Shown piece after piece: positions 1-64,000 of a stretch of DNA of 64,000 nucleotides (positions are counted from its first letter, which is position 1; the number at the start of each line of letters is the position of its first letter). Source of the stretch: Bartonella machadoae (lineage in GTDB: Bacteria; Pseudomonadota; Alphaproteobacteria; Rhizobiales; Rhizobiaceae). The stretch spans positions 289,095 through 353,094 of the forward strand of contig NZ_CP087114.1 in NCBI RefSeq assembly GCF_022559585.1, read 5' to 3'. The notes beneath the pieces were generated by a model, which ran no database searches, had not been told where the DNA came from, and was given only the letters and a program-made list of their open reading frames with translations. The translations under genes were made by a program, and so were the position numbers.

Positions 1-774
1 GTAGAATGGATAAAATGTTTAGCGCATGATGGCACGCTTTATAAAACATTTAATTTTGGTTTTTTTACATTTGGGGCTTCAAGCCGCGCTGAAACTGCGG
101 GATTAGGAGTTGCGATCATTGGTTCTCTGTACATGATGGCTATAGTTTTAGTGATTTCTCTTCCAATAGGGATAGCAACAGCTCTTTATTTGGAAGAATA
201 TGCACGTAAAACTAAATTTACGGATTTGATTGAAGTTAATATTAATAATCTTGCTGCTGTTCCTTCGATTGTTTTTGGTCTTTTAGGACTTGCTGTTTTT
301 GTTAATTTTTTTGGCTTACCACGTTCAGCTTCTTTTGTCGGTGGGCTTATCTTGGCTCTTATGACTCTCCCCACCATTATTATTGCAACACGTTCTGCTT
401 TGCGGGCGGTTCCTCTTTCTATTCGCGCGGCAGCTTTAGGACTGGGGGCATCAAAAACACAAATGGTTTTTCATCATGTTGTCCCTCTAGCCGCCCCTGG
501 TATTTTGACAGGCACGATTATTGGTGTCGCTCAAGCTCTTGGTGAAACAGCTCCATTGCTTTTGATTGGCATGGTTGCGTTTGTTGTAAATATTCCTGCG
601 ACTCCGATGGATCCAGCGACAGCTTTGCCTGTTCAAATTTTTATGTGGGCAGGTGAAGCAGAACGTGCTTTTGTTGAAAAAACCTCGGGTGCTATTATTG
701 TATTAATGATTTTTCTTGCAATCATGAATATTTCTGCTGTTTTTTTACGTCGACGATTTGAGCGGCGCAGATAA
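1..774 (+). CDS. pstA: Phosphate ABC transporter permease PstA (5' end outside window)
   Basis: Inner-membrane permease subunit of the high-affinity phosphate importer; it pairs with PstC and is energised by PstB. The reading frame is open from base 1, so the gene starts upstream. The first in-frame ATG (133) lies inside a membrane helix and is not a credible start. The visible part has several hydrophobic helices and the permease loop typical of binding-protein-dependent transporters (RAAALGLGASKTQMVFHHVV, then the PGILTG region) and ends in a basic RRRFERRR tail. pstB follows 59 bases downstream and phoU after that, the usual pst operon order. Family assignment is secure; only the N-terminus is missing. 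Confidence 0.95.
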   Translation, partial: VEWIKCLAHDGTLYKTFNFGFFTFGASSRAETAGLGVAIIGSLYMMAIVLVISLPIGIATALYLEEYARKTKFTDLIEVNINNLAAVPSIVFGLLGLAVFVNFFGLPRSASFVGGLILALMTLPTIIIATRSALRAVPLSIRAAALGLGASKTQMVFHHVVPLAAPGILTGTIIGVAQALGETAPLLLIGMVAFVVNIPATPMDPATALPVQIFMWAGEAERAFVEKTSGAIIVLMIFLAIMNISAVFLRRRFERRR

Positions 775-833
775 CTCTAATAAAGCAGTCACTTCGATAG
801 AGTTTATGTTTTAAAGTAAGGTGAGTTTTTGTA

Positions 834-1592
834 ATGAAAATTAAAATGCGTGGTCAGGATGTAAAAGTTTTTTATGGGGAGAAAGCCGCACTTCATGGTA
901 TTACTCTTGATATTCCAGAACATCAGGTTACAGCTTTGATAGGCCCTTCAGGTTGCGGCAAGTCGACTTTTTTGCGCTGTTTTAATCGTATGAATGATAC
1001 GATTGAAGGTGCGAAAATAACGGGTCTTATTACCTTAGATGGAAAAAATATTTATGACCAGAGGATTGATGTTGTAGAATTGCGTGCTCGTGTTGGTATG
1101 GTTTTTCAAAAGCCTAGTCCTTTTCCAAAATCTATATTTGAGAATGTTGCCTATGGACCACGCATTCATGGTCTGGTCAAATCGCGTGCCGAATTGCATG
1201 ATGTTGTTGAAAGAAGTTTGCGGCAGGCAGGGTTATTTGAAGAAGTAAAAGATCGTCTTCATGAGGCAGGAACAAGTTTATCAGGAGGACAACAACAGCG
1301 TTTATGTATTGCGCGTGCCATTGCAGTGAGTCCTGAAGTTATTTTGATGGATGAGCCCTGTTCAGCGCTAGATCCAATTGCCACGGCACGTATTGAAGAA
1401 CTTATCGATGCGTTACGAAAAAATTATACCATTGTTATTGTAACACATTCTATGCAACAGGCGGCACGTGTTTCTCAATATACGGCCATGTTTCATTTGG
1501 GGCATTTGGTAGAAGTTGGTGCAACTGAAATGATTTTTACCTCACCAAAAGAACAACGTACACAAGATTATATCACGGGGCGTTTTGGATAG
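834..1592 (+). CDS. pstB: Phosphate ABC transporter ATP-binding protein PstB
   Basis: Cytoplasmic ATPase of the phosphate importer. At 252 residues it has normal length. Walker [10 protein letters not shown] is at about residues 37-45, the ABC signature LSGGQQQ at 149-155, Walker B VILMDEP at 169-175, and a switch histidine follows in [10 protein letters not shown]. The PstB-specific N-terminal text ([17 protein letters not shown]) separates it from other ABC ATPases. The ATG at 834 is preceded by a purine-rich AAGGTGAG Shine-Dalgarno. It sits between pstA and phoU on one strand, so co-transcription is expected. Confidence 0.97.
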
Positions 1593-1613
1593 GTAAATTG
1601 AGGAGTATAAGAT

Positions 1614-2336
1614 ATGTCTAAGAACCATACGGTCCGTTCTTATGATGCAGAACTAAAATATTTGAAAGCAAGGATTACAGCAATGGGGAGCCATGCAGAA
1701 CGAATGATTGAACGTTCTGTTGCATCAATTGTCTGTAGTGATCTTCAACTTGCGACGGAAGTTATTGCGGATGATTTGTTTTTAGATGAAGCAGAACGTG
1801 ACATTGATGAAAAAGCGATTACCATTATTTGCAAACGTCAACCAATGGCGGTTGATCTACGTGAGATCATTGGCGCCATTCGTATTTCTGCTGATCTTGA
1901 GCGGATTGGGGATATGGCCAAAAATATTGCTAAGCGAACGGTAGCACTTTCAGAAACACGTCAATCGGCGGCTTTTTATCATGGGCTTGAAACAATTACA
2001 GCTTTAGCCCTCAATCAGTTAAAGGAAGTATTGAGCGCTTACACGAGTCGTTTATTGGAACGTGTTGATGCGGTACGTGAGCGTGATGGTAAAATTGATG
2101 CTTTATATACCTCTCTTTTTCGTGAGCTTTTAACGTATATGATGGAAGATGCGCGCAATATTACGGTTTGTACGCATTTACTTTTTTGTTTAAAAAATAT
2201 TGAACGGATTGGTGATCATGTTACCAATATTGCGGAAATGCTGCATTATATCATAACAGGTTACCATATGTCTTCTGATCGTCCTCGCGATGATCTTACC
2301 TATAAAGTTGGAGTTGGGGAGAAAAAAAGAGATTAA
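1614..2336 (+). CDS. phoU: Phosphate-specific transport accessory protein PhoU
   Basis: Negative regulator that links the Pst transporter to the PhoR/PhoB two-component system and limits phosphate uptake. At 240 residues it is standard length, made of two similar three-helix PhoU repeats. Each repeat carries the metal-binding E/DxxxD-type motif around ISADLERIGDMAKNIA (about residues 90-105) and its partner LKNIERIGDHVTNIAE (about 190-205). The ATG at 1614 has GAGGAG upstream. It starts 21 bases after pstB. In many relatives phoB follows; here a 600-base gap follows instead. Confidence 0.96.
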   Translation: MSKNHTVRSYDAELKYLKARITAMGSHAERMIERSVASIVCSDLQLATEVIADDLFLDEAERDIDEKAITIICKRQPMAVDLREIIGAIRISADLERIGDMAKNIAKRTVALSETRQSAAFYHGLETITALALNQLKEVLSAYTSRLLERVDAVRERDGKIDALYTSLFRELLTYMMEDARNITVCTHLLFCLKNIERIGDHVTNIAEMLHYIITGYHMSSDRPRDDLTYKVGVGEKKRD

Positions 2337-2942
2337 ACTTTCTCTTAGTTATTAAAATAAGCTTTTTTTATGAAAGATAAAAACCATTGAGGTACTTGCT
2401 GACGACTTTCCTACAGTATAGATGTAGGTAAAGTATGCAAAGTGTATTATAGGTAAACGCAAGAAAAAGTGTAGAAATTTACAAGCAATATTGTGGGTTT
2501 TGCAGTTCTCTTTTGGTATATTTTATTCAGAGAAATATTATCATCCGTTTAGTTTGGAACGGAGGAAAAACTTCTTTCTAATGATTTTCTTAAATTTATA
2601 TTGAAGAGGATATGCGTATTTGTTTTTTAAATGCAGACAGTTTTAGGTTCATAACTTTTGTGTATATAAAATTATTGAGAATTTTTTAGAGAAATAATAT
2701 TTTATCGCCCTTAAAACATGAGGGTTAATATTGCATGGCTATTTTCACAATAATAACAATATCGATTGATTAACAATTTTTTATTTTTTACTTAGCATAA
2801 ATAGCTCTGAATGACTCCTTGTATTAAAATTTTACTAAGTTGTAACAATTAACGGTATACTTTCTTTGAAGATACCTATACAACAGAGACAATCTATTCA
2901 AATTTTGAATGCTTTAAAGACGTAAAAATTGTGTTATATAAA
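2337..2942. other. Intergenic region after phoU
   Basis: About 600 AT-rich bases without a convincing ORF, RNA gene or repeat. The T-rich stretch just after phoU could stop transcription but forms no strong hairpin. The promoter of the following hydrolase gene is expected near 2820-2930, but I cannot point to clear boxes. phoB, which often follows phoU in Rhizobiales, is absent. Confidence 0.5.
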
Positions 2943-3794
2943 ATGAAGAAAAATTATTGGACTGTTTTTTTTACCTGTTTTCTAGCGCCATTTATTATTG
3001 TGGGATGTGCGACGAATCATTTTTGTGCTGGTAAAGTGAATGAAAATGAGAAGACGAAGACAGTAATGTATCCATTGACAGAGCGTCAATGCCTTATGCG
3101 TGCAATGTATTTTGAATCAAATCGTACAAGCTTTGAAGGGATGATTGCTGTTGGAACAGTTGTTATGAACCGTGTTAATTCAAGTGCTTATCCAAAAACG
3201 ATTTGTGGTGTTGTTGGTCAATATAAACAATTTGCTCCTGGTGTTTTAACGCGCCCTATGAAAGAATCTGCCTCTGTTGCTCTTGCTAAAAAAGCAGCTG
3301 ATGCTGTTTTACGCGGCGAACGCGATAAAAAACTTAAAAACGCTAAGTTTTTTCATACAGCAGGTTTATCCTTCCCTTATAAAAACATGCATTATGTTCG
3401 TGTTGCGGGGGGTAATGCTTTTTATGAAAAGCGTTCACGTAACGGATTGTTACAGGTTCCTTCTAACGATCGTCCTTATGATGTTGCTTATGCTTTTGCC
3501 CAAGAACGTTCTGGCAATATACCGAGTATCATGCATGCAAACTTAGCAAGTAAAGAAATACAAGCAGAGGAAGAACACAATGTGTCTTCTTCGATAGAGG
3601 TCGCTCAGGTGAATAAAGTGCGTGCGACGTCTTTTGTCACAGTACAACTTAATAAAGTTCCTATTCCCACAGATGCACCGCATCGTGTAGGGCAGGAAGG
3701 AGAAAGCAAATCAATAGTAGCTTATACTATGCCCTCATCAGATCAGTTAAATGCAATTGTTACAATGTTAGAAAAACGGTACATAAACAGATAG
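2943..3794 (+). CDS. SleB-like cell-wall hydrolase, lipoprotein
   Basis: Predicted peptidoglycan hydrolase of the SleB/CwlJ family (Hydrolase_2). The catalytic-type segment RAMYFESNRTSFEGMIAVG and VVMNRV lies around residues 48-75, followed by conserved CGVVGQYKQFAP and AKFFHTAG. The N-terminus MKKNYWTVFFTCFLAPFIIV followed by GC is a lipoprotein signal with the lipidated cysteine near residue 22, so it should be anchored to a membrane facing the periplasm. The frame also allows a GTG at 2931, but the ATG at 2943 gives a proper signal peptide. The C-terminal third (after about residue 190) is not recognised. In spores SleB cleaves cortex; in Gram-negatives the family is thought to trim cell wall. 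The exact substrate is unknown. Confidence 0.82.
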   Translation: MKKNYWTVFFTCFLAPFIIVGCATNHFCAGKVNENEKTKTVMYPLTERQCLMRAMYFESNRTSFEGMIAVGTVVMNRVNSSAYPKTICGVVGQYKQFAPGVLTRPMKESASVALAKKAADAVLRGERDKKLKNAKFFHTAGLSFPYKNMHYVRVAGGNAFYEKRSRNGLLQVPSNDRPYDVAYAFAQERSGNIPSIMHANLASKEIQAEEEHNVSSSIEVAQVNKVRATSFVTVQLNKVPIPTDAPHRVGQEGESKSIVAYTMPSSDQLNAIVTMLEKRYINR

Positions 3795-3825
3795 TTTTTT
3801 CACAGCCAAAGTAAGGATATTGGTA

Positions 3826-5073
3826 ATGGAGTTTGATATGCATGAGGCGATTTCGCCTGAAAAACTGAATCGTCTTGCAGAAGTTACAGTAAAAGTTGGG
3901 TTGAATTTACAAGAGGGGCAAGATCTTATTTTGACAGCTCCTGTTTCAGCATTACCACTTGTTCGGCGTATTGCATATCATGCTTATAAGGTTGGTGCTG
4001 GTGTGATTACACCACTTTTTAGTGATGATATATTATCGCTTACACGTTTTGAAAATGCACATACTGCTAGTTTTGATTGTGCACCTTCTTGGCTATATGA
4101 GGGAATGGCAAAGGGTTTTGGAAATGGAGCTGCGCGTTTGGCTATTGTTGGTGATAATCCTTTGCTGCTTTCCAATCAAGATTTTGATAAGATTGCCCGT
4201 TTAAACAAGGCTACGTCAATAGCTTATCAGCCTGCTCTCAAAAAAATATCGAATTTTGCCATGAACTGGTCAATTGTTGCTTATCCAACAGCAGGATGGG
4301 CTGAGGCGATATTTCCTTCTTTACCACTTAATGAGGCGATTAAGAAATTAGCGGATGCAATTTTTGCTGCTTCACGTGTTACAGAAGAGGATTCTGTGCA
4401 TGCGTGGGTTACGCATAATGCAACTTTGAAGAAACGTTCATCTTGGCTCAATGAGCAGCGTTTTTCTGCTTTACATTTTACAGGGCCAGGGACGGATTTA
4501 AGAGTTGGTTTGGCAGATGATCATGAATGGCATGGTGGTGCATCTGCTGCGCAAAATGGTGTTGTTTGTAACCCTAATATTCCAACAGAAGAAGTCTTTA
4601 CCACTCCTCATGCACGTAAGGTTGAGGGTTTTGTTCGTTCGACAAAGCCCCTTTCTTATCAAGGAGCGCTTATTGATAATATTGAAGTACGGTTTGAAGC
4701 AGGGCGTATTGTTGATGCACGTGCTTCAGCAGGCCAAGAGGTTTTGCAAAATATTTTACAAAGTGATGAGGGAGCGAGTCGATTAGGAGAAGTTGCTCTT
4801 GTTCCACATTCTTCACCAATTTCTAAGAGCGACCTTCTTTTTTACAATACATTATTTGATGAAAATGCAGCCTGTCATATTGCTTTAGGTCAATGTTATT
4901 CCAAATGCTTTTTAGATGGAGCCTCATTGACGGCGGAGGAGATTGCAGCGCGTGGTGGTAATAAAAGTATGATTCATATTGACTGGATGATTGGATCTGG
5001 TGAAATCGATATAGATGGCATTGCGCAGAATGGCACAAAAGTTCCTGTATTTCGTAAAGGTGAGTGGGCTTAA
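3826..5073 (+). CDS. M29-family aminopeptidase
   Basis: Cytoplasmic metallo-aminopeptidase of the thermophilic protease family (AmpS/PepS-like). The length of 415 residues fits. Recognisable features are the N-terminal LNRLAEVTVKVGLNLQEGQD, the metal-site region FTGPGTDLRVGL, PNIPTEEVFTTPHARKVEG, GGNKSMIHIDWMIGSGEIDI and the catalytic-side GASRLGEVALVPHSSPIS. The frame opens with TTG at 3820, but AAGTAAGGA at 3809-3817 is better spaced for the ATG at 3826. The gene stands 31 bases after the SleB-like gene and upstream of mutM. No regulatory signal is seen. Confidence 0.9.
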   Translation: MEFDMHEAISPEKLNRLAEVTVKVGLNLQEGQDLILTAPVSALPLVRRIAYHAYKVGAGVITPLFSDDILSLTRFENAHTASFDCAPSWLYEGMAKGFGNGAARLAIVGDNPLLLSNQDFDKIARLNKATSIAYQPALKKISNFAMNWSIVAYPTAGWAEAIFPSLPLNEAIKKLADAIFAASRVTEEDSVHAWVTHNATLKKRSSWLNEQRFSALHFTGPGTDLRVGLADDHEWHGGASAAQNGVVCNPNIPTEEVFTTPHARKVEGFVRSTKPLSYQGALIDNIEVRFEAGRIVDARASAGQEVLQNILQSDEGASRLGEVALVPHSSPISKSDLLFYNTLFDENAACHIALGQCYSKCFLDGASLTAEEIAARGGNKSMIHIDWMIGSGEIDIDGIAQNGTKVPVFRKGEWA

Positions 5074-5127
5074 TATTATTGTTTTCAATGGTACTTTGTT
5101 AGAAAATATATAACTTTAAAAAGAGTA

Positions 5128-6003
5128 ATGCCCGAGCTTCCTGAAGTAGAAACCGTTCGTCGTGGGTTGGAGCCCGTTGTAACGGGTGCGAAGATTATCT
5201 CTGTCACACTTCACCGAAAGGATTTACGGTTTCCTTTCCCTGAGGCGTTTTCTAAACAGCTTATGGGAAGGACAATTCTGGAACTTGGTAGACGTGCAAA
5301 ATATTTGTTGTTTCATCTTTCGCACAATGAAACGATTTTAAGTCATTTAGGCATGTCAGGATCATGGCGTATAGAGGATGATCTTTTAGGAACAACATCT
5401 TCTGTTCCAAGCAAATTTGTTAAACATGACCACTTTGTCATGGATATTCAGGCAAAAGAAGGTAAAGTTTATCATCTTGTCTATAATGATCCGCGTCGTT
5501 TTGGGTTTATGCTTTTAGTTGAGACGGGCAGGCTTTATGCGCATCCGCTTTTAAAGAAGTTAGGGCTCGAGCCGATGAGCAATGCGTTTTCTGGTCGTTA
5601 TTTACAAAAGGTTTTTGTTAATAAAAAAACATCCCTTAAAGGCGTTTTGCTTGATCAGTCTATTGTTGCGGGTCTTGGAAATATTTATGTTTGCGAAGCG
5701 CTATGGCGTAGTCGTTTATCTCCACAACGTGGTGCATTTACATTAGCGTTGAAAACTGTTCGTGCACGCGAATTGGCAGATTCTTTAGCACAGAATATAC
5801 GCGCTGTGATTTCTGAAGCCATTTTGTCTGGTGGCTCTTCTTTACGTGATTATGTACAAGTAGATGGTTCTCTTGGTTATTTTCAACATGCTTTTTCGGT
5901 TTATGGACGCGAAGGAAAAGCATGTTTGCGATGTGCAACGCCTATTATACGCATTTTGCAGCTGGGACGTTCAAGTTTTTACTGTTCACAGTGTCAAAAA
6001 TGA
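5128..6003 (+). CDS. mutM: Formamidopyrimidine-DNA glycosylase MutM (Fpg)
   Basis: Base-excision repair glycosylase/AP lyase that removes 8-oxoguanine and formamidopyrimidines. The start is fixed by MPELPEVE, where Pro2 becomes the catalytic N-terminal amine after Met removal and Glu3 is essential. A conserved lysine lies in GRRAKYLLFHL and the H2TH region in VVAGLGNIYVCEALW. The C-terminal zinc finger is complete as C-x2-C ... C-x2-C (CLRCATP to YCSQC). At 291 residues it has normal length. It stands alone, 54 bases after the aminopeptidase. Confidence 0.97.
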   Translation: MPELPEVETVRRGLEPVVTGAKIISVTLHRKDLRFPFPEAFSKQLMGRTILELGRRAKYLLFHLSHNETILSHLGMSGSWRIEDDLLGTTSSVPSKFVKHDHFVMDIQAKEGKVYHLVYNDPRRFGFMLLVETGRLYAHPLLKKLGLEPMSNAFSGRYLQKVFVNKKTSLKGVLLDQSIVAGLGNIYVCEALWRSRLSPQRGAFTLALKTVRARELADSLAQNIRAVISEAILSGGSSLRDYVQVDGSLGYFQHAFSVYGREGKACLRCATPIIRILQLGRSSFYCSQCQK

Positions 6004-6077
6004 CAGAGGTCTCTTGCAAAATTCTACGAGAGGCTTAAAGTCGTACTGATAATTAATAAGGTTTGAGAGGTTTTTTT

Positions 6078-7472
6078 ATGCTGAATAAAGTACTAACACA
6101 TATTGATGATAATATAGAAAAGAGCCTTGAACGCCTTTTTTCTCTTTTACGTTTTCAATCGATTTCAACGGATTCGGCTTATAAGGATGAGTGTCGTAAA
6201 GCAGCTGACTGGCTGGTAGAAGATTTAAAAACGATAGGTTTTGAGGCTTCACGTCGAGATACACCGGGGCATCCCGTGGTTGTTGGGCATCATCCAGGGC
6301 CTTCAGATGATTGTTTACATGTTTTGTTTTACGGACATTATGATGTTCAACCTGTTGATCCGCTAAATTTATGGGAAGATGATCCATTTGCACCTTCTTT
6401 AAAAGAGCGGGATGGAAAGAAAGTTATTTGTGCTCGTGGAGCTTCAGATGACAAAGGTCAAGTTATGACATTTATTGAGGCATGTCGTGCTTATAAGAAA
6501 GAAACAGGACAGCTTCCTGTTAAAGTTACTATTTTATGTGAAGGTGAAGAAGAAAGTGCGTCTCCTTCTCTTGCACCTTTTTTAAGAGCAAATAAAGATG
6601 AACTTAAAGCTGATTGCGCATTGGTTTGTGATACGTCGATGTGGGATGCAAAGACACCCTCTATTGCTCTTTCTCTTCGGGGTATTATGGCAGAAGAGAT
6701 CACCATTACAGCAGCTAATCGTGATTTGCATTCTGGTGCTTTTGGAGGTGTAGCCGCCAATCCCATTCGTATTTTAACGAAGATTTTAGCAGGGCTTCAT
6801 GATGAAAATAATAGGGTCACAATTCCTGGTTTTTATGATGGCGTAGAAGAAACGCCTGCACATATTTTGCAATCTTGGAATGCGCTTGATTGTAGTGCTG
6901 ACAGCTTTCTTGGTCCTATAGGACTTTCCATTCCTTTTGGGGAAAAAGGACGCGGTCTTTTGGAGCTTCTCTGGGCGCGTCCTACAGCAGAAATGAATGG
7001 GATTAGTGGAGGCTATGAAGGGGAAGGGATGAAAACGGTTATTGCGTCTCAGGCAAGTGCAAAAATATCATGTCGTTTAGTCCATAAACAAGATCCAGAG
7101 AAAATACGTCAAGCTTTTCGTGATTATGTCCGCAGCGCGATACCTGCTGACTGTACGGTGACATTTAAGAACCACGGTTCTTCTCCAGCAATGCAGCTTC
7201 CCAGTGATTCATCCTTTATCAAGGCAGCAAAGGATGCTTTATCGCAAGAGTGGGAAGTTTCCGCTGTATTAACAGGTATGGGTGGTTCGATTCCCGTTGT
7301 CGCGGATTTTCAGTCAATCCTTGGCATGGAAAGCCTTTTGGTTGGCTTTGCTCTGTCTGATGATCGTATTCATTCACCTAATGAAAAATATAATCTCACA
7401 TCGTTTCATAAAGGGCAGCGGTCTTGGGCACGTATTCTTGCATCTTTAGCAAATAGGAGGGTAAATGACTGA
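6078..7472 (+). CDS. M20-family dipeptidase
   Basis: Zinc-dependent dipeptidase of the M20 (CNDP/DapE/ArgE-like) family, cytoplasmic, probably cleaving small peptides. Metal-ligand motifs are visible: FYGHYDVQP near residue 86, ARGASDDKGQ near 121, CEGEEESASP near 154, and the terminal histidine region RIHSPNEKYNL near 437. The lid/dimerisation domain lies between. An in-frame TTG at 6063 exists, but GAGAGG at 6065-6070 supports the ATG at 6078, giving 464 residues. Its end overlaps the RNase D-like gene by 8 bases, so the two are probably translationally coupled. Confidence 0.92.
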   Translation: MLNKVLTHIDDNIEKSLERLFSLLRFQSISTDSAYKDECRKAADWLVEDLKTIGFEASRRDTPGHPVVVGHHPGPSDDCLHVLFYGHYDVQPVDPLNLWEDDPFAPSLKERDGKKVICARGASDDKGQVMTFIEACRAYKKETGQLPVKVTILCEGEEESASPSLAPFLRANKDELKADCALVCDTSMWDAKTPSIALSLRGIMAEEITITAANRDLHSGAFGGVAANPIRILTKILAGLHDENNRVTIPGFYDGVEETPAHILQSWNALDCSADSFLGPIGLSIPFGEKGRGLLELLWARPTAEMNGISGGYEGEGMKTVIASQASAKISCRLVHKQDPEKIRQAFRDYVRSAIPADCTVTFKNHGSSPAMQLPSDSSFIKAAKDALSQEWEVSAVLTGMGGSIPVVADFQSILGMESLLVGFALSDDRIHSPNEKYNLTSFHKGQRSWARILASLANRRVND

Positions 7473-8091
7473 GATCCGCGTCCATCAAGGTGATTTACCA
7501 AATTTAGAGAATTATCAAAGAGATTCTGTTGCGATTGATACTGAAACTCTGGGATTACAACCATACCGAGATCGTTTGTGTGTAGTTCAGCTTTCTTCTG
7601 GAGATGGTACTGCTGACATTATACAGATTGCGAAAGGGCAGAAGAGTGCTCCCAATTTGGTTAAATTACTTGAAGATAAGGCCATCACCAAGATATTTCA
7701 TTTTGGGCGTTTTGATCTTGCTATTTTAGCACATACATTTGGCGTTATGCCTGAGGTGGTTTTTTGCACAAAAATTGCTTCGAAACTCACACGTACCTAC
7801 ACGGATCGTCATGGATTAAAGGAAATTTGTAGCGAATTACTCAATATAAATATTTCTAAACAGCAGCAATCTTCAGATTGGGCAGCAGAAACTTTATCAC
7901 GTGCGCAAATTGAATATGCTGCATCGGATGTTTTATATTTGCATCGTTTAAGAGATATCTTTGAAGAACGTTTAAGACGTGAAGAGCGCGAACATGTTGC
8001 AAAGGCATGTTTTCAATTTTTGCCAGTGAGGGCAAAACTTGATCTTTTGGGATGGTCAGAGGTTGATATCTTCGCGCATGGTTCAGTTTAG
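7465..8091 (+). CDS. rnd: Ribonuclease D-like 3'-5' exonuclease
   Basis: DEDDy-type exonuclease, presumably acting on RNA. Exo I is AIDTET (Asp25, Glu27), Exo II is FHFGRFD (Asp84) and Exo III is YAASDVLYLH (Tyr151, Asp155). At 208 residues it contains only the nuclease domain and lacks the C-terminal HRDC domains of full-length RNase D. This short form is common in alphaproteobacteria, so it need not be a truncation. The ATG lies behind AGGAGG inside the end of the M20 gene. A strong hairpin terminator follows 47 bases after the stop. Confidence 0.88.
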   Translation: MTEIRVHQGDLPNLENYQRDSVAIDTETLGLQPYRDRLCVVQLSSGDGTADIIQIAKGQKSAPNLVKLLEDKAITKIFHFGRFDLAILAHTFGVMPEVVFCTKIASKLTRTYTDRHGLKEICSELLNINISKQQQSSDWAAETLSRAQIEYAASDVLYLHRLRDIFEERLRREEREHVAKACFQFLPVRAKLDLLGWSEVDIFAHGSV

Positions 8092-8137
8092 AAATGCATT
8101 TTTAAACGGAATAATAAAAGTTATTGATGCTACAGAA

Positions 8138-8170
8138 CAAAATGCCCATATACTATGGGCATTTTGTTTT
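8138..8170 (+). terminator. Rho-independent terminator after rnd
   Basis: A perfect 13-bp inverted repeat (8138-8150 with 8154-8166, loop TAC) containing TGCCCATA/TATGGGCA is followed by a T-rich tail. It closes the M20/rnd transcript. Confidence 0.85.
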
Positions 8171-8667
8171 CTCATATTTTTTATGATAAAATTTTATGGT
8201 ATAATTTTAATAGAGAGACTGCTGTTGCTTTTGAAGATTATACAATAAAATATATTTATGAAGCCAATTTTTCTGCTTTTGTTTTTATTGTGCGGTTTAC
8301 AAAAATTCATGGGAAGGGGCGAGAGTAGAAAATAGGGGTAATCAGTATTACGTAGACAGTTTTCTATACAAATGCTATCGGGTTTGTATTGTACATGCGA
8401 GATGAAACATCTTGATAGAGAAAGGCATTGATAAATGCCCATTTTTTTATGGTCTATTTGTGTGGGCAGATTATATTTTCATTTATTACAAAGCCAGCAA
8501 TTTCTACATTACCATAGCTTAAAAAATTGCATTTTTTAATAAAACTGCTCTCAAACACCACTTTTAGATTTTTTTCTTCTCTCTGTTAAGCATATCGTTT
8601 TTTATGGAAATTTGAAATGATAACACTAAGTAAAATTCATTATGGATATTTATAAGGAGTTAGATTG

Positions 8668-8970
8668 ATGAATCCGAAATATTTTATTACAACTTTTGCT
8701 ACTTTTTTTTCAATTTCTGTAGCTCAGGGAGGTAGTCTTAAGGCTGTTCAAAAGCGAGTAGAGGGAATACCTTCTTCTGTTTTTCCAAATGAACAAGGGA
8801 GCTACAGTTTGTCTAAAGCTTTTCAAGCGAAGTTTTCTTGTCTTGATAATGATCAGCAACAACAGGCTGTTAAGTTGGTACCAGTATCCTCATCAGCGAA
8901 AAGAAAAGGTCCAAGATCTGGCAGAAAAGGAGGTCGGCCAAGTTTGTTTAGAGGTCCGATGAGTTTTTAA
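8668..8970 (+). CDS. Small secreted basic protein, unknown
   Basis: A 100-residue protein that I do not recognise. The ATG at 8668 has AAGGAG 9 bases upstream; the frame also allows a TTG at 8665. The N-terminus MNPKYFITTFATFFSISVAQ is a plausible Sec signal peptide, cleaved near AQG-GS. The middle is polar and Gln-rich (DNDQQQQAV). The C-terminus is very basic and Gly/Arg-rich (KRKGPRSGRKGGRPS). It stands alone between the rnd terminator and the hbp array. Good start signals and signal peptide argue for a real gene; the function is open. Confidence 0.6.
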   Translation: MNPKYFITTFATFFSISVAQGGSLKAVQKRVEGIPSSVFPNEQGSYSLSKAFQAKFSCLDNDQQQQAVKLVPVSSSAKRKGPRSGRKGGRPSLFRGPMSF

Positions 8971-9621
8971 TAAGCGAAGAATAACAGTTAAGAGGCATCA
9001 TTTTGCTCTGGGTAAGCGGAGGGGATTAAGGGGGTATAGCTTAAAGGGAGGCAAGTATTTATTTGCGTTTTTAGGTGTGATGCCGGTTTTGTGGTTGGAG
9101 AATGTGTTATTTCAATGTGCGTATTTTGATTGAGATAACAGGAAAGAAAGGCATGAGAGCAATAGAGAGTTAGAGTGTTCGTGATTTTGCTTACTTTGAG
9201 ATTTTTTTATTATAAAAGAAATGAGGGGACTTTCTTTTTAGTTGAAAGAAAAAGCTAAGAGGCCAACCTATTATAGACTATTACAGAGAGTATTTTGGTA
9301 GTTAAATTCGAAGATGTTGTTTGTATATTTTTTGAGAATATTTCATTATTACAATAACCATCAGCGTATCATTTTCATAGAGAATGTTGTTCAGACTTTG
9401 GAGAAAATACATAAAGAACGGCAGTGAGTTTGATTGAAAGGATTAGTTTCTACAGTGCTATAGTTTACAAGTTTTCATTCATGATAGATCAAATGGCTAA
9501 AGGAGGGAGGGGAGTTAAGTTCTTTGTTTTTTCTATGGGTGTATCATTTTTACTACAGATATCTATAAAGGGGGCTCTATATGGGATTGTGTGTTCAAAT
9601 ATTCAGCTATGGAGAGAAATT
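8971..9621. other. Gene-free leader region of the hbp array
   Basis: About 650 bases with no recognisable gene. An ATG-less upstream extension of the first hbp frame starts at 9424, but it precedes a complete signal peptide and is not credible coding sequence. The last 80 bases hold the element shared by all hbp copies. Nothing else was identified. Confidence 0.5.
9543..9564 (+). promoter_or_regulatory. hbp upstream element, copy 1
   Basis: The core TTTTACTACAGATAT lies 58 bases before the first hbp ATG. It aligns with similar sequences before the other four paralogues (consensus TTTTnCTAyAGATwT). Function is inferred: promoter or heme/iron-responsive operator. Confidence 0.5.
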
Positions 9622-10455
9622 ATGAATATGAAATGGTTAATAACAGCTTCTGCTTTCGCTTTTGTTTCAGCTTCAGCGGCGCAGGCAGCAGATGTTATTG
9701 TTCCCCCTAATCCTACACCTGTTGCACCGGTTATTGTTGCTCCTACATTTTCTTGGACGGGTTTTTATGTTGGTGGTCAGATTGGTGGTTTTTCAAGCAA
9801 AACAAAGATGGATATTTTCAGTAATGGAAAAACTATTCCTGTAGATAATGATTTTTTACCTAAATTATCAGGTTTTATGGGTGGTCTTTATGCGGGTTCC
9901 AATATTGATCTCGGCAACGGTCTTATTTTAGGTGTCGATACAGATATTATGTGGACTGACAAAAGTGATACGAAGACGGGAAAAGAGTTTGTGATTGGTC
10001 CAAATCAAGAAAAATATGTGACTAAGATCTTGAATGAGGCTGGCATTAAGATTGGTGATGACGATATCGAAGCAGGTGATAAACGCTCTAGCAGTTATAC
10101 TTTTAAGGAAAAATGGGCTGGTGCTACACGGGTACGGATTGGTTTTGCTGCTGAACGCATTATGCCTTATATTGCTGGTGGTATCGCCTACACACAGCTT
10201 CAAGATATCACATCAATATCAATAATAGGAAAGGATACAGGTAAAGTAAAAGTTTCTGGTAACCTCTCTGATGAGAAAAAAACGTTTGTTGGCTATACTC
10301 TTGGTGCTGGTGTTGATTTAGCTGTGACCAATAATGTTATTGTTCGTGCAGAATATCGTTACTCAGATTTTGGTAAAAAGAAATACGCAAAAGATAAATA
10401 TGAAGTTTCTTACAAAACCAATGATTTTCGCGTTGGTGTAGCTTATAAATTTTAA
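9622..10455 (+). CDS. Hemin-binding outer-membrane protein (Hbp/Pap31 family), copy 1
   Basis: An Omp25/Pap31-type eight-stranded beta-barrel porin; in Bartonella this family binds hemin at the cell surface. The ATG at 9622 follows GGAGAG and gives a clean signal peptide (MNMKWLITASAFAFVSASAA, then QA before ADV). The mature barrel starts with FSWTGFYVGGQIGGFSS, repeats GGLYAGSNIDLGNGLILGVDTD and ends with EYRYSDFGKKKYAKD and NDFRVGVAYKF, with a terminal Phe as needed for BAM-dependent insertion. It has 277 residues. An upstream-extended frame (9424) is rejected. It heads the hbp array; exact orthology to hbpA-E cannot be set from the sequence alone. Confidence 0.9.
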   Translation: MNMKWLITASAFAFVSASAAQAADVIVPPNPTPVAPVIVAPTFSWTGFYVGGQIGGFSSKTKMDIFSNGKTIPVDNDFLPKLSGFMGGLYAGSNIDLGNGLILGVDTDIMWTDKSDTKTGKEFVIGPNQEKYVTKILNEAGIKIGDDDIEAGDKRSSSYTFKEKWAGATRVRIGFAAERIMPYIAGGIAYTQLQDITSISIIGKDTGKVKVSGNLSDEKKTFVGYTLGAGVDLAVTNNVIVRAEYRYSDFGKKKYAKDKYEVSYKTNDFRVGVAYKF

Positions 10456-10711
10456 TGTATTTGTAAGCCAAATTGTGCAGGGGTTCTGTCTTTGATGGAA
10501 TCTCTGTTGTTTTCTGTAACTGTATGATTACATCCCTCATAGCGCATGCAAAATATCGTTACGCATTGTTTTGGAAAACTTTTCACAATGACAAAAGTGA
10601 AGCTTCTTACAACATCAATAAGGTCTGTATATATAATTGATAGAACAGAATGCACAGCAAATTTATGCAGTCGTTCTACCTTTGGAGAGAGCCTCTATTT
10701 TGTGTAACCGT

Positions 10712-10731
10712 ATCATTTTATTATAGATTTT
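10712..10731 (+). promoter_or_regulatory. hbp upstream element, copy 2
   Basis: ATCATTTTATTATAGATTTT lies 43 bases upstream of the second hbp start and is the most diverged copy. The 320-base spacer to hbp copy 1 holds nothing else recognisable. Confidence 0.4.
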
Positions 10732-10774
10732 TTGCATGGCTGCGCAGCAATTGCATTATTTAGGAGAAAAATTT

Positions 10775-11626
10775 ATGAATACAAAATGTTTAGTGATGAC
10801 CTCTCTTATCGCTTTGATTTCAGCTTCTACGGCACAGGCTGCTGATATCGTTGTGTCCCATGAAGAACCATCTTATCGTGTTCCTTCCATTGTTCCTCCC
10901 TCTACATTTTCTTGGACGGGTTTTTATACTGGTGCTCAAGTTGGGAATTTTTCAAGTAAGGTCGAGATAACTGATACGGACACAAACAATAAATTTTTCA
11001 GTAAAGATAATGCTCCGAAACCTTCAGGTTTTATGGGGGGCATTTATGTTGGTTCCAATATGGATCTTGGGAATGGTTTTATTCTAGGGGTTGAAACAGA
11101 TGCAGTTTGGGTTGATCGAGGAGATACAAAAACACTCTCTACAAAAGAGCTTGAGGATGATGATGTTGATGATTTTAATGCAGCCTTTACAGAGGCAGGT
11201 ATTAAATTGAGTGATGCCGAAAAATTTGTAGCAGGCGATACCGGATCATATATTTTTACTTATAAAGAAAAGTGGACTGGTTCTACACGGGTTCGTGTTG
11301 GTTTTGCTGCTACCGAACGCATTATGCCTTATTTTGCTGGTGGTATTGCTTATGCACAGATGCAGGGTATCTCTATGGTTTCGGGAACAAAGAAACCAGC
11401 AGAAAATAAACCAAGTAAAACAGTTTCTGGAACGGTAGGTGATCAAACAAAAACAATGGTTGGTTTTACCCTTGGTGGTGGTATTGATTTTTCAGTGACA
11501 GACCATGTTTTATTGCGTGCGGAATATCGTTACTCAGATTTTGGTAAAAAGAAATTCAAAGATGATGACGCAGAATTTAACTATAAAACGAATGATTTCC
11601 GTGTTGGTATCGCTTACAAATTTTAA
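10775..11626 (+). CDS. Hemin-binding outer-membrane protein (Hbp/Pap31 family), copy 2
   Basis: A 283-residue paralogue of copy 1. The start at 10775 is supported by TAGGAG and the signal peptide MNTKCLVMTSLIALISASTA, cleaved before ADIVV. The barrel keeps FSWTGFYTGAQVGNFSS, GGIYVGSNMDLGNGFILGVE, the RVRVGFAATERIMPYFAGG strand and the terminal NDFRVGIAYKF. The exposed loop after VDRGDTKTL is acidic (ELEDDDVDDFNAAF) and differs from the neighbours, as expected for surface loops under selection. Hemin binding is inferred from the family. Confidence 0.9.
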   Translation: MNTKCLVMTSLIALISASTAQAADIVVSHEEPSYRVPSIVPPSTFSWTGFYTGAQVGNFSSKVEITDTDTNNKFFSKDNAPKPSGFMGGIYVGSNMDLGNGFILGVETDAVWVDRGDTKTLSTKELEDDDVDDFNAAFTEAGIKLSDAEKFVAGDTGSYIFTYKEKWTGSTRVRVGFAATERIMPYFAGGIAYAQMQGISMVSGTKKPAENKPSKTVSGTVGDQTKTMVGFTLGGGIDFSVTDHVLLRAEYRYSDFGKKKFKDDDAEFNYKTNDFRVGIAYKF

Positions 11627-11850
11627 CGTACTCTAAGATTAAGTGACGAAGAAATTCTGTATTTTCGCGGATTTTCGATTGTTTTTTGTGACTATATTGC
11701 TACATAACACATATTATTGCGTATGTTGAAAGTCGTTAAGTCTTTATTTTAGTAACAAGGAATGTAAAGACGACACATATTATTTCGTATTTAATTTCAA
11801 TAAGTTACAAACTTTTTAGTATAAAATCTTTTCTATAAAAGAAATCTCTA

Positions 11851-11881
11851 AGGGGTCCCGTTTCTAAAAGGGGCCTTTATT
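11851..11881 (+). terminator. Possible terminator between hbp copies 2 and 3
   Basis: AGGGGTCCC and GGGGCCTTT can form an imperfect GC-rich stem followed by TTATTTCT. Similar GGCT...GGGGCTTTTATTT hairpins follow copies 3 and 5, which supports it. Confidence 0.45.
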
Positions 11882-11892
11882 TCTATGACAGT

Positions 11893-11912
11893 GATATTTT
11901 TGCTACAGATTT
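11893..11912 (+). promoter_or_regulatory. hbp upstream element, copy 3
   Basis: GATATTTTTGCTACAGATTT lies 53 bases upstream of hbp copy 3, directly after the preceding terminator-like hairpin, so it belongs to a new transcription unit. Confidence 0.5.
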
Positions 11913-11965
11913 TCTTTATCTAGTCCTATATGATACGCTCCATAAATAAATTAGGAGCAAAATTT

Positions 11966-12901
11966 ATGAATGTAAAATCTTTAATAACGACTTCCGTTAT
12001 CGCTTTGGCATCAGCTTCTGCTGCACAGGCTGCTGATGTTGTCATCCCTCATGAAGCTGCACCAGTTGTTGTAGCCGCCCCCACATTTTCTTGGACAGGC
12101 TTTTATATTGGTGCTCAGATTGGTGGTTTTGCGAGTAAGGTCAACTTAATGGATCCGCAGGGCAAAGAGAAAATTTTCACTAAAGAAGAAACACCGAAGC
12201 CTTCTGGTTTCATGGGTGGTATTTATGCCGGTTCCAACTTTGATCTTGGAAACAATTTCATTTTAGGTGTTGAAACTGATGCAGTTTGGGCTGACCAAAA
12301 GGATACAAAATCAATTTCTTTTAGTCTTGGAGCTCCTGCGACCCCTAACACAGGCAATACTGAAACTGATAAACCTGGTACAGATGATAAGAAACCTGGT
12401 ACAGATGATAAGAAACCTGGTACAGATGATAAGAAACCTGGTACAGATGATAAGAAACCTAGTGAAGATAAACCTGCGAGTTCGCAAACTGTAGGAATGA
12501 ACAGGGCAGCAGTTGATGCAGCTGACAAGATCGAGCTCAAGGACAGTTTGACTTTAAAAGAAAAATGGTCTGGTGCTACGCGGGTACGTATTGGTTATGC
12601 AGCTGCTGATCGTATCATGCCTTATGTTGCTGGCGGTATTGCTTATGCACAGGTTCAAGGTATTAATACGTTTTCAATAGCAGATGCATCTGGTAAAAAG
12701 ATATCTAAAAAAGCTGATAGAACGATGACAATGGTTGGTTATACCATTGGCGGGGGTGTTGATTTCGCTATGACAGATAATGTTTTGTTACGTGCGGAAT
12801 ACCGTTTTTCAGATTTCGGTAAAAAAGCTTTCGTGAAAGATGCTAACAAAATTAGTTATAAAACCAATGATTTCCGTGTTGGTGTCGCTTACAAGTTCTA
12901 A
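11966..12901 (+). CDS. Hemin-binding outer-membrane protein (Hbp/Pap31 family), copy 3 with KPGTDDK repeats
   Basis: A 311-residue paralogue. The start at 11966 follows TTAGGAG and yields the signal peptide MNVKSLITTSVIALASASAA. The barrel is complete: FSWTGFYIGAQIGGFAS, GGIYAGSNFDLGNNFILGVETD, RVRIGYAAADRIMPYVAGG, ending NDFRVGVAYKF. A surface loop near residues 135-165 has four tandem KPGTDDK units encoded by a 21-base repeat, with a fifth degenerate unit. This is a site where length can change by replication slippage. The loop is hydrophilic and probably exposed. Role is inferred from family membership. Confidence 0.9.
   Translation: MNVKSLITTSVIALASASAAQAADVVIPHEAAPVVVAAPTFSWTGFYIGAQIGGFASKVNLMDPQGKEKIFTKEETPKPSGFMGGIYAGSNFDLGNNFILGVETDAVWADQKDTKSISFSLGAPATPNTGNTETDKPGTDDKKPGTDDKKPGTDDKKPGTDDKKPSEDKPASSQTVGMNRAAVDAADKIELKDSLTLKEKWSGATRVRIGYAAADRIMPYVAGGIAYAQVQGINTFSIADASGKKISKKADRTMTMVGYTIGGGVDFAMTDNVLLRAEYRFSDFGKKAFVKDANKISYKTNDFRVGVAYKF
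12371..12454 (+). repeat. Four tandem 21-bp repeats inside hbp copy 3
   Basis: Four units of AAACCTGGTACAGATGATAA plus G, seen as identical copies. They are in frame, so changes in copy number alter loop length without breaking the gene. Confidence 0.9.
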
Positions 12902-12945
12902 TTGAGCACAAAGCTAAACTACTCGTACAAAACGAGATTACTAAG

Positions 12946-12972
12946 AGGCTCCGTCTTTGACGGGGCTTTTAT
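12946..12972 (+). terminator. Terminator after hbp copy 3
   Basis: AGGCTCCGTC (12946-12955) pairs with GACGGGGCTT (12959-12968), including two G-U pairs, followed by TTATTT. Confidence 0.65.
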
Positions 12973-12984
12973 TTCTATGACAGT

Positions 12985-13003
12985 AATATTTTTTCTATAG
13001 ATT
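12985..13003 (+). promoter_or_regulatory. hbp upstream element, pseudogene copy
   Basis: AATATTTTTTCTATAGATT lies 55 bases before the pseudogene start and is slightly degenerate compared with copies 3 and 5. Confidence 0.4.
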
Positions 13004-13057
13004 TTTTACGTAGTCCTGTGGGATATGTTTCATAAAAATAAATTAGAAGCAAAATTT

Positions 13058-14133
13058 ATGCATGTAAAATCTTTAATGATGACTTCCATTATCGCTTTGG
13101 TTTCAACTTCTGCCGCCATAGGCTACGGATGTCGTCATTTCTCATGAAGCCACACCAGTTGTTGCAGCCCCTACATTCTCTTGGGAAGGATTTTTTTTGG
13201 TGCCCAGCTTGGTGGGTTTTCGAGTAAGGTTGAAATAACGGATCCGAAGAAAAATAAGAAACTTTACACTAAAGAAGGTACACCGAAGCCTTCTGGTTTC
13301 ATAGGTGGTCTTTATGCGGGTTTCAACTTTGATCTTGGAAATAACATCATTTTAGGTGTTGAAACCGATGCAGTTTAGACTGACCAAGGAGACACAAAAT
13401 CAATTCCTTTTAGTGATAATGCTCCTACGACTCCTAGCACGGACCTAATAAAAAAACTGATGCAGGTGTTACAAACCCTAACGCGAAGCCTGAAACATAT
13501 GGGATGGACACTAACACTGACAATGTTGTCGTTGAGAGATCTCTGAGAATGAACAGAGTAGTAGCTAATGCAGCCAAGGGCAGTTATACTTTTAAAGAAA
13601 AATGGTCTGGTGCTACGTGGGTACGTATTGGTTTTGCAGCTGCTGATCGCTTTATGCCTTATGTTGCTAGTGGTATTGCTTATGCGCAGGTGCAAGGTAT
13701 TGCTACGTCTTCAATGAGAGGTCTCTCAGAATGAACAGAGTAGCAGCTAATACAGCCAAGGGCAGTTATACTTATAAAGAAAAATGGTCTTGTGCTACGC
13801 GGATGCGTCTTGGTTTTGCAGCCTACTGATCGTATTATGCCTTATGTTGCTGGTAGTATTGCTTATGCACAGTTGGAGACTATCGATTCGGTTAAATCAA
13901 CAGAAGCGGATGGTGGTGCAGAGATTGCTACTGCTAAAGTGGCTAGTAAAACAAAAACATTTGTTGGTTATACCATTTTAGTGGAGGTGTTGATTTTGCT
14001 ATGACAGATAATGTTTTATTACGTGCAGAATACCGTTATTCAGATTTTGGTAAAAATGCCTTCGAGAAGGATACTGACAAAATTTAGCTATAAAACCAAT
14101 GATTTCCGTCTTGGTATCGCTTACAAGTTTTAA
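13058..14133 (+). pseudogene. Degenerate hbp paralogue with internal duplication
   Basis: The start (ATGCATGTAAAATC) and end (TTACAAGTTTTAA) match the other hbp genes, but no frame is intact. The signal peptide frame shifts near 13115, WTGFYIG is reduced to EGFFFG near 13180-13200, a TAG interrupts GVETDAV at 13376, and further shifts occur near 13730, 13820 and 13980. A segment of about 150 bases starting ATGAACAGAGTA at 13549 recurs at 13731, an offset of 182 bases, which itself breaks the frame. Recognisable barrel fragments include SGFIGGLYAGFNFDLGNN and RVRIG-like strands. A product is not expected. Confidence 0.9.
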
Positions 14134-14216
14134 TTAAGCACAAAGCTCAACTATTAATACAAAATTAATTGCCTAAAGATCCTGTCAAAGATGGGCTTTT
14201 ATTTTTTTGTGAATGT

Positions 14217-14236
14217 GACATTTTTGCTACAGATAT
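14217..14236 (+). promoter_or_regulatory. hbp upstream element, copy 5
   Basis: GACATTTTTGCTACAGATAT lies 52 bases upstream of the last hbp start and is nearly identical to copies 1 and 3 over TTTTTRCTACAGAT. Confidence 0.5.
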
Positions 14237-14288
14237 TTCAAAACAGATACACTATATACAATCCGTTTTGGATATTTGGAGATATTTT

Positions 14289-15875
14289 ATGAATACGAAA
14301 CGTTTAATAACGGCATCTGTTTTTGCTTTAATTTCAGCTTCTACAACGCAGGCAGCTGATGTGATGATTCCTCATCAGTCAACGCCAGTTTCTTCGCCAG
14401 CTTTAGTTGTTCCTACTTTTACATGGTCGGGTTTTTACTTGGGTGGACAAGTTGGTGGTTTTTCCAGTAAAACGGATATGAGTATTGATATGAGTATTAT
14501 TGGCGAGCACAAAACCACACCGCTAAGTAAAGATTTATCCCCTAAGCTTTCAGGTTTTGAAGGGGGGATTTATGCAGGTTCTAATATTGATCTTGGTGAT
14601 AACTTCGTTTTTGGTATCGATACGGATTTCATATGGTCTGGTCAAAAGCACACAAAGTCTATCACTCTAGGCGCATCTAATAATGATGGGGTAGACGATA
14701 TAGTATCAAGGTCTCGCAGATCATCAGAATTACGGTCAGAATCAGCACAACCGGCAGCCGCGCCCGCAAAACCGGCACCAGCACAACCGGCAGCCGCGCC
14801 CGCAAAACCAGCACCAGCACAACCGGCAGCAGCGCCCGCAAAACCGGCACCAGCACAACCGGCAGCCGCGCCCGCAAAACCAGCACCAGCACAACCGGCA
14901 GCCGCGCCCGCAAAACCAGCACCAGCACAACCGGCAGCCGCGCCCGCAAAACCAGCACCAGCACAACCGGCAGCAGCGCCCGCAAAACCGGCACCAGCAC
15001 AACCGGCAGCCGCGCCCGCAAAACCGGCACCAGCACAACCGGCAGCCACGCCCGCAAAACCGGCACCAGCACAACCGGCAGCCGCGCCTGCAAAACCGGT
15101 AGTATCGTCTACACAAGGACAAAATACTCAACATACTCAACAGGAAGTAAATTCTCTAAGTAAGCAACTACAAGAGCTGGGAAGGAGTTCAGAATCTTCT
15201 GTAAATAAAGCTTCAAGAGCATCTAACGGTGTGTCAGCCAAGAGTGGTTCTAATTCTCATGGTGCGCAGAATAGTGGTGGACATGGTTCTCATGGTGTGA
15301 GTAGCGGTTCACATGCGCACGGTGGTGCACATCACGGCGTTTCTGCTAATCCACATAGTTCTGCCAATCCTCATGCTTCTAATCCCCATGGTGGAAAGAG
15401 GGGGAGTGGCCACAGTGCACAAGCTACGCAAGCTGTGAATGAAAACAGTAGCAGTGTGTATGGTATAGAGCAAATTAAGAAAAGAGTTTCAGCACTTGGT
15501 TGGGGGCGAAACGGTGAAGAGCTGACTATAAGTCATACTTTAAAACAGAATTGGGCTGGTGCGACACGGGTACGTATCGGTTTTGCTGCTGATCGCTTTA
15601 TGCCTTATGTTGCAGGTGGTATTGCTTATACACAGCTTCAAGACACTACATCAATATTAGAGTATGGAAGCGGCATTTCTTCTAAGACCGATGAAAAAAA
15701 GACGATGATTGGTTATACTCTTGCTGGTGGAGTTGATTTTGCAATTCTGGACAATGTTATTGTGCGGGCAGAATATCGTTACTCAGATTTTGGTAAAAAG
15801 AAATTTGCGAATGAAGCACTCGAAATAAGTTACAAAACCAATGATTTCAGGGTTGGTGTCGCTTATAAATTCTAA
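14289..15875 (+). CDS. Hemin-binding outer-membrane protein (Hbp family) with Pro/Ala-repeat and His-rich insert
   Basis: A 528-residue member, nearly twice the family length. The start at 14289 is backed by GGAGA and the signal peptide MNTKRLITASVFALISASTT. The N-terminal barrel strands (FTWSGFYLGGQVGGFSS, GGIYAGSNIDLGDNFVFGIDTD) and C-terminal strands (RVRIGFAADRFMPYVAGG to NDFRVGVAYKF) are intact. Between them sits an insert of about 280 residues: ten PAPAQPAAAPAK-type units (residues about 153-273), then a Ser/Gln linker, then a Gly/Ser/His region with motifs such as HGAHH, SHAHGGAHHG and NPHGG. The insert should emerge as one long surface loop. Histidines could bind heme or metal, which is inference. 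Confidence 0.88.
   Translation: MNTKRLITASVFALISASTTQAADVMIPHQSTPVSSPALVVPTFTWSGFYLGGQVGGFSSKTDMSIDMSIIGEHKTTPLSKDLSPKLSGFEGGIYAGSNIDLGDNFVFGIDTDFIWSGQKHTKSITLGASNNDGVDDIVSRSRRSSELRSESAQPAAAPAKPAPAQPAAAPAKPAPAQPAAAPAKPAPAQPAAAPAKPAPAQPAAAPAKPAPAQPAAAPAKPAPAQPAAAPAKPAPAQPAAAPAKPAPAQPAATPAKPAPAQPAAAPAKPVVSSTQGQNTQHTQQEVNSLSKQLQELGRSSESSVNKASRASNGVSAKSGSNSHGAQNSGGHGSHGVSSGSHAHGGAHHGVSANPHSSANPHASNPHGGKRGSGHSAQATQAVNENSSSVYGIEQIKKRVSALGWGRNGEELTISHTLKQNWAGATRVRIGFAADRFMPYVAGGIAYTQLQDTTSILEYGSGISSKTDEKKTMIGYTLAGGVDFAILDNVIVRAEYRYSDFGKKKFANEALEISYKTNDFRVGVAYKF
14748..15107 (+). repeat. Ten tandem 36-bp repeats in the last hbp gene
   Basis: Units begin CAACCGGCAGCCGCGCCCGC at 14748 and recur every 36 bases to 15107, with few substitutions. 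Each encodes 12 residues of the PAAAPAKPAPAQ type. GC content is much higher than in the surroundings. Long ORFs seen on the opposite strand here are artefacts of this repeat. Confidence 0.95.
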
Positions 15876-15900
15876 TTTTTTATAAGAGTGAATTTTCAAG

Positions 15901-15932
15901 AGGCTCCACTGATAGTGGGGCCTTTGTCTTTT
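15901..15932 (+). terminator. Terminator at the end of the hbp array
   Basis: AGGCTCCAC (15901-15909) pairs fully with GTGGGGCCT (15915-15923) around the loop TGATA, followed by TTGTCTTTTT. Confidence 0.8.
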
Positions 15933-16121
15933 TAAGAAGAGTATTTTTGGGTTTTCTTTCTTGATCGTTTCATGATAAAGCCTGAGAGCGTAATGATATA
16001 TCTTCTTGATCACTGCTTCATACGAAAGATTAGCTCGGCTTTCCCTATAAAAACCAGAGTTGCAGGGTTCAGGGAAGTTATGCAAAAATGAATTCGTAAA
16101 AGTGGACAGGGATATTTCACA

Positions 16122-19037
16122 ATGACTGTGAAAAATGAAACAATAGATTATTCGAAAACTCTTTATTTACCGCAAACAAACTTTCCTATGCGTGCAGGGT
16201 TGCCGCAAAAAGAGCTTGAATTGATAGAGCGGTGGGAAAATATGGGACTTTATACGCAATTGCGTCAACAAGCAAAAGACCGCCCACTTTACATTCTTCA
16301 TGATGGTCCGCCTTATGCAAATGGGCATATTCATATTGGTCATGCTTTGAATAAAGTTTTAAAGGATGTGATTGTTCGTTCATTTCAAATGCGCGGTTTT
16401 AATGCAAATTATGTTCCTGGTTGGGATTGCCATGGACTTCCCATAGAATGGAAGATTGAAGAGAAATATCGTGCACAAGGGAAAAATAAAGATGAGGTAC
16501 CTCTGAATGAGTTTCGTCAAGAGTGCCGTGAATTTGCACAACATTGGATAACTGTTCAAAGTGAAGAATTTAAACGCCTTGGCGTTATTGGAGATTTTAA
16601 GACGCCCTATACCACAATGGCTTTTCATGCAGAAGCACGTATTGCTAGCGAGTTGATGAAATTTGCTCTGTCAGATCAGATTTATCGTGGCTCAAAGCCT
16701 GTGATGTGGTCTGTTGTAGAGCGTACAGCTTTGGCAGAGGCAGAGATTGAATATCACGATCATGAGTCAGAGGTTATTTGGGTTAAGTTTCCTGTTCTTA
16801 AAACAGATTCTCGTGATTTATATGGGGCTTATGTCGTGATTTGGACGACAACTCCGTGGACCATTCCTGGTAACCGTGCGGTGAGTTATTCGTCGCAAAT
16901 TTCTTATGGTGTTTATGAAGTTGAAAGTGCAGAAAATGATTTTGGTCCTCAGTCTGGAGAAAAACTTCTTTTTGCCGATGCGTTGGCACTGAGCTGTGCA
17001 GAAAAAGCAAAACTTGTTTTGAAGCGTTTACGCAGTGTTTGTGCGGATGAACTTAAAACGCTTGTTCTTTCTCATCCACTCAAAGGTTTGGCTGGAGGAT
17101 ATCATTATCAGATTCCACTGCTTGATGGTTCGCACGTAACAGAGAGCGCTGGTACAGGTTTTGTTCATACAGCGCCAAGCCATGGGCGTGAAGATTTTGA
17201 AATTTGGAATGCTTATAAGCCTTTATTGGAGCAGGTGGGGATTGATTCGTCTATCCCCTTTCCTGTTGATGATGCTGGTTTTTATACGAAGGATGTTCCT
17301 GGTTTGGGCCCGGATCGTGAAGGGGGGGCTGCACGCGTTATTGATGATAATGGAAAAATGGGTGATGCCAATAGAGAGGTTATTGATGCGTTAATTAAAG
17401 CGGATCGGTTGTTTGCACGTGGTCGTTTAAAACATTCTTACCCTCATAGTTGGCGTTCAAAAAAGCCTGTTATTTTTCGTAATACGCCACAATGGTTTAT
17501 TTCAATGGATAAAGATCTTGGAGATGGATCAACGTTACGTAGCCGTGCTTTAGAAGCTGTTTCGATGACGCGTTTTGTTCCTTCTTCTGGTCAAAACCGT
17601 TTAGCTTCTATGATAGCAGATCGTCCGGATTGGGTTCTTTCGCGCCAGCGCTCTTGGGGTGTTCCTATTTGTATTTTTGCCAATGAAGAGGGTGTCGTTC
17701 TGAAAGATGAGTGCGTCAATGAACGTATTTTACAGGCTTTTGAAGCGGAAGGGGCAGATGCATGGTTTTCTGAGGGAGCGCGTGAGCGTTTTTTAGGGGA
17801 TCGTGCCCATGAGCCTTGGGTTCAGGTTTATGATATTCTTGATGTTTGGTTTGATTCTGGAGCAAGTCATAGTTTTGTGTTAGAAGATCGGGATGATTTG
17901 AAATGGCCTGCTGATGTTTATTTTGAAGGGTCTGATCAACATCGAGGATGGTTTCAATCTTCTCTTTTGGAAAGCTGTGGTACGCGCACCTGTTCTCCTT
18001 ATAAGACGGTGGTCACACACGGTTTTACTTTGGATGAGAATGGCAAGAAAATGTCTAAATCCTTAGGCAATACAGTTGTTCCACAAGAGATCATTAAAAC
18101 ATCTGGTGCGGATATTTTTCGTCTTTGGGTCATGACGACGGATTATTGGGAAGATCAACGTTTAGGCAAAAAAATTCTGCAAACGAATGTGGATTCCTAT
18201 CGTAAATTACGCAATGCAATTCGTTGGATGCTTGGGACATTGGCGCATGATGGAGGAGAAGAAATACCTCATTGTGCATTGCCGGATCTTGAAAAACTTA
18301 TATTGCATCGGCTTTTTGAACTCGATCAATTGATTAATCGCGCTTATGATGAATTTGATTTCAAAAAGATTATGCGTGCATTATTAGATTTTTCAATTAC
18401 TGAATTATCAGCATTTTATTTTGATATCCGTAAAGATTCTCTTTATTGCGATGCTCCTTCATCACCAAAACGTAAAGCTTCTTTGCAGGTTGTTCGTGAA
18501 GTTTTTAAGCGCATGGTAACATGGCTTGCTCCTATGTTGCCTTTTACCATGGAAGAAGCTTGGCTGGAGTATTATCCAGAAAGCCAATCAGTGCATTTAG
18601 AACAGTTTTATTCTGTACAAGAGGAATGGCAGAACGAATCTTTGGCTGAACGTTGGAAAAAAATTCGACAGGTTCGTAAAGTTGTAACGGGTGCTTTAGA
18701 GCTTGAACGCGCCAACAAACACATAGGCTCATCCTTAGAAGCGGCGCCTGTTGTTTTTATTTCTAATCCAGCTTTACTAGAGGCGTTAGAGAATTTAGAT
18801 ATGGCAGAAATTTGTATCACAAGTGCTTTAACAATGAGACAGGATGTACCACCTGTGGATGCTTTTACTCTAAGTGATGTTGAAGGTGTTGGTGTGTATC
18901 CAGAAAAGGCACAGGGGAGAAAATGTGCTAGATCTTGGCGTTATACACAAGATGTTGGAAGTGATCCAGCTTATCCTGATGTATCTGCTCGCGATGCGGC
19001 AGCGTTGCGGGAATTACAAGTGCTTGGCAAGGTTTAA
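16122..19037 (+). CDS. ileS: Isoleucyl-tRNA synthetase
   Basis: Class I aminoacyl-tRNA synthetase charging tRNA-Ile, cytoplasmic and essential. The HIGH-type motif [11 protein letters not shown] lies at residues 64-74 and KMSKS at about 643-647, with the CP1 editing domain between ([40 protein letters not shown]). At 971 residues it has the normal bacterial size. It ends in [10 protein letters not shown] without the C-terminal zinc ribbon of the E. coli enzyme, as is common in alphaproteobacteria. The ATG at 16122 agrees with family starts. A lipoprotein gene follows after about 200 bases. Confidence 0.97.
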
Positions 19038-19234
19038 GATTTCAAGACCAAGAAATAGAAATGCGAGGTTATAAAGAGCACTATTACGGTTTAAATTCTG
19101 TCATTGATGCATAGAGTCTTTTATGATAAAAGTGAAATCCGTCATTTTTCGTGAGGGGGGGTATGTGTAGATCAGATCTCCAGTAAATCACGGGAAGACC
19201 AGTGTATCATATACTTAGGAAAATGAGATAAGCA

Positions 19235-19768
19235 GTGAAAAAACGTGAAATAAGAATATTGCCAATAAGTATTTTGAGCATGTGCTTTATTTTAACAGGG
19301 TGCGGTCTATCCGCTCCTACCTATGGTACAGATAAGCCGGTTTCAGTACAGTTTTTTGAAGATGTTGCTAATCTTGCTTCGTTAACACCGAAAAATGATA
19401 ATAGCCAGCTTGTTATGAAGCCTCATCCAAAACTTGTAATTCCTGAACTCGGTTCGCGCAGATTTCTACCATTGCCACAGCAGGATAGTTCTTCTGAGAG
19501 AGCAGCAACATCGAAGCAATCCCGTGGTGAAAGTCGAGGTGGTGTTTTCTCCAAAAAAGCTTCATCAGTTGATGAACAGGCTGGTAGTGTTGGTTCAGAA
19601 AGTATTTCACGGGTAAATGCTAAACAACGGCAGGAATATTTACGCCGTCAAAGAGCACAAGTTGGAAGCCCGAAATATCGTCGTTATCTCACTGAGCCAC
19701 CTTTAAGTTATCGTCAGCCGGCAAAGATCGCACCTGCTGGTCGATCAGAGGGAAAGACGAAGCGTTAA
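19235..19768 (+). CDS. Putative lipoprotein, unknown function
   Basis: A 177-residue protein starting at GTG 19235 (the only sensible start for the signal). The N-terminus ends in CFILTGC, a lipobox with the lipidated Cys near residue 23, so membrane attachment is expected. The mature part is Ser/Gln/Arg-rich without recognised domains; its C-terminus is basic (RQEYLRRQRAQVGSPKYRR, then a KTKR end). A conserved lipoprotein downstream of ileS is familiar in Rhizobiales, but I assign no function. Confidence 0.75.
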   Translation: MKKREIRILPISILSMCFILTGCGLSAPTYGTDKPVSVQFFEDVANLASLTPKNDNSQLVMKPHPKLVIPELGSRRFLPLPQQDSSSERAATSKQSRGESRGGVFSKKASSVDEQAGSVGSESISRVNAKQRQEYLRRQRAQVGSPKYRRYLTEPPLSYRQPAKIAPAGRSEGKTKR

Positions 19769-19880
19769 AAAAGTAAGATAAAGAGCTGCTCAAAAGACAG
19801 GTTTTGATGAAAATAACAGCTATGACCAGAGAGTTTTAGCATTTTTAGAGATAACTTGGTGTTAAGATGATGGGTTATTT

Positions 19881-20327
19881 TTAACACCGCTTTTGTGCGA
19901 AGAAGTCTTTAAGGAGTTGGGCAGCTTCTTTTTCTTTGAAACCAGAATAGATTTCAGGTTTATGGTGACAGGTTGGTTGCTGATAAAAGCGTGGACCGTG
20001 TTCAATCGCGCCTCCTTTTGGATCGTTTGTTGCGTAATAGAGACGCCGTATCCGTGCAAATGAAATGGCTGCGGCACACATAGCACAAGGTTCGAGTGTT
20101 ACATATAAGTCGCAATCAGGAAGTCTTTCGCTTTGGAGTCTTTCACAAGCCATACGGATTACGCGCATTTCTGCGTGTCCTGTAGGGTCATAGGGAGCTT
20201 TTATGGAGTTACCAGCGCGTGCAATGATTGTTTTTCCGCGTGTGATAATGGCGCCTACAGGGACTTCGCCTTTTTTTTTCGCCTCTTGCGCTTCTAAGAG
20301 AGCTATTTCCATCGGTGTTAAGGTCAT
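19881..20327 (-). CDS. tadA: tRNA-specific adenosine deaminase TadA
   Basis: Zinc-dependent deaminase that converts A34 of tRNA-Arg(ACG) to inosine. From the ATG at 20327 the protein has 148 residues; the longer open frame (to 20471) adds 48 unrelated residues and is rejected. The active site is complete: GHAEMR (His51, Glu53) and PCAMC (Cys81 and Cys84), with N-terminal EVPVGAIITRG. It is transcribed toward the ileS-side lipoprotein gene and divergently from the pseudouridine synthase gene. Confidence 0.95.
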   Translation of the reverse strand: MTLTPMEIALLEAQEAKKKGEVPVGAIITRGKTIIARAGNSIKAPYDPTGHAEMRVIRMACERLQSERLPDCDLYVTLEPCAMCAAAISFARIRRLYYATNDPKGGAIEHGPRFYQQPTCHHKPEIYSGFKEKEAAQLLKDFFAQKRC

Positions 20328-20592
20328 CGTATTCTTTCTGCTGTAATATAGGGAATCAAGAAGATTTTTCCATAAAGAAGAGTCCTGTAAAATAAATGCG
20401 TTCTGACCCTTTGTAACGAAGGGATTTTGATTTTTAATATTTAAAAGCAACTTGAAAGTAAACAGGTGCATTATTGCTGCTAAAGGATAGAAAATGACAA
20501 ATGATTGTGTTACTTCCCCTTTTCAGAATAAGCGGTATAGTCTAGGAAGATGATTTGCTAAACGGACGAAAAGAGATTGGTATGCAGAGCAA

Positions 20593-21993
20593 ATGAATGA
20601 AAATGAAAGTGAACGGATTGCCAAAAGGTTAGCGCGTGCAGGGGTTGCTTCACGTCGTGACGCAGAAATGATGATTTCTGCGGGCCGTATTGTTGTTAAT
20701 GGTAAAGTTGTGACAACACCTGCTTTTAATGTTACGCGCTCTGATATTATTAAAGTTGATGGCAAACCTTTGTCTCCTATAGAAAGAACGCGATTATGGC
20801 TTTACCATAAGCCAGCGGGTCTTGTTACCACGCACCGTGATCCTGAAGGGAGACCAACAGTTTTTAGTCATTTGCCGAAAGGAATGCCTCGTGTTCTTTC
20901 TGTAGGGAGGCTTGATATTAATACGGAAGGGCTTTTGTTGTTAACCAATGATGGTGGTTTAGCACGTATATTAGAGCTTCCTGTAACGGGGTGGGTGCGT
21001 AAATATCGGGTTCGTGCGCATGGAAGAGTAAAACAGAGTGCACTTGATAATCTTAAAAATGGCATCGCGATTGATGGTATTTTCTATGGTTCGATTGAGG
21101 CATCGATTGAACGTGAACAAGGGACAAATCTATGGATTTCTGTAGCTTTGCGTGAAGGAAAAAATCGTGAAATAAAAAATGTTCTTGGTGCATTAGGATT
21201 ATCGGTTAATCGTTTAATTCGTATCTCTTATGGTCCATTTCAGCTTTCTGATTTGGAAGAGGGAGCCGTTCGTGAAATAAAAGGGCGGATGTTGCGTGAT
21301 CAATTGGGTGAGCGTTTAATTATGCAAGCCAATGCAGATTTTGACTCTCCTATTCTTAAGCCATTTTCAAATTCTGCGGTTGTTGCAGAAAAACAAAGTG
21401 ATAAAAATTTTGCTCTCACCAATGATAACTGGATTTTTTCGAGTGGAAGAGATGTGCAACACAGACAGCGAGGTGGTTCTGCTAAGCATAGTCAATCTCG
21501 ATTGAGTAAAAAAACGGATGAGAAATTGATCCGTAAGGATAAGAGTGAAGAAGGGAAAGCAGAGCGTATTTACCCTCGTTTGCGCCGTTCTAATGTTTGG
21601 ATGGCGCCTGGTGCACGTCCACACAGTGCGCGTAAGAGAGCTTCCTATAGTGAGGATAGCTCTCATGATTATAAAAGTAATTTGGTTGGCAAAAAATCTT
21701 TTCATAGGGGTAAGGAAAAGCCATCAGAAGTTCAGTTGTGGGATGAACGAGACAATCGGTTTGAGCAAAGACAGAGTAAAAAATCTTTTGGTAAAACGCG
21801 TTTTAGTGACAAGAAGGAGCGTTTTTTAAAGAAAAAAGAAAAGGGTATGAAGGGTAATAATGATGAGCTTTCTTTTGAGAGCAAACGAAGGGCGAAATCA
21901 TTTGAGAGTGCCATGAAAAAATCTAAGGCATATAGCAGTGATGCAAAGACAGCAAAAAAATTTGGAGGACCACGTGCGGGTCGTCGGCGGTAG
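20593..21993 (+). CDS. rluB: 23S rRNA pseudouridine synthase, RluB family, with basic tail
   Basis: Pseudouridine synthase of the RsuA/RluB family. An S4 RNA-binding domain lies at residues 9-60 ([20 protein letters not shown]). The catalytic motif [10 protein letters not shown] (Asp108) is at 105-114 and a conserved [17 protein letters not shown] follows. The synthase ends near residue 245. The remaining 220 residues are a Lys/Arg/Ser-rich, probably disordered RNA-binding extension, as in other alphaproteobacterial homologues. RluB (U2605) is the likely role, though RsuA/RluE cannot be fully excluded. The 3' end overlaps rsmD by 20 bases. Confidence 0.88.
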
Positions 21994-22531
21994 ATTTGCT
22001 GGGCGTGTTTTATTTGCTCCTGTAGGACAGTCGATTCGTCCAACCAGTGATCGTACGCGCGAAAGCCTTTTCAATATTCTTGCTAACCGAGAAGAACAAT
22101 TTTGGACCAATAAACGCATTCTTGACCTTTTTGCAGGAACTGGTGCTTTAGGCATAGAGGCTCTATCGCGTGGTGCAAAAGCCGCAGTTTTTGTTGAAAA
22201 TTCAGTTGAAGGGCGTGGGCTGCTTCAAAAGAATATTGAAGCTTTTGACTTACAGTCTATAGGGCGTATTTTGCGTCGTGATGCAACAAAATTAGGTAAT
22301 ATTGGGACAATGCTTCCATTTGATGTTATTTGTGCAGATCCTCCCTATGGTCATAGTTTAGGTGAGCGTGCTTTTGTGGAAGCTTTAAGGGGAGGGTGGG
22401 CAAAAGCTGATACGCTCTTTGTGCTTGAAGAAAAGAAAGATGCAATTATTCATTTACCTGATAGATTTTATCTCGATGATGAGCGTTTTTATGGAGAAAC
22501 AGCAATACGGTTTTATAAACTATACCCATAA
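21974..22531 (+). CDS. rsmD: 16S rRNA (guanine966-N2)-methyltransferase RsmD
   Basis: SAM-dependent methyltransferase modifying G966 of 16S rRNA. The start is taken as GTG 21974 because GGAGGA lies 5 bases upstream and the protein then begins [11 protein letters not shown], the conserved family N-terminus; an ATG at 21938 would add 12 unrelated residues. The SAM-binding [10 protein letters not shown] is at 51-60 and the catalytic DPPYG at 122-126. At 185 residues it has typical length. The start lies inside the end of the pseudouridine synthase gene, which suggests translational coupling of two rRNA-modification enzymes. Confidence 0.94.
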
Positions 22532-23119
22532 CTTTAGATTTGAGAAAGTCCTTGTTTTTATCTGATAGGATGAGAGAGAGTATTGTATAGATCTTTTTCA
22601 GGGCATTTTTTTATGAAGGGGTTACTTCATTTATGAAGAGTCGTTTTTAAAATCAATCAAAGATAGAAAATTGTATACGTCTATTTTTATCATCAACATA
22701 TAATTTCTTATTTTTAACGTAATATACCTCAGTGTATATGGTGGTTTGAGTGCTCTTCTCATGATTATTACAATACGCTCATTTCAGGCAGGCAATACGA
22801 GCAGTATAAGCGGTATCATTGCCTTTGCAATGTTGCTGTACACTTACAAAATTTTTGCGAGTGTTATAAAATGCTCCTCTTAAAATCGATTTTTCAGTAT
22901 CTTTTTATTATGTTTTGTAAAAATATTGATGAAATACATAAAAATATTTTTAAAATAAATTGGTCATTTTTGCATCCTTGACATACGCTCTATACAATTT
23001 TTATCAGGTACAGTATTTTTTACTATGGGAATTACTTTATCCGCTAAAAATAAAAGATAAGTAACGTATAAAATCACGATTTAAAGTATTCCTTTAATAA
23101 ATCTTCTAGGGGGGGAAGT
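22532..23119. other. Intergenic region before the transketolase pair
   Basis: About 590 AT-rich bases with no tRNA, repeat or credible ORF. AGGGGGGG just before 23120 is the ribosome-binding site of the next gene. Confidence 0.5.
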
Positions 23120-23968
23120 ATGGCTTATGCGACCAACAAAGCAGATATCTGCGATGCAATTTACGCTCTGCGTTTGCGTCTTAAAACACTTGATCTCATT
23201 AGAAAAGCAAAGTCTGGACACACAGCTGGCAGTCTTTCCTGCATTGATTTCATTTATATCTTATACAGATATATTCTACGAATAAATCCAACTCGTATTC
23301 ATGATCCCAATCGCGATCGATATGTTCAAAGTAAGGGACATGCGGTTGAGGCGTTGTATATTGTTTTATCAGAAATGGGATATTTTGATCCTCAACTGCT
23401 CGAGACTTATCTAAAATTTGGTTCTCATTTTATTGGCCATGTAAGCAAAAAAGTTCTAGGTATTGAGCAAAGTACAGGTTCTCTTGGTCATGGTTTGTCT
23501 CTTGGGGCCGGTATGGCTCTTTCTGGACAGCTTAATTCTCAATCTTACCGTGTTTTTGTGCTTCTTGGTGATGGCGAAATGGCAGAAGGATCCGTTTGGG
23601 AGGCTGTACTCTTTGCGGCACACTATAAACTTAGCAATCTTATCGCGGTTATTGATAGAAATAGGCTACAAATTACTGATACGACTGATGTTTTAATGAA
23701 AACAGAGCGCTTAGCAGATAAATTTATAAGTTTTGGATGGCATGTTATGGAAATGGATGGTCACGATATAACACAATTGAAGAAATCGTTGAGATCACTT
23801 TCATCGCATAAGGAAAAACCAACAGCAATACTGATGAACACCATAAAGGGGAGTGGAATTTCCATTATGGAAAACGACATACGCTGGCACCATAAAGTTC
23901 CAACAGATGAGGAATACAATATTGCGGTTAATGAAATTCAGAGCAAAATTCAATTAATGGGAGAATGA
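23120..23968 (+). CDS. Transketolase, N-terminal subunit
   Basis: The thiamine-diphosphate-binding half of a split transketolase (282 residues). It carries the substrate/TPP histidine region KSGHTAGSLSCIDF (residues 32-45), KGHAVEAL, GSLGHGLSLGAGMA and the TPP/Mg motif GDGEMAEGSVWEA (150-162) with DRNRLQ. The ATG has a strong AGGGGGGGAAG site. The partner gene begins by a 4-base ATGA overlap, so the subunits would be co-translated. A housekeeping one-piece tkt is expected elsewhere; split forms often work in specialised sugar metabolism. Confidence 0.9.
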   Translation: MAYATNKADICDAIYALRLRLKTLDLIRKAKSGHTAGSLSCIDFIYILYRYILRINPTRIHDPNRDRYVQSKGHAVEALYIVLSEMGYFDPQLLETYLKFGSHFIGHVSKKVLGIEQSTGSLGHGLSLGAGMALSGQLNSQSYRVFVLLGDGEMAEGSVWEAVLFAAHYKLSNLIAVIDRNRLQITDTTDVLMKTERLADKFISFGWHVMEMDGHDITQLKKSLRSLSSHKEKPTAILMNTIKGSGISIMENDIRWHHKVPTDEEYNIAVNEIQSKIQLMGE

Positions 23969-24929
23969 ATGTGGATATTTCTCATCAGGAAACGCAGACT
24001 GCTGTGAAATTGTCAAATCTCGAGATCGTGAATAAAACGCTTATAAATATAGCGCGATTTGATAAAGATATTATTGTTTTAACAGCTGATTCACGCATAT
24101 CTGGAAAGATTGATCAATTCGCAAAGCTTTATCCAGAACGTATGGTAGAAGTTGGTATTGCTGAACAAAATTTGGTAGGCGTTGCTGCGGGACTTGCTTC
24201 ATTGGAAAAAAGCCATTTATTGTTTCACAAGCTTGTTTTTTGACAACGCGTGCACTTGAACAAATAAAGGTAGATGTTGCTTATTGCGAAAATCCTGTTC
24301 GATTGATTGGGATTAGTGCTGGAATTAGCTATGGACCACTTGGAGCGACACATCATGCCATTTCCGATTTTGCTTCGCTTCGCGCTATTCCTAACATACG
24401 CATTATTGCTCCTGCTGATAATAAAGAAACAGAAGCTGCGATACTCTCTACCCTAAATGACCCTATGCCTGTTTATATACGTTTAGGAAAGCGTGCAGTA
24501 GAAAATATTCATAGTGACGCTTCAAAAATCGATATTCGTAAAGTTTCTGTTATAAAAAAGGGCAAAGATACCCTCTTGCTTGCCATTGGAGAGACCGTTA
24601 AGATTTGTCTCGATGCTGCTGAAGAACTCCAAAAGTATCAAATTATACCAACAGTTGTCAGTATACCAACAATTCGACCTTTAGATGATGTCTCTGTACG
24701 AGAATTATGCAAACTTCACAGATCTGTTCTTGTCTGTGAAGAACATAGTGTAAATGGAGGACTTGGAGATGCGATTGCGAGATTACTTATGGAACAGGGC
24801 ATTACCTGTAAATTTGTATCGTTAGGAATACCGGATGAACCGATCTGTAATGGGAGCCAATTGGACGTTTTAGCCCATTATGGGATCAGTCAAGATAATA
24901 TAACGAAAACGATATTAGCAATGCAATAA
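23965..24929 (+). pseudogene. Transketolase, C-terminal subunit, disrupted by a -1 shift
   Basis: The pyrimidine-binding and C-terminal domains of the split transketolase. The first frame (23965-24243) contains KTLINIARFDKDIIVLTADS and MVEVGIAEQNLVGVAAGLAS, then runs into a short tail and stop. The homologous text continues in the -1 frame (KPFIVSQACFLTTRALEQIK and onward) to 24929, including YGPLGATHHAISD and CEEHSVNGGLGDAI. The switch falls at the A6 run 24206-24211; one extra A would restore a full-length protein of about 320 residues. It may be a true indel, a sequencing error or transcriptional slippage. Without repair the N-terminal subunit has no partner. Confidence 0.85.
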
Positions 24930-25047
24930 TAGAGAAGAATCTTGCATTACATCTCAATATACGCACTCGTTAACAAGGAATGTTAATCACTAAGAATGGA
25001 AAAAATAAGACAGTCGGGCGTAAGAAACCACACTTTTCCTGCTTTTA

Positions 25048-25077
25048 ATAAAAAACGCTCTTTTGCTAAAGAGAGTA
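25048..25077 (-). terminator. Terminator after lldD
   Basis: Read on the minus strand, CTCTTT-AGCA-AAAGAG is followed by CGTTTTTTATT, 14 bases beyond the lldD stop. Confidence 0.6.
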
Positions 25078-25090
25078 TAAGACAGCTTTC

Positions 25091-26242
25091 TCATTGTTTA
25101 AAAGCATCTATATTTACTAAGCTTTCATTGGTAATGTCTTTAATCGTTTGTGCACCGGTCAATGTCATCGCTACGCGCATTTCATTTGCAAAAAGATCAA
25201 GCAGATGCGCAACACCTTTCTCACCTGCTGTTGCAAGCGCATAAACAAAAGCACGACCAATCATAACAGCATCCGCACCTTGCGCTATCATGCGTACAAC
25301 ATCAAGGCCAGAACGAACACCAGAATCTACTAAAATCGTCAGATCATCTTTTACTGCTTCTGCAATTGTTGGCAATGCACGTACAGTTGATAAGACACCA
25401 TCAAGTTGGCGCCCTCCATGATTGGAAACAACAATACCATCAGCACCAAATTGCACGGCTTCTCGTGCATCTTCTGGATCAAGAATACCTTTCAAAATCA
25501 TTTTTCCCTTCCAAAAATCTCGAATCCATTGCAGATCACGCCAACCAAGTGATGGATCAAAATTTGCCCCAATCCAACCAACATAATCGTCTAATGCAAT
25601 CTTCTTTTTCAAGTAGGTAGAAACATTTCCAAGATCATGGGGATGCCCCATAATACCAACATTCCAAGCCCAATGAGGATGGGTAAAAGCTTGAAAAATA
25701 CGGCGCAATCCAGCATATGGTCCAGACATTCCCGAATGCGCATCACGATAACGTGCACCAGGAACCGGCATATCGACTGTAAACACCAAGGTTTGTACAC
25801 CAGCTTCCCAAGCCCGCTCTAAGACATCACGCATAAATCCACGATCTTTAAGAACATAAAGTTGAAACCAAAATGTACTTCCAACGGCCTTCTGGACTTC
25901 GGCAATGGGGCAAACTGAAACGGAGGATAGGGTAAAGGGAATACCTTTTGTAACGGCTGCACGTGCAGCTTGTACTTCACCACGGCGTGCATACATGCCC
26001 GTTAATCCAACGGGTGCAAGTATAATTGGTAAGTGAAGTGTTTGATCAAAAACCTTAGTTGAAAGATCAACGTCACCAATTTGCTTTAGAATCCTTTGAC
26101 GGAGTGCAAGTTCTTGAAGATCGGTACAGTTACGTCGTAGCGTTTCCTCAGCATAAGCACCACCATCAATATAGTGAAAAAGGAAAGGAGGAAGTCGACG
26201 TTTTGCTGCTTTGCGGTAATCAAATGTTGAAGAAATAATCAT
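25091..26242 (-). CDS. lldD: L-lactate dehydrogenase (FMN-dependent)
   Basis: FMN-dependent alpha-hydroxy-acid oxidoreductase that oxidises L-lactate to pyruvate and feeds the respiratory chain at the inner membrane. Family landmarks are [16 protein letters not shown] near the start, [35 protein letters not shown] with its catalytic-side lysine, [10 protein letters not shown] with the active-site histidine and [28 protein letters not shown] for FMN phosphate. At 383 residues it is full length. L-lactate rather than glycolate or mandelate is the likely substrate by overall similarity. It is convergent with the transketolase genes. Confidence 0.93.
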
Positions 26243-27135
26243 AATAGTGCCATTGATTTTTGAATGAAAAGTGAAAACACTCTAAAACAAATAAAGACTC
26301 ATCTACACGCCTCTTATTTAAAGGTTTTCTCAAATCATTTCATTCAGTAGAGGCAGGGTATAAAGATTGCAACTCAAAAAATACATTTATAAAAATGATA
26401 TTTCTTTTATCCAGATTTATGAAAGCTCCCTAGTATTTATCCTTGAGCAATAATTTGTGCATTTATACCTTGTGAATAGAGTTCTTTAAAATTTAGAGGT
26501 TCTCCCTTATAATTAATGCTCCTTTAAGAGATATTTTTTCAGTCATTTATTGTAATTTATAAAACATGTCCAAAAATATTCCTTATATTTTAGTTTATAA
26601 GTAATAAAGTCAATTATATTTTATTAGCACATAAAGTCAAAAAAGCCTTTGTTAAAATTGAAAACCAAGCCGTTGTATGCATCTCATAATCTTCTCATAT
26701 TAGAAGCCCTAGAATGAAGCTAGGCTTCGTTTGTATTGAAATTCATCAAAGTATTTTTCATGATTCATATGAAGAAATTTCAGAGATTTTGTATATTAAT
26801 ACATCTTGACGAAAAAATCTTTTTCTATCAAGCAATTTTCTGGTCATAATTATAGAGAAAAGAAGTAATTTAAACAAGGTCATCAAGATATTGTTTAATT
26901 GAGTAAAATTTTCATTTTTTAAAACAATATTCAATATTATTGTATTATAGAATAATAAGTTTCTTCTGGACTGGTAGTAAAAACAGTGAATATATTTATT
27001 TAAATTCCCAAAAAGAGTTGTGGTAACAACCATTGTGTATAGTTAAAGAGTGCTCCACATCTATGAGAGATCAAAATATTTCTTCAATGAGATACACTTT
27101 CTGTACAGAGTTTACCAAAGTCTATGTTTTTACAA
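26243..27135. other. Gene-free gap between lldD and dcd
   Basis: About 890 AT-rich bases. GAAGCC/GGCTTC at 26702-26727 forms an imperfect hairpin without a T-tract. A 91-codon minus-strand frame (26758-27033) is low-complexity, lacks a ribosome-binding site and is not called. Confidence 0.5.
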
Positions 27136-28224
27136 TCATTTAAAATGTTTAGATAATTTTAATCCCTGTGCTTGGTAATGTGATCCAGTATCCTGCCCAT
27201 AAAGTGCTAACGGTCGATGAAGCATATGTTCATAGACTAAGCGACCAATAATTTGACCATGTTCTAAGATAAATGGAACCTCATGGCTACGCACTTCCAA
27301 AACCGCTTTTGCTCCTTTCCCACCTACTTCCATATGCCCAAATCCTGGGTCAAAAAAACCTGCATAATGCACCCTAAATTCACCAACTAAGGGGTCAAAA
27401 GGGGTCATTTCCGCGGCATAAAGTGGAGGAACATGGACAGCTTCTCGTGAAACCAAAATATAAAATTCATCAGGATCAAGAATCAGTTCCCTTTGACCAC
27501 GATCAAAGAGTGGTTCCCAAAAATCGAGAATATCAGCAGCAGCACGTTTATCGATATCAATAACACTTGTGTGGCGCTTACCACGATAGCCCACAAGCCC
27601 ATTTTTGTCCCCTTTCAAATTAATGGAAAGTGCAATGCCACCAGCACTAATATTAGGCAAATCATCTGATATCAGCGTTTCATCTCTATGCAAAGCATGG
27701 AGTTCAATTTCATTTAAAGAGCTGTATCCTTTGCGAAATCGAAGTTGCGATAAACGTGATCCGGTACGTACCAAAATGGGAAATGTCCGAGGACTTATTT
27801 CAAGATAAAGGGGACCATGATAGCCGTCACGAATTTTATCGAACTCTTGTGCATTATCTGTAATTACACGGGTAAAAATGTCTAATCGCCCAGTAGAACT
27901 TTTAGGATTAGCAACGGCTGATAAAGTTTCTGGTAAAGCCAAGCTTTCTAAAAGAGGAACAATATAAACACAACCTGTTTCTAACACGGCTCCGTCTTGC
28001 AAAGCAAATTCGTGCAACTTTAACTGTTCCAGTTTATTGAAAACTTTTCCGTTGGCTCCTGGCATAAAGGAAGCACGGATACGGTAGGCTTTTTCCCCTA
28101 ACCGAAGATCAAGACTTGCAGGTTGTATTTGGGTTTTGTCAAATGGACACAGAGCTTTGAGAATTTCATTATCAATCAAAGTTTGTATATCATTGTCTGC
28201 CAAAATACCGCTTACACGCGTCAT
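27136..28224 (-). CDS. dcd: dCTP deaminase, long alphaproteobacterial form
   Basis: 2'-deoxycytidine 5'-triphosphate deaminase, producing dUTP for thymidylate synthesis. At 362 residues it is the double-length form made of two dUTPase-like beta domains, not the 190-residue enterobacterial one. Visible landmarks are IQPASLDLRLGEKAYRIRASF, ANPKSSTGRLDIFTRVITD (the SSxGR motif) and VHYAGFFDPGFGHMEVGGKGAKAVLEVR (second domain). The ATG at 28224 has GGAAGG 8 bases upstream. It is divergent from mutL across about 290 bases in which no clear promoter boxes were recognised. Confidence 0.92.
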   Translation of the reverse strand: MTRVSGILADNDIQTLIDNEILKALCPFDKTQIQPASLDLRLGEKAYRIRASFMPGANGKVFNKLEQLKLHEFALQDGAVLETGCVYIVPLLESLALPETLSAVANPKSSTGRLDIFTRVITDNAQEFDKIRDGYHGPLYLEISPRTFPILVRTGSRLSQLRFRKGYSSLNEIELHALHRDETLISDDLPNISAGGIALSINLKGDKNGLVGYRGKRHTSVIDIDKRAAADILDFWEPLFDRGQRELILDPDEFYILVSREAVHVPPLYAAEMTPFDPLVGEFRVHYAGFFDPGFGHMEVGGKGAKAVLEVRSHEVPFILEHGQIIGRLVYEHMLHRPLALYGQDTGSHYQAQGLKLSKHFK

Positions 28225-28516
28225 ATGTTGTGCCTTCCATTTTTACGTCATTTCTTTTTGGCTCAGATAATTGATTGGCACAAGCTATTTTAAGACGATA
28301 AAATTATTTCCCTCAGGTTTTGCCAATCAATTCGTTGCTACAATTCATACAAGAATGCTACAAGCAATAAAACAATATTTGATACAATATTTTTTGAAAG
28401 TAAATTATGTGCATAATATCTTTTACAGACTCTCATTCTTGAATGTTGTACAAATGATGCTATCATAACTCAGAGTTTCTATTATAGAATCCATGGGAAT
28501 CCTGTTAGAATTTATT

Positions 28517-30355
28517 ATGATCATACGTCATCTTAGCGAAAATATTATTAATCAAATTGCTGCCGGTGAGGTGATTGAACGGCCAGCAAATGTTGTCAAA
28601 GAACTTGTTGAAAATGCTATTGATGCGGGAGCTACGCGAATCGAAATTGTCACGGCAAATGGAGGAAAAAGTTTTATAAAGGTGAGCGATAATGGCTGTG
28701 GTATTCCAGCAGATCAGTTAACGCTAGCAGTTTCTCGCCATTGTACTTCAAAAATTACGGATGATGTGCACAATATCTGTTTTCTTGGGTTTCGAGGAGA
28801 AGCTTTACCTTCAATTGGTTCTGTTGCAAAACTGAAATTAACCTCACGAACACAAGATTCTGATAGTGCTTTTGAAATGATTGTTACAGCAGGGAAAATG
28901 ATTGGACCAAAGCCTGCTTCTGGCAATCTTGGAACGATTGTTGAAGTTCGTGACCTTTTCTTTGTGACACCCGCACGGCTAAAGTTCATGAAAACTGATC
29001 GTGCTGAAGCGAATGCCATTAGCGATATGATTAAACGAATTGCGATCGCATTTCCACAGATTCGTTTTTCTCTTTCAGGTCCAGACAGAACGTCTCTGGA
29101 ACTCCCTGCTACAGAAAATAACACGCAAGGGCAGTTACAGCGTATCACGCAGATCATGGGTAAAGAATTTGCTCAAAACAGCATTGCACTTAATGCTGAA
29201 CGCGAAACCGTGCGTTTAACAGGGTTTGCTTGTTTGCCATCCTTTAACCGCGGTAATAGCCTTCATCAATTTGCTTATGTTAATGGGCGTCCAGTACGAG
29301 ACAAATTTCTTTTTGGTGCAATTCGAGGAGCTTACGCTGATGTTATGACACGGGATCGTTATCCTGTATCGATTCTTTTTATTGATTTGCCACCCGCTGA
29401 TGTAGACGTTAACGTTCATCCAGCCAAAGCAGATGTGCGCTTCCGCGATTCAGGTTTCATTCGCGGTTTAATCGTTGGAGCAATTCGTGAAGCATTGCAT
29501 CAAATTGGTGTTCGTCCTACGACAACGCGTTCTGAAGCAATGTTAACAGCCTTTCAGACACAACAGTCCTTGAAGCCTTTTAAAAGCACTCATCAATCTT
29601 CTTCGTACAACCCACAGCATCATCATTTTGCATCTGCATCAATGGTTCATAAACCATTAGATATTACCAGCTCTTTTGGTTTAAAAGAAGAGATGTCTCC
29701 TCTTATGGAGGGCTTAGATGCGCCAAGTGGTGATGCTTCTATTTCTAGCATAGCACCATCATCAGAAGAATTATCTTATCCATTAGGAGCCGCGAGAGCC
29801 CAAATCCATAAGAACTATATTATCGCTCAAACCCAAGATAGTTTGATCATTGTCGATCAACATGCAGCGCATGAACGATTGATTTATGAAGCGCTCAAGA
29901 ATGCACTTTATTCTAAACCGCTTCCCTCACAAATACTACTTATCCCTGAAATTGTAGAACTCTCTGAAGAAGATGCAACATGCCTTTTAACGCACAAAGA
30001 GACTTTGCAGAAGTTTGGTTTGGGAATAGAGCCATTTGGTCCTGGTGCAATCGTTGTGCGTGAAACACCTTCTATGTTAGGAGAGATCAACATACAAGCG
30101 CTCATTAAAGATCTTGCAGATGAGGCTGCTGAATATGACACGACAGACAATTTAAAAGCAAAGCTTGATTATATTGCCGCAACCATGGCTTGTCATGGTT
30201 CAATACGGTCAGGGCGGATTTTACGCCCTGAAGAAATGAACGCACTGTTACGACAAATAGAAGCAACGCCTCATACAGGAACGTGTAATCACGGACGTCC
30301 TACTTACATTGAACTCAAATTGGCGGATATAGAAAGGCTTTTTGGTAGAAAATAA
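28517..30355 (+). CDS. mutL: DNA mismatch repair protein MutL
   Basis: GHKL ATPase that links mismatch recognition by MutS to strand incision. The start at 28517 ([20 protein letters not shown]) matches the family; the frame extends upstream to 28493 without support. ATPase motifs are [18 protein letters not shown] and [16 protein letters not shown]. The C-terminal domain carries the metal endonuclease motif [12 protein letters not shown] (residues 447-458, pattern DQHA-x2-E-x4-E) and later CHGSIRSGR and CNHGRP. It is therefore a nicking-type MutL, consistent with a genome lacking MutH. It has 612 residues. DUF2093 follows. Confidence 0.96.
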
Positions 30356-30468
30356 GTTTTCATTCACTCCTTTAGAAAGAGATTTTTTAAATCATTCTCG
30401 ACTTTATAAGGCATTTTATGGCACTGTATTTGTATAACTTCTCATAAAATAGGAAGGAATTATAGAGA

Positions 30469-30705
30469 ATGTTTTCCAGTGATGAACGTGAAGCAAAGAT
30501 CCATTATACCAATAATGGGTATAAAATTGTAGAATATGGAACCTATACGCGTTGTGCTGTTAGCGGAGAAAAAATTCCAATAGATGATTTAAAATATTGG
30601 AATCATCATCGTCAAGAGGCATATGCGAGTTGTGAAATTTCCTATCATCGTGAACTTGAATGCAATCCCTATCTTCGTCAATTGTTAGAAGTACAAAAAA
30701 AGTAA
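30469..30705 (+). CDS. DUF2093 family protein
   Basis: A 78-residue conserved alphaproteobacterial protein of unknown role. Characteristic text is KIHYTNNGYKIVEYGTYTRC and AVSGEKIPIDDLKYWNHHRQEAYAS. The AGGAA 10-14 bases before the ATG and the position between mutL and lpxK match other Rhizobiales. The two cysteine-containing turns could bind a metal, but this is not established. Confidence 0.88.
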   Translation: MFSSDEREAKIHYTNNGYKIVEYGTYTRCAVSGEKIPIDDLKYWNHHRQEAYASCEISYHRELECNPYLRQLLEVQKK

Positions 30706-30749
30706 CCAGTTGAAAACTCTAAATTGATCTTTTCCTTCAAAAGGGTAAA

Positions 30750-31769
30750 TTAAAGGGAATGTTTGCGTTTTCTAAAACGGGCTATAACCTCTTCAAGCAG
30801 CATACAGCAGAAATCTTTTTGAGAAAAATGAACTTCAACATCAAAGATAATGAGATTTTTTAAGTCTTTTTGTCCACTGTTTGTTTGTATTCGCACGTAA
30901 TCCTTAGCCGTTGTCGCCAGCCATAAATTTTGCTTTTTAGCTTTTTGTGCAAGATTTTTTAAATCTGCGTTTGTAAAGAAATAGTGGTCAGGGTAAGAAT
31001 AAGTTTGCACGACATGGCCAGACAGTTCTTTAATGGATTTAAAAAATTTATCTGGATTGCCAATGCCGGCAAATGCCAAAAATGATTTTCCTGCAACCTT
31101 ATCAGATGCTAAAGATTTAAGGGAAGCATAATGCAAAGATTTTCCAGCACGCGTGACAAGAAAAGCAGTCTTATCATGCTCATCCGAATGACCAATCAAT
31201 AAAACACTGTCTGTTAAAGAAAGCTGTGTTTTTAATGGCACACGCAAAGGTCCTGCTGGAAAAACAGCTCCATTTCCAAAACCACGCATCGCATCTACAA
31301 CGAGTAATGCATAATCCATGTAAAGACGGCGGCTTTGAAACCCATCATCCATTAGAATAAGATTACATCCTTCTTGCTTGAGTCGTTGTGCTGCTGCATA
31401 ACGATCGACAGATATCGCGACAAAAGCATGTTGAACAAGTAAAAGAGCTTCATCCCCAACATTGCGCGCATCATCATATTTTTCATTTACAAGATGTACT
31501 CCTTTAAATGCGCCACCATAACCACGCGATACAACACCAGGTATGAAACCAAGCTCTTTTGCGGCTTTTGCAAAAGCAATGACAACAGGTGTTTTACCAG
31601 TACCACCACATGTAAAATTACCAATACATAAAACTGGAAGATCGATAATAGGAGGCTGTTTTGCTATACGGCGGCGTGAAAAATAACCATACACCCAAGA
31701 AATTGGAGCAAATAAAAGACGTAAAAAACTTTTATCTTTCCACCAAAAATCAGGTGTCTTAATGTGCAT
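30750..31769 (-). CDS. lpxK: Tetraacyldisaccharide 4'-kinase LpxK
   Basis: Inner-membrane-associated kinase that phosphorylates the 4' position of the lipid A disaccharide precursor. The N-terminal amphipathic/hydrophobic segment ([20 protein letters not shown]) precedes the P-loop GGTGKTP at residues 55-61; DDGFQSRRL and [20 protein letters not shown] are further family marks. At 339 residues it is normal. Its start lies 11 bases inside the end of waaA, so the two lipid A-Kdo steps are translationally coupled. Confidence 0.95.
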
Positions 31770-33081
31770 GCTTACCCTGATGTTGACTTAGACCTGTTTG
31801 TATCACAAGAGGTTGCAAAAATGGTTCAAGAAGCTTTAATGTGCGCTCGAGTGCACCCGCCATGCTGGTTGCGACTTCATAAGCTTTATCAACCATTTCT
31901 TGTCGTAAGACTTCATTTGTTAAAAGCTTATAGACCTGAATAGCAAGCTGTTTTGCATCTTGAATCATATATGCTGCATCACGCGCCAAAAATTTCTCAA
32001 ACATTTCTTGAAAATTTGCAACATGAGGCCCAGTGAGAATAGCCGAACCAAGCAAAGCTAACTCCAATGGATTGTGTCCCCCATCTCCACATAACGACTT
32101 TCCAATGAAAGAAACTTTCGATAAGCGAAGAAACAGTCCCATTTCTCCAATCGTATCTCCCCACAAAATGTCTGTATTTGCATCTGGAACAGTATTGTGA
32201 CTTCTACGGATAAAACGCAAGTTCTTATTGTCACAATTTCGCATAAGATTTTCTAAACGTTCAGGATGACGAGGCACAATAATTGTTAATAAGTCTGGCA
32301 AATAATTTCTAAGAATTTTATGAACCTCAAAAGCAATTTCTTCTTCCCCTTCATGGGTTGAAATAGCTGCCCAAACTGGGCGATTGCCAATAGCATTACG
32401 ATAATGCGCAAGCAAATCTTGATTTTCTAGCGGCAAAACATCAGCCTTAAGATTACCAGAAAATGCTACAGATTTTACCCCAAGCGCTTGATAACAAGCA
32501 ACATCCCTTTCGTTTTGACCAATAGCTAAGTCGATATGCTTAAAAATATGTTTAGCAAGAACAGGTCGTTTTTGCCAAGCTCTAAAAGAACGTTCAGACA
32601 TATGAGCATTAACTAAAATTTGTGGAATGTGCATTTTGGCAAGTTCTTTAATGCGGAGAGGCCAAATCTCCGATTCACAAACCAACGCTAAATCAGGCTT
32701 CCAATGGCTAATAAAGCGACGCACAGCCAAATCTAAATCCAATGGAGCATATTGATGAATGAGTCGATTACCAAACAGCTTTTTCACAAGAGAAGAAGAT
32801 GTTACAGTGCCGGTTGTTAATAATACATTGATTTTCAATGATAAAATATAATTAATAAGTGGAAAAAGAGCTAACGTTTCTCCAACACTAGCCGCATGTA
32901 ACCAAATTAAAGGGCTTTGAGGACGTGCTTTATGGTTTTTACCTAAACGCTCTTTTTGGCGCCTCCATTCTTCTTTTCCACGGACAGCACGAAGAAACAA
33001 ATAGAAAGGTACAATGGGACGTAAGCAAAAACCAATCATCCGATAGATTGAAAGAGCCGTACGTGCCTTGAGTTCGATCAT
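31759..33081 (-). CDS. waaA: 3-deoxy-D-manno-octulosonic acid transferase WaaA (KdtA)
   Basis: GT-B fold glycosyltransferase that adds Kdo to lipid IVA at the inner membrane. A hydrophobic anchor lies at residues 10-30 ([20 protein letters not shown]). [20 protein letters not shown] holds the catalytic-side glutamate; further marks are [29 protein letters not shown] and [14 protein letters not shown]. At 440 residues it is complete. It belongs to a minus-strand run starting at pmbA, although a 630-base gap separates it from DUF4170. Confidence 0.95.
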
Positions 33082-33713
33082 TAAAACTACCTCATTTATT
33101 TGTTTTGAGATGTTTATAAGCTTTTTTCATCAAACGATTTATCACCTCTGTTGATTGCATTATTTTTTTAACAAGTCGCTAAATATAAATATTCTTCGTA
33201 TTTTAAGTAACAAAAACGCTTTCTTCATGAGAATGTTTTGAAAAGCAGAATTGTAATTCTACCCTATTGTTTAAAGAATCTTCTCCTGTAAAAATGCATA
33301 TACACAAAGTATGATAGGACAGGTAAAGAATTTTGCTAATAAAATAATCTTTTTTCTAGTTTCAAGGACTTTATATCCACAATTATGGTATTTTTCATCA
33401 GATTTAAGAGCATTGTAGACTTGAACGCCCCACATCCATGCTTATAAATATAAGGCGTTTTCATTTATGTTTTCAAATTATGAATAAATTTAATCTTTTA
33501 CTTTTTTCAAACGATACATTTACTTTTGAACTCACAACAGAAAATTGTCTGAATCACACTTCTATCAGTAAATACTGATTTACGTACCAAAAGCATCTTA
33601 AAAGACAAGATTTCTTTTTCTGATTTTTTCGTTCATCCTCGTATTAAATTTAAAAAAATTTAATTTTTCCGGACGCATATAATGAGGAAAATACTAATCA
33701 AGAGTTCAACTTT
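33082..33713. other. Gap between DUF4170 and waaA
   Basis: About 630 AT-rich bases without a supportable gene. In related genomes these neighbours are close together, so this may be a remnant of lost DNA. A promoter for waaA is expected near 33100-33200 but is not evident. Confidence 0.45.
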
Positions 33714-33956
33714 TTACGCATCACTCATTTCACTATCAAGAAAGCGATGCAAATCTACGATGTAATAACGTTGTAATGCATTATCGACACTGCTTTGTGC
33801 TTTTGCTTGCCATGCTTCTTGAGCTGATTGATAATCTGGAAAGATACCAACCACATCTAAATCATCAAGATTCTTGAATTGATTACTATTAAGATTTTTC
33901 AATTCCCCACCAAATACAAGATGCAAATATTGTTTTTTTTCAATGTGTTCAGTCAT
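33714..33956 (-). CDS. DUF4170 family protein
   Basis: An 80-residue conserved alphaproteobacterial protein, function unknown. Landmarks are YLHLVFGGELKNL, VVGIFPDYQSAQEAWQAKAQ and RYYIVDLHRFLD. The frame opens at 33968, but that ATGGAGG supplies the Shine-Dalgarno for the ATG at 33956, which fits the family N-terminus MTEHIEKK. It is adjacent to the inositol monophosphatase gene, as in relatives, with a conserved link to the lipid A-Kdo cluster. Confidence 0.87.
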   Translation of the reverse strand: MTEHIEKKQYLHLVFGGELKNLNSNQFKNLDDLDVVGIFPDYQSAQEAWQAKAQSSVDNALQRYYIVDLHRFLDSEMSDA

Positions 33957-34003
33957 ATGTGCCTCCATATCATTAAGAAATTTTAGCGTATTTTTGTACG
34001 TGA

Positions 34004-34807
34004 TTAAACTAACTTTGCTTTACGAACAACATCTATCATCTCTTGACAGCAATTATTTTTTCCAGCAACTAAAATCCCATATTGATAAGGTTCAATTCCG
34101 TAAGATATGAAAGATGCATCAAGCGATAGAAAACAACCCCCACATTCTTGTAAAATGAGGTCCGCCGCGGCAATATCCCATGCATGACAATTCGGACGAA
34201 CTAACACAATATCAATTTCATTTTGAGCAACAAGAGCAATGCGGTATGCGAGAGAAGGGATGTAACGATAAAGACTAACTTTATTGAGAAAATCATTTGG
34301 CAGTTTTTGAGCAAGCGATTTATCAAGTGAGACTTTATATTTGCGATTCATTTGCGATTGTAAAAGAGGAAGCTCTCTACTATTTAATGTAGCCCCTCCG
34401 CCAATAACAGCAGCATAAACATCTCCTTGTGCAGCACACTGCAAGACTCCCACGATAGGACGTCCATTCTCAATAATAGCTATCGAAACACACCAATAGG
34501 TGCTTCCAGAAAGAAAACCACGCGTTCCATCAATAGGATCAACTACAAAGTAACGCTCATAAGTTCCTTGCCCTCGATCATCTTTTGTTTCTTCTGAAAT
34601 CCATCCATAATTTGGGCGCGCTTCAAGAAGTTTTTTTTTCAAAAAGCGATCAACGGCAAAATCTGCTTCACTGACGGGTGAATTACCATCTTTTATCCAA
34701 ACATCCAACGCACATCCAAAATACTGCATTGCTAAATCCCCTGCTTCTCGACCAGCATCAAGTAAGAGGTGTAAATCAGAAATATGATGTGTGTTATTTC
34801 CCTGCAA
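34004..34807 (-). CDS. Inositol monophosphatase family protein (CysQ-like)
   Basis: Mg-dependent, Li-sensitive phosphatase. Metal-binding motifs are SEADFAVDR (47-55), SEET (71-74), DPIDGTRGF (90-98) and WDIAAADLIL (about 209-218). The substrate could be 3'-phosphoadenosine 5'-phosphate, as in CysQ, or inositol phosphate; the sequence alone does not settle this. At 267 residues it is complete. It overlaps pmbA by 14 bases and precedes DUF4170, so all three are probably co-transcribed. Confidence 0.88.
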   Translation of the reverse strand: MQGNNTHHISDLHLLLDAGREAGDLAMQYFGCALDVWIKDGNSPVSEADFAVDRFLKKKLLEARPNYGWISEETKDDRGQGTYERYFVVDPIDGTRGFLSGSTYWCVSIAIIENGRPIVGVLQCAAQGDVYAAVIGGGATLNSRELPLLQSQMNRKYKVSLDKSLAQKLPNDFLNKVSLYRYIPSLAYRIALVAQNEIDIVLVRPNCHAWDIAAADLILQECGGCFLSLDASFISYGIEPYQYGILVAGKNNCCQEMIDVVRKAKLV

Positions 34808-36131
34808 GTGTCATCCCTTCAATTAATAATGTTGGAGCTGCTGTACTATAACGCCGATCAATATCATTTGCAGGCGTTAAATGCGCTAACATATGGAGCA
34901 AATCAGAACCTAAAGTTATCTCACCACTTACTGGATGAGCGATTTCACCATTTTCAATCCAAAAACCAGAAGCACCCCGACTGTACTGACCTGTAACAAA
35001 ATCAATACCATGTCCAAATAATTCTGTAACATAAAAACCACGTCGCAAATTTTTTATCATATCGTGAGGTGATATGAAACCCGGTTCAATAGCAAAATTG
35101 GTACTTGTTGGTTGAACCAATGATGCTGAACGCATGCCACGACCATTGGTTTTAAGCCCTAATTCACGTGCTACAGATGATGAAAGAAGCCAGTTTTTTA
35201 AAACACCATTTTCAATAATATTCAATGGTTGCCCCTCGACTCCCTCTCCATCAAAAGGACGAGAAGCATTTCCACGCAATCGTAGAGGTTGATCTGTTAC
35301 GTGAACATCCGGTTTCATTACTGCTTTTCCCAAAAGATTTTGTAAAAGACTTGTTTTGCGAGCTACAGATGCTCCATTTACCATAGAAGCGATATGTCCA
35401 GCAATTCCACGGGCTGTCCGCGGATCAAAAATCACATCGACGTTTCCTGTAGAAGCACGAACTGCTCCTAAACGTCGAACTGCCCTTGTTCCTGCATTTT
35501 TTCCCACAGTTTCTGCTGCTTCCAAATCAGAAAAATGTAAGGCAGTTGTATAATCATAATCCCGCTCCATTGCTGTACCATCACCGGCTACAGCACTACA
35601 AGAACGTGAAAAATAACTGGATTGATAGGTTCCACAAAAACCATCGCTCGTTACAAGAATAAATCCACTACGGCCATAAGCTGTTGCGGCCCCACCAGAA
35701 TTGCTTACTCCTTTAACATCAAGCGCTGCTGCTTCTGTTTTTAAAGCATCTTCTGTTAAAAAACGACTATGTGGAACAAAATCATCAAAAAGATCAAGAT
35801 TTTTAGGATGTTTGACCAAAGAATCTTTATCTGCCAAACTTTCAAATAAATTGTCAGGAGAAGCTTTCGCCATTGCAACAGCGCGTTGTGCCAGTTCTTG
35901 CGGATAAGCCGCTAAATTAGCAGAAACACTTGCTACTTTTTTGCCGACAAAAACCCTTAATGTGAAATCGTTGCTTTCTGAAGATTCTGTCGATTCGACT
36001 TTTCCAAAGCGAACCGATATATTGGTAGAATGCGTATGAACGATAATAGCATCAGCAGCATCGGCTCCAGAACGTTTTGCTGATTCAATGAGTGAAGCAG
36101 CCTTATCAATCTGGTTTTTATCAGTCATCAT
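34794..36131 (-). CDS. pmbA: TldD/PmbA family metalloprotease, PmbA type
   Basis: The PmbA (TldE) half of the TldD/TldE peptidase, which matures modified peptides in other bacteria. It has no HExxxH, the zinc motif found in TldD, which supports PmbA rather than TldD. Landmarks are SFNVRFGKVESTESSE-like text (ISVRFGKVE), VDVIFDPRTARGIAGHI, RPFDGEGVEGQPLNIIENGVL and ELFGHGIDFVTGQYSRGASGFWIENGEI. ATG codons at 36131 and 36128 both follow AAGGAG; either could be the start. At 445 residues it is normal. It is the first gene of the minus-strand cluster. Confidence 0.92.
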   Translation of the reverse strand: MMTDKNQIDKAASLIESAKRSGADAADAIIVHTHSTNISVRFGKVESTESSESNDFTLRVFVGKKVASVSANLAAYPQELAQRAVAMAKASPDNLFESLADKDSLVKHPKNLDLFDDFVPHSRFLTEDALKTEAAALDVKGVSNSGGAATAYGRSGFILVTSDGFCGTYQSSYFSRSCSAVAGDGTAMERDYDYTTALHFSDLEAAETVGKNAGTRAVRRLGAVRASTGNVDVIFDPRTARGIAGHIASMVNGASVARKTSLLQNLLGKAVMKPDVHVTDQPLRLRGNASRPFDGEGVEGQPLNIIENGVLKNWLLSSSVARELGLKTNGRGMRSASLVQPTSTNFAIEPGFISPHDMIKNLRRGFYVTELFGHGIDFVTGQYSRGASGFWIENGEIAHPVSGEITLGSDLLHMLAHLTPANDIDRRYSTAAPTLLIEGMTLAGK

Positions 36132-37422
36132 GGACTCCTTAAAGATTTATATGGTTAAGCCATTTGGTAAGTTTACACAAACTGTAGGTCTTTTATGCTT
36201 ATCAATAAAAATTATGCGTCATTAACGCATTTTTTTCCTTTAGCAAATTGAGCAATTTCTCTTTTAGCGTCTTTTCAAAAAGGTGCAATATGTTCTCAAT
36301 TTTTTCAGATTTTACCATTCCGATACATTTCATATCATGACACAAGCTAAATCCCCATTTATAATTCTAAAAAGAGGAGGTCATACGATGATATTTGGCT
36401 TTAAGTTCAAATGTTTAAGTGTTACGATAATTGGTAGATATTCTAAACCATATACTCTTGGCCACTAAGTGCTATAAACCAATCTCCATATTATATCGCC
36501 TATACCGTTCTTTAATTCTTATGCAAGTATTAAGAGATATCTTACTATAATATTCCTTCTTAATGTTTATGTGCTCTTTCCTCATGAACACAGTAATCTT
36601 ACCAATGAAACAAAAACTATAGAAAGTATAAAAGGTAACTTCTTTCGTTATAATTTTACCAACATCAGCATTTATATATTTTCTTAATCCTGTGTTCGAT
36701 GTCAGCCTAAACTCTCCATTATTTTTTGTCGAAAATAAGTTATAATCATAACATTCTTTTCCGCAGATACTGAGGGTAAAATGATGATAGCATCTTGTTA
36801 TTTCTTATGCGTCGTAATTCATTGGCAACTATGTTATTAAAGCAAAAAAGCTGCTTGACTTTTTCTACATCCATGCCTCAATTTTTAGTTTGGAAATCAG
36901 CATACATGAAATAAATTTTGGCAAAACTATAGGTTATAATCATTTTAGCAGATTAAAGATCTCGTCAGTAATGAAATGGTCTTTACACATAAAAAGATCT
37001 CACTTTTTTTAAAGAGAGAGCCTAATAAAGTGAGGTCAATTTTTATAGAGTAGATATTGCACTTATTTTATGGCCTTATGCTTTCAAACGGTACCATATA
37101 AAAGAGCTAGTAAAAAAGAAATAAGCTATTTTTATGCTTTTTAAAGAAGAACAACAGTTAACAGCAACAACGTTCTTATTGTCAACAAAAGAAACATTTT
37201 ATAGATTTTTTATGATAAAGTAGAATAAAGTAATTTTTAATAAAAGCTTTCGTGTAGAATCGATTTTACATAAGAGTTTGATTAGATTTAAACACATAAT
37301 ACCAAAATGCTTCGTGGAGGGGGGAATATCTATAATCCAAAGATTTTATTTTCGCTTGAACGGGAATGCTTACGTCATTTCTTTTCGAGAAAATATTAAT
37401 TTTCTTCATGTGTTAAGCATCA
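36132..37422. other. 1.3-kb gene-poor gap with an orphan hairpin
   Basis: No recognisable protein or tRNA. A 26-codon frame at 36388-36468 has an excellent GAGGAGG site but no known relatives. Separately, GATCTCACTTT (36996-37006) pairs with AAAGTGAGGTC (37027-37037), followed by AATTTTTAT, a plausible plus-strand terminator with no annotated gene before it. Confidence 0.5.
36996..37043 (+). terminator. Orphan terminator-like hairpin
   Basis: An 11-bp stem with one G-U pair, a 20-base loop and a following ATTTTTAT. It ends no known gene, so either a small RNA or a lost gene lay upstream. Confidence 0.45.
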
Positions 37423-37872
37423 CTACGAAACAGTTTTATTCCCATTAAGAGCACGACGATTCATTTCAATCATAGCATCACGAAGGTGCAATTTAATTTT
37501 TGATCCAATCATGACTCCAAATAAGGGAGCAAGTAAACCCGACATAGTTACAGTATGACGAATTTTATTATTTGAAGAACAAGACTTTGTTGAACGAATA
37601 TACTCATGATCGAAAGTCATGCGGGTAAAAGGAAGTTTAGCATAATCAGAAAAGCAAACATTTTTTATAACTTTATCAAGTGTAAAAGTTACTTTCGGTC
37701 CTTTTTTAGGCTTCATTTTTCCTACAGCTCCTGCTTTAAAAGCACCAGAAAGTTCTACCCACTCAAGCTCGTGATCCCAACAAGGCCATGTTGCCACATT
37801 TTCCCACATAGCCCAAATTTGCTCAGCACTTGCTTCTGTATTAATCTCTTCACTATGTGACCATTTAAACAT
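37423..37872 (-). CDS. SRPBCC-superfamily (polyketide cyclase/START-like) protein
   Basis: A 149-residue protein from the ATG at 37872 (AAGAGA upstream); the open frame reaches 37905 with an unlikely Lys-rich start. The fold is suggested by the N-terminal strand and helix EEINTEASAEQIWAMWENVATWPCWDHELEWVELSGAF and by KPKKGPKVTFTLDKV. This superfamily binds hydrophobic ligands in a cavity; the ligand is unknown. It is monocistronic, with long gaps on both sides. Confidence 0.75.
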   Translation of the reverse strand: MFKWSHSEEINTEASAEQIWAMWENVATWPCWDHELEWVELSGAFKAGAVGKMKPKKGPKVTFTLDKVIKNVCFSDYAKLPFTRMTFDHEYIRSTKSCSSNNKIRHTVTMSGLLAPLFGVMIGSKIKLHLRDAMIEMNRRALNGNKTVS

Positions 37873-38121
37873 TTGAGTTCTCTTTATTTTACAAAAAAAT
37901 TCCATGTTAATAGATTAAACATAGAAATATTCAAGCTAAAATAAACTTTTAAATTTAAGTTATTCCTTCTTCTAGTACTGCTCTAAACAGTATTATCATA
38001 ATGAAGAGTGAATAGATAACAATTTACTTATTAATTATGCCTTAGTGAGATAAAGTTATTCAATTTCTCAAAGAAATCTCCTTCAGATATTTTATCAAAA
38101 ATAACCAAAATAATTGAATAA

Positions 38122-38541
38122 TTAACCGTCATAAATCCCCATTGCTTCACGAATTTTATTTGCATCATAAGCTGTAATTTCAAAAAAACCTCGTCGTGCT
38201 AACATTCCCCAATGAGGTTTTTTCAGAAGTTTAAGCCCTTCAATTTCTTTTAAAACAACAGGTTGTGCTTGTTTATTAAAAATGACATCTTTTCGAAATG
38301 GTATAAAATGAGGAGCTTGCTCTACTTGATAAATATGATTATCTTTAAACACGCACTGAAACTCTATTGTTTGAAGAATTTGTCCTGTACCCATTTCATT
38401 GCGTGGGCAGTAAATGAAAACTTCATCTCCCTTAGATGTTTTCTGAAGGGGACTGGCTTTTCCGTGACAGACTTGAAGAAAGCCAAATTCAGCCGCCAAG
38501 CGTGCATGAGTTCGAGAAATTACAGCGATCCAATGTTTCAT
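38122..38541 (-). CDS. EVE domain-containing protein
   Basis: A 139-residue single-domain protein of the PUA-like EVE family (UPF0310 type), thought to recognise modified bases in nucleic acids. Landmarks are MKHWIAVISRTHARLAAEFGF, GDEVFIYCPRNEMGTGQILQ and QAPHFIPFRKDV. The ATG at 38541 follows AAAGAGAT. EVE proteins often occur near modification or defence systems, but this one stands alone, about 4 kb from the satellite/prophage region. Binding specificity is not predicted. Confidence 0.8.
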   Translation of the reverse strand: MKHWIAVISRTHARLAAEFGFLQVCHGKASPLQKTSKGDEVFIYCPRNEMGTGQILQTIEFQCVFKDNHIYQVEQAPHFIPFRKDVIFNKQAQPVVLKEIEGLKLLKKPHWGMLARRGFFEITAYDANKIREAMGIYDG

Positions 38542-39252
38542 ATTATCTCTTTCAATTATTCACTCTTTAACAAAGTAAGCAATGTTTTCTAAACGAAATG
38601 AAATTTCTCTTTTAAAGTTATCCAGTAACAAAGGTGGGCTTTCTGTGCTGGAAGACATCAATATACATTTAATATATTAAATCTGTGAGTTGTCGATGTA
38701 TCATTAATAATAATTGTATAGATAAAAAGAAGCTAGAGTTTTTATTATAAGCTATGATCTCTCAATGAGAAAATCATCTAAACAATTATTGAATGAAAAT
38801 TAAAAATACACGAAGGAACAATTTTATTTAGCGCTAGAGCCGCTCGATGAAATAAAAGGATAATCAGAAGAGAACAGACATAACTGTCAAAAGAAACAAA
38901 ACTTTTGTTTCAATAGAATTGTGATCATTCGCTTTGCAGAGGAGAGGTAAGCGAACAGAATGCTATTGAAGTGCTATTGGAAAGCGTTTTGCAAAATTGT
39001 TTTGAAGAGCTTTAAAAGCGCGCGTTTTCTCATTGATGGGGATAGTTGGTCTTAAAGATTAACACTCCAAACAGTTTTGGCTAGAAAGTGCATGATAAAA
39101 GCGTGGGGGGAGATTTTCACAAAATTAAAATCAAACAAGGTTTTGGTGCTAATTGTATTGAGATGCGAGAGTGTCTGGATGCGAACGCATGTACTTTTTT
39201 GCTCAAAATCTTCAAATGTTTATGAAGCGTTTTAAAAAGAGCGCTTCATTGG
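38542..39252. other. Gap before the two-partner secretion remnant
   Basis: About 700 bases, AT-rich to 38900 and then less so. No intact gene. The 38940-39250 part resembles a leader of the following transporter remnant because it keeps a more coding-like composition, but no frame is supportable. Confidence 0.4.
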
Positions 39253-39868
39253 ATGACCAAAAGTGGGGGGCGTCTTTCATTGTTTTTTGCATATTTGTGT
39301 CAAGCTTATCGCTTAAGGCTTTTTCTAACCCTTTTTATCTTCTTTTGCATGTTTTGTGGTGTAAGAGGAATTTTGGCGCGCTCTTCGGCTGTTTTTCAGT
39401 CTCCAGCAGATGTTTTTTCGCGTCAACAGGCTGAGCAGCAAAGATTAGAGAAGATAGAGAGTTTGCGGGCTTTAACGTCCAAAGGAATGAACCCTTCTCC
39501 TGAAAGAGAGCAAGGCGCGCTGTTGGGTGGTGGACCGTGTTTTGCCATTCACCATATTGCTGTTGAGGGTATGCATCATCTCAAAAAGCATAGCATCACA
39601 ACCGTGACGGATCCTTATGCTGGGCGATGTCTCGGGCTTTTTGATATCCAGACATTGATGAGACAGCTTACCAAACTTTATTTAGAGAAAGGCTATGTGA
39701 CGGCGCGTTTTTATTCCCGATCAGGGTATCAAAAGCAGCAAAACTCTCAAATTTATTGTTGATGAGGGGCGGCTTTCAGAGATCTATTATAATAGTTTGC
39801 CGGCCTCTGCTCATAACAATATTGTGTGTGGTGCTTTTCCTAGTCTTAAAGGGCACTTTTTTTCATAA
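39253..39868 (+). pseudogene. Truncated ShlB/FhaC-type two-partner secretion transporter
   Basis: Only the N-terminal part of an outer-membrane TpsB transporter remains. A signal-like segment (RLFLTLFIFFCMFCGVRGIL) is followed by the N-terminal linker (SRQQAEQQRLEKIE) and POTRA domains (GPCFAIHHIAVEGMHHL, GLFDIQTLMRQLTKLYLEKGYVTARFYS). Near 39730 the frame is lost. POTRA text resumes in another frame (LKFIVDEGRLSEIYYNSLP) and stops at 39868. The 16-strand barrel, about 400 residues, is missing and no TpsA partner is seen. It is a decayed gene at the edge of the mobile region. Confidence 0.85.
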
Positions 39869-40039
39869 GCAGAGAGAAGTTGAGAGATAACATCATTAAA
39901 CGCAAATGTTTAAAGAGAGCTTTACAGCTGTTTTTTGTTTTATGAGAGATTGCTTTAAAAACCAACGCTTGCTTTTGATTGACTTGATATAATTTTACAA
40001 AACGTTTTGAGAAGGTGCTTTCTTTCAAATTGACCGCCT

Positions 40040-40215
40040 TAAAAATAAGGGCATTGTTATGAATAGGTTTTAAATCATCACAGAGCTAATAGGTTTTTTC
40101 ACATTCAAATGTGATGATCTAAAAGAACGCTTTTATAATCATTCCTTTATATTATTTTGGATAAGTTTTTATAAAGAGACTAGAGAGCTTGTAATATAAT
40201 ACATTTTGTATATAA
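40040..40215 (+). repeat. Diverged direct repeat, copy A (pairs with 54768-54957)
   Basis: Shares long near-identical blocks with copy B, for example TCATTCCTTTATATTATTTT and CATTCAAATGTGATGATCT. Copy A lacks about 15 bases around 40070, which destroys the 50-codon frame found in copy B. Both copies lie beside hexapeptide-gene fragments. Confidence 0.85.
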
Positions 40216-40221
40216 TCGCTT

Positions 40222-40412
40222 GCTATCAATTTCTTTTATAGAGTTCCTTTCTATGGGATAGGTTACTTTCCTTTTCGATATCTCCCCCCGAGATCACCTT
40301 TTTTACATCACCAAAGTTTCTTAAAGCTCTAATACGGTATATCTACGCATTGCATATCATATGTGAACTCATATTTTTGGGATGATGTTTTCTTATTAAC
40401 AGTAGCATTCAT
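40222..40412 (-). pseudogene. Remnant of a hexapeptide-repeat prophage protein (N-terminal part)
   Basis: Starts at ATG 40412 (MNATVNKKTSSQKYEFTYDM). After a frame change it reads RIRALRNFGDVKKGDLGG and, after another, DIEKESNLSH. This is clearly related to FYRIQTLKSFSDVKVGQLGG and FIENEDNLSH in the gene at 55526-55930. At least two shifts are present and the hexapeptide repeats are gone. Together with copy A of the repeat it forms a duplicate of the 54.8-55.9 kb locus. Confidence 0.75.
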
Positions 40413-40499
40413 AGCTAGTCTCTCTTTATTAATGTTGTCTGTTATTTTTGATACCCATCAAGGCATCGGACGCTAACAAATACGGTGATAAATAGCCCC

Positions 40500-40865
40500 C
40501 TACAGTTTAGGAACAATGTACCAATTATCATGCTGTTTTGGAGCGATACGCACACCATTGCCAATCACGGAGGCTAAAGCACAGACAGTAGAGACAGCCA
40601 CAAAATCGATAGGGGATTGTTGACGGTCAGCAATATCATAAATATACCTTCCCAATACCAATGGAACTTGTTTAGCGTGAAAAGGTTCAACCGGTAAAAG
40701 CGCTTTGTTTATCGGTTTTAATTCGCCCCATCCCATTTGTTGCAAAGCCTGTTCATAAGGGATGGCTTGTAAACAGGGATGCTACTTTAAAGAGGCAGGG
40801 GTGTTATCGTTAGCAGTATTATTTACAGAACTATTTTCGTTGTTATCAAGACTATGTTTTGTCAT
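40500..40865 (-). pseudogene. DUF3987-type replication protein, truncated
   Basis: Starts at ATG 40865, overlapping the primase stop as ATGA (MTKHSLDNNENSS). It meets an in-frame TAG at 40782-40784 and continues in the same frame as LQAIPYEQALQQMGWGELK, VPLVLGRYIYDIADRQQSP and IDFVAVSTVCALASVIGNGV, ending at a stop at 40500 just after NWYIVP. DUF3987 proteins are several hundred residues long and act with primases in phage or satellite replication, so most of the protein is missing. Not expected to be functional. Confidence 0.8.
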
Positions 40866-41762
40866 TGTTTTTCACTTTCATAATTTAATAATAAAATGTT
40901 GAAGTCAGAACCATGGGGGGCTTGCATCATCAAGACATTGAAGCCTTGGCATTGCGCACGGGCAGCAAGGGCGAAACCTGCTTTACGACCCGCCTCATCG
41001 CCATCCATAGCTATGGTGAGATGGGCTTGGCATTGGGGTAAATTCACATGCACCATGCCACTGGTTGAAAGGGATGCCCATAAAGTCACAGGCTCCGATA
41101 ACAGAGCAGACAGCAGAGAAAGACCTGTTTCAATTCCCTCACAAATGACCAGATGTTGAGAATTAGTTTGGCATAAATGCACAGCACCGCCCTTAACAGA
41201 GCCCAGCATCGCTTTTTTTGGTAACTGTTCTGTTTTGCATCCATTGTCTTGTAAAAAGGTTCTATGGATTGCAAAGGAGCCACCACCCTCAACAAGAGCA
41301 ACCAATGCGGGGATGGTTTTCCCAGAGGGATGAGGGCATTTGCTATGAAAGCGTAAACTAGGGGGGCAAGTTACAAGTGATACCACGCTTGCGTAAATAA
41401 AGCTCTGCTATGGTCCCTTTAATTGGTTGACTTTGCTTCCAAATCTTTTGTGCTCTCTCTGCTTTCTGTTTTGCCTTGTTATCTTCACAACAAAACTGTT
41501 TTGAGAGAGACAACCTATAATCATAAGTTTTATCAAAACATGTTTGTATATCGATAAGACCAATGCTCTTAAGAGCTTGTAAGATCTCTTTAAAAGAACA
41601 GCCGGCATAACAATAAAGCAAGAGCCGCCCATCATTTCCATTGGCAAGAGATAAGCTAGGCACTTGATCATCATGAGCAGGGCAGCGAGCAAGTCCATAA
41701 GCACCATACCAGACACCCCGCAAGGCATTTGTAATGCCCCGAGCATTTATAAAATGATACAT
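40862..41762 (-). pseudogene. Toprim primase-like protein, frameshifted at a C6 run
   Basis: A phage/satellite primase. The first part (41762-41358) has the zinc-binding N-terminal motif CPAHDDQVPSLSLAN and YCYAGCSF and ends prematurely after GITCNLPP. The second part (to 40862) holds the Toprim domain with VICEGIETGLSLLSAL and AMDGDEAGRKA. Removing one C from the run that appears as G6 at 41361-41366 joins the two as LPPSLRFHSKCPHPSGK. The restored protein would have about 299 residues. It is followed by the DUF3987 gene and preceded by AlpA, an order typical of P4-like satellites. Confidence 0.85.
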
Positions 41763-41831
41763 TTTCGCATCCTTAGACGTTGCGTCACAGGACGGTTTTT
41801 GCTATTTTCAATTTACGATAATTTGAGAAAG

Positions 41832-41863
41832 CCTTGTCCGTCCTTACGTGACAAGGTTTTTTT
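41832..41863 (+). terminator. Plus-strand terminator hairpin between alpA and the primase
   Basis: CCTTGTC (41832-41838) pairs with GACAAGG (41850-41856) and is followed by seven T on the plus strand, although both flanking genes are on the minus strand. A competing pairing with 41784-41795 is possible. Confidence 0.55.
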
Positions 41864-42068
41864 ATGCCACATCACTGAGATGTTGACGTTGCGTTTTGGC
41901 TTTTTCAATCACATTCAACAGATCCGATTTTAACCAACGTGATAAAGAACCAAATTTTAAGGGCTTTGGTAAAGCTCCATTGGTGACATGGCGACGGAAT
42001 GTTGAAACGCTTATATGCAATAATTTTGCACTTTCACGGTCTGTAAGAAGAACATCATGTTCAGTCAT
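41862..42068 (-). CDS. AlpA-family excisionase-like regulator
   Basis: A 68-residue MerR-like winged-helix protein: LLTDRESAKLLHISVSTFRRHVTNG then LPKPLKFGSLSRWLKSDLLNVI. AlpA-type proteins activate or direct excision of integrated elements and normally sit between integrase and primase, as here. It is the only gene of this satellite-like set with an undamaged frame. An acceptable AAGGATTT lies before the ATG at 42068. Confidence 0.85.
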   Translation of the reverse strand: MTEHDVLLTDRESAKLLHISVSTFRRHVTNGALPKPLKFGSLSRWLKSDLLNVIEKAKTQRQHLSDVA

Positions 42069-42286
42069 AACTAAATCCTTTCAATCTAAAAATAGTAACA
42101 AATCATAAGTATTTATTAACCATATTTTATTGAGATTTGAAAGTAAGTTTAATCATAAAAAACAGTACTTTATGATGTATTTTCTCATTTGATAATTTAT
42201 GAATCTTATTGAGCAAAAATGAGTAAACGAAGAGAGAAAGTTATCCACAGATAATGAAGTAAAAATGGGGTACAAGACCCCATATT

Positions 42287-43454
42287 TTAAGATTGCCCCG
42301 TGACATAAGCCGCCCATTTATCCATATAAACACGGCGCTGTTCTAAATAATCAGTACGACGGTAAGCACGCTCTACTTGTCCACCGACCACATGACCTAG
42401 AATGGTTTCTGCTACCTCAAAAGGGGCATCGGTTGTTTCTGCTAGCCAATCTCGTAAACTAGATCGAAATCCATGAGGGCAGGCATCAAGTCCAGTTCTT
42501 TGCATGTAATGTGACATGCACTTAACAGCAAGGGGACCGCGACCGGTTGCAGAGAAAAAGAAATCATTACGCGACAACAAGCGCGCTTGTTTCAAAATTT
42601 CCAATGCCTCTGTTGATAGAGGCACGCGAAATTCTTTTGTTGTATCACGCCTTCCTTTCATATTTTCAGCTGGGATAGTCCATATATCATCTTCAATCTG
42701 ATCTTTATGGATATGACGCAAAGGATAGGTACGAACGCCTGTCAGAATAAGCAGACGCAAAGCCAATTGTGTTAGGGTTGGTGTTTTGCAAAGTGTTTTA
42801 TAAAAAAACGGAACATCTCTCCAATCCATTGCTGGTCTATTTTGCATTTTATGGCGTTGTTTGCCTAAAAGAGCTTTTGCTTTTTCTGTTGCTTGTAGAT
42901 CAACGTCCAAACCCAATGCAGCAGCATGTTTAAAACAAAGATTAAGACGAATGAGAGCTTTTTCTGCTGTTCTAGCTTTAGTATGCCAGATGGGAGCAAG
43001 GGTATTGCGTATATCTGTTTGGGTAATTTCTGAAACCGGCATACAACCTAACTTAGGGAGAATATGAAGTTGTAAAGATGAAAACCAATCTCCATTTTTA
43101 CCATCATTTTTGAGTTCAGCTTTACGACTTTCAAAAGCATCCACGGCAATATCTTTGAGATAATGCAGATTACGCATTGCCTCACGTTTTTGTTTCTCAC
43201 GTTCTTTAATGGGGTCACGACCCTCACGTAAAACAGAACGCCATTGGGTTGCACATTCACGAGCTTGCTTTAAAGAAACATCTCTTAAGGCACCCAATCC
43301 CATTTCACGACGCCGCCCGTGGATGGTATAGCGTAAAAGCCATTGAGCACCCCCATCTTTACGCTTATGAAGTAACAAGCCGAGCACCATCATTATATTT
43401 GCCAGCCCCCAATGTTGCGACAGCCCTTGCATTAAGACGATTCATTAAAGGCAT
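42287..43454 (-). CDS. Tyrosine-recombinase integrase, frameshift near the N-terminus
   Basis: Site-specific recombinase of the P4-like class (N-terminal DUF4102 arm domain, core-binding domain, catalytic domain). Catalytic residues are visible: Arg in LTGVRTYPLRHI, HxxR in HGFRSSLRDW, a His/Gly segment ILGHVVGG and the nucleophile Tyr in RRTDYLEQRR. The main frame runs from 43432, but its first residues are nonsense. The family N-terminus MPLMNRLNARAVATLGAGKY is encoded in another frame from ATG 43454, behind AGGAAG. The frames join if one base near 43383 is removed (DGAGLLLHKRKDGG). The gene is probably inactive unless a downstream start works. Confidence 0.82.
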
Positions 43455-43617
43455 TTTTCTTCCTTTCTAAACGATTTTCTACCCACACACCAACCCCACT
43501 TATGACGTGCAAATAAGTGACTTTAATTGATTGAACATAATATGATTTGAGATGAGAAAATCTTACAATATTTGGGGGTCTCATTCAATATGCAAAACAG
43601 TAAATTATCATTATAAA

Positions 43618-44139
43618 TCAATGCGTTGTCTCTGCTTTGAAAATTCCCATTGGCTGTTTGGTTTCTACTGGTTGATAATTGGAGGAAACATAAGCGCCTT
43701 TTGCCCATAAGCCTGCTTCTGCTGTACGCCGGTGTACAAGACCTTGCAAACGTTTTCCACCCGCTTTGGTCCATTTCTGTAATTCAGAGGGCACGGTTTC
43801 ATATTCACCTTGATTGAGTTTTTTTAACAGTGTCGAATTGCAAAAGGCTGCTGTTCCTACATTATAACAAAAGGACACGAGTGCTGCGAATTGTTCGTCT
43901 GTTAAGGAAACTTGAACAGCGTGTTCAACAGCATTCTCAAATTGTTGCAAATCATGGCAAAGAAACTCTTCTGCTTGTTCTTCAGTGATTATCATGCCCT
44001 TATGAACAAAGGGTTTTCCAGCAGAATTTGTATGTCCATAACCAATGGTCCATATACCAATGGCATCTTTATAGGCGTTGAGACGCAAGCCTTCCCATTG
44101 TTTAATAAGTGCTAATCCTTCTGATGATATTTTTCTCAT
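43618..44139 (-). CDS. Phage lysozyme (endolysin, GH24)
   Basis: T4-type muramidase that degrades host peptidoglycan. The catalytic triad spacing is E16-D25-T31 (WEG, YKDAIGIWTIGYGHT). Conserved SLTDEQFAALVSFCYNVGTAAF and RRTAEAGLW follow. The ATG at 44139 has GGAG 10 bases upstream; the open frame to 44169 is not needed. It has 173 residues. No signal-anchor is seen, so a holin would be needed, and none was recognised nearby. The position between integrase and the tail genes is unusual but on the same strand. Confidence 0.92.
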   Translation of the reverse strand: MRKISSEGLALIKQWEGLRLNAYKDAIGIWTIGYGHTNSAGKPFVHKGMIITEEQAEEFLCHDLQQFENAVEHAVQVSLTDEQFAALVSFCYNVGTAAFCNSTLLKKLNQGEYETVPSELQKWTKAGGKRLQGLVHRRTAEAGLWAKGAYVSSNYQPVETKQPMGIFKAETTH

Positions 44140-44150
44140 AGGTTTCTCCA

Positions 44151-44178
44151 TAAAAAAAGCTCCGCACAAGGCAGAGCT
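44151..44178 (-). terminator. Terminator directly upstream of the lysozyme
   Basis: Read on the minus strand, AGCTCTGC and GCGGAGCT form an 8-bp stem (one G-U) with loop CTTGT, followed by TTTTTTT. It ends only 12 bases before the lysozyme ATG, so it may act as an attenuator as well as ending tail-operon transcription. Confidence 0.7.
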
Positions 44179-44285
44179 GGATTTAAAAGTGAATCTCTTG
44201 TCTCTTCGAAAAGATGGCTTATTAAAACTTATGTAGTTTTTTCACTGAAACATAAGAATATTTTTCTCAACTTTTCATTTTCCTC

Positions 44286-44314
44286 TTGACAAATATTCGT
44301 TTATAAACGAATAT
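44286..44314 (+). promoter_or_regulatory. Promoter with palindromic operator for the first higBA
   Basis: TTGACA (44286-44291) abuts a perfect 22-base palindrome at 44293-44314 (half-site ATATTCGTTTA), ending 5 bases before the toxin ATG. A palindrome over the promoter is the usual site of antitoxin autorepression. Confidence 0.7.
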
Positions 44315-44319
44315 ATATC

Positions 44320-44642
44320 ATGTTTGAAATACGTCACTACCTTACCTCTGATGGCAAAAACTTGATAACTGATTGGCTGCGAAAGCTCCGTGATGTACAG
44401 GCTAAAACTGCTATTATTCGCCGCCTTAATCGCTTAGAGCAAGGAAACTTTGGTGATTTTAGCCGCTTCGTGATGGTGTTCATGAACTGCGTATTAATAT
44501 TGGTCCTGGCTACCGAGTTTATTATGCACAGTCTGGAAAGACCGTATTGTTGCTATTATGCGGCGGTAGCAAAAAAACACAAGATACTGATATCACTCGC
44601 GCATGTGCTTGTTGGCGTGATTGGCAAAACCGTGAAGATTAA
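44320..44642 (+). pseudogene. RelE/HigB-type toxin, frameshifted
   Basis: A phage-derived Gp49/HigB-like mRNA interferase. Residues 1-48 are normal (MFEIRHYLTSDGKNLITDWL to NFGDF). Near 44459-44465 a base is missing and the conserved text continues in another frame: LRDGVHELRINIGPGYRVYY, KTVLLLLCGGSKKTQDTDI, ending at 44642, 12 bases before the antitoxin. The uninterrupted frame instead runs on to 44658 as an unrelated tail. Toxicity is probably lost while the antitoxin remains intact. Confidence 0.85.
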
Positions 44643-44654
44643 AGGAGTGCAAAA

Positions 44655-44966
44655 ATGAAAGACTGTAACCATGATGATGCAATGGCGGAAATTTTCTATG
44701 ATGACCCTAAGATAGCAGCAGCTACCCTTGATGCAATCCTAGCAGATGGTGATCAAGGTGAATTGCTTGTAACACTTCGCCAAATGGCTAAAGCTTATGG
44801 TGGTGTTCAAGCTGTAGCTAAAGCAGCCAACTTGAATCCCACACAGCTTTACCGTACACTTTCAGAAAAAGGCAATCCAGAGTTTCGCAGCCTGAATGCT
44901 TTACTGCGTACCATGGGATTTCGCTTAGCTGTACAGCCTCTTGAACGACCAGTTCCACACGTTTAA
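44655..44966 (+). CDS. Addiction-module antidote protein (HigA-like)
   Basis: A 103-residue helix-turn-helix antitoxin paired with the broken toxin above. HTH text VQAVAKAANLNPTQLYRTLS lies at residues 55-75, then LNALLRTMGFRLAVQPL. The AAAGGAG site overlaps the restored toxin stop region. It should bind the palindrome at 44293-44314 as autorepressor. Orphaned antitoxins can still neutralise related toxins elsewhere in the genome. Confidence 0.88.
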   Translation: MKDCNHDDAMAEIFYDDPKIAAATLDAILADGDQGELLVTLRQMAKAYGGVQAVAKAANLNPTQLYRTLSEKGNPEFRSLNALLRTMGFRLAVQPLERPVPHV

Positions 44967-45034
44967 TCTGTTGTATTGAGTGTATTAATTGTCTTCTTAA
45001 ACAACAGTGTTTTATAGCAAAACATGGTAGCTTA

Positions 45035-46345
45035 TTATGTATCCTCCTCATCCATATGGATGACGCCTTCACCTTCATCATATGCATTTTGTGGAGCATT
45101 TGAATCAAGAGTGTCATCCTTATCTGGTGTTGTGTTTGCAACATTTCCAGCGGCGTCTTCTTGTCCTTCATCAAAAAGTTCGCACTCTATTTTTGTGGTG
45201 TAACCACCCGTTTTATCAAGCTTGTGCTTGACGCTTTTGATGCGCCATTCTGCTGGTATATAAGGACGGAAAGGGGGCTCTTGAACAAGCTTTGCTTCTG
45301 CTTGCACAAAGGGATCACCACCAATATCACAGGAGAAAGAAGATTTACCCCGTGATGATTTGTTACGATAAGCAGCAATAGCCGCAACAGCTTCTGATTG
45401 ATTATGATAGGTATATTTGAGTTCATGAAACGGTGAATGACCGGATTTGACTTCTTTCTTTTCACCACTGCGCAGATCATAATAGGTTGCGATAACGCCG
45501 CCTTTTTTCTCTTGTTCTTGCTTCTCCGCTTCTTTTTCTGTTTTTTCTCCTCTCTCTGATTCAGATGGTTCTGGTAGATCATTTTCATCCATATGGATGG
45601 TGTTTTCATCCTCCTCTATCTCTTCTGGTGCACGTGCATCTGCTGCGGCTTTTTGGTCCTCACCACCATCGGTTTCTAGACCATTGGCTGCACCTGCTTC
45701 ATCCCGTGCACTGTATTTAAAATCCCAACATGTGCACTGTTCCTCATGAAGAACCACTATGGGAAGTGTCTCACCGGTGATAGCTTTGCCTTCTCCCCGT
45801 TTGGCAAGGACTAGCTTACCATCAACAGGCTTTGCTACCGCATCATATTCCTCTGCAAGGCGAGCGGCAAAAGCCATATCACTTTCAGATGTTTGATCAA
45901 TATGACGCACAACAATTTTTGCAAGAGAAGGGTCAACCTTTGCGGTATAACCATTACGCTGTGCGATTTCTTGAACAATATGGCCAAGTGTTTGCTGGTG
46001 ATAAGATTGGCTTTTGGGTGTTCTATAAGACGTGTTCATCGCCGCAGCACGCCCTGTAACGGTTAAGCTTTGTGGTGGACTGCTTACAGAGATCTCGTCT
46101 ATCAGATAGGCTCCCATATCGCGTATTTTGTCGCCCTCATAGCCAAGTGTTACGGAAAGAACTGTTCCGATAAGGGGTATATCAAGAAAGCCATTATCAC
46201 TGTTGCGTGCACGGTCATCAAGCTCTATGGTGATACGGTCGCTTTTGTCTTCTGCCTCATCGGTTATTTCAATTGATAAAACATAATCCATGAGCGTTTT
46301 GGTAATGTCTTGTCCATTTGCCATAACCATGCAAAAAGGTTTCAT
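45035..46345 (-). CDS. Phage late control D / tail hub protein (P2 gpD-like)
   Basis: Baseplate hub protein of contractile tails (gp27-like). The start is set at 46345, where ATGA overlaps the gpX stop. Conserved text includes ANGQDITKTLMDYVLSIEITDEAEDKSD, PLIGTVLSVTLGYEG, GHIVQEIAQRNGYTAKVDP and IDQTSESDMAFAARLAEEYDAVA. Compared with P2 it has an acidic insertion of about 75 residues (about 228-300, EEIEEDENTIHMDENDLPEP) and an acidic C-terminus with the related GVIHMDEEDT. It has 436 residues. It is the last gene of the tail operon. Confidence 0.9.
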   Translation of the reverse strand: MKPFCMVMANGQDITKTLMDYVLSIEITDEAEDKSDRITIELDDRARNSDNGFLDIPLIGTVLSVTLGYEGDKIRDMGAYLIDEISVSSPPQSLTVTGRAAAMNTSYRTPKSQSYHQQTLGHIVQEIAQRNGYTAKVDPSLAKIVVRHIDQTSESDMAFAARLAEEYDAVAKPVDGKLVLAKRGEGKAITGETLPIVVLHEEQCTCWDFKYSARDEAGAANGLETDGGEDQKAAADARAPEEIEEDENTIHMDENDLPEPSESERGEKTEKEAEKQEQEKKGGVIATYYDLRSGEKKEVKSGHSPFHELKYTYHNQSEAVAAIAAYRNKSSRGKSSFSCDIGGDPFVQAEAKLVQEPPFRPYIPAEWRIKSVKHKLDKTGGYTTKIECELFDEGQEDAAGNVANTTPDKDDTLDSNAPQNAYDEGEGVIHMDEEDT

Positions 46346-46566
46346 GATTTGCTGCCCCAAATTCTAATCACGGGTGTGGCTTTGGGATAGGGGAGGGATG
46401 GCAAAATGATTGTTATGCCTGCTGTCAAAATAGGTCCATAGTCTGCAAGCCCTAAATTTGCCGCATAGACACGTTCGACAGCAAGCGATTGTTGACCTTT
46501 GGCATAATATTTCCAGCAAATGGCATCAACCATATCGCCTTGTTTTGTCCTATAAAGATCACTCAT
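46342..46566 (-). CDS. Phage tail protein X (LysM-like)
   Basis: A 74-residue tail protein X, a small LysM-like protein between tube and hub in P2 relatives. Landmarks are MSDLYRTKQGDMVDAICWKYY, VERVYAANLGLADYGPIL and GITIILPSL. It overlaps both neighbours by ATGA (gpU stop at its start, gpD start at its end), showing strict co-translation. Confidence 0.92.
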   Translation of the reverse strand: MSDLYRTKQGDMVDAICWKYYAKGQQSLAVERVYAANLGLADYGPILTAGITIILPSLPYPKATPVIRIWGSKS

Positions 46567-46943
46567 AGGTCTTCACCATATTCTCTCAGTTTTACTGTAA
46601 ATTCTTGTTTTTTGGGGGCACCATTATAATGAAAAACACTTTGCTTTTCCTCCACGGAAAGGATGACAAATTTGCCTAAAATTTTGCCTTGCCCTGTTAC
46701 AAGAATGTGAGGTCCCTGATGGGCGATTTGCCGCAAATATTCGAGTTGTCCATGCCCACCTTTGAAATCTGGATAAATCACACCCGTTAAGGAAAATTCT
46801 GCATTTGCAACAGCAGGCAATTGAAGAGCAGCTTTTCGTCCCAATCGTCCTTGCTCGACCCATGGTATACCATAAGACAGATCAAGAGTTTGATAGGCTG
46901 CCGTTTCAATCGAAAAAATAAAACCACCCAAAGCAAGCATCAT
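46563..46943 (-). CDS. Phage tail protein U (P2 gpU-like)
   Basis: A 126-residue tail completion protein of the P2 gpU family. Landmarks are MLALGGFIFSIETAAYQTLD, WVEQGRLGRKAALQLP, ILVTGQGKILGKFVILSVEE and KKQEFTVKLREYG. It starts five bases after the tape measure stop and overlaps gpX by ATGA. Confidence 0.9.
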   Translation of the reverse strand: MMLALGGFIFSIETAAYQTLDLSYGIPWVEQGRLGRKAALQLPAVANAEFSLTGVIYPDFKGGHGQLEYLRQIAHQGPHILVTGQGKILGKFVILSVEEKQSVFHYNGAPKKQEFTVKLREYGEDL

Positions 46944-46948
46944 GGTCT

Positions 46949-49084
46949 TTAATCCGAAAGGCTAGAGGCTATCGCCAAACGTTGCTGTTTTGCATAGCGT
47001 TCAAGGGCTTGATTGACAGCATCTCTGATTTCATCTTTGAGACCATTTGGCACTGAAATATTTAGATTTGTAATGGTTATACGGGCATCTACTTCAACAG
47101 GTTTATGAATTGCAATTGGTTTGGGAGCTTTGAAGGCATCTGCTTTTGCATTGGGAGTTTCCATATGCTTTGTTGCAATTGCCCCTGTATTAAAACCACT
47201 GTTGCTTTTTCCAGATGGGCTTTTGGGTACGACCGCTGTATCCATCATTCTTTTCGCACGTGCATTGGTTTCATCGGCAAAGGTTTTAATCGTTTCTGTT
47301 GAAGTTTTGTTGATTGAAACATTGAAACCAAGTTTTTCTTTCATCCAGTTAGGCATCCAACTGGTTAATTTGCTTATCATGCCGCTAAACCAATTGCATA
47401 GAGCGGTCCATTGGCTTTTGATGCCGTCCCACAAGCTGCCAATGAGATTAGCCCCTGCATCCATTAAATTGACGCCAAACAACCAATCAATCAATGCGTT
47501 GATTTTTTTTGCTATCCAGTAGAGTGGTGAAAACTTTTTAAAGAGAGTAAAGAGTTTACTGAAAGTGTTACTGAACAAACTGGCAAAAGAATCCCATAAC
47601 TTGCTTATGAAATTTACGACTGTATTCCAGTTTTTGTAGAGCAGATATCCAGCTGTGACAAGCGCCGCAATGCCTCCGATTATCCAACCGATAGGAGTGG
47701 TCATGATTGCGACACCAAGTGATATAAAAGCAGAACCAACGGCAGTTATTGCTGGAATAAGTGAAGTGACAAGAGTTACAGCAAGACCGGCAACGGTTGA
47801 AGCCGCTGGTGCCATTGCCGCAATGAATGCTCCGGTAAGAACTGCACCAACTGCGGCTAAAGATGCTGCGACCCAACCATTGAGTTTGTCCCAATATTTA
47901 TAGAGTGCAACAAGTGCCGCAATACCACCAATGAGCCAACCAATAGGTGTTGTCATGATTGTATAGCCAAGCGTGACAAAAGCTGCACTCACTGCGGCTA
48001 ATGCAGCAATGAGTGGACCAAAAATAAAGGAACCAAGCGCTATAAGACCTACTTTTAACAGGGTTATTTCACCAACAAGCGGTTTCATCCAGAAAAACCA
48101 GCCTTTAATTCTCTCGGTAAGATCACTGATGCCTTTTCTTAAATCAGAGGTAGGATCAAGCAAATCATGAAAGACTTTTTTTAAGGTTTTTGCCCATCCA
48201 GCAACGGTTGTTTTTATGAGATCACGGTTTTCGTCAATTAATTTTTCAAAAGCGTCAATCATATCGTTGAGAATAGGCATAAAGCGTGCGCCAATAAAGC
48301 TCGCTATACCGCCTATTTTTTTCTTAAAAGCACCAAGCTTATCACTTAAATCTGCGGCATATCGTGCGACATCGGCACCAATTAACCATTTTCCTTTCCG
48401 TGCTTTTGCAAACAGCTCTTTGATGGGAGCCATCCCTTGCGCAAGCATGGCTGCCATTTCCTTGCCATCGCCACCAAACAGCAAAGCAGCAATATGCTGT
48501 CTTTGCGCTTGATTGTTCATCTTACTCATCTTGTCGGTAATTTCTTCTAACAAGGTAGAGTTTGATTTGAGTTTTCCAGAGGCATCTTTGACAGAAATGC
48601 CAAGCGCCTCAAAACCCATAATGCCTCTTTTTTGTCCGGCATATGCTTGTGCCGAACGCCTATTTAAAGTTGCTAAGGATTGTTGAAAAAGTTCAGAAGA
48701 GTATCCTGAATTGTCTGCCGCATCACCCCATAACTGAAGCGCTGTGACACTCATCCCCAAATGCCGTGATGCGTGATGAAGACTATCCCCAAGATGCATA
48801 GTTTTCATGGTGACGGCGGTGACACTTGCGATAAGACCTCCACCGGCAAGTCCTAAAGCATCGGTAAAGAGCGAAGCACGGCTTGCCGCTGTGCCAAGGG
48901 CACTTTGAACGCCTTGCAAACGTGATGTCATATTTTTTACCGCAGCAGAAAAGCGAGGGATACTCAATCTATGGGAGAGTGTCTTTGACAATGTATCAAA
49001 TCTTTTTTGAAGATGTTTAAGAGGCGCGGTAAGTTTGTCTTCAAGAGACAATTTTACCTTTGCATCAGCAACTTTTTCACTCAT
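46949..49084 (-). CDS. Phage tail tape measure protein (P2 gpT-like)
   Basis: Determines tail length and probably takes part in DNA ejection. It has 711 residues with an N-terminal coiled-coil region (about 1-100), LGMSVTALQLWGDAADNSGY and the family segment ALLFGGDGKEMAAML near 200. The central hydrophobic region (about 345-490) contains two similar stretches, IMTTPIGWLIGGIAALV (376-392) and IMTTPIGWIIGGIAALV (460-476), an internal duplication. The C-terminus is Lys/Ala-rich. The ATG at 49084 overlaps the stop of the E' frame by ATGA, as expected for the E/E'-T cassette. Confidence 0.92.
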   Translation of the reverse strand: MSEKVADAKVKLSLEDKLTAPLKHLQKRFDTLSKTLSHRLSIPRFSAAVKNMTSRLQGVQSALGTAASRASLFTDALGLAGGGLIASVTAVTMKTMHLGDSLHHASRHLGMSVTALQLWGDAADNSGYSSELFQQSLATLNRRSAQAYAGQKRGIMGFEALGISVKDASGKLKSNSTLLEEITDKMSKMNNQAQRQHIAALLFGGDGKEMAAMLAQGMAPIKELFAKARKGKWLIGADVARYAADLSDKLGAFKKKIGGIASFIGARFMPILNDMIDAFEKLIDENRDLIKTTVAGWAKTLKKVFHDLLDPTSDLRKGISDLTERIKGWFFWMKPLVGEITLLKVGLIALGSFIFGPLIAALAAVSAAFVTLGYTIMTTPIGWLIGGIAALVALYKYWDKLNGWVAASLAAVGAVLTGAFIAAMAPAASTVAGLAVTLVTSLIPAITAVGSAFISLGVAIMTTPIGWIIGGIAALVTAGYLLYKNWNTVVNFISKLWDSFASLFSNTFSKLFTLFKKFSPLYWIAKKINALIDWLFGVNLMDAGANLIGSLWDGIKSQWTALCNWFSGMISKLTSWMPNWMKEKLGFNVSINKTSTETIKTFADETNARAKRMMDTAVVPKSPSGKSNSGFNTGAIATKHMETPNAKADAFKAPKPIAIHKPVEVDARITITNLNISVPNGLKDEIRDAVNQALERYAKQQRLAIASSLSD

Positions 49085-49272
49085 TTTGATTTATACCTTT
49101 CTGCTGCTTGTTTTCGCCAGAAGATTAATTCTTGCGGTTCCATTTCCATCATGTCTGCAAGGGACCAATGAAAAACAATGGCAATATCCGCTATCAGTTT
49201 AGCGGCGGTTTCCCAGTCGAGGTATCCCGCCGCTTGATAAAAGACTCTAAAATTTCTCCAATGCTCGATAAG
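49081..49272 (-). CDS. Tail assembly chaperone extension gpE' (frameshift product)
   Basis: A frame too short for ordinary ORF lists, reading VFYQAAGYLDWETAAKLIAD, then IVFHWSLADMMEMEPQELIF and WRKQAAERYKSK. This matches the P2 GpE (E') family. It lies in the -1 frame relative to gpE, overlaps its end and closes by ATGA on the tape measure start. No ATG or GTG opens it, so it is made as an E-E' fusion by -1 ribosomal frameshifting, as in P2. The shift must occur between 49272 and 49194; the T-run in TCT-TTT-ATC (49236-49244) is one candidate. Confidence 0.75.
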   Translation of the reverse strand, partial: LIEHWRNFRVFYQAAGYLDWETAAKLIADIAIVFHWSLADMMEMEPQELIFWRKQAAERYKSK

Positions 49273-49478
49273 TCACTAATATCGAGTTCTCCAACAGCTT
49301 CATGGGGCCATCCAGAAAGGCGTGCAACCATAGCAATTGTTTGTTCAACACCTTCCTTTTTGTCAATTGCTTGCACATCTTTCGTTTTGGGGCGCTGTAA
49401 GGTGATTGTAGTATGCTCTTTTCCTTCAAAGGTCACAGGGATAAGCAATTGATGCGTTATGCTTGATTGTACGGTCAT
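49194..49478 (-). CDS. Phage tail assembly chaperone gpE
   Basis: A 94-residue TAC protein. Landmarks are LLIPVTFEGKEHTTITLQRP and TIAMVARLSGWPHEAVGELD, then ISDLSSIGEILESFI, typical of P2/Mu tail assembly chaperones that coat the tape measure during assembly. AGGAA precedes the ATG. It directly follows the tail tube gene and provides the zero-frame part of the E-E' fusion. Confidence 0.88.
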   Translation of the reverse strand: MTVQSSITHQLLIPVTFEGKEHTTITLQRPKTKDVQAIDKKEGVEQTIAMVARLSGWPHEAVGELDISDLSSIGEILESFIKRRDTSTGKPPLN

Positions 49479-49480
49479 TT

Positions 49481-49987
49481 TTATATTCCTAAAAAGTTTT
49501 TATGTTCTGCTAATTGGTTAACACCGTTGAATTTTCTCACTAAGTTGAGGACATCTATCTCAACAATTTCAACATCCTTCTGAACATATTTGAAATACTG
49601 CAATGTGAATGTAGCAGTGGATGTTGCTTTGCTTCCCGGTTGCCATTCTGCCATTTCAAAGCCTTTGCAAAGTCCCCTCATAGTGATGACAACACCTTCT
49701 GCTGGTGTGCCTTGTGCTTGCATTGAACTTCGTAATGAAATGTTCACATCAGAGCGCCCTAACAGTGCCATCAGTTCTGGAGAGCAATCAGAAATGGTCA
49801 TAGTAAGGATGAGTGTTTCAAGCCCAAGATCAATCTCAAGAGAGCTATCCATGCCACCACCGCGATAACTTTCAACAACCAAACTTAAATTTGGCAGCGT
49901 CACGCTTTCGCATTTTGCCTGATAGGGAATACCATCAACAAAAATGTTAAAATATTTTAGAACTCTCGGTAAAACGGGTACAGTCAT
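49481..49987 (-). CDS. Phage major tail tube protein (FII)
   Basis: A 168-residue tube protein of contractile tails. Landmarks are VLPRVLKYFNIFVDGIPYQA, SVTLPNLSLVVESYRGGGMD and WQPGSKATSTATFTLQYFKY. The ATG shares its first base with the sheath stop (TAATG), so the sheath and tube are coupled, as in P2 FI-FII. Confidence 0.94.
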   Translation of the reverse strand: MTVPVLPRVLKYFNIFVDGIPYQAKCESVTLPNLSLVVESYRGGGMDSSLEIDLGLETLILTMTISDCSPELMALLGRSDVNISLRSSMQAQGTPAEGVVITMRGLCKGFEMAEWQPGSKATSTATFTLQYFKYVQKDVEIVEIDVLNLVRKFNGVNQLAEHKNFLGI

Positions 49988-51378
49988 TAAAAGATCTCCT
50001 CTAGGTAATCATTGATAATGCGTGAACGGAATGTGATATGTTCTGCTGGTGTTGTTGGTGTAAATTCGACATTGAAATAGACTCTGCCGCTCTCAATAGC
50101 GCTTGCTGTATTCAACTCTGGATCAGGCGTGCACTGCCCACCGAGAATGGCACCTTGCGCTTTTAAATCACGCAAATAGGCATTGACGCTTTCACTCACA
50201 TCACTCATGTAGGTTTTTTTGATATTGCGGTCGACCGCCCACATGTGCCCACGCAAGATGGCGTCATTGATCATATCCGCGGTTCTCACAACGGATAAGA
50301 AAGCGAATTTTGTATCGCTTGAAAGGGTGCGATTGCCCCAAAGACGATAACCATTCTCACGAATAATTGTTGTGATGTTTTGTTCATTGAGAAGGTTGGC
50401 ACGGCTTGATCTATCACCAATGGAAAAATCAATCGGGCGGGCAACTCCTACAATGCCATTGATCACTTTGTTTGAAGGGGAATGCCAAAAACCATGTGTG
50501 AAATCTGTTTTGGCAATGACACCAGCAACCGCTGCACTTGCCGGCTGTTCTAGGATTTCTCCATTACGATTTACCTTTACAAAAGGATCAACAATAAGCG
50601 CGCGTTTTGAATCAAAATCCTTTGCTGCATCAAGAGCTGCTTCATCGGTTGTGTTTGGTGCGTCAATAACCACAATAGCGCGTAGCCGCTCGGCAATACC
50701 AATCAACTCTGCTGCTACAGGATTAGAAGTTGCACTGATTTCGGCTTTTGCTGTTGCACCAGTGCCATCACCTTCAATCACTACATCGGGGGCGGTTTGA
50801 TAATCAAAACCATTGTCCTTGAGAATAATCGAGGTTACTTGTCCATTATCTAGGATTGCTTCTGCTTTTGCACCGCCGGCAATTTTAACAGTTGCTTGGG
50901 TATAACCACTGCCTTTGTTGGTGACCTCAATCTTGCTAATGCTAACAGGGCGTTTATGGGTAAAGCCTGGAGCAATCAGAATGCGTGGTGTTTGTCCAAG
51001 AAGGGATTGCGCTCCAATCAAAGCATGCACACCTTCATAAGCACCATTGGCGTTCACACCGCCTAAAACATTGGTCAATGTAGCATTTTCATTGTTGCCT
51101 TCTTGCACACGCACGACAACAACAATAGCACCCACTTGCTTAAAAATGAGATCAAGAGCATTGGGTAGGGTACCTTGACGTTTTCCTGTTTTATCCAGTT
51201 TTGCTGCTTGTGAAAGTGAACCGGTAACCAACACCGGCGTATTAAGGGGAAAAGCCTGTTCATCGGCATCGGGTGCTGTACCGACAATGCCGATAACTGC
51301 CGATTGAACCGCACGAAGGGGACGTGTGCCATCGTCCACCTCGACAACTTCAACACCGTGTAAAAAACCTGTTGTCAT
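49987..51378 (-). CDS. Phage tail sheath protein (FI)
   Basis: Contractile sheath subunit, 463 residues from the ATG at 51378 behind AAAGGAG (the open frame to 51435 is not needed). Landmarks are FLHGVEVVEVDDGTRPLRAV, VIGIVGTAPDADE, PRILIAPGFTH, AIVVIDAPNT, NGYRLWGNRTLS and the C-terminal FTPTTPAEHITFRSRIINDY. Residues about 160-220 form an inserted beta-rich domain (TNKGSGYTQATVKIAGGAKA) not present in the shortest sheath proteins. First gene of the sheath-to-D block. Confidence 0.94.
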   Translation of the reverse strand: MTTGFLHGVEVVEVDDGTRPLRAVQSAVIGIVGTAPDADEQAFPLNTPVLVTGSLSQAAKLDKTGKRQGTLPNALDLIFKQVGAIVVVVRVQEGNNENATLTNVLGGVNANGAYEGVHALIGAQSLLGQTPRILIAPGFTHKRPVSISKIEVTNKGSGYTQATVKIAGGAKAEAILDNGQVTSIILKDNGFDYQTAPDVVIEGDGTGATAKAEISATSNPVAAELIGIAERLRAIVVIDAPNTTDEAALDAAKDFDSKRALIVDPFVKVNRNGEILEQPASAAVAGVIAKTDFTHGFWHSPSNKVINGIVGVARPIDFSIGDRSSRANLLNEQNITTIIRENGYRLWGNRTLSSDTKFAFLSVVRTADMINDAILRGHMWAVDRNIKKTYMSDVSESVNAYLRDLKAQGAILGGQCTPDPELNTASAIESGRVYFNVEFTPTTPAEHITFRSRIINDYLEEIF

Positions 51379-51488
51379 TATGATGCTCCTTTGTATGATT
51401 GGTGAATGAAAACGAATGGGAAAAATGAGAGACAAACAGACGTTCTTGAGAACAGTTTGTTTTCAAGCAATACTTTTTTACAAATATC

Positions 51489-51517
51489 TTGACATAGTCC
51501 CAAAATGGTACTAAAGT
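51489..51517 (+). promoter_or_regulatory. Promoter/operator of the second higBA
   Basis: TTGACA (51489-51494) is followed by the near-palindrome TAGTCCC-AAAAT-GGTACTA (51495-51513, one mismatch) and an AT-rich -10 zone. The ATG follows at 51540. Autoregulation by HigA is inferred. Confidence 0.55.
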
Positions 51518-51539
51518 TAATAACAGTCAGGATACACTT

Positions 51540-51854
51540 ATGAAAATTGTTAAAATCTCCACACTGCAAATTTTTTGGGATAAATATCCCGACGCAGAAC
51601 AACCCTTAAAAGCATGGATAGATGAAGCTAAAAATGCACAATGGCGTTCACCTCATGACATTAAAGAGAAATATAAAAATGCAAGCATATTAAAGAATAA
51701 TCGTGTTGTTTTTAATATTAGAGGCAATGATTATCGTTTAATTGTTTCAATCTTTTATCCAGCAGGCTGGCTTTATATAAAATTTATAGGGACACACAAA
51801 CAGTATGATGCAATTGATGCTAATACTGTAGAACTAAAGGAATTTAAGAAATGA
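51540..51854 (+). CDS. higB: HigB-family mRNA interferase toxin
   Basis: A 104-residue ribosome-dependent endoribonuclease toxin (HigB_toxin family). Characteristic text is LKAWIDEAKNAQWRSPHDIK, ASILKNNRVVFNIRGNDYRL and LYIKFIGTHKQYDAID. The toxin precedes the antitoxin, the typical hig order, with an ATGA overlap. It lies on the plus strand between minus-strand sheath and methylase genes. The frame and key residues look intact, unlike the first module. Confidence 0.92.
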   Translation: MKIVKISTLQIFWDKYPDAEQPLKAWIDEAKNAQWRSPHDIKEKYKNASILKNNRVVFNIRGNDYRLIVSIFYPAGWLYIKFIGTHKQYDAIDANTVELKEFKK

Positions 51855-52207
51855 ATATTAAGCCTATTCGTACAGAGAAAGATTACCAAGAAGCATTAGA
51901 AATTGTGTCTGCGATGTTTGACAATCAGCCAAAAGAGAATACTCCAGAATTTGATCAAATGGAGATTCTTGTGTTGTTGATTGAAGCATATGAAGCAGAA
52001 CACTACCCTGTTTCTCCTCCTCATCCGATTGAAGCTATTAAATTTAGAATGGAACAAATGAACTTAAGTGCTAAAGATCTCGTTCCAGCGATTGGTCATT
52101 TAAATCGCGTTTATGAAATCTTGAGTGGCAAAAGAAAATTAACACTGCGCATGATTAGAAATTTGCATCAACAATTTAATATCCCATTGGAAAGCTTGAT
52201 AGCTTAG
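51851..52207 (+). CDS. higA: HigA-family antitoxin
   Basis: A 118-residue antitoxin. The N-terminal part neutralises HigB and the C-terminal HTH (LSAKDLVPAIGHLNRVYEIL, then RKLTLRMIRNLHQQFNIPLE) binds the promoter. It overlaps higB by 4 bases. A hairpin about 65 bases downstream probably ends the bicistronic message. Confidence 0.92.
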   Translation: MNIKPIRTEKDYQEALEIVSAMFDNQPKENTPEFDQMEILVLLIEAYEAEHYPVSPPHPIEAIKFRMEQMNLSAKDLVPAIGHLNRVYEILSGKRKLTLRMIRNLHQQFNIPLESLIA

Positions 52208-52270
52208 GTTTTATTAAAAAGGCAGAGGAGAGATCAAACTGTGACACTAGATTTTGTAGTAATTTACTTT

Positions 52271-52320
52271 TTAAAGGGTCTTCAGAGGTCATTTAAAGCC
52301 CTTTTAATGAATCTTTTTTT
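52271..52320 (+). terminator. Possible terminator after higBA
   Basis: TTAAAGGG (52271-52278) can pair with CCCTTTTAA (52299-52307) with one bulge, followed by TGAATCTTTTTTT. Confidence 0.45.
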
Positions 52321-52321
52321 C

Positions 52322-53143
52322 CTAAAAATCGCAATTTGAGATAATCAACTCTTTAGCCGGAATCGCATTATTTGAGGCGTTATACGAATAAAGTGTTTTC
52401 ACCTCTTTTATCTTAAATTGACTAAAGATTTCTCGGATCTCTAGTACATCATTGAGAGAGAGAAGAAACTTCCCCTTTAATTGTGCAGGCAGTGTAGACA
52501 TTGTCTGGTAATCCTCTCGCTTAAACAAATCCTTTCCATAGTAGTCCTCAACACCCCAATAAGGTGGATCAAGGTAAAACAAGGTGTTTGTCCGGTCATA
52601 GCGAAGGATAAAATCAGACCAATCTAAATGTTCAATGGTAACACCTGCTAAACGCTGGTAAATAAGCTTTAACAATGCTTCAAGTTTGAATGTATTAAAC
52701 CGTGCACTGCGATCTGTTTCAACTCCAATCATACGATTTGCCACCTTTCCGCTAAAACTCAAACGTTGCAGATATAAAAATCGCAAAGCCCGTTCTAAAT
52801 CGGTGAGGGTCTTTGGGTCTTGCAAAGTGAAACATTGAAACGCTTCACGGCTGCTAATCTGGAACTTCAACAAATCCATAAAAGGGTGATAATGGCGTTG
52901 TAACATCCGAAAAAAATTTACCACATCACCCAAACGATCATTGATAATTTCAGTGGATGGGATCAATTTCCTCCTAAAGAATATTCCTCCCATGCCAACA
53001 AAGGGTTCAGCATAAATTTTATGAGGAATGCCTTCTATGATTTTGATAATGGTTTTTGCTAACCTGCTTTTCCCACCAATATAAGCAGCAACTGGTGTGA
53101 CTGGATCAATAGATTTTAATGTTTCCTTGTAAAGTGTATCCAT
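52322..53143 (-). CDS. Phage DNA adenine methylase (D12 class)
   Basis: N6-adenine methyltransferase of the Dam/D12 type, 273 residues. The SAM motif is EPFVGMGGIFFRR (46-58) and the catalytic motif DPPYWG (192-197), with the N-terminal AAYIGGKSRLAKTI typical of the class. No restriction partner is nearby, so it is a solitary prophage methylase, likely protecting phage DNA or affecting regulation. GATC specificity is plausible but not shown. The reading frame is intact. Confidence 0.93.
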   Translation of the reverse strand: MDTLYKETLKSIDPVTPVAAYIGGKSRLAKTIIKIIEGIPHKIYAEPFVGMGGIFFRRKLIPSTEIINDRLGDVVNFFRMLQRHYHPFMDLLKFQISSREAFQCFTLQDPKTLTDLERALRFLYLQRLSFSGKVANRMIGVETDRSARFNTFKLEALLKLIYQRLAGVTIEHLDWSDFILRYDRTNTLFYLDPPYWGVEDYYGKDLFKREDYQTMSTLPAQLKGKFLLSLNDVLEIREIFSQFKIKEVKTLYSYNASNNAIPAKELIISNCDF

Positions 53144-53536
53144 AATTTTTTAACACTCTTTCATCTATATTAGCCATCTTCTCATTGCTTCAAGTGATAA
53201 GAAGTGGCTGCGATGTTAAGTGCGCTTACATCGGGCGGGTCTGTCGCAAAATTTGTCCCGTTGGCTGGACTACCAGCCCAGCCTCTATTTTTATGCTTTG
53301 TTTTCCTTTGTTTGGTGCTTATAGAGTGATTTCTGTGATATATCGGCTTGGTTTTTTACAGTGATGGGGAACTAGAGCTGCTTGCCTATAAGCTGTTTAT
53401 CTCTGCACGAAATCTTTGGAGTAAAAAATGGGGTGACTCGCTATGATTTCGGGATACCCCTCTAAAGACAAAGAATGACTTTGCTTGCTATAGATTAGAT
53501 TTGGTCAATCTTTCTCTTGCGGTTTATCATAAGCAT
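53144..53536. other. Non-coding region upstream of the methylase
   Basis: Minus-strand open text without a start codon (SPANGTNFATDPPDVSALNI, then AATSYHLKQ) runs from about 53360 to 53186 and may be the tail of a lost small phage gene. GGCTGG/CCAGCC at about 53262-53284 makes a short hairpin. Nothing else was recognised. Confidence 0.4.
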
Positions 53537-54363
53537 TTATTCTTTCCACAATCTTATGAGAACAGCGCCATCAGCTTCAGCACCACTGTAATACCTATCC
53601 GCATGAGCACCCGCACCACCACCTCCAAAACCACGCCCTGCTTTTCCTGAAGCATAAGAACCTTGTCCCAGTCCTCCGTCACCACCCCTTGATGTATCAC
53701 CTCCAGCATCACCACCATTTCCACTGCTCTTACCTTTGATTCCTTCTGTTCCAGCATGTCCATTCCCACCTTTAGCAAAACCCGGGTGATCATCTGTTGC
53801 CAAGCCAAAATTTCCGCCAACTCCTCCATCGCTCAGGTTACTATAGTTTCTGCCTCTCCTTCCTGCAGCGGTAATAAAATTCTTGCCAATAATAGTTGTT
53901 CCTCCAGAATTACCTGATGTTCTCCAACCTGCTACAGGAGCTCCTCCTAAACCAATTACGATATCTTCATGTCCGTTTAAGCTTGCTTTATAGCCATACC
54001 ACACTGAGCAACCGCAGCCGCCACCACTTCCTTCTAAGCCTGGTGTGTCAGCTCCACCGCCACTACCGCCGCCACCCCAAGCTTGGATTTCAACTTTGGT
54101 TCTATCCGTTACCCAATCGGGCCATATAATTTTTCCATCTTGTTATAGAGCAATTCAGCATCGGCAAGCGCCGGCCAATTAATAATATTCTCAATGAAAT
54201 CTTTTTTAATTTTTTCTCTTTCCGCCAAGATGGCTGCATCCATTTGCGATTTGGTATAAACAAGATCACCATCAACTTTAAGCGGTCCTTTAAGCATGCT
54301 TTCCAAAATTGGACTTAAACTTATTATTTTTTCATCATTATATTTGATACTGAATGGACTCAC
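53537..54363 (-). pseudogene. Tail fibre C-terminal region with glycine-rich tip, frameshifted
   Basis: Two frames make up one fibre fragment. Upstream (54363-54109) reads SPFSIKYNDEKIISLSPILE, GPLKVDGDLVYTKSQMDAAI and MEKLYGPIG then stop. Downstream continues as DWVTDRTKVEIQAWGGGGSG and a long Gly-rich tip (GGSGGG, GKSSGNGGDAGGD, GRGFGGGGAGAHAD) ending AVLIRLWKE at 53537. One extra C at the CCC near 54115 would give GPDWV and join them. The N-terminal virion-binding domain is missing; no start precedes the GTG at 54363. Gly-rich tips of this kind bind host receptors. Confidence 0.8.
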
Positions 54364-54767
54364 CCCTAACAGTTCTAAACTACCATCAACGATGACTCTT
54401 CAGCTAAAGAAATGGCACTATACGAAAAAAACATAATAAAAACAATACTTTATATGCATTTATTTTATATGAATCCACTTAAAAATCCATACTTTTATGC
54501 ATGATTCAATTGACCATTTTTTACAAACAATAGCCATATATAAACAGAGCATAAAAAGCAAATCATGATGCCAATGTTATAACATATGAGAGCATTCAGA
54601 TGAAATGCAAAGCGGTTATCATTCATAACAGCACATAAATTTTACAAGACGTTTTTATCATAATTAAATCGTATTGTTAAAACGAAAAGCACGTATCAAA
54701 AGCTGTTTTGATAATTACGGTTTAAAAATAAGAATCTAAATTTGGATTGAGTGATTTTAGTTACCTC
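54364..54767. other. AT-rich spacer upstream of the fibre fragment
   Basis: About 400 bases with no gene. The fibre frame stays open only to about 54400, so the rest of the fibre gene has been deleted here. Confidence 0.4.
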
Positions 54768-54957
54768 AAAAATGAGGGCACTGTTATGAATACGTTTCAA
54801 AAAAGAGTTTATAACCATCGCAGAGCTAATAGGCTTTTCTCATTCAAATGTGATGATCTCAAAGAACGCTTTCATAATCATTCCTTTATATTATTTTGGA
54901 TAAGTTTTTATAAAGAAACTAGAAAGCTTGCAATATAATACGTTTTGTATATATGCA
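54768..54957 (+). repeat. Diverged direct repeat, copy B (pairs with 40040-40215)
   Basis: Near-identical to copy A over most of its length, 14.7 kb away in the same orientation. It contains an intact 50-codon ORF absent from copy A. Confidence 0.85.
54786..54938 (+). CDS. Small prophage ORF, unknown
   Basis: A 50-residue basic frame (MNTFQKRVYNHRRANRLFSF then KCDDLKERFHNHSFILFWIS) with GAGGG before the ATG and a good terminator 47 bases after the stop, on the strand opposite to the tail genes. I recognise no family. The decayed copy at 40 kb shows the sequence is mobile with its locus. It may be a real moron gene or chance coding. Confidence 0.4.
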   Translation: MNTFQKRVYNHRRANRLFSFKCDDLKERFHNHSFILFWISFYKETRKLAI

Positions 54958-54984
54958 TTTATTACTCCATTAGAGTTGAGACAT

Positions 54985-55024
54985 GAAAGCCGCGTCACGT
55001 AAAAATGGCACGGCTTTCTTTTTT
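54985..55024 (+). terminator. Terminator after the small ORF
   Basis: GAAAGCCG (54985-54992) pairs with CGGCTTTC (55011-55018), followed by TTTTTTG. Confidence 0.7.
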
Positions 55025-55076
55025 GCTCTCTTGTCTTTTGAAATGGTATAAAACCAACGCCCCCCGCATTTGGTAT

Positions 55077-55433
55077 TTATTCTTCAGTATCAACAATCTC
55101 GATAAGAATATCGCTCTTATTAACCTCCTTATTTTTTGGAACCTCTCTTATCTCACTTCTTCGATTGAGTTTTGCACGCCCACAAACCCGACCAAAAACC
55201 CTGATAGTATGAGAAACCTGAGCCTTGCCATAAACAGAGCCATAAATTTGCGCACAGCCACTCACTTTTGCATAGTCATAAACCTTGCCATAAATCTTTG
55301 CACGGCTATGAACAACAGCATAGCCATAAACATGTGCAGTGCTAAAAAGACAAGCAGAGCCTGATACCCTAGCGCTACCATAAAGCCTTGCATATTCAAA
55401 AAGACAGCTATTATGAGAAAGATGTGCTTTGCC
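55077..55433 (-). pseudogene. Fragment of a left-handed hexapeptide-repeat protein
   Basis: An open frame without a proper start (a stop lies at 55434-55436; the first GTG is internal at 55265). It reads KAHLSHNSCLFEYARLYGSA, TAHVYGYAVVHSRAKIYGKV and YDYAKVSGCAQIYGSVYGKA, i.e. YGxAxV-type beta-helix repeats, then a charged end VNKSDILIEIVDTEE. It looks like the 3' part of a second copy of the gene immediately upstream. Confidence 0.7.
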
Positions 55434-55525
55434 TTAAAGGTTTAAAAAGGCTTTATTACGCAGCCAGATGATTTTTAATTCATTATTGGAAAGCAGTTCG
55501 ATACAAGATCTTGTCTCAATTGTTA

Positions 55526-55930
55526 TCAATTATTTTCAATAATGAGAACAATGCCGTGACTATGAGCATTTTCAGAAATATGGACATGATTGACGACACG
55601 GGCGTGATCATAAACTTGTGCCTTTCCATAGACATGAGCATGATCATAAATGATCGATTTACCAAGAACGATTGCATTTCCATAGACATACCCAGCGATA
55701 ATAGCATTATTATAGACCCTAGCATTTTCAGAAACACGACCTGAGTTTAAAACCAGAGCATTACCATAAACCCGGCAATTACCATCATGAGAGAGGTTAT
55801 CTTCATTTTCGATAAAACCACCCAATTGACCGACCTTGACATCAGAAAAGCTTTTTAAAGTCTGAATGCGATAAAATATGCGATTACCAAAGAGACGCGT
55901 TTCATTTGTAAGTGCAAATTTTTTTTGCAT
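55526..55930 (-). CDS. Left-handed hexapeptide-repeat (YdcK-like) prophage protein
   Basis: A 134-residue protein. The N-terminal module KKFALTNETRLFGNRIFYRI, then TLKSFSDVKVGQLGGFIENE and DNLSHDGNC, is shared by many phage proteins. It is followed by about 10 degenerate hexapeptides (VYGNALV, NARVYNNAII, GNAIVLGKSII, AHVYGKAQVYDHARV) forming a left-handed beta-helix. Relatives are annotated as transferase-like or YdcK-like, but no catalytic residues are evident here. It lies between gpI and the fibre fragment, where P2 encodes gpH/G, so a fibre-associated or virion-surface role is inferred. The ATG at 55930 follows AAGGA. Confidence 0.75.
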   Translation of the reverse strand: MQKKFALTNETRLFGNRIFYRIQTLKSFSDVKVGQLGGFIENEDNLSHDGNCRVYGNALVLNSGRVSENARVYNNAIIAGYVYGNAIVLGKSIIYDHAHVYGKAQVYDHARVVNHVHISENAHSHGIVLIIENN

Positions 55931-56005
55931 AGAAACAATCCTTATAGAATGAGATTTTTAAATGGAAAGAATTTGGAAAGCAAGCGTCCCCCGTCGCGCC
56001 GTTAT

Positions 56006-56476
56006 TTATGCTGCTTTATTTTCGATAATTTTTTCATTGACACTACGGCGAAAATCAGAGCGTAAGCTTTTGGAAAGTTCTGTGATGGCTTCAATGGCTT
56101 CAAGAGCACTTTGTTCAGGCAATTGATCAAAGTAAAGTTGAAAGGAATTCCACCACGCACGCCCCGACCATGCTGGTGTCAAGCGTGCTGTAATCTGAAG
56201 CCATTCAAGCCCTCTATCAATGGCCGCTAAAGAACCGCGCAAACGCTGCCATTGGAGCCCTTGGTCAATCAAATCATAGAGGTTTGGAACATAAGGCGTA
56301 AGCTCTCCAAGCCCATATTCTTCAATCAACCACGGCAAGAAGCGAGGAGGGCGGGTGATAAGCTTAGAGCGTGAAATCCCCAAAACAGCGCCATCAACAT
56401 CTTGATGAAAGTCGCAAGCATCGGCAAGGCGCCTTTCAAATTCTGTTGCATTGTTTGGGAGGAGGGCACCAACCAT
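56006..56476 (-). CDS. Phage tail protein I (baseplate, P2 gpI-like)
   Basis: A 156-residue baseplate wedge protein linking gpJ to the fibres. Landmarks are LLPNNATEFERRLADACDFH, RPPRFLPWLIEEYGLGEL and LRGSLAAIDRGLEWLQI. The start overlaps the gpJ stop by one base (TAATG). Confidence 0.9.
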   Translation of the reverse strand: MVGALLPNNATEFERRLADACDFHQDVDGAVLGISRSKLITRPPRFLPWLIEEYGLGELTPYVPNLYDLIDQGLQWQRLRGSLAAIDRGLEWLQITARLTPAWSGRAWWNSFQLYFDQLPEQSALEAIEAITELSKSLRSDFRRSVNEKIIENKAA

Positions 56477-57303
56477 TAGCGTGCCCGTCCTTTGAAGTTT
56501 AAGGTGACCTTACCAATCGCTAAAACCTCTTCATCACCAACGGCTCTGTCTTGTGTTGGTGTAATGGCAATCACTTTCTGGACACCCGCAATCATCAGTT
56601 TAGAAACCCACCATGAAAGGCTTAATTCACGACCAATGGCGTGTTCTTTTCGCCATGCTGTTCTTAAATTTGTTTCCATTGTCGTGAGAATTTTCAAAGA
56701 AGTTTCGGGTAACAGCCAAACATCGGCTTGTAAATCCACCACTTTTTTGACAGCAGCGTGCACAATGATTGTATCATTGGTCATGATGATATTCTTTCTG
56801 TGAAGGGCTTGTGAGACTGTTTGTATGAGATCTTCAGAAGCTGTGCCTTCTTCATTATTGCCAAAAAGCGCAACATAGATGGTTGGATCTTTGCCTTTGC
56901 GATAAATAATGGCATCCTTAACACGGCTATCTGCGGACATGGCTATAAGTTTGTAATAGGGTTCTGTTCCGCTTCCCTTGCCACCACGGGCATGAAGTCT
57001 TATGCGTTCGCGATATCTCTCGTCACTTTCACCCTCCATGCGGGCAATTCCATGCCAGTTACCCAAAGCGTCAAGAGATTCACCGGTTGCAAAATCAAGA
57101 ATATTGTTGCGAGCGGCTTCGTTAATACGTTGCCTTAAAAGCAGTTCTCGATAGCTAAAGGCTTCAATGACTTTTACGGCTGGATCACTTTCAAGAACAC
57201 TATATCCGGGCAACAGTTCTTTTAAGTGGTCAAGAGCTGCTGCTCGTATTTCTTCAAAGGAAATTTCTGTAATGATTTCTGGTTTTGCAAGTGCTTCATT
57301 CAT
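56476..57303 (-). CDS. Baseplate assembly protein J
   Basis: Baseplate J-like protein, 275 residues. Landmarks are ITEISFEEIRAAALDHLKEL, VIEAFSYRELLLRQRINEAA, LDFATGESLDALGNWHGIAR and GSGTEPYYKLIAMSADSRVK. The ATG at 57303 overlaps by ATGA the stop that gpW would have in its original frame. Confidence 0.93.
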   Translation of the reverse strand: MNEALAKPEIITEISFEEIRAAALDHLKELLPGYSVLESDPAVKVIEAFSYRELLLRQRINEAARNNILDFATGESLDALGNWHGIARMEGESDERYRERIRLHARGGKGSGTEPYYKLIAMSADSRVKDAIIYRKGKDPTIYVALFGNNEEGTASEDLIQTVSQALHRKNIIMTNDTIIVHAAVKKVVDLQADVWLLPETSLKILTTMETNLRTAWRKEHAIGRELSLSWWVSKLMIAGVQKVIAITPTQDRAVGDEEVLAIGKVTLNFKGRAR

Positions 57304-57307
57304 TTTA

Positions 57308-57643
57308 TCAGCAATCCTTCCATGGTGATGGGCTTGCCTGAAGGCAAATAAAGACCTTCAAAGGACACAAGGAAACTTGCCCATTCTCATTCCATTTACA
57401 ATCAATCTTGTTCAGTTTAAAACGTGGTTCCCACTTGTCTAAAGCCTCGGCAATAGCGGCATAAATACGAACAGCAAAGGCGTCATTGACCGGTGCATCA
57501 ATGATATCTGCAACGTGTGAACCATAATCACGACGCATCACACGCGTACCAATGCGTGTTGATAAAATATCAAGGATGGATTGACGCAAATGTTCAATGC
57601 CAGTCAAGGGTTTTCCTGTGCTACGGTTCATTCCTATGTTCAA
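57308..57643 (-). CDS. Baseplate wedge protein W (gp25-like), altered C-terminus
   Basis: Gp25/GPW lysozyme-like wedge protein: GKPLTGIEHLRQSILDILST, RIGTRVMRRDYGSHVADIID. A TTG start at 57643 is chosen because GGAGG lies 6 bases before it; an ATG at 57631 is less well placed. A CA dinucleotide duplication (plus-strand 57366-57369) shifts the frame after NENGQVSL: the encoded tail CPLKVFICLQASPSPWKDC replaces what should be SFEGLYLPSGKPITMEGLLI, which ends at the gpJ start. The protein may be non-functional or tolerate the change. Confidence 0.82.
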   Translation of the reverse strand: MNIGMNRSTGKPLTGIEHLRQSILDILSTRIGTRVMRRDYGSHVADIIDAPVNDAFAVRIYAAIAEALDKWEPRFKLNKIDCKWNENGQVSLCPLKVFICLQASPSPWKDC

Positions 57644-58329
57644 TTGGGACCTCCTGTCATGGAGCCACCAAGAACAACACCACCGTGAACATGGGTTGCT
57701 CCTACATTGGTGCCGTTATGGGTCAAACCACTTGAATTCATGGCAACATTGCGAGCAGAATGAAGAGAGAGACTCTCATTGGAATGAAGTGAAACATCAC
57801 CACCAGCCTGCAAAGAGATGTTGCCCTTTGCATTGAAATTGATATCGCTTTGTGAAACAATTTTTATACCTTCTGGTGCGGTAAGTTCTAGCTTGCCACC
57901 ATCACCTTTAAGAGACACGCCATCCGCAATTGTGAGAATGAATTTTCCGCCTGATTTGATCTGCATGCTATAGCTGTTTTGTTCATCATCATATTCAAGG
58001 ATGGTGCCATCGGGATAAATTGTTCTATGAATATTGCCTTTATCGGCTGCTTGATTAGCATCGGTATGGATAGAACCAACAATCACCCCTTGCGCTAAAT
58101 CCCCTGATGATGCAACCACCACCACTTGTTCTCCAACATCCCGTCCTTCATAAGAGCATGTTTTACCGGCGCGGGCTTGGGTATCTGGAATCCAGTCACT
58201 GATAAGATTGCCGCTTTTTACCCGATAGCGTGCATTTTTATGGTCGACATGGCTAATTGTGCCCACCATAACCATATTTGCGAGACGTCTTTTTAAATCG
58301 GTGATGTCTTTATCGCGCCGCTCAAGCAT
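57640..58329 (-). CDS. Baseplate assembly protein V (tail spike)
   Basis: The membrane-piercing spike of the contractile tail, 229 residues from the ATG at 58329, which overlaps the preceding stop (ATGCTTGA). An N-terminal OB-fold (VMVGTISHVDHKNARYRVKS, WIPDTQARAGKTCSYEGRDV, VVVASSGDLAQGVIVGSIH) is followed by a beta-helical spike with GDVSLHSNESLSLHSARNVA. A His-rich tip (THNGTNVGATHVHGG) could bind iron, as in P2 gpV. The longer frame to 58362 is rejected. Confidence 0.92.
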   Translation of the reverse strand: MLERRDKDITDLKRRLANMVMVGTISHVDHKNARYRVKSGNLISDWIPDTQARAGKTCSYEGRDVGEQVVVVASSGDLAQGVIVGSIHTDANQAADKGNIHRTIYPDGTILEYDDEQNSYSMQIKSGGKFILTIADGVSLKGDGGKLELTAPEGIKIVSQSDINFNAKGNISLQAGGDVSLHSNESLSLHSARNVAMNSSGLTHNGTNVGATHVHGGVVLGGSMTGGPN

Positions 58330-58858
58330 GGGGGACCTCGATTTTATGATATTTGTCTTCATTGCCCACGCCTGTTTGTGGTGTAATCCTCAAGAAAGGT
58401 TCAATAGGTTTTGCGCTTGCACCATCTTCTTGTGTTTCAGGGGAGGGGATATTGGTCACATAAGTGACCTCAAAGGTTAAAATTGCCCCATGGAGTGCTA
58501 GAGCACCATTATCGCCAAAGGCAAAAGCGATATTTTGCAGGTGGCATGTTTCTACGGTGTTATTGAGATTGGGATTGGCGTAGAAGATCTCTTCAACTTC
58601 CCATGCTAATTGGTCGACAAAACGCGCACCATCTTCTTGTGTCGCATAACATTCAACATCTACGGTTAAGACACGCCGCCTTACTGCATTATCATAGCCA
58701 TCTTCAATTGTTTCGCTTTGTGTTGAGATATTAATTGCCGGTGTGTTCTCAGCGGAAAAGTTGAAATCACGCATATTAAACACATTGTCACCAGCCGTTG
58801 TCTTTGCTGCTTTGATCAATGCAACAAAGCTTTCTCTTATCGTCTCTCTCGGATGCAT
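58322..58858 (-). CDS. Putative phage tail terminator/completion protein
   Basis: A 178-residue protein at the head-tail border, directly before gpV. The pattern ETIRESFVALIKAAKTTAGD, RRRVLTVDVECYATQEDGAR and ALHGAILTFEVTYVTNI resembles tail terminator proteins (helix, then paired strands). The C-terminus is Pro/Glu-rich. Function is inferred from position and pattern rather than a clear family signature. Confidence 0.6.
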   Translation of the reverse strand: MHPRETIRESFVALIKAAKTTAGDNVFNMRDFNFSAENTPAINISTQSETIEDGYDNAVRRRVLTVDVECYATQEDGARFVDQLAWEVEEIFYANPNLNNTVETCHLQNIAFAFGDNGALALHGAILTFEVTYVTNIPSPETQEDGASAKPIEPFLRITPQTGVGNEDKYHKIEVPHA

Positions 58859-58917
58859 AAAAGTTCCTGTTTAATTGATGCCATTTTTATTTTAAAAATG
58901 GTTGACTAGGATTAATA

Positions 58918-59190
58918 ATGATACTATTATCGGTTATGAACAATAAAGTTGAAAAAATAATCAGCTTGATGAAAGCCTCACCAAAGAACATCAAGTTTTC
59001 AGATTTGTTAGCTGTGTGTGTGCATTTTTTTGGAGAACCGCGGAACAATGGTACAAGTCACTTTGTTTTTAAAACGCCGTGGCTTGGGGACCCCCGTGTG
59101 AATATTCAAAAAGATACTGGCAACAAAGCAAAAGCTTATCAGGTCAAGCAAGTCTTACAAGCGATAGAAAGGATAAAACATGAACAATAA
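58918..59190 (+). CDS. hicA: HicA-like toxin
   Basis: A small dsRBD-fold mRNA interferase of the HicA type. KIISLMKASPKNIKFSDLLA, VHFFGEPRNNGTSHFVF with the catalytic-type histidine, and PRVNIQKDTGNKAKAYQVKQ are visible. The ATG at 58918 has AGGA upstream; the ATG at 58936 is an alternative, and a TTGACT/TATTAT pair (58903-58931) would even make it leaderless. It overlaps hicB by 11 bases. Plus strand, opposite to the morphogenesis genes. Confidence 0.85.
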   Translation: MILLSVMNNKVEKIISLMKASPKNIKFSDLLAVCVHFFGEPRNNGTSHFVFKTPWLGDPRVNIQKDTGNKAKAYQVKQVLQAIERIKHEQ

Positions 59191-59497
59191 TCATTATACA
59201 TATCGTGTTTTGTGGTCGCAAGAAGATAAGGAATATGTTGGTTTGTGTGCAGAATTCCCATCCCTTTCATGGTTAGATGTTCAAGCAGAGAAAGCTTTAA
59301 AAGGTATTATGGATCTCGTTTCAGAAGTTATTGAGGACATGCAACACAATGGAGAAGAAATTCCTGTGCCTTTGTCACATGGTAAATATAGTGGTAAGTT
59401 CCAATTAAGAATACCACCAGAACTCCATAGGAAGCTCGCAATTCAAGCTGCTGAAAATGGTGTAAGTTTAAACAGATATATTTCCTCTAAACTTTAA
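59180..59497 (+). CDS. hicB: HicB-like antitoxin
   Basis: A 105-residue antitoxin with an RNase H-like degenerate N-domain (YRVLWSQEDKEYVGLCAEFP, SLSWLDVQAEKALKGIMDLV) and a C-terminal ribbon-helix-helix domain (LRIPPELHRKLAIQAAENGV, SLNRYI) that binds the operon promoter. It is intact and overlaps hicA. Confidence 0.92.
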   Translation: MNNNHYTYRVLWSQEDKEYVGLCAEFPSLSWLDVQAEKALKGIMDLVSEVIEDMQHNGEEIPVPLSHGKYSGKFQLRIPPELHRKLAIQAAENGVSLNRYISSKL

Positions 59498-59535
59498 AAT
59501 TTTAATCTATATACACTAAAAGAAAAGTTAAGTTT

Positions 59536-59682
59536 ATGAAAACCTCTCAATTAAAACAAATGCCGGTGTTTAAGACAGATGAAGAAGCAGAAAACTTTGT
59601 TGATACTGCTGATCTCACGGATTATGACTTAACTGGTTTTAAACCCGTTCATTTTGAATTTTTACCTAAAGAAGCCTCTTAA
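59536..59682 (+). CDS. CopG-type antitoxin, orphan
   Basis: A 48-residue frame missed by length cut-offs. KQMPVFKTDEEAENFVDTAD and LTDYDLTGFKPVHFEFLP match short CopG/BrnA-like antitoxins of type II systems. It starts 39 bases after hicB behind a weak AAAAGTTAAG site and is followed by a strong terminator. No cognate BrnT-like toxin is adjacent, so it is either an orphan or a third cistron of the hic operon. Confidence 0.6.
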   Translation: MKTSQLKQMPVFKTDEEAENFVDTADLTDYDLTGFKPVHFEFLPKEAS

Positions 59683-59685
59683 CCA

Positions 59686-59718
59686 CCTCCCCATTTTTGA
59701 GAACGGGGAGGGATATAT
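59686..59718 (+). terminator. Terminator of the hicAB-copG unit
   Basis: CCTCCCC (59686-59692) pairs perfectly with GGGGAGG (59705-59711), followed by GATATATTTTT. Confidence 0.8.
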
Positions 59719-59724
59719 TTTTAC

Positions 59725-60003
59725 TTAGGCAACCTTTTTAATAGGGTTTTCCAAATTCGGCTGGTAAGCTTTTAAAAAAGGATCTATCGTTGCGGGAAAC
59801 TCTGAAGCTCCAAAATCTGTAAGAACTGCTAGAATCTTTGTAATATTTGGCACGTCATCTTGAAGTTTCAAAATCAAAGCTTTTTCTACAATGCCCATAA
59901 CCTCAACCAGTGCCTTACAATCTTTATCTCCAATGCCTTTATGGTTAGAAAATTGAGACAACGCTATCCACAAATCACATAAAAAATTGGTATCTACTTT
60001 CAT
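59725..60003 (-). CDS. Hypothetical prophage protein downstream of the antirepressor
   Basis: A 92-residue acidic-to-neutral helical protein starting at ATG 60003, which overlaps the antirepressor stop by ATGA and is preceded by GGAGG. KVDTNFLCDLWIALSQFSNH and VMGIVEKALILKLQDDVPNI show no known motif. Strict coupling to the antirepressor suggests a joint function, for example in lysogeny control. Confidence 0.65.
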   Translation of the reverse strand: MKVDTNFLCDLWIALSQFSNHKGIGDKDCKALVEVMGIVEKALILKLQDDVPNITKILAVLTDFGASEFPATIDPFLKAYQPNLENPIKKVA

Positions 60004-60743
60004 TGTACACCTCCATGGATTTGTTCTCTTAAGCAAGCCAATCCTCTAGATGTGATTTTTGTTGAAGGGAGCACCTTTTCTGTACCATCCGGTCTTTGAA
60101 TAGTAATAGCAGGGCAATCCATCAAACCTTTTTTGATTTTATCTTGATAAGGTAATAAAGGAGCACTCGGAGCCCGTCGATAGACCCAATCATGTTTACG
60201 CAAATAATCGGTTAAGTCCTTTGGTCGTATTTCTAACATTTTTGCAGATTCAATAAGACCAAACAGACCATCAGAGCGTTTCAAGCCATCAAGTGCCTTG
60301 GCTTTAGGCTCTAACTCGGCAATCACATGGTCTTTCTGCTCGATTTGGCTTTGTAAGTGATTCAAGAAACCAATCATTGCTTGTGGACTTGAATAATCAA
60401 TCTGTGGTGTTGCTACTTGCTTTGCAAGTTTTTCACACTCAATAAAGTACAAACGAGCTTCTCTACCTTTCTTATTGTTCTCAAGCATAGAAAGTTCTTT
60501 TGCGACACTTAGAGTCAAATGATAATCTTTACGATTATGTCCTCCCCTGCCTTTGCTTCCCAAAATTGGGAAGCAAACAAAGTCTTGATTTTCTACTAAA
60601 TTATATTTGTTGATACGTTCAGTAATCCAATCCGCAAACTTTTTACCTACTTCCAAAAACGCATGTAACTCACGTGCATTTACTGTCTGAACAATATCAC
60701 CATTAATAGTGGTTTGATGTATGTCTATTAAATATTGTACCAT
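60000..60743 (-). CDS. Phage antirepressor (AntA and KilAC domains)
   Basis: A 247-residue antirepressor. The N-terminal AntA/AntB domain (TVNARELHAFLEVGKKFADW, ENQDFVCFPILGSKGRGGHN, TLSVAKELSMLENN) is followed by a Gln/Glu coiled linker and the C-terminal KilAC DNA-binding domain (ESAKMLEIRPKDLTDYLRKH, KITSRGLACLREQI). Such proteins inactivate the phage repressor and trigger lytic growth. AGGAG (60751-60755 on the plus strand as CTCCT) serves the ATG at 60743. It sits oddly between head and tail genes and has its own promoter and a long structured leader. Confidence 0.92.
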   Translation of the reverse strand: MVQYLIDIHQTTINGDIVQTVNARELHAFLEVGKKFADWITERINKYNLVENQDFVCFPILGSKGRGGHNRKDYHLTLSVAKELSMLENNKKGREARLYFIECEKLAKQVATPQIDYSSPQAMIGFLNHLQSQIEQKDHVIAELEPKAKALDGLKRSDGLFGLIESAKMLEIRPKDLTDYLRKHDWVYRRAPSAPLLPYQDKIKKGLMDCPAITIQRPDGTEKVLPSTKITSRGLACLREQIHGGVQ

Positions 60744-60984
60744 GATTTGGCTCCTGTGTAATTAGACGTTTGTTAATGACACTCTAAAAGAATGCCGGGC
60801 GCTAACAAACACGGTACACAGTCCGTCGTTATGCTTTCCCCGCAAGGGTATTGTATAGCATAACTACACCCGACAAGCCATTATATGCGTGCAACATATA
60901 ACGAGTCAAAGCTTTTAATTGGCGGAGAAAAGATTGTTTCGGCAATCCATCCGCTGTGTATTTAAGGTGTTTGTTAGGCACCTG
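60744..60984 (-). ncRNA. Structured leader of the antirepressor, candidate C4-type antisense RNA
   Basis: About 240 nt transcribed from the promoter at 60990-61017. Pairings (plus coordinates): AGGTG/CACCT (60965-60969/60979-60983), GCGGA/TCCGC with an inner GATTG/CAATC (60922-60954), TTATATG/CATATAA (60881-60901), GTTATGC/GCATAAC (60828-60864), and a longer stem of 60793-60801 with 60867-60875 (9 bp including G-U). CTAACAAACAC at 60802-60812 is the exact inverted complement of 60967-60977, and a near-copy of the latter (CGTTTGTTAA, 60767-60776) lies just upstream of the ribosome-binding site. Such competing sites before an ant gene define the C4 system of phages P1/P7. Family membership is inferred. 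Confidence 0.6.
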
Positions 60985-60989
60985 ATTCG

Positions 60990-61017
60990 ATTATTCATAT
61001 TCCCATAATCTTGTCAA
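60990..61017 (-). promoter_or_regulatory. Sigma70-type promoter of the antirepressor leader
   Basis: On the minus strand TTGACA (61017-61012), a 16-base spacer and AATAAT (60995-60990) come close to consensus. The start of transcription is expected near 60984. Confidence 0.7.
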
Positions 61018-61057
61018 GCAGTAATATAAGATTTTTTAAAAATGATAAGAGGGTTCT

Positions 61058-61408
61058 TTATTTTACCTCCCTTAAAATAAGCTTATACATACCGGATTCA
61101 GAGGCTTGGACATCTGTGACAATGAAGCGCTCTTGAGTTGTCTCTTCAGTGTTTTCAGGGGCGAGCACCACGACATTATCCTCAGCTTTTGGTGGCAATC
61201 CGCCAATATCATTGATACAAAGATCAAGTTCTTTTCTTGGAATTGTTGTTGGTATTCTACCACCAGCATCCGATTCCGAATGTTTGATGCCGTAAATTGC
61301 TGTAATCCGAAAAGATTGTTGATTGTCCTTTCGCGTATAGATGACGGGCTGCCCAAAGGTGTTGCGTACCTCTTTTACCATTTTGTTAAGCAGCCCGTGC
61401 CATAGCAT
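61058..61408 (-). CDS. Phage head-tail attachment protein (lambda FII-like)
   Basis: A 116-residue protein that probably joins head and tail. The ATG at 61408 lies one base after the capsid stop and follows GGAGGG; the open frame to 61423 is inside the capsid gene. Landmarks are WHGLLNKMVKEVRNTFGQPV and IYTRKDNQQSFRITAIYGIK, with an Ile/Arg-rich end (SGMYKLILREVK). It has the length and position of lambda-FII-type proteins; the assignment rests partly on context. Confidence 0.72.
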   Translation of the reverse strand: MLWHGLLNKMVKEVRNTFGQPVIYTRKDNQQSFRITAIYGIKHSESDAGGRIPTTIPRKELDLCINDIGGLPPKAEDNVVVLAPENTEETTQERFIVTDVQASESGMYKLILREVK

Positions 61409-61409
61409 G

Positions 61410-62486
61410 TTATTTCCCTCCAATGACGGCTTTGAACAGCATTTCAGGACGTGTGCAAATGTAAAGCGGATAGCTGTAAACTTCAGGCTTTACCCATGCA
61501 TTACGGTCATGATCGACGATTAGCATCGTGTAGAGAGGTTTTCCCACCGTGTTGGCAAAATCTAAGCTTTCACCAGGTGCAAAGGTTTTCTGGAATACAC
61601 CAGGCGCATTAACAGGAAAGAATTGACATTCATCAGGCTTAATTCCTATCGCACGCTTTGTTCCAGCCTTTGCACTCACATTATAGTTATGAATACTGCG
61701 ATAATTGATAAAGGTCACACCCGCAAAGTCAAAACTACCAAAGCTCCCTGAGCCAAGAGCACTTGGTGTTGCAACGCCTCCTGCGCTATTGAGTGTCTGA
61801 GCTAAGGCTGTGTTTAAATAGGTTTCACGAATGGTTTTATGGTTTTTTAGTTTGGAAAAGAATTCATTCCCACAAAGTCCAATAATCCGTGAACGGTCAG
61901 AGAATGCTCCTTTTGAAGCTTCAATCATTCGCATAATGACCTGATCAACATTATCAGCAACATTGGTTGTTTCATTCTCCAGTTTAAAGTCAATTGGCTT
62001 TGGTGGGGTAATTTCCCATTCCTTATACCAATCGACAATCACCGAACCATCAGCATCAAGGACAACACCTTGAACAGCACCAAGCTGCATGTTTTCCCAT
62101 GTCAATTCGATTTCAGAAATCAGTTTCTTTTGTTTTCTGGCAATATATTTCATTGCCGTCTCTAACTGATCTTCTGTGCCAAATTCACGCCGGTTTTGGA
62201 TTTCTTCTGATTTCACAGTATCACTTTTGGCAATACGGGTTGTTTTGAAAAACCGAAGATTACGACTGTCTCTGTCACCTTCTGCTAAAGGGGCTCCGCG
62301 TTCGCTGGTTTGAATAAGCGAAAATGTATTATCACGCCGTTCAATACCAACCACTGTGGTGCTGGTTTCAACTTCTTCAAAAAGATTGAGAGAGCTTACA
62401 AGACCCGGTTGAAACTCATAGTTTTCAATGGCTTTCATCATTGTAATGCTTGAGAAAGCATCATGTTTAAAAAAATTCATATCCAT
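61410..62486 (-). CDS. Phage major capsid protein (lambda gpE-like)
   Basis: HK97-fold major capsid protein of the lambda gpE family, 358 residues. Landmarks are FEEVETSTTVVGIERRDNTF, LIQTSERGAPLAEGDRDSRN, FGTEDQLETAMKYIARKQKK, LTWENMQLGAVQGVVLDADG and YPLYICTRPEMLFKAVIG. It follows the decoration protein, the same order as lambda D-E. Confidence 0.95.
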   Translation of the reverse strand: MDMNFFKHDAFSSITMMKAIENYEFQPGLVSSLNLFEEVETSTTVVGIERRDNTFSLIQTSERGAPLAEGDRDSRNLRFFKTTRIAKSDTVKSEEIQNRREFGTEDQLETAMKYIARKQKKLISEIELTWENMQLGAVQGVVLDADGSVIVDWYKEWEITPPKPIDFKLENETTNVADNVDQVIMRMIEASKGAFSDRSRIIGLCGNEFFSKLKNHKTIRETYLNTALAQTLNSAGGVATPSALGSGSFGSFDFAGVTFINYRSIHNYNVSAKAGTKRAIGIKPDECQFFPVNAPGVFQKTFAPGESLDFANTVGKPLYTMLIVDHDRNAWVKPEVYSYPLYICTRPEMLFKAVIGGK

Positions 62487-62498
62487 GTGCGTATTCTC

Positions 62499-62867
62499 CT
62501 ATCGCAACAGAATTTTATTGTTGTCTTCTAAAGACTGGATAGCTGCCATTTTTTCTTGCTCCAGTATTGCATCGGGCCATATCAGTTCCGAAGCTTTTAC
62601 AGTACTCAAACGCGCTGTAATGACGGCACGTTGTTCTTCACCTGTTGCATCAACAGTGGCATAAGAAATCCCTGCGGGCACCGCACTGCCATCAGATGCT
62701 GCCGGATTAAGAGGGACATATTTTCCCGTTTTTGTTATCTTTCCCATGACAGTCCCAGCCTCAATGAAGGCTCCTGATGCAAACACCACTTGTTCATTTG
62801 ACATGTCAGGGTCGTAGCGCCCAAGATAAGCGCCATTGCGAACATCTTCATAAATAATATGACTCAT
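62499..62867 (-). CDS. Phage head decoration protein (lambda gpD-like)
   Basis: A 122-residue capsid-stabilising trimer protein. From the ATG at 62867 (GGAAGG upstream, ATGA overlap with the previous gene) it reads MSHIIYEDVRNGAYLGRYDP, VFASGAFIEAGTVMGKITKT, AVPAGISYATVDATGEEQRA and VITARLSTVKASELIW, typical of the HDPD family. Confidence 0.9.
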   Translation of the reverse strand: MSHIIYEDVRNGAYLGRYDPDMSNEQVVFASGAFIEAGTVMGKITKTGKYVPLNPAASDGSAVPAGISYATVDATGEEQRAVITARLSTVKASELIWPDAILEQEKMAAIQSLEDNNKILLR

Positions 62868-63298
62868 TTTATTGCCTTCCAAATTGATTGCCATTTTGCA
62901 TGAATTTTTGCCTTGCTTTCTCCATCAGTATGAGGAACATAAGGCGATAGTTTTAAAGAGGCGCTTTGCGAGCTAGCCTCCGTCAAGACGCACTGGCGTG
63001 CTTTCTCGATACTCATACCGTTTTGAATAGCCTTTGCGGCATCAAAAGAAACCCCTAAGCGCTTTGCTTGCCTTTCAAGGGTTGTCAGTGCTTGAGCGCG
63101 CTTTCTTTCTTGTTCAAGGATGGCTTTTAGGTTTTCGCGTTTGTCCTCATTGTCTTCATCCTCCTCTTCGTCTTCGTTGTCGTCAAAGATTTCGGCGTTT
63201 TTATCGCTGTTGTGATCATTTTCATCCTCTTCTTCATCGCGGATGTCGACAATCTCTTCATCTTCTTCTTGTTGGGCGCGGTATTGTGTGCGTGCCAT
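62864..63298 (-). CDS. Putative scaffold / protease C-terminal-like protein
   Basis: A 144-residue protein in a frame different from the S49 gene, overlapping its last 172 bases. Residues 9-55 are extremely acidic (EEDEEIVDIRDEEEDENDHN and similar). The second half (LKAILEQERKRAQALTTLER, LGVSFDAAKAIQNGMSIEKA) resembles the region that follows the protease domain in many phage SppA-like proteases. Either it is a separate scaffold like lambda Nu3, or it is joined to the protease by frameshifting. The ATG at 63298 has a weak ribosome-binding site. Confidence 0.65.
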   Translation of the reverse strand: MARTQYRAQQEEDEEIVDIRDEEEDENDHNSDKNAEIFDDNEDEEEDEDNEDKRENLKAILEQERKRAQALTTLERQAKRLGVSFDAAKAIQNGMSIEKARQCVLTEASSQSASLKLSPYVPHTDGESKAKIHAKWQSIWKAIK

Positions 63299-64000
63299 GT
63301 GTTTTGTCCTTCTTTTGCTGTTACAGTTGGGGTTTGTGAGATGAAATCCGTTAAGGATTCCAAAGCTTGCGCAAGCGTGCCTTGCGCATCTGCTAATCCA
63401 AGCGTGATAGCTTGGATGCCTATAAAAGTTTCTGCCTGTGTGTCACGAATTGCGTCCGCATTCATTGGTCTGTTTTGTGCTACCCAATCGACAAACATCT
63501 CGTAGAGCAGGGCGCAATCTGCTTGCATTTTGTTAAGCGCAATATCAGCCAATGGCTCGTGAGGATTACCATGAACCTTGTGATCACCTTCAAAGACAAA
63601 GGTCCATTTAAACCCTTGTTTTTCATCTGCGCTTGATTGGTCAAGATGCGCACAAACCACCCCAATTGAGCCGACAACGCCTGTGCGAGCTACCCAGATT
63701 TGCGAAGCAGAACAGGCAATGGCATAAGCAGCAGAACAGGCAAACTCATTGGCATGCGCCCAAATTGGTTTTTGATGCTGTTTTGAGAGTGCTTGGAATT
63801 CTTCAACCAAATCAAACACTCCGCCGGCTTCTCCACCACCACTGTCAATATCGAGCAAAACAGCTCGGACATCAGGCTGTTTAATGGCTTCACGAAAAGA
63901 GGCGCTTAAGCCTTCATAAGAGGTTAATCCTGAAAGGGCACCAAGCCATGCACCGCGGCGCACCAGTGTGCCATGAACCGGTAGGATGGCAACATTATTG
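63127..64000 (-). CDS. S49-family head maturation protease (5' end outside window)
   Basis: Phage SppA/ClpP-like serine protease (lambda gpC type) that processes the prohead. The frame is open to the window edge (VAILPVHGTLVRRG), so the start lies beyond 64,000. The core is visible: LLDIDSGGGEAGGVFDLVEE, IWAHANEFACSAAYAIACSA with the nucleophile Ser, ARTGVVGSIGVVCAHLDQS and LGLADAQGTLAQALESL. After HAHNTAPNK the C-terminus becomes a Lys/Met/Thr-rich string (KKKMKRLSTSAMKKRMKM), which is the shadow of the acidic frame of the next gene, suggesting the real product ends or shifts frame there. Confidence 0.88.
   Translation of the reverse strand, partial: NNVAILPVHGTLVRRGAWLGALSGLTSYEGLSASFREAIKQPDVRAVLLDIDSGGGEAGGVFDLVEEFQALSKQHQKPIWAHANEFACSAAYAIACSASQIWVARTGVVGSIGVVCAHLDQSSADEKQGFKWTFVFEGDHKVHGNPHEPLADIALNKMQADCALLYEMFVDWVAQNRPMNADAIRDTQAETFIGIQAITLGLADAQGTLAQALESLTDFISQTPTVTAKEGQNTWHAHNTAPNKKKMKRLSTSAMKKRMKMITTAIKTPKSLTTTKTKRRMKTMRTNAKT

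Follow-up and report, generated by a model that had tools for sequence, protein, structure and literature searches.

An RF02221-type RNA with matching target sites upstream of a Bartonella machadoae prophage antirepressor gene: a proposed C4-type antisense switch and its re-coded copies

The antirepressor leader

The DNA analysed is a stretch of 64 000 nt from Bartonella machadoae (contig NZ_CP087114.1, positions 289 095 to 353 094 of the forward strand), referred to below as the window. It contains a prophage antirepressor gene, the leader of which is read from the minus strand, from 61017 to 60744. The features of this leader and the neighbouring genes are listed in Table 1. The small PHROG 33768 protein encoded downstream of the antirepressor is also the product of the next gene at a sister locus described below (L015).

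Table 1. Features of the antirepressor leader and adjacent genes (positions in the window)
Feature	Position	Strand	Basis
Upstream promoter, TTGACA-16-AATAAT, leader and antirepressor	60990..61017	-	11/12 consensus; TTGACA column kept in 37 aligned sister leaders
a1', upstream target of a, CTAACAAACAC	60967..60977	-	Perfectly complementary to 60802-60812 (11 nt)
b1', upstream target of b, TACACAG	60954..60960	-	7/7 complementary to P3 loop
Hairpin past b1', GCGGA...TCCGC, inner GATTG/CAATC	60922..60954	-	Sequence and alignment
Internal promoter, TTGACT-18-TATAAT	60880..60909	-	11/12 consensus; end 5 nt from RNA 5' end
RF02221 (sRNA-Xcc1-type) RNA, P1 stem around hairpins P2 and P3	60785..60875	-	51.3 bits, E 3e-8, gathering 53
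b, antisense element in P3 loop, CUGUGUA	60815..60821	-	Complementary to b1' and b2'
a, antisense element in 3' junction, GUGUUUGUUAG	60802..60812	-	Complementary to a1' (11 nt) and a2' (8 nt)
a2', target 12 nt upstream of Shine-Dalgarno, TAACAAAC	60768..60775	-	8-nt complement of a
b2', target running into Shine-Dalgarno, TACACAG-GAG	60754..60760	-	Complementary to b
Antirepressor Shine-Dalgarno, AGGAG	60751..60755	-	Sequence
Antirepressor gene, 247 aa, AntA and KilAC (ANT) domains	60000..60743	-	Pfam AntA 4e-25, ANT 7e-22; PHROG anti-repressor Ant
Small gene downstream of antirepressor	59725..60036	-	PHROG 33768 (function unknown)

The RNA encoded in the leader contains two antisense elements, a (GUUUGUUA, in the 3' junction) and b (CUGUGUA, in the P3 loop). 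Each is complementary both to an upstream copy (a1' and b1', respectively) and to a copy situated at the ribosome-binding site (RBS) of the antirepressor gene (a2' and b2'). A preliminary description of this DNA had reported a near-consensus promoter, a perfect complementarity of 11 nt within the leader and a third related site near the RBS. All of these are present: the promoter (TTGACA-16-AATAAT, 11/12) at 61017-60990 on the minus strand, the complementarity between 60802-60812 and 60967-60977, and the third site, which is placed here at 60768-60775 (8 nt). The b element, the internal promoter abutting the RNA, the assignment of that RNA to RF02221 and the existence of 46 genomic copies are new in comparison with that description.

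The predicted fold of the leader (-72.7 kcal/mol) is more stable than those of shuffled sequences (z -3.2; 0 of 200 shuffles). An inverted repeat as long as the 11-nt one was observed in 9 of 1000 dinucleotide shuffles of the leader.

Two further observations were made in the vicinity. A perfect palindrome, GATTAT-N10-ATAATC, lies across the upstream promoter at 60989-61010 and is a possible repressor operator. A second exact copy of it was searched for in the window and none was found, so the suggestion of a repeated operator was rejected. At 58918-59497 on the plus strand, a 90-aa ORF overlaps a HicB-family gene in a HicAB-like layout; the antirepressor and phage structural genes run in the other direction, and Pfam gave no match for the first ORF of the pair.

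Identity of the RNA

No Rfam family scored above its cut-off in the window. The minus strand from 60875 to 60785 matches the RF02221 (sRNA-Xcc1) model over its whole length, with a score 1.7 bits below the gathering threshold (Table 1). The C4 model (RF01695) gave no match in 60500-61100 up to an E value of 10, and none across the genome in a scan in which all 14 controls were also silent. The c4-a1b1 model (RF03163) was not among the window matches up to E 10, and the isrK model (RF01394) likewise had no match in the window up to E 10. When phage P1 was subjected to the same kind of scan, C4 scored 68.8 bits, c4-a1b1 51.0 bits and isrK 35.1 bits (the last below gathering), and RF02221 gave no match.

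Identification of the RNA as Rfam C4 or c4-a1b1 was therefore rejected, neither model matching. The preliminary description had called the leader C4-like and had pointed to the Rfam C4 model. The likeness holds for topology and for the order of the elements, but the family identity does not, the match being to the separate family RF02221. Judged by their models, RF02221 and C4 are distinct families, yet they have a common topology, in which a P1 stem encloses hairpins P2 and P3 and the 3' junction is unpaired. The RNA is best classed with RF02221, as an RNA with a probable C4-like mode of action that lies outside the Rfam C4 family.

The consensus fold comprises 22 pairs, and double changes were seen at 11 of these among 65 Bartonella RNAs, a result that is supporting only, as the sequences are related. 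No relatives of the leader DNA were detected in phage records at an E value of 0.01, and seven plasmid records with DNA similar to the leader were found, all from Bartonella. The Brt RNAs of Bartonella were considered as an identity and set aside, since the genes described as following them encode XRE regulators, a judgement made from their published description.

Copies in the genome and the genes downstream

The genome (2.7 Mb, one contig) was found to contain 47 RF02221 matches at E values up to 10, of which 46 have E values below 2e-4 and six score above gathering. One of the 47 lies in the window. The 46 parsed loci (the weak match L047 was not parsed) were reduced to 37 distinct loci by removal of copies identical in the RNA and the 45 nt downstream. 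The window RNA and its near flanks themselves have a second, identical occurrence in the genome, at G000:C1:1333369-1333459 (L009, L010).

When the downstream ORFs were grouped by BLASTP linkage, 24 proved to be antirepressor-type, 21 beta-solenoid and one other (L015), with none assigned to L047; L021 and L022 share their counted ORF with L002 and L003. It is apparent, then, that 21 of the 46 RNA copies sit before beta-solenoid (YdcK-like) genes instead of antirepressors. Pfam scans were made of representatives only. Those of the antirepressor type contain AntA/ANT, Rha or Rha plus ANT domains, and the two beta-solenoid representatives are of the YdcK type. The solenoid family has many members in Bartonella, a few of them named as phage related, and its PHROG matches are of unknown function.

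An ORF of this YdcK-type beta-solenoid family, the same that follows 21 sister RNAs, is also present in the window at 55526-55930 on the minus strand. There is no RF02221 match in front of it, the window having a single such match. A shorter look-alike of this ORF was noted by eye at 55077-55265.

Certain loci show signs of rearrangement. Six RNA loci located at about 34-72 kb of G000:C1 reappear at about 86-124 kb with a constant offset of approximately 51.9 kb, an arrangement reminiscent of the tandem duplication of a prophage segment. The RNA of L021/L022, situated 274 nt upstream of that of L002/L003, combines an upstream half like that of the window with the 3' half of another RNA and lacks the target; it looks recombinant.

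Covariation of the pairing elements

The 37 distinct loci carry 23 different b and 12 different a sequences. Complementarity of at least 7 nt between b and the 70-nt region downstream of its own RNA was observed at 32 of 37 loci, compared with 8 of 1292 non-cognate combinations (loci with different b). For the upstream region, the corresponding values at the same threshold were 32 of 37 and 43 of 1292. The a element matched its own upstream region in 33 of 37 cases (504 of 1270 non-cognate) and its own downstream region in 31 of 37 (337 of 1270 non-cognate), the cognate contrast being weaker for a because part of that element is constant. None of 20 000 permutations reached the cognate mean in any of the four tests. 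The five loci at which b has no 7-nt match downstream are L015, L021, L023, L027 and L044. Avoidance of shared codes between loci was also considered and is unsupported, one pair of loci having both a and b in common where 1.8 would be expected.

Pairing of b with b1' was counted across Bartonella with b1' anchored by its constant flank; 65 loci were examined, two were not parsed and L048 was left out by range. The pairing is complete (7/7) at 56 of 63 parsed loci, compared with a mean of 2.6 and a highest value of 10 in 5000 shuffles. These 63 loci contain 30 b sequences. The number of Watson-Crick pair types is two at b position 7, three at position 3 and the full four at each of positions 4 to 6.

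Similar results were obtained beyond this genome. At 28 other Bartonella loci (29 before removal of one duplicate), the segment comprising b and a matched over at least 7 nt in 27 cases upstream (non-cognate, 60 %) and in 28 downstream (non-cognate, 37 %), the high non-cognate values being due to the constant part of the segment. Among 59 loci outside Bartonella, matches of at least 7 nt were found upstream at 52 (19 % non-cognate) and downstream at 27 (11 % non-cognate), leaving 32 with no such match downstream. For both sets, 0 of 20 000 permutations reached the cognate mean. Covariation, which the preliminary description had named as a test of its reading, is thus found among the sister loci and those of other Bartonella.

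Promoters and the source of the RNA

Promoter-like hits as such occur at chance level in 59000-62500 (9 found, 8.9 expected), and the evidence for the upstream promoter is therefore its conservation. The 37 loci were divided for this purpose into 19 solenoid and 18 non-solenoid loci, the latter being 17 of antirepressor type plus L015. The best upstream promoter reached 10/12 or better at 14 of the 18 non-solenoid loci and at 18 of the 19 solenoid loci, counts that stand without a shuffled baseline. An internal promoter of at least 10/12 at the 5' end of the RNA was found at 13 of 18 non-solenoid loci and at 0 of 19 solenoid loci; shuffled stretches average 6.4/12.

The reverse distribution was seen for an RCC triplet behind the P1 stem, a putative RNase P contact. 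It is present at 4 of the 18 non-solenoid loci and at 13 of the 19 solenoid loci, and is absent (ATTC) from the window's own locus. It is tempting to suggest from these distributions that there may be two routes to the same RNA, an own promoter in the non-solenoid class and tRNA-like processing in the solenoid class. In the window, the internal promoter is the one feature that points to an independent transcript, which would be about 88 nt long.

The preliminary description had drawn on the processing of C4 from the ant transcript. The C4 logic itself is supported, but such processing need not be the source of the window copy, given a second promoter-like site only 5 nt from the 5' end of the RNA. 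No terminator-like hairpin was found between b1' and the RNA at any of the 37 distinct loci of the genome. Elsewhere, such a hairpin was found upstream of the RNA at 14 of 59 and 18 of 35 loci in two sets (shuffles, mean 2.6 and 1.4, respectively).

Occurrence in other genomes and association with symE

RF02221 matches were obtained in at least 41 of 61 genomes of the genus, at least 29 of 289 of the class and at least 55 of 398 of the phylum (own genome included). Genome sets larger than 40 were searched with stricter filters and part of the candidates was scored, so that these counts are lower bounds and zeros are not absences.

Ten proteins encoded downstream of RF02221 RNAs outside Bartonella were compared with Pfam. 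Two are SymE, two KilA-N, two Bro-N (one below cut-off), one P22_AR_N and one Rha; the other two have no Pfam match. Of six plasmid records similar to a symE-linked leader, two were read, and their next genes are annotated as BRO family and Rha family. SymE relatives were also sought on plasmids, and none was found at an E value of 1e-6.

A motif scan of 170 RF02221 loci (47 of the own genome, with 88 and 35 others) revealed seven SymE-type ORFs downstream of the RNA, all seven of which are SymE by Pfam; the scan found none downstream of the 47 loci of the own genome. At five of the seven symE loci (L106, L126, L183, L184 and L189), the P3 loop has a complement of 7 nt at the RBS. L212 has its 7-nt match across the start codon instead, and L206 has none. 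The symE reading rests on these seven loci, taken without a permutation baseline of their own.

An sRNA-Xcc1 upstream of symE has been reported in Xanthomonas integron cassettes (PMC12444791), which fits the symE loci found here; pairing with the RBS is not named in the parts of that report available. These arrangements raise the prospect that sRNA-Xcc1, described as trans-acting, may be a C4-type switch for its neighbour.

Not all loci outside Bartonella follow the pattern. At twelve loci with one gene family (L109, L185-L188, L190-L192, L194, L195, L199 and L201), the upstream match is 7-11 nt, the downstream match is just 4-7 nt and no match lies at the RBS in the manner seen at other loci. 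This gene family is conserved, with several copies per genome, and the one member scanned has no PHROG match. A separate arrangement was noted at G807:C1:163777-164420, where three RF02221 RNAs (L204, L215 and L217) with two P3 loops lie in tandem within 0.65 kb; it resembles a cluster reported in Xylella (PMC12189769).

Proposed switch and alternatives

The elements, their predicted fold, the covariation and the gene context are established directly. Position, element order, fold topology and covarying pairings all fit the C4 logic, and the preliminary reading is supported as correct in kind. We regard it as quite probable that the window element is a C4-type antisense switch acting on the prophage antirepressor. 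The dozens of sister copies with other, matching codes point to a family of lock-and-key switches like C4 of phage P1.

Expression, the direction of control, the role of a1' and b1' and immunity are what we infer beyond these observations, as follows. In a lysogen, the internal promoter would give rise to the folded RNA, some 80-90 nt long. Pairing of its b (P3 loop) and a (3' junction) elements with b2' and a2' of the ant mRNA would cover the start of the Shine-Dalgarno sequence and block translation of the antirepressor. The prophage would thereby remain silent, and a superinfecting relative with the same code would be silenced too. Transcription from the upstream promoter, or read-through from the structural genes, would yield a transcript that also carries a1' and b1'; these would pair with the RNA in competition with the RBS and so favour antirepressor synthesis. 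The a and b sequences would constitute the key, which differs from locus to locus. By analogy with repression by C4 and with activation of a silent antirepressor transcript by IsrK, we take the free RNA to be the repressor and a1'b1' the competitor.

Structure predictions agree with this scheme in part. In the short transcript from the internal promoter, the predicted partners of b and a are b2' and a2', so that the Shine-Dalgarno sequence is covered at its first bases; the fold is not clearly more stable than those of shuffles (z -1.4; 18 of 200). In the long transcript, a1'b1' is predicted to be paired with the RNA. The Shine-Dalgarno sequence is, nevertheless, mostly paired with another stretch (0.74-0.90) in the predicted ensemble of the full leader, leaving an open ON state putative. 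In cofolding calculations made without loop-loop contacts, the folded RNA interacts weakly with the target (-1.6 kcal/mol) and more strongly with a1'b1' (-6.2 kcal/mol).

A single transcript could accommodate all of these pairings, and just such a difference separates the minimum-energy fold of the long transcript from that of the short one. The leader might, therefore, be a riboregulator acting only in cis, which switches between a1'b1':RNA and RNA:a2'b2' in response to, for example, transcription rate or a ligand, and never releases a free RNA. This is unlikely, in our estimation. The internal promoter at the 5' end of the RNA at 13 of 18 non-solenoid loci would give an RNA without a1'b1', and the relative sRNA-Xcc1 is described as a short RNA (88 nt by end mapping and about 100 nt on Northern blots; PMC2996969).

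Far less probable is a trans-acting small RNA with distant targets, for which the place before the antirepressor would be incidental. Such is the published view of sRNA-Xcc1 and its Xylella homologues, so far as the sources were available, and at some loci the next gene has no match at its RBS. Locus-specific covariation with the RBS region of the next gene argues against it. The last alternative, that the repeats arose without a regulatory role by DNA-level copying (inverted or direct) around phage regulatory regions, is scarcely credible: a single 11-nt repeat is indeed not very rare in shuffled leaders, but several Watson-Crick pair types occur at each variable b position, there are 30 b sequences in 63 loci, and the layout is identical at loci outside the genus.

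A broader proposal can be put forward, which we judge slightly less likely than not. RF02221 would be a second phylum-wide class of C4-type switch, with a two-part key (a and b) re-coded at each locus. In Bartonella, the 46 copies (37 distinct) in one genome would serve as immunity codes among resident prophages and would have been taken over for beta-solenoid genes; elsewhere the RNA would guard SymE toxins, with sRNA-Xcc1, known from plant pathogens, as an antitoxin-like lock of the adjacent symE.

The chief interest lies in the many re-coded copies and in targets other than antirepressors. A named but unexplained RNA family gains a concrete and testable target in the RBS of the adjacent downstream gene. 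A single genome also supplies one RNA switch in dozens of natural variants that differ in code, which should be useful for studying cross-talk between prophages and the manner in which an antisense pair is re-coded without loss of fit.

Comparison with known systems

In the open-licence literature searched, no link of sRNA-Xcc1/RF02221 to an antirepressor or to C4 was found, nor was a report of a C4-type architecture in Bartonella; earlier recognition elsewhere is possible. One Bartonella paper simply lists an AntA/AntB antirepressor (PMC12043232). RNAs of both RF02221 and RF01695 are tabulated for one genome in a paper on Xylella, unlinked in the sections available.

The Brt RNAs of Bartonella henselae resemble the present RNAs in being multicopy (33-34 copies in B. 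tribocorum) and in lying before genes (PMC5387305). They differ in their length of 194-203 nt and in being followed by XRE-type HTH genes, a separation made from their description. The genes that follow the present RNAs were assigned by clustering to the antirepressor type, the solenoid family or PHROG 33768.

The C4-like group 1 sRNAs of Acinetobacter baumannii (PMC5320573) are also numerous within one genome and have a variable a region. They differ in belonging to the C4 model, and pairing partners in flanking genes are unreported in the passages available.

IsrK/anrP of the Salmonella prophage Gifsy-1 (RF01394) is likewise a prophage antirepressor under an RNA switch, in which IsrK activates translation of a silent antirepressor transcript (PMC4825925). 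In phage P1, it is the a1/b1 stretch that gives the isrK score of 35.1 bits mentioned above. IsrK has a terminator at its end, whereas a terminator-like hairpin was found at that place in 0 of 37 loci here.

sRNA-Xcc1 (RF02221) of Xanthomonas and Xylella shares with the window RNA its covariance model at full length and a similar size. It has been presented as a trans-acting RNA under HrpG/HrpX (Chen et al., 2011, going by the title as cited), and distant targets have been predicted for it (including in PMC2996969); pairing with the next gene is unnamed in the sources to the extent available. It differs in this respect, its described targets being distant while the target here is the neighbouring gene.

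C4 of phages P1 and P7 provides the precedent for repression, and in P1 the mature RNA is excised by RNase P (PMC5320573). The window RNA differs from C4 in having no match to RF01695 or RF03163 and, in most non-solenoid loci, in a promoter-like site at the 5' end of the RNA; by model, its P1 stem has 9 pairs, compared with 17 for C4, and its P2 is larger. The architecture was compared with the annotated phage P1 record, in which the sites complementary to C4 extend over 7, 7, 7 and 8 nt. The annotated order there (a1, b1, C4, a2, b2, icd-ant) is the same as that found here. The two also agree in the predicted structures, with b lying in the P3 loop and a at the 3' junction of the P1 stem, in the placement of b2' near the RBS, and in having an antirepressor operon as the regulated gene.
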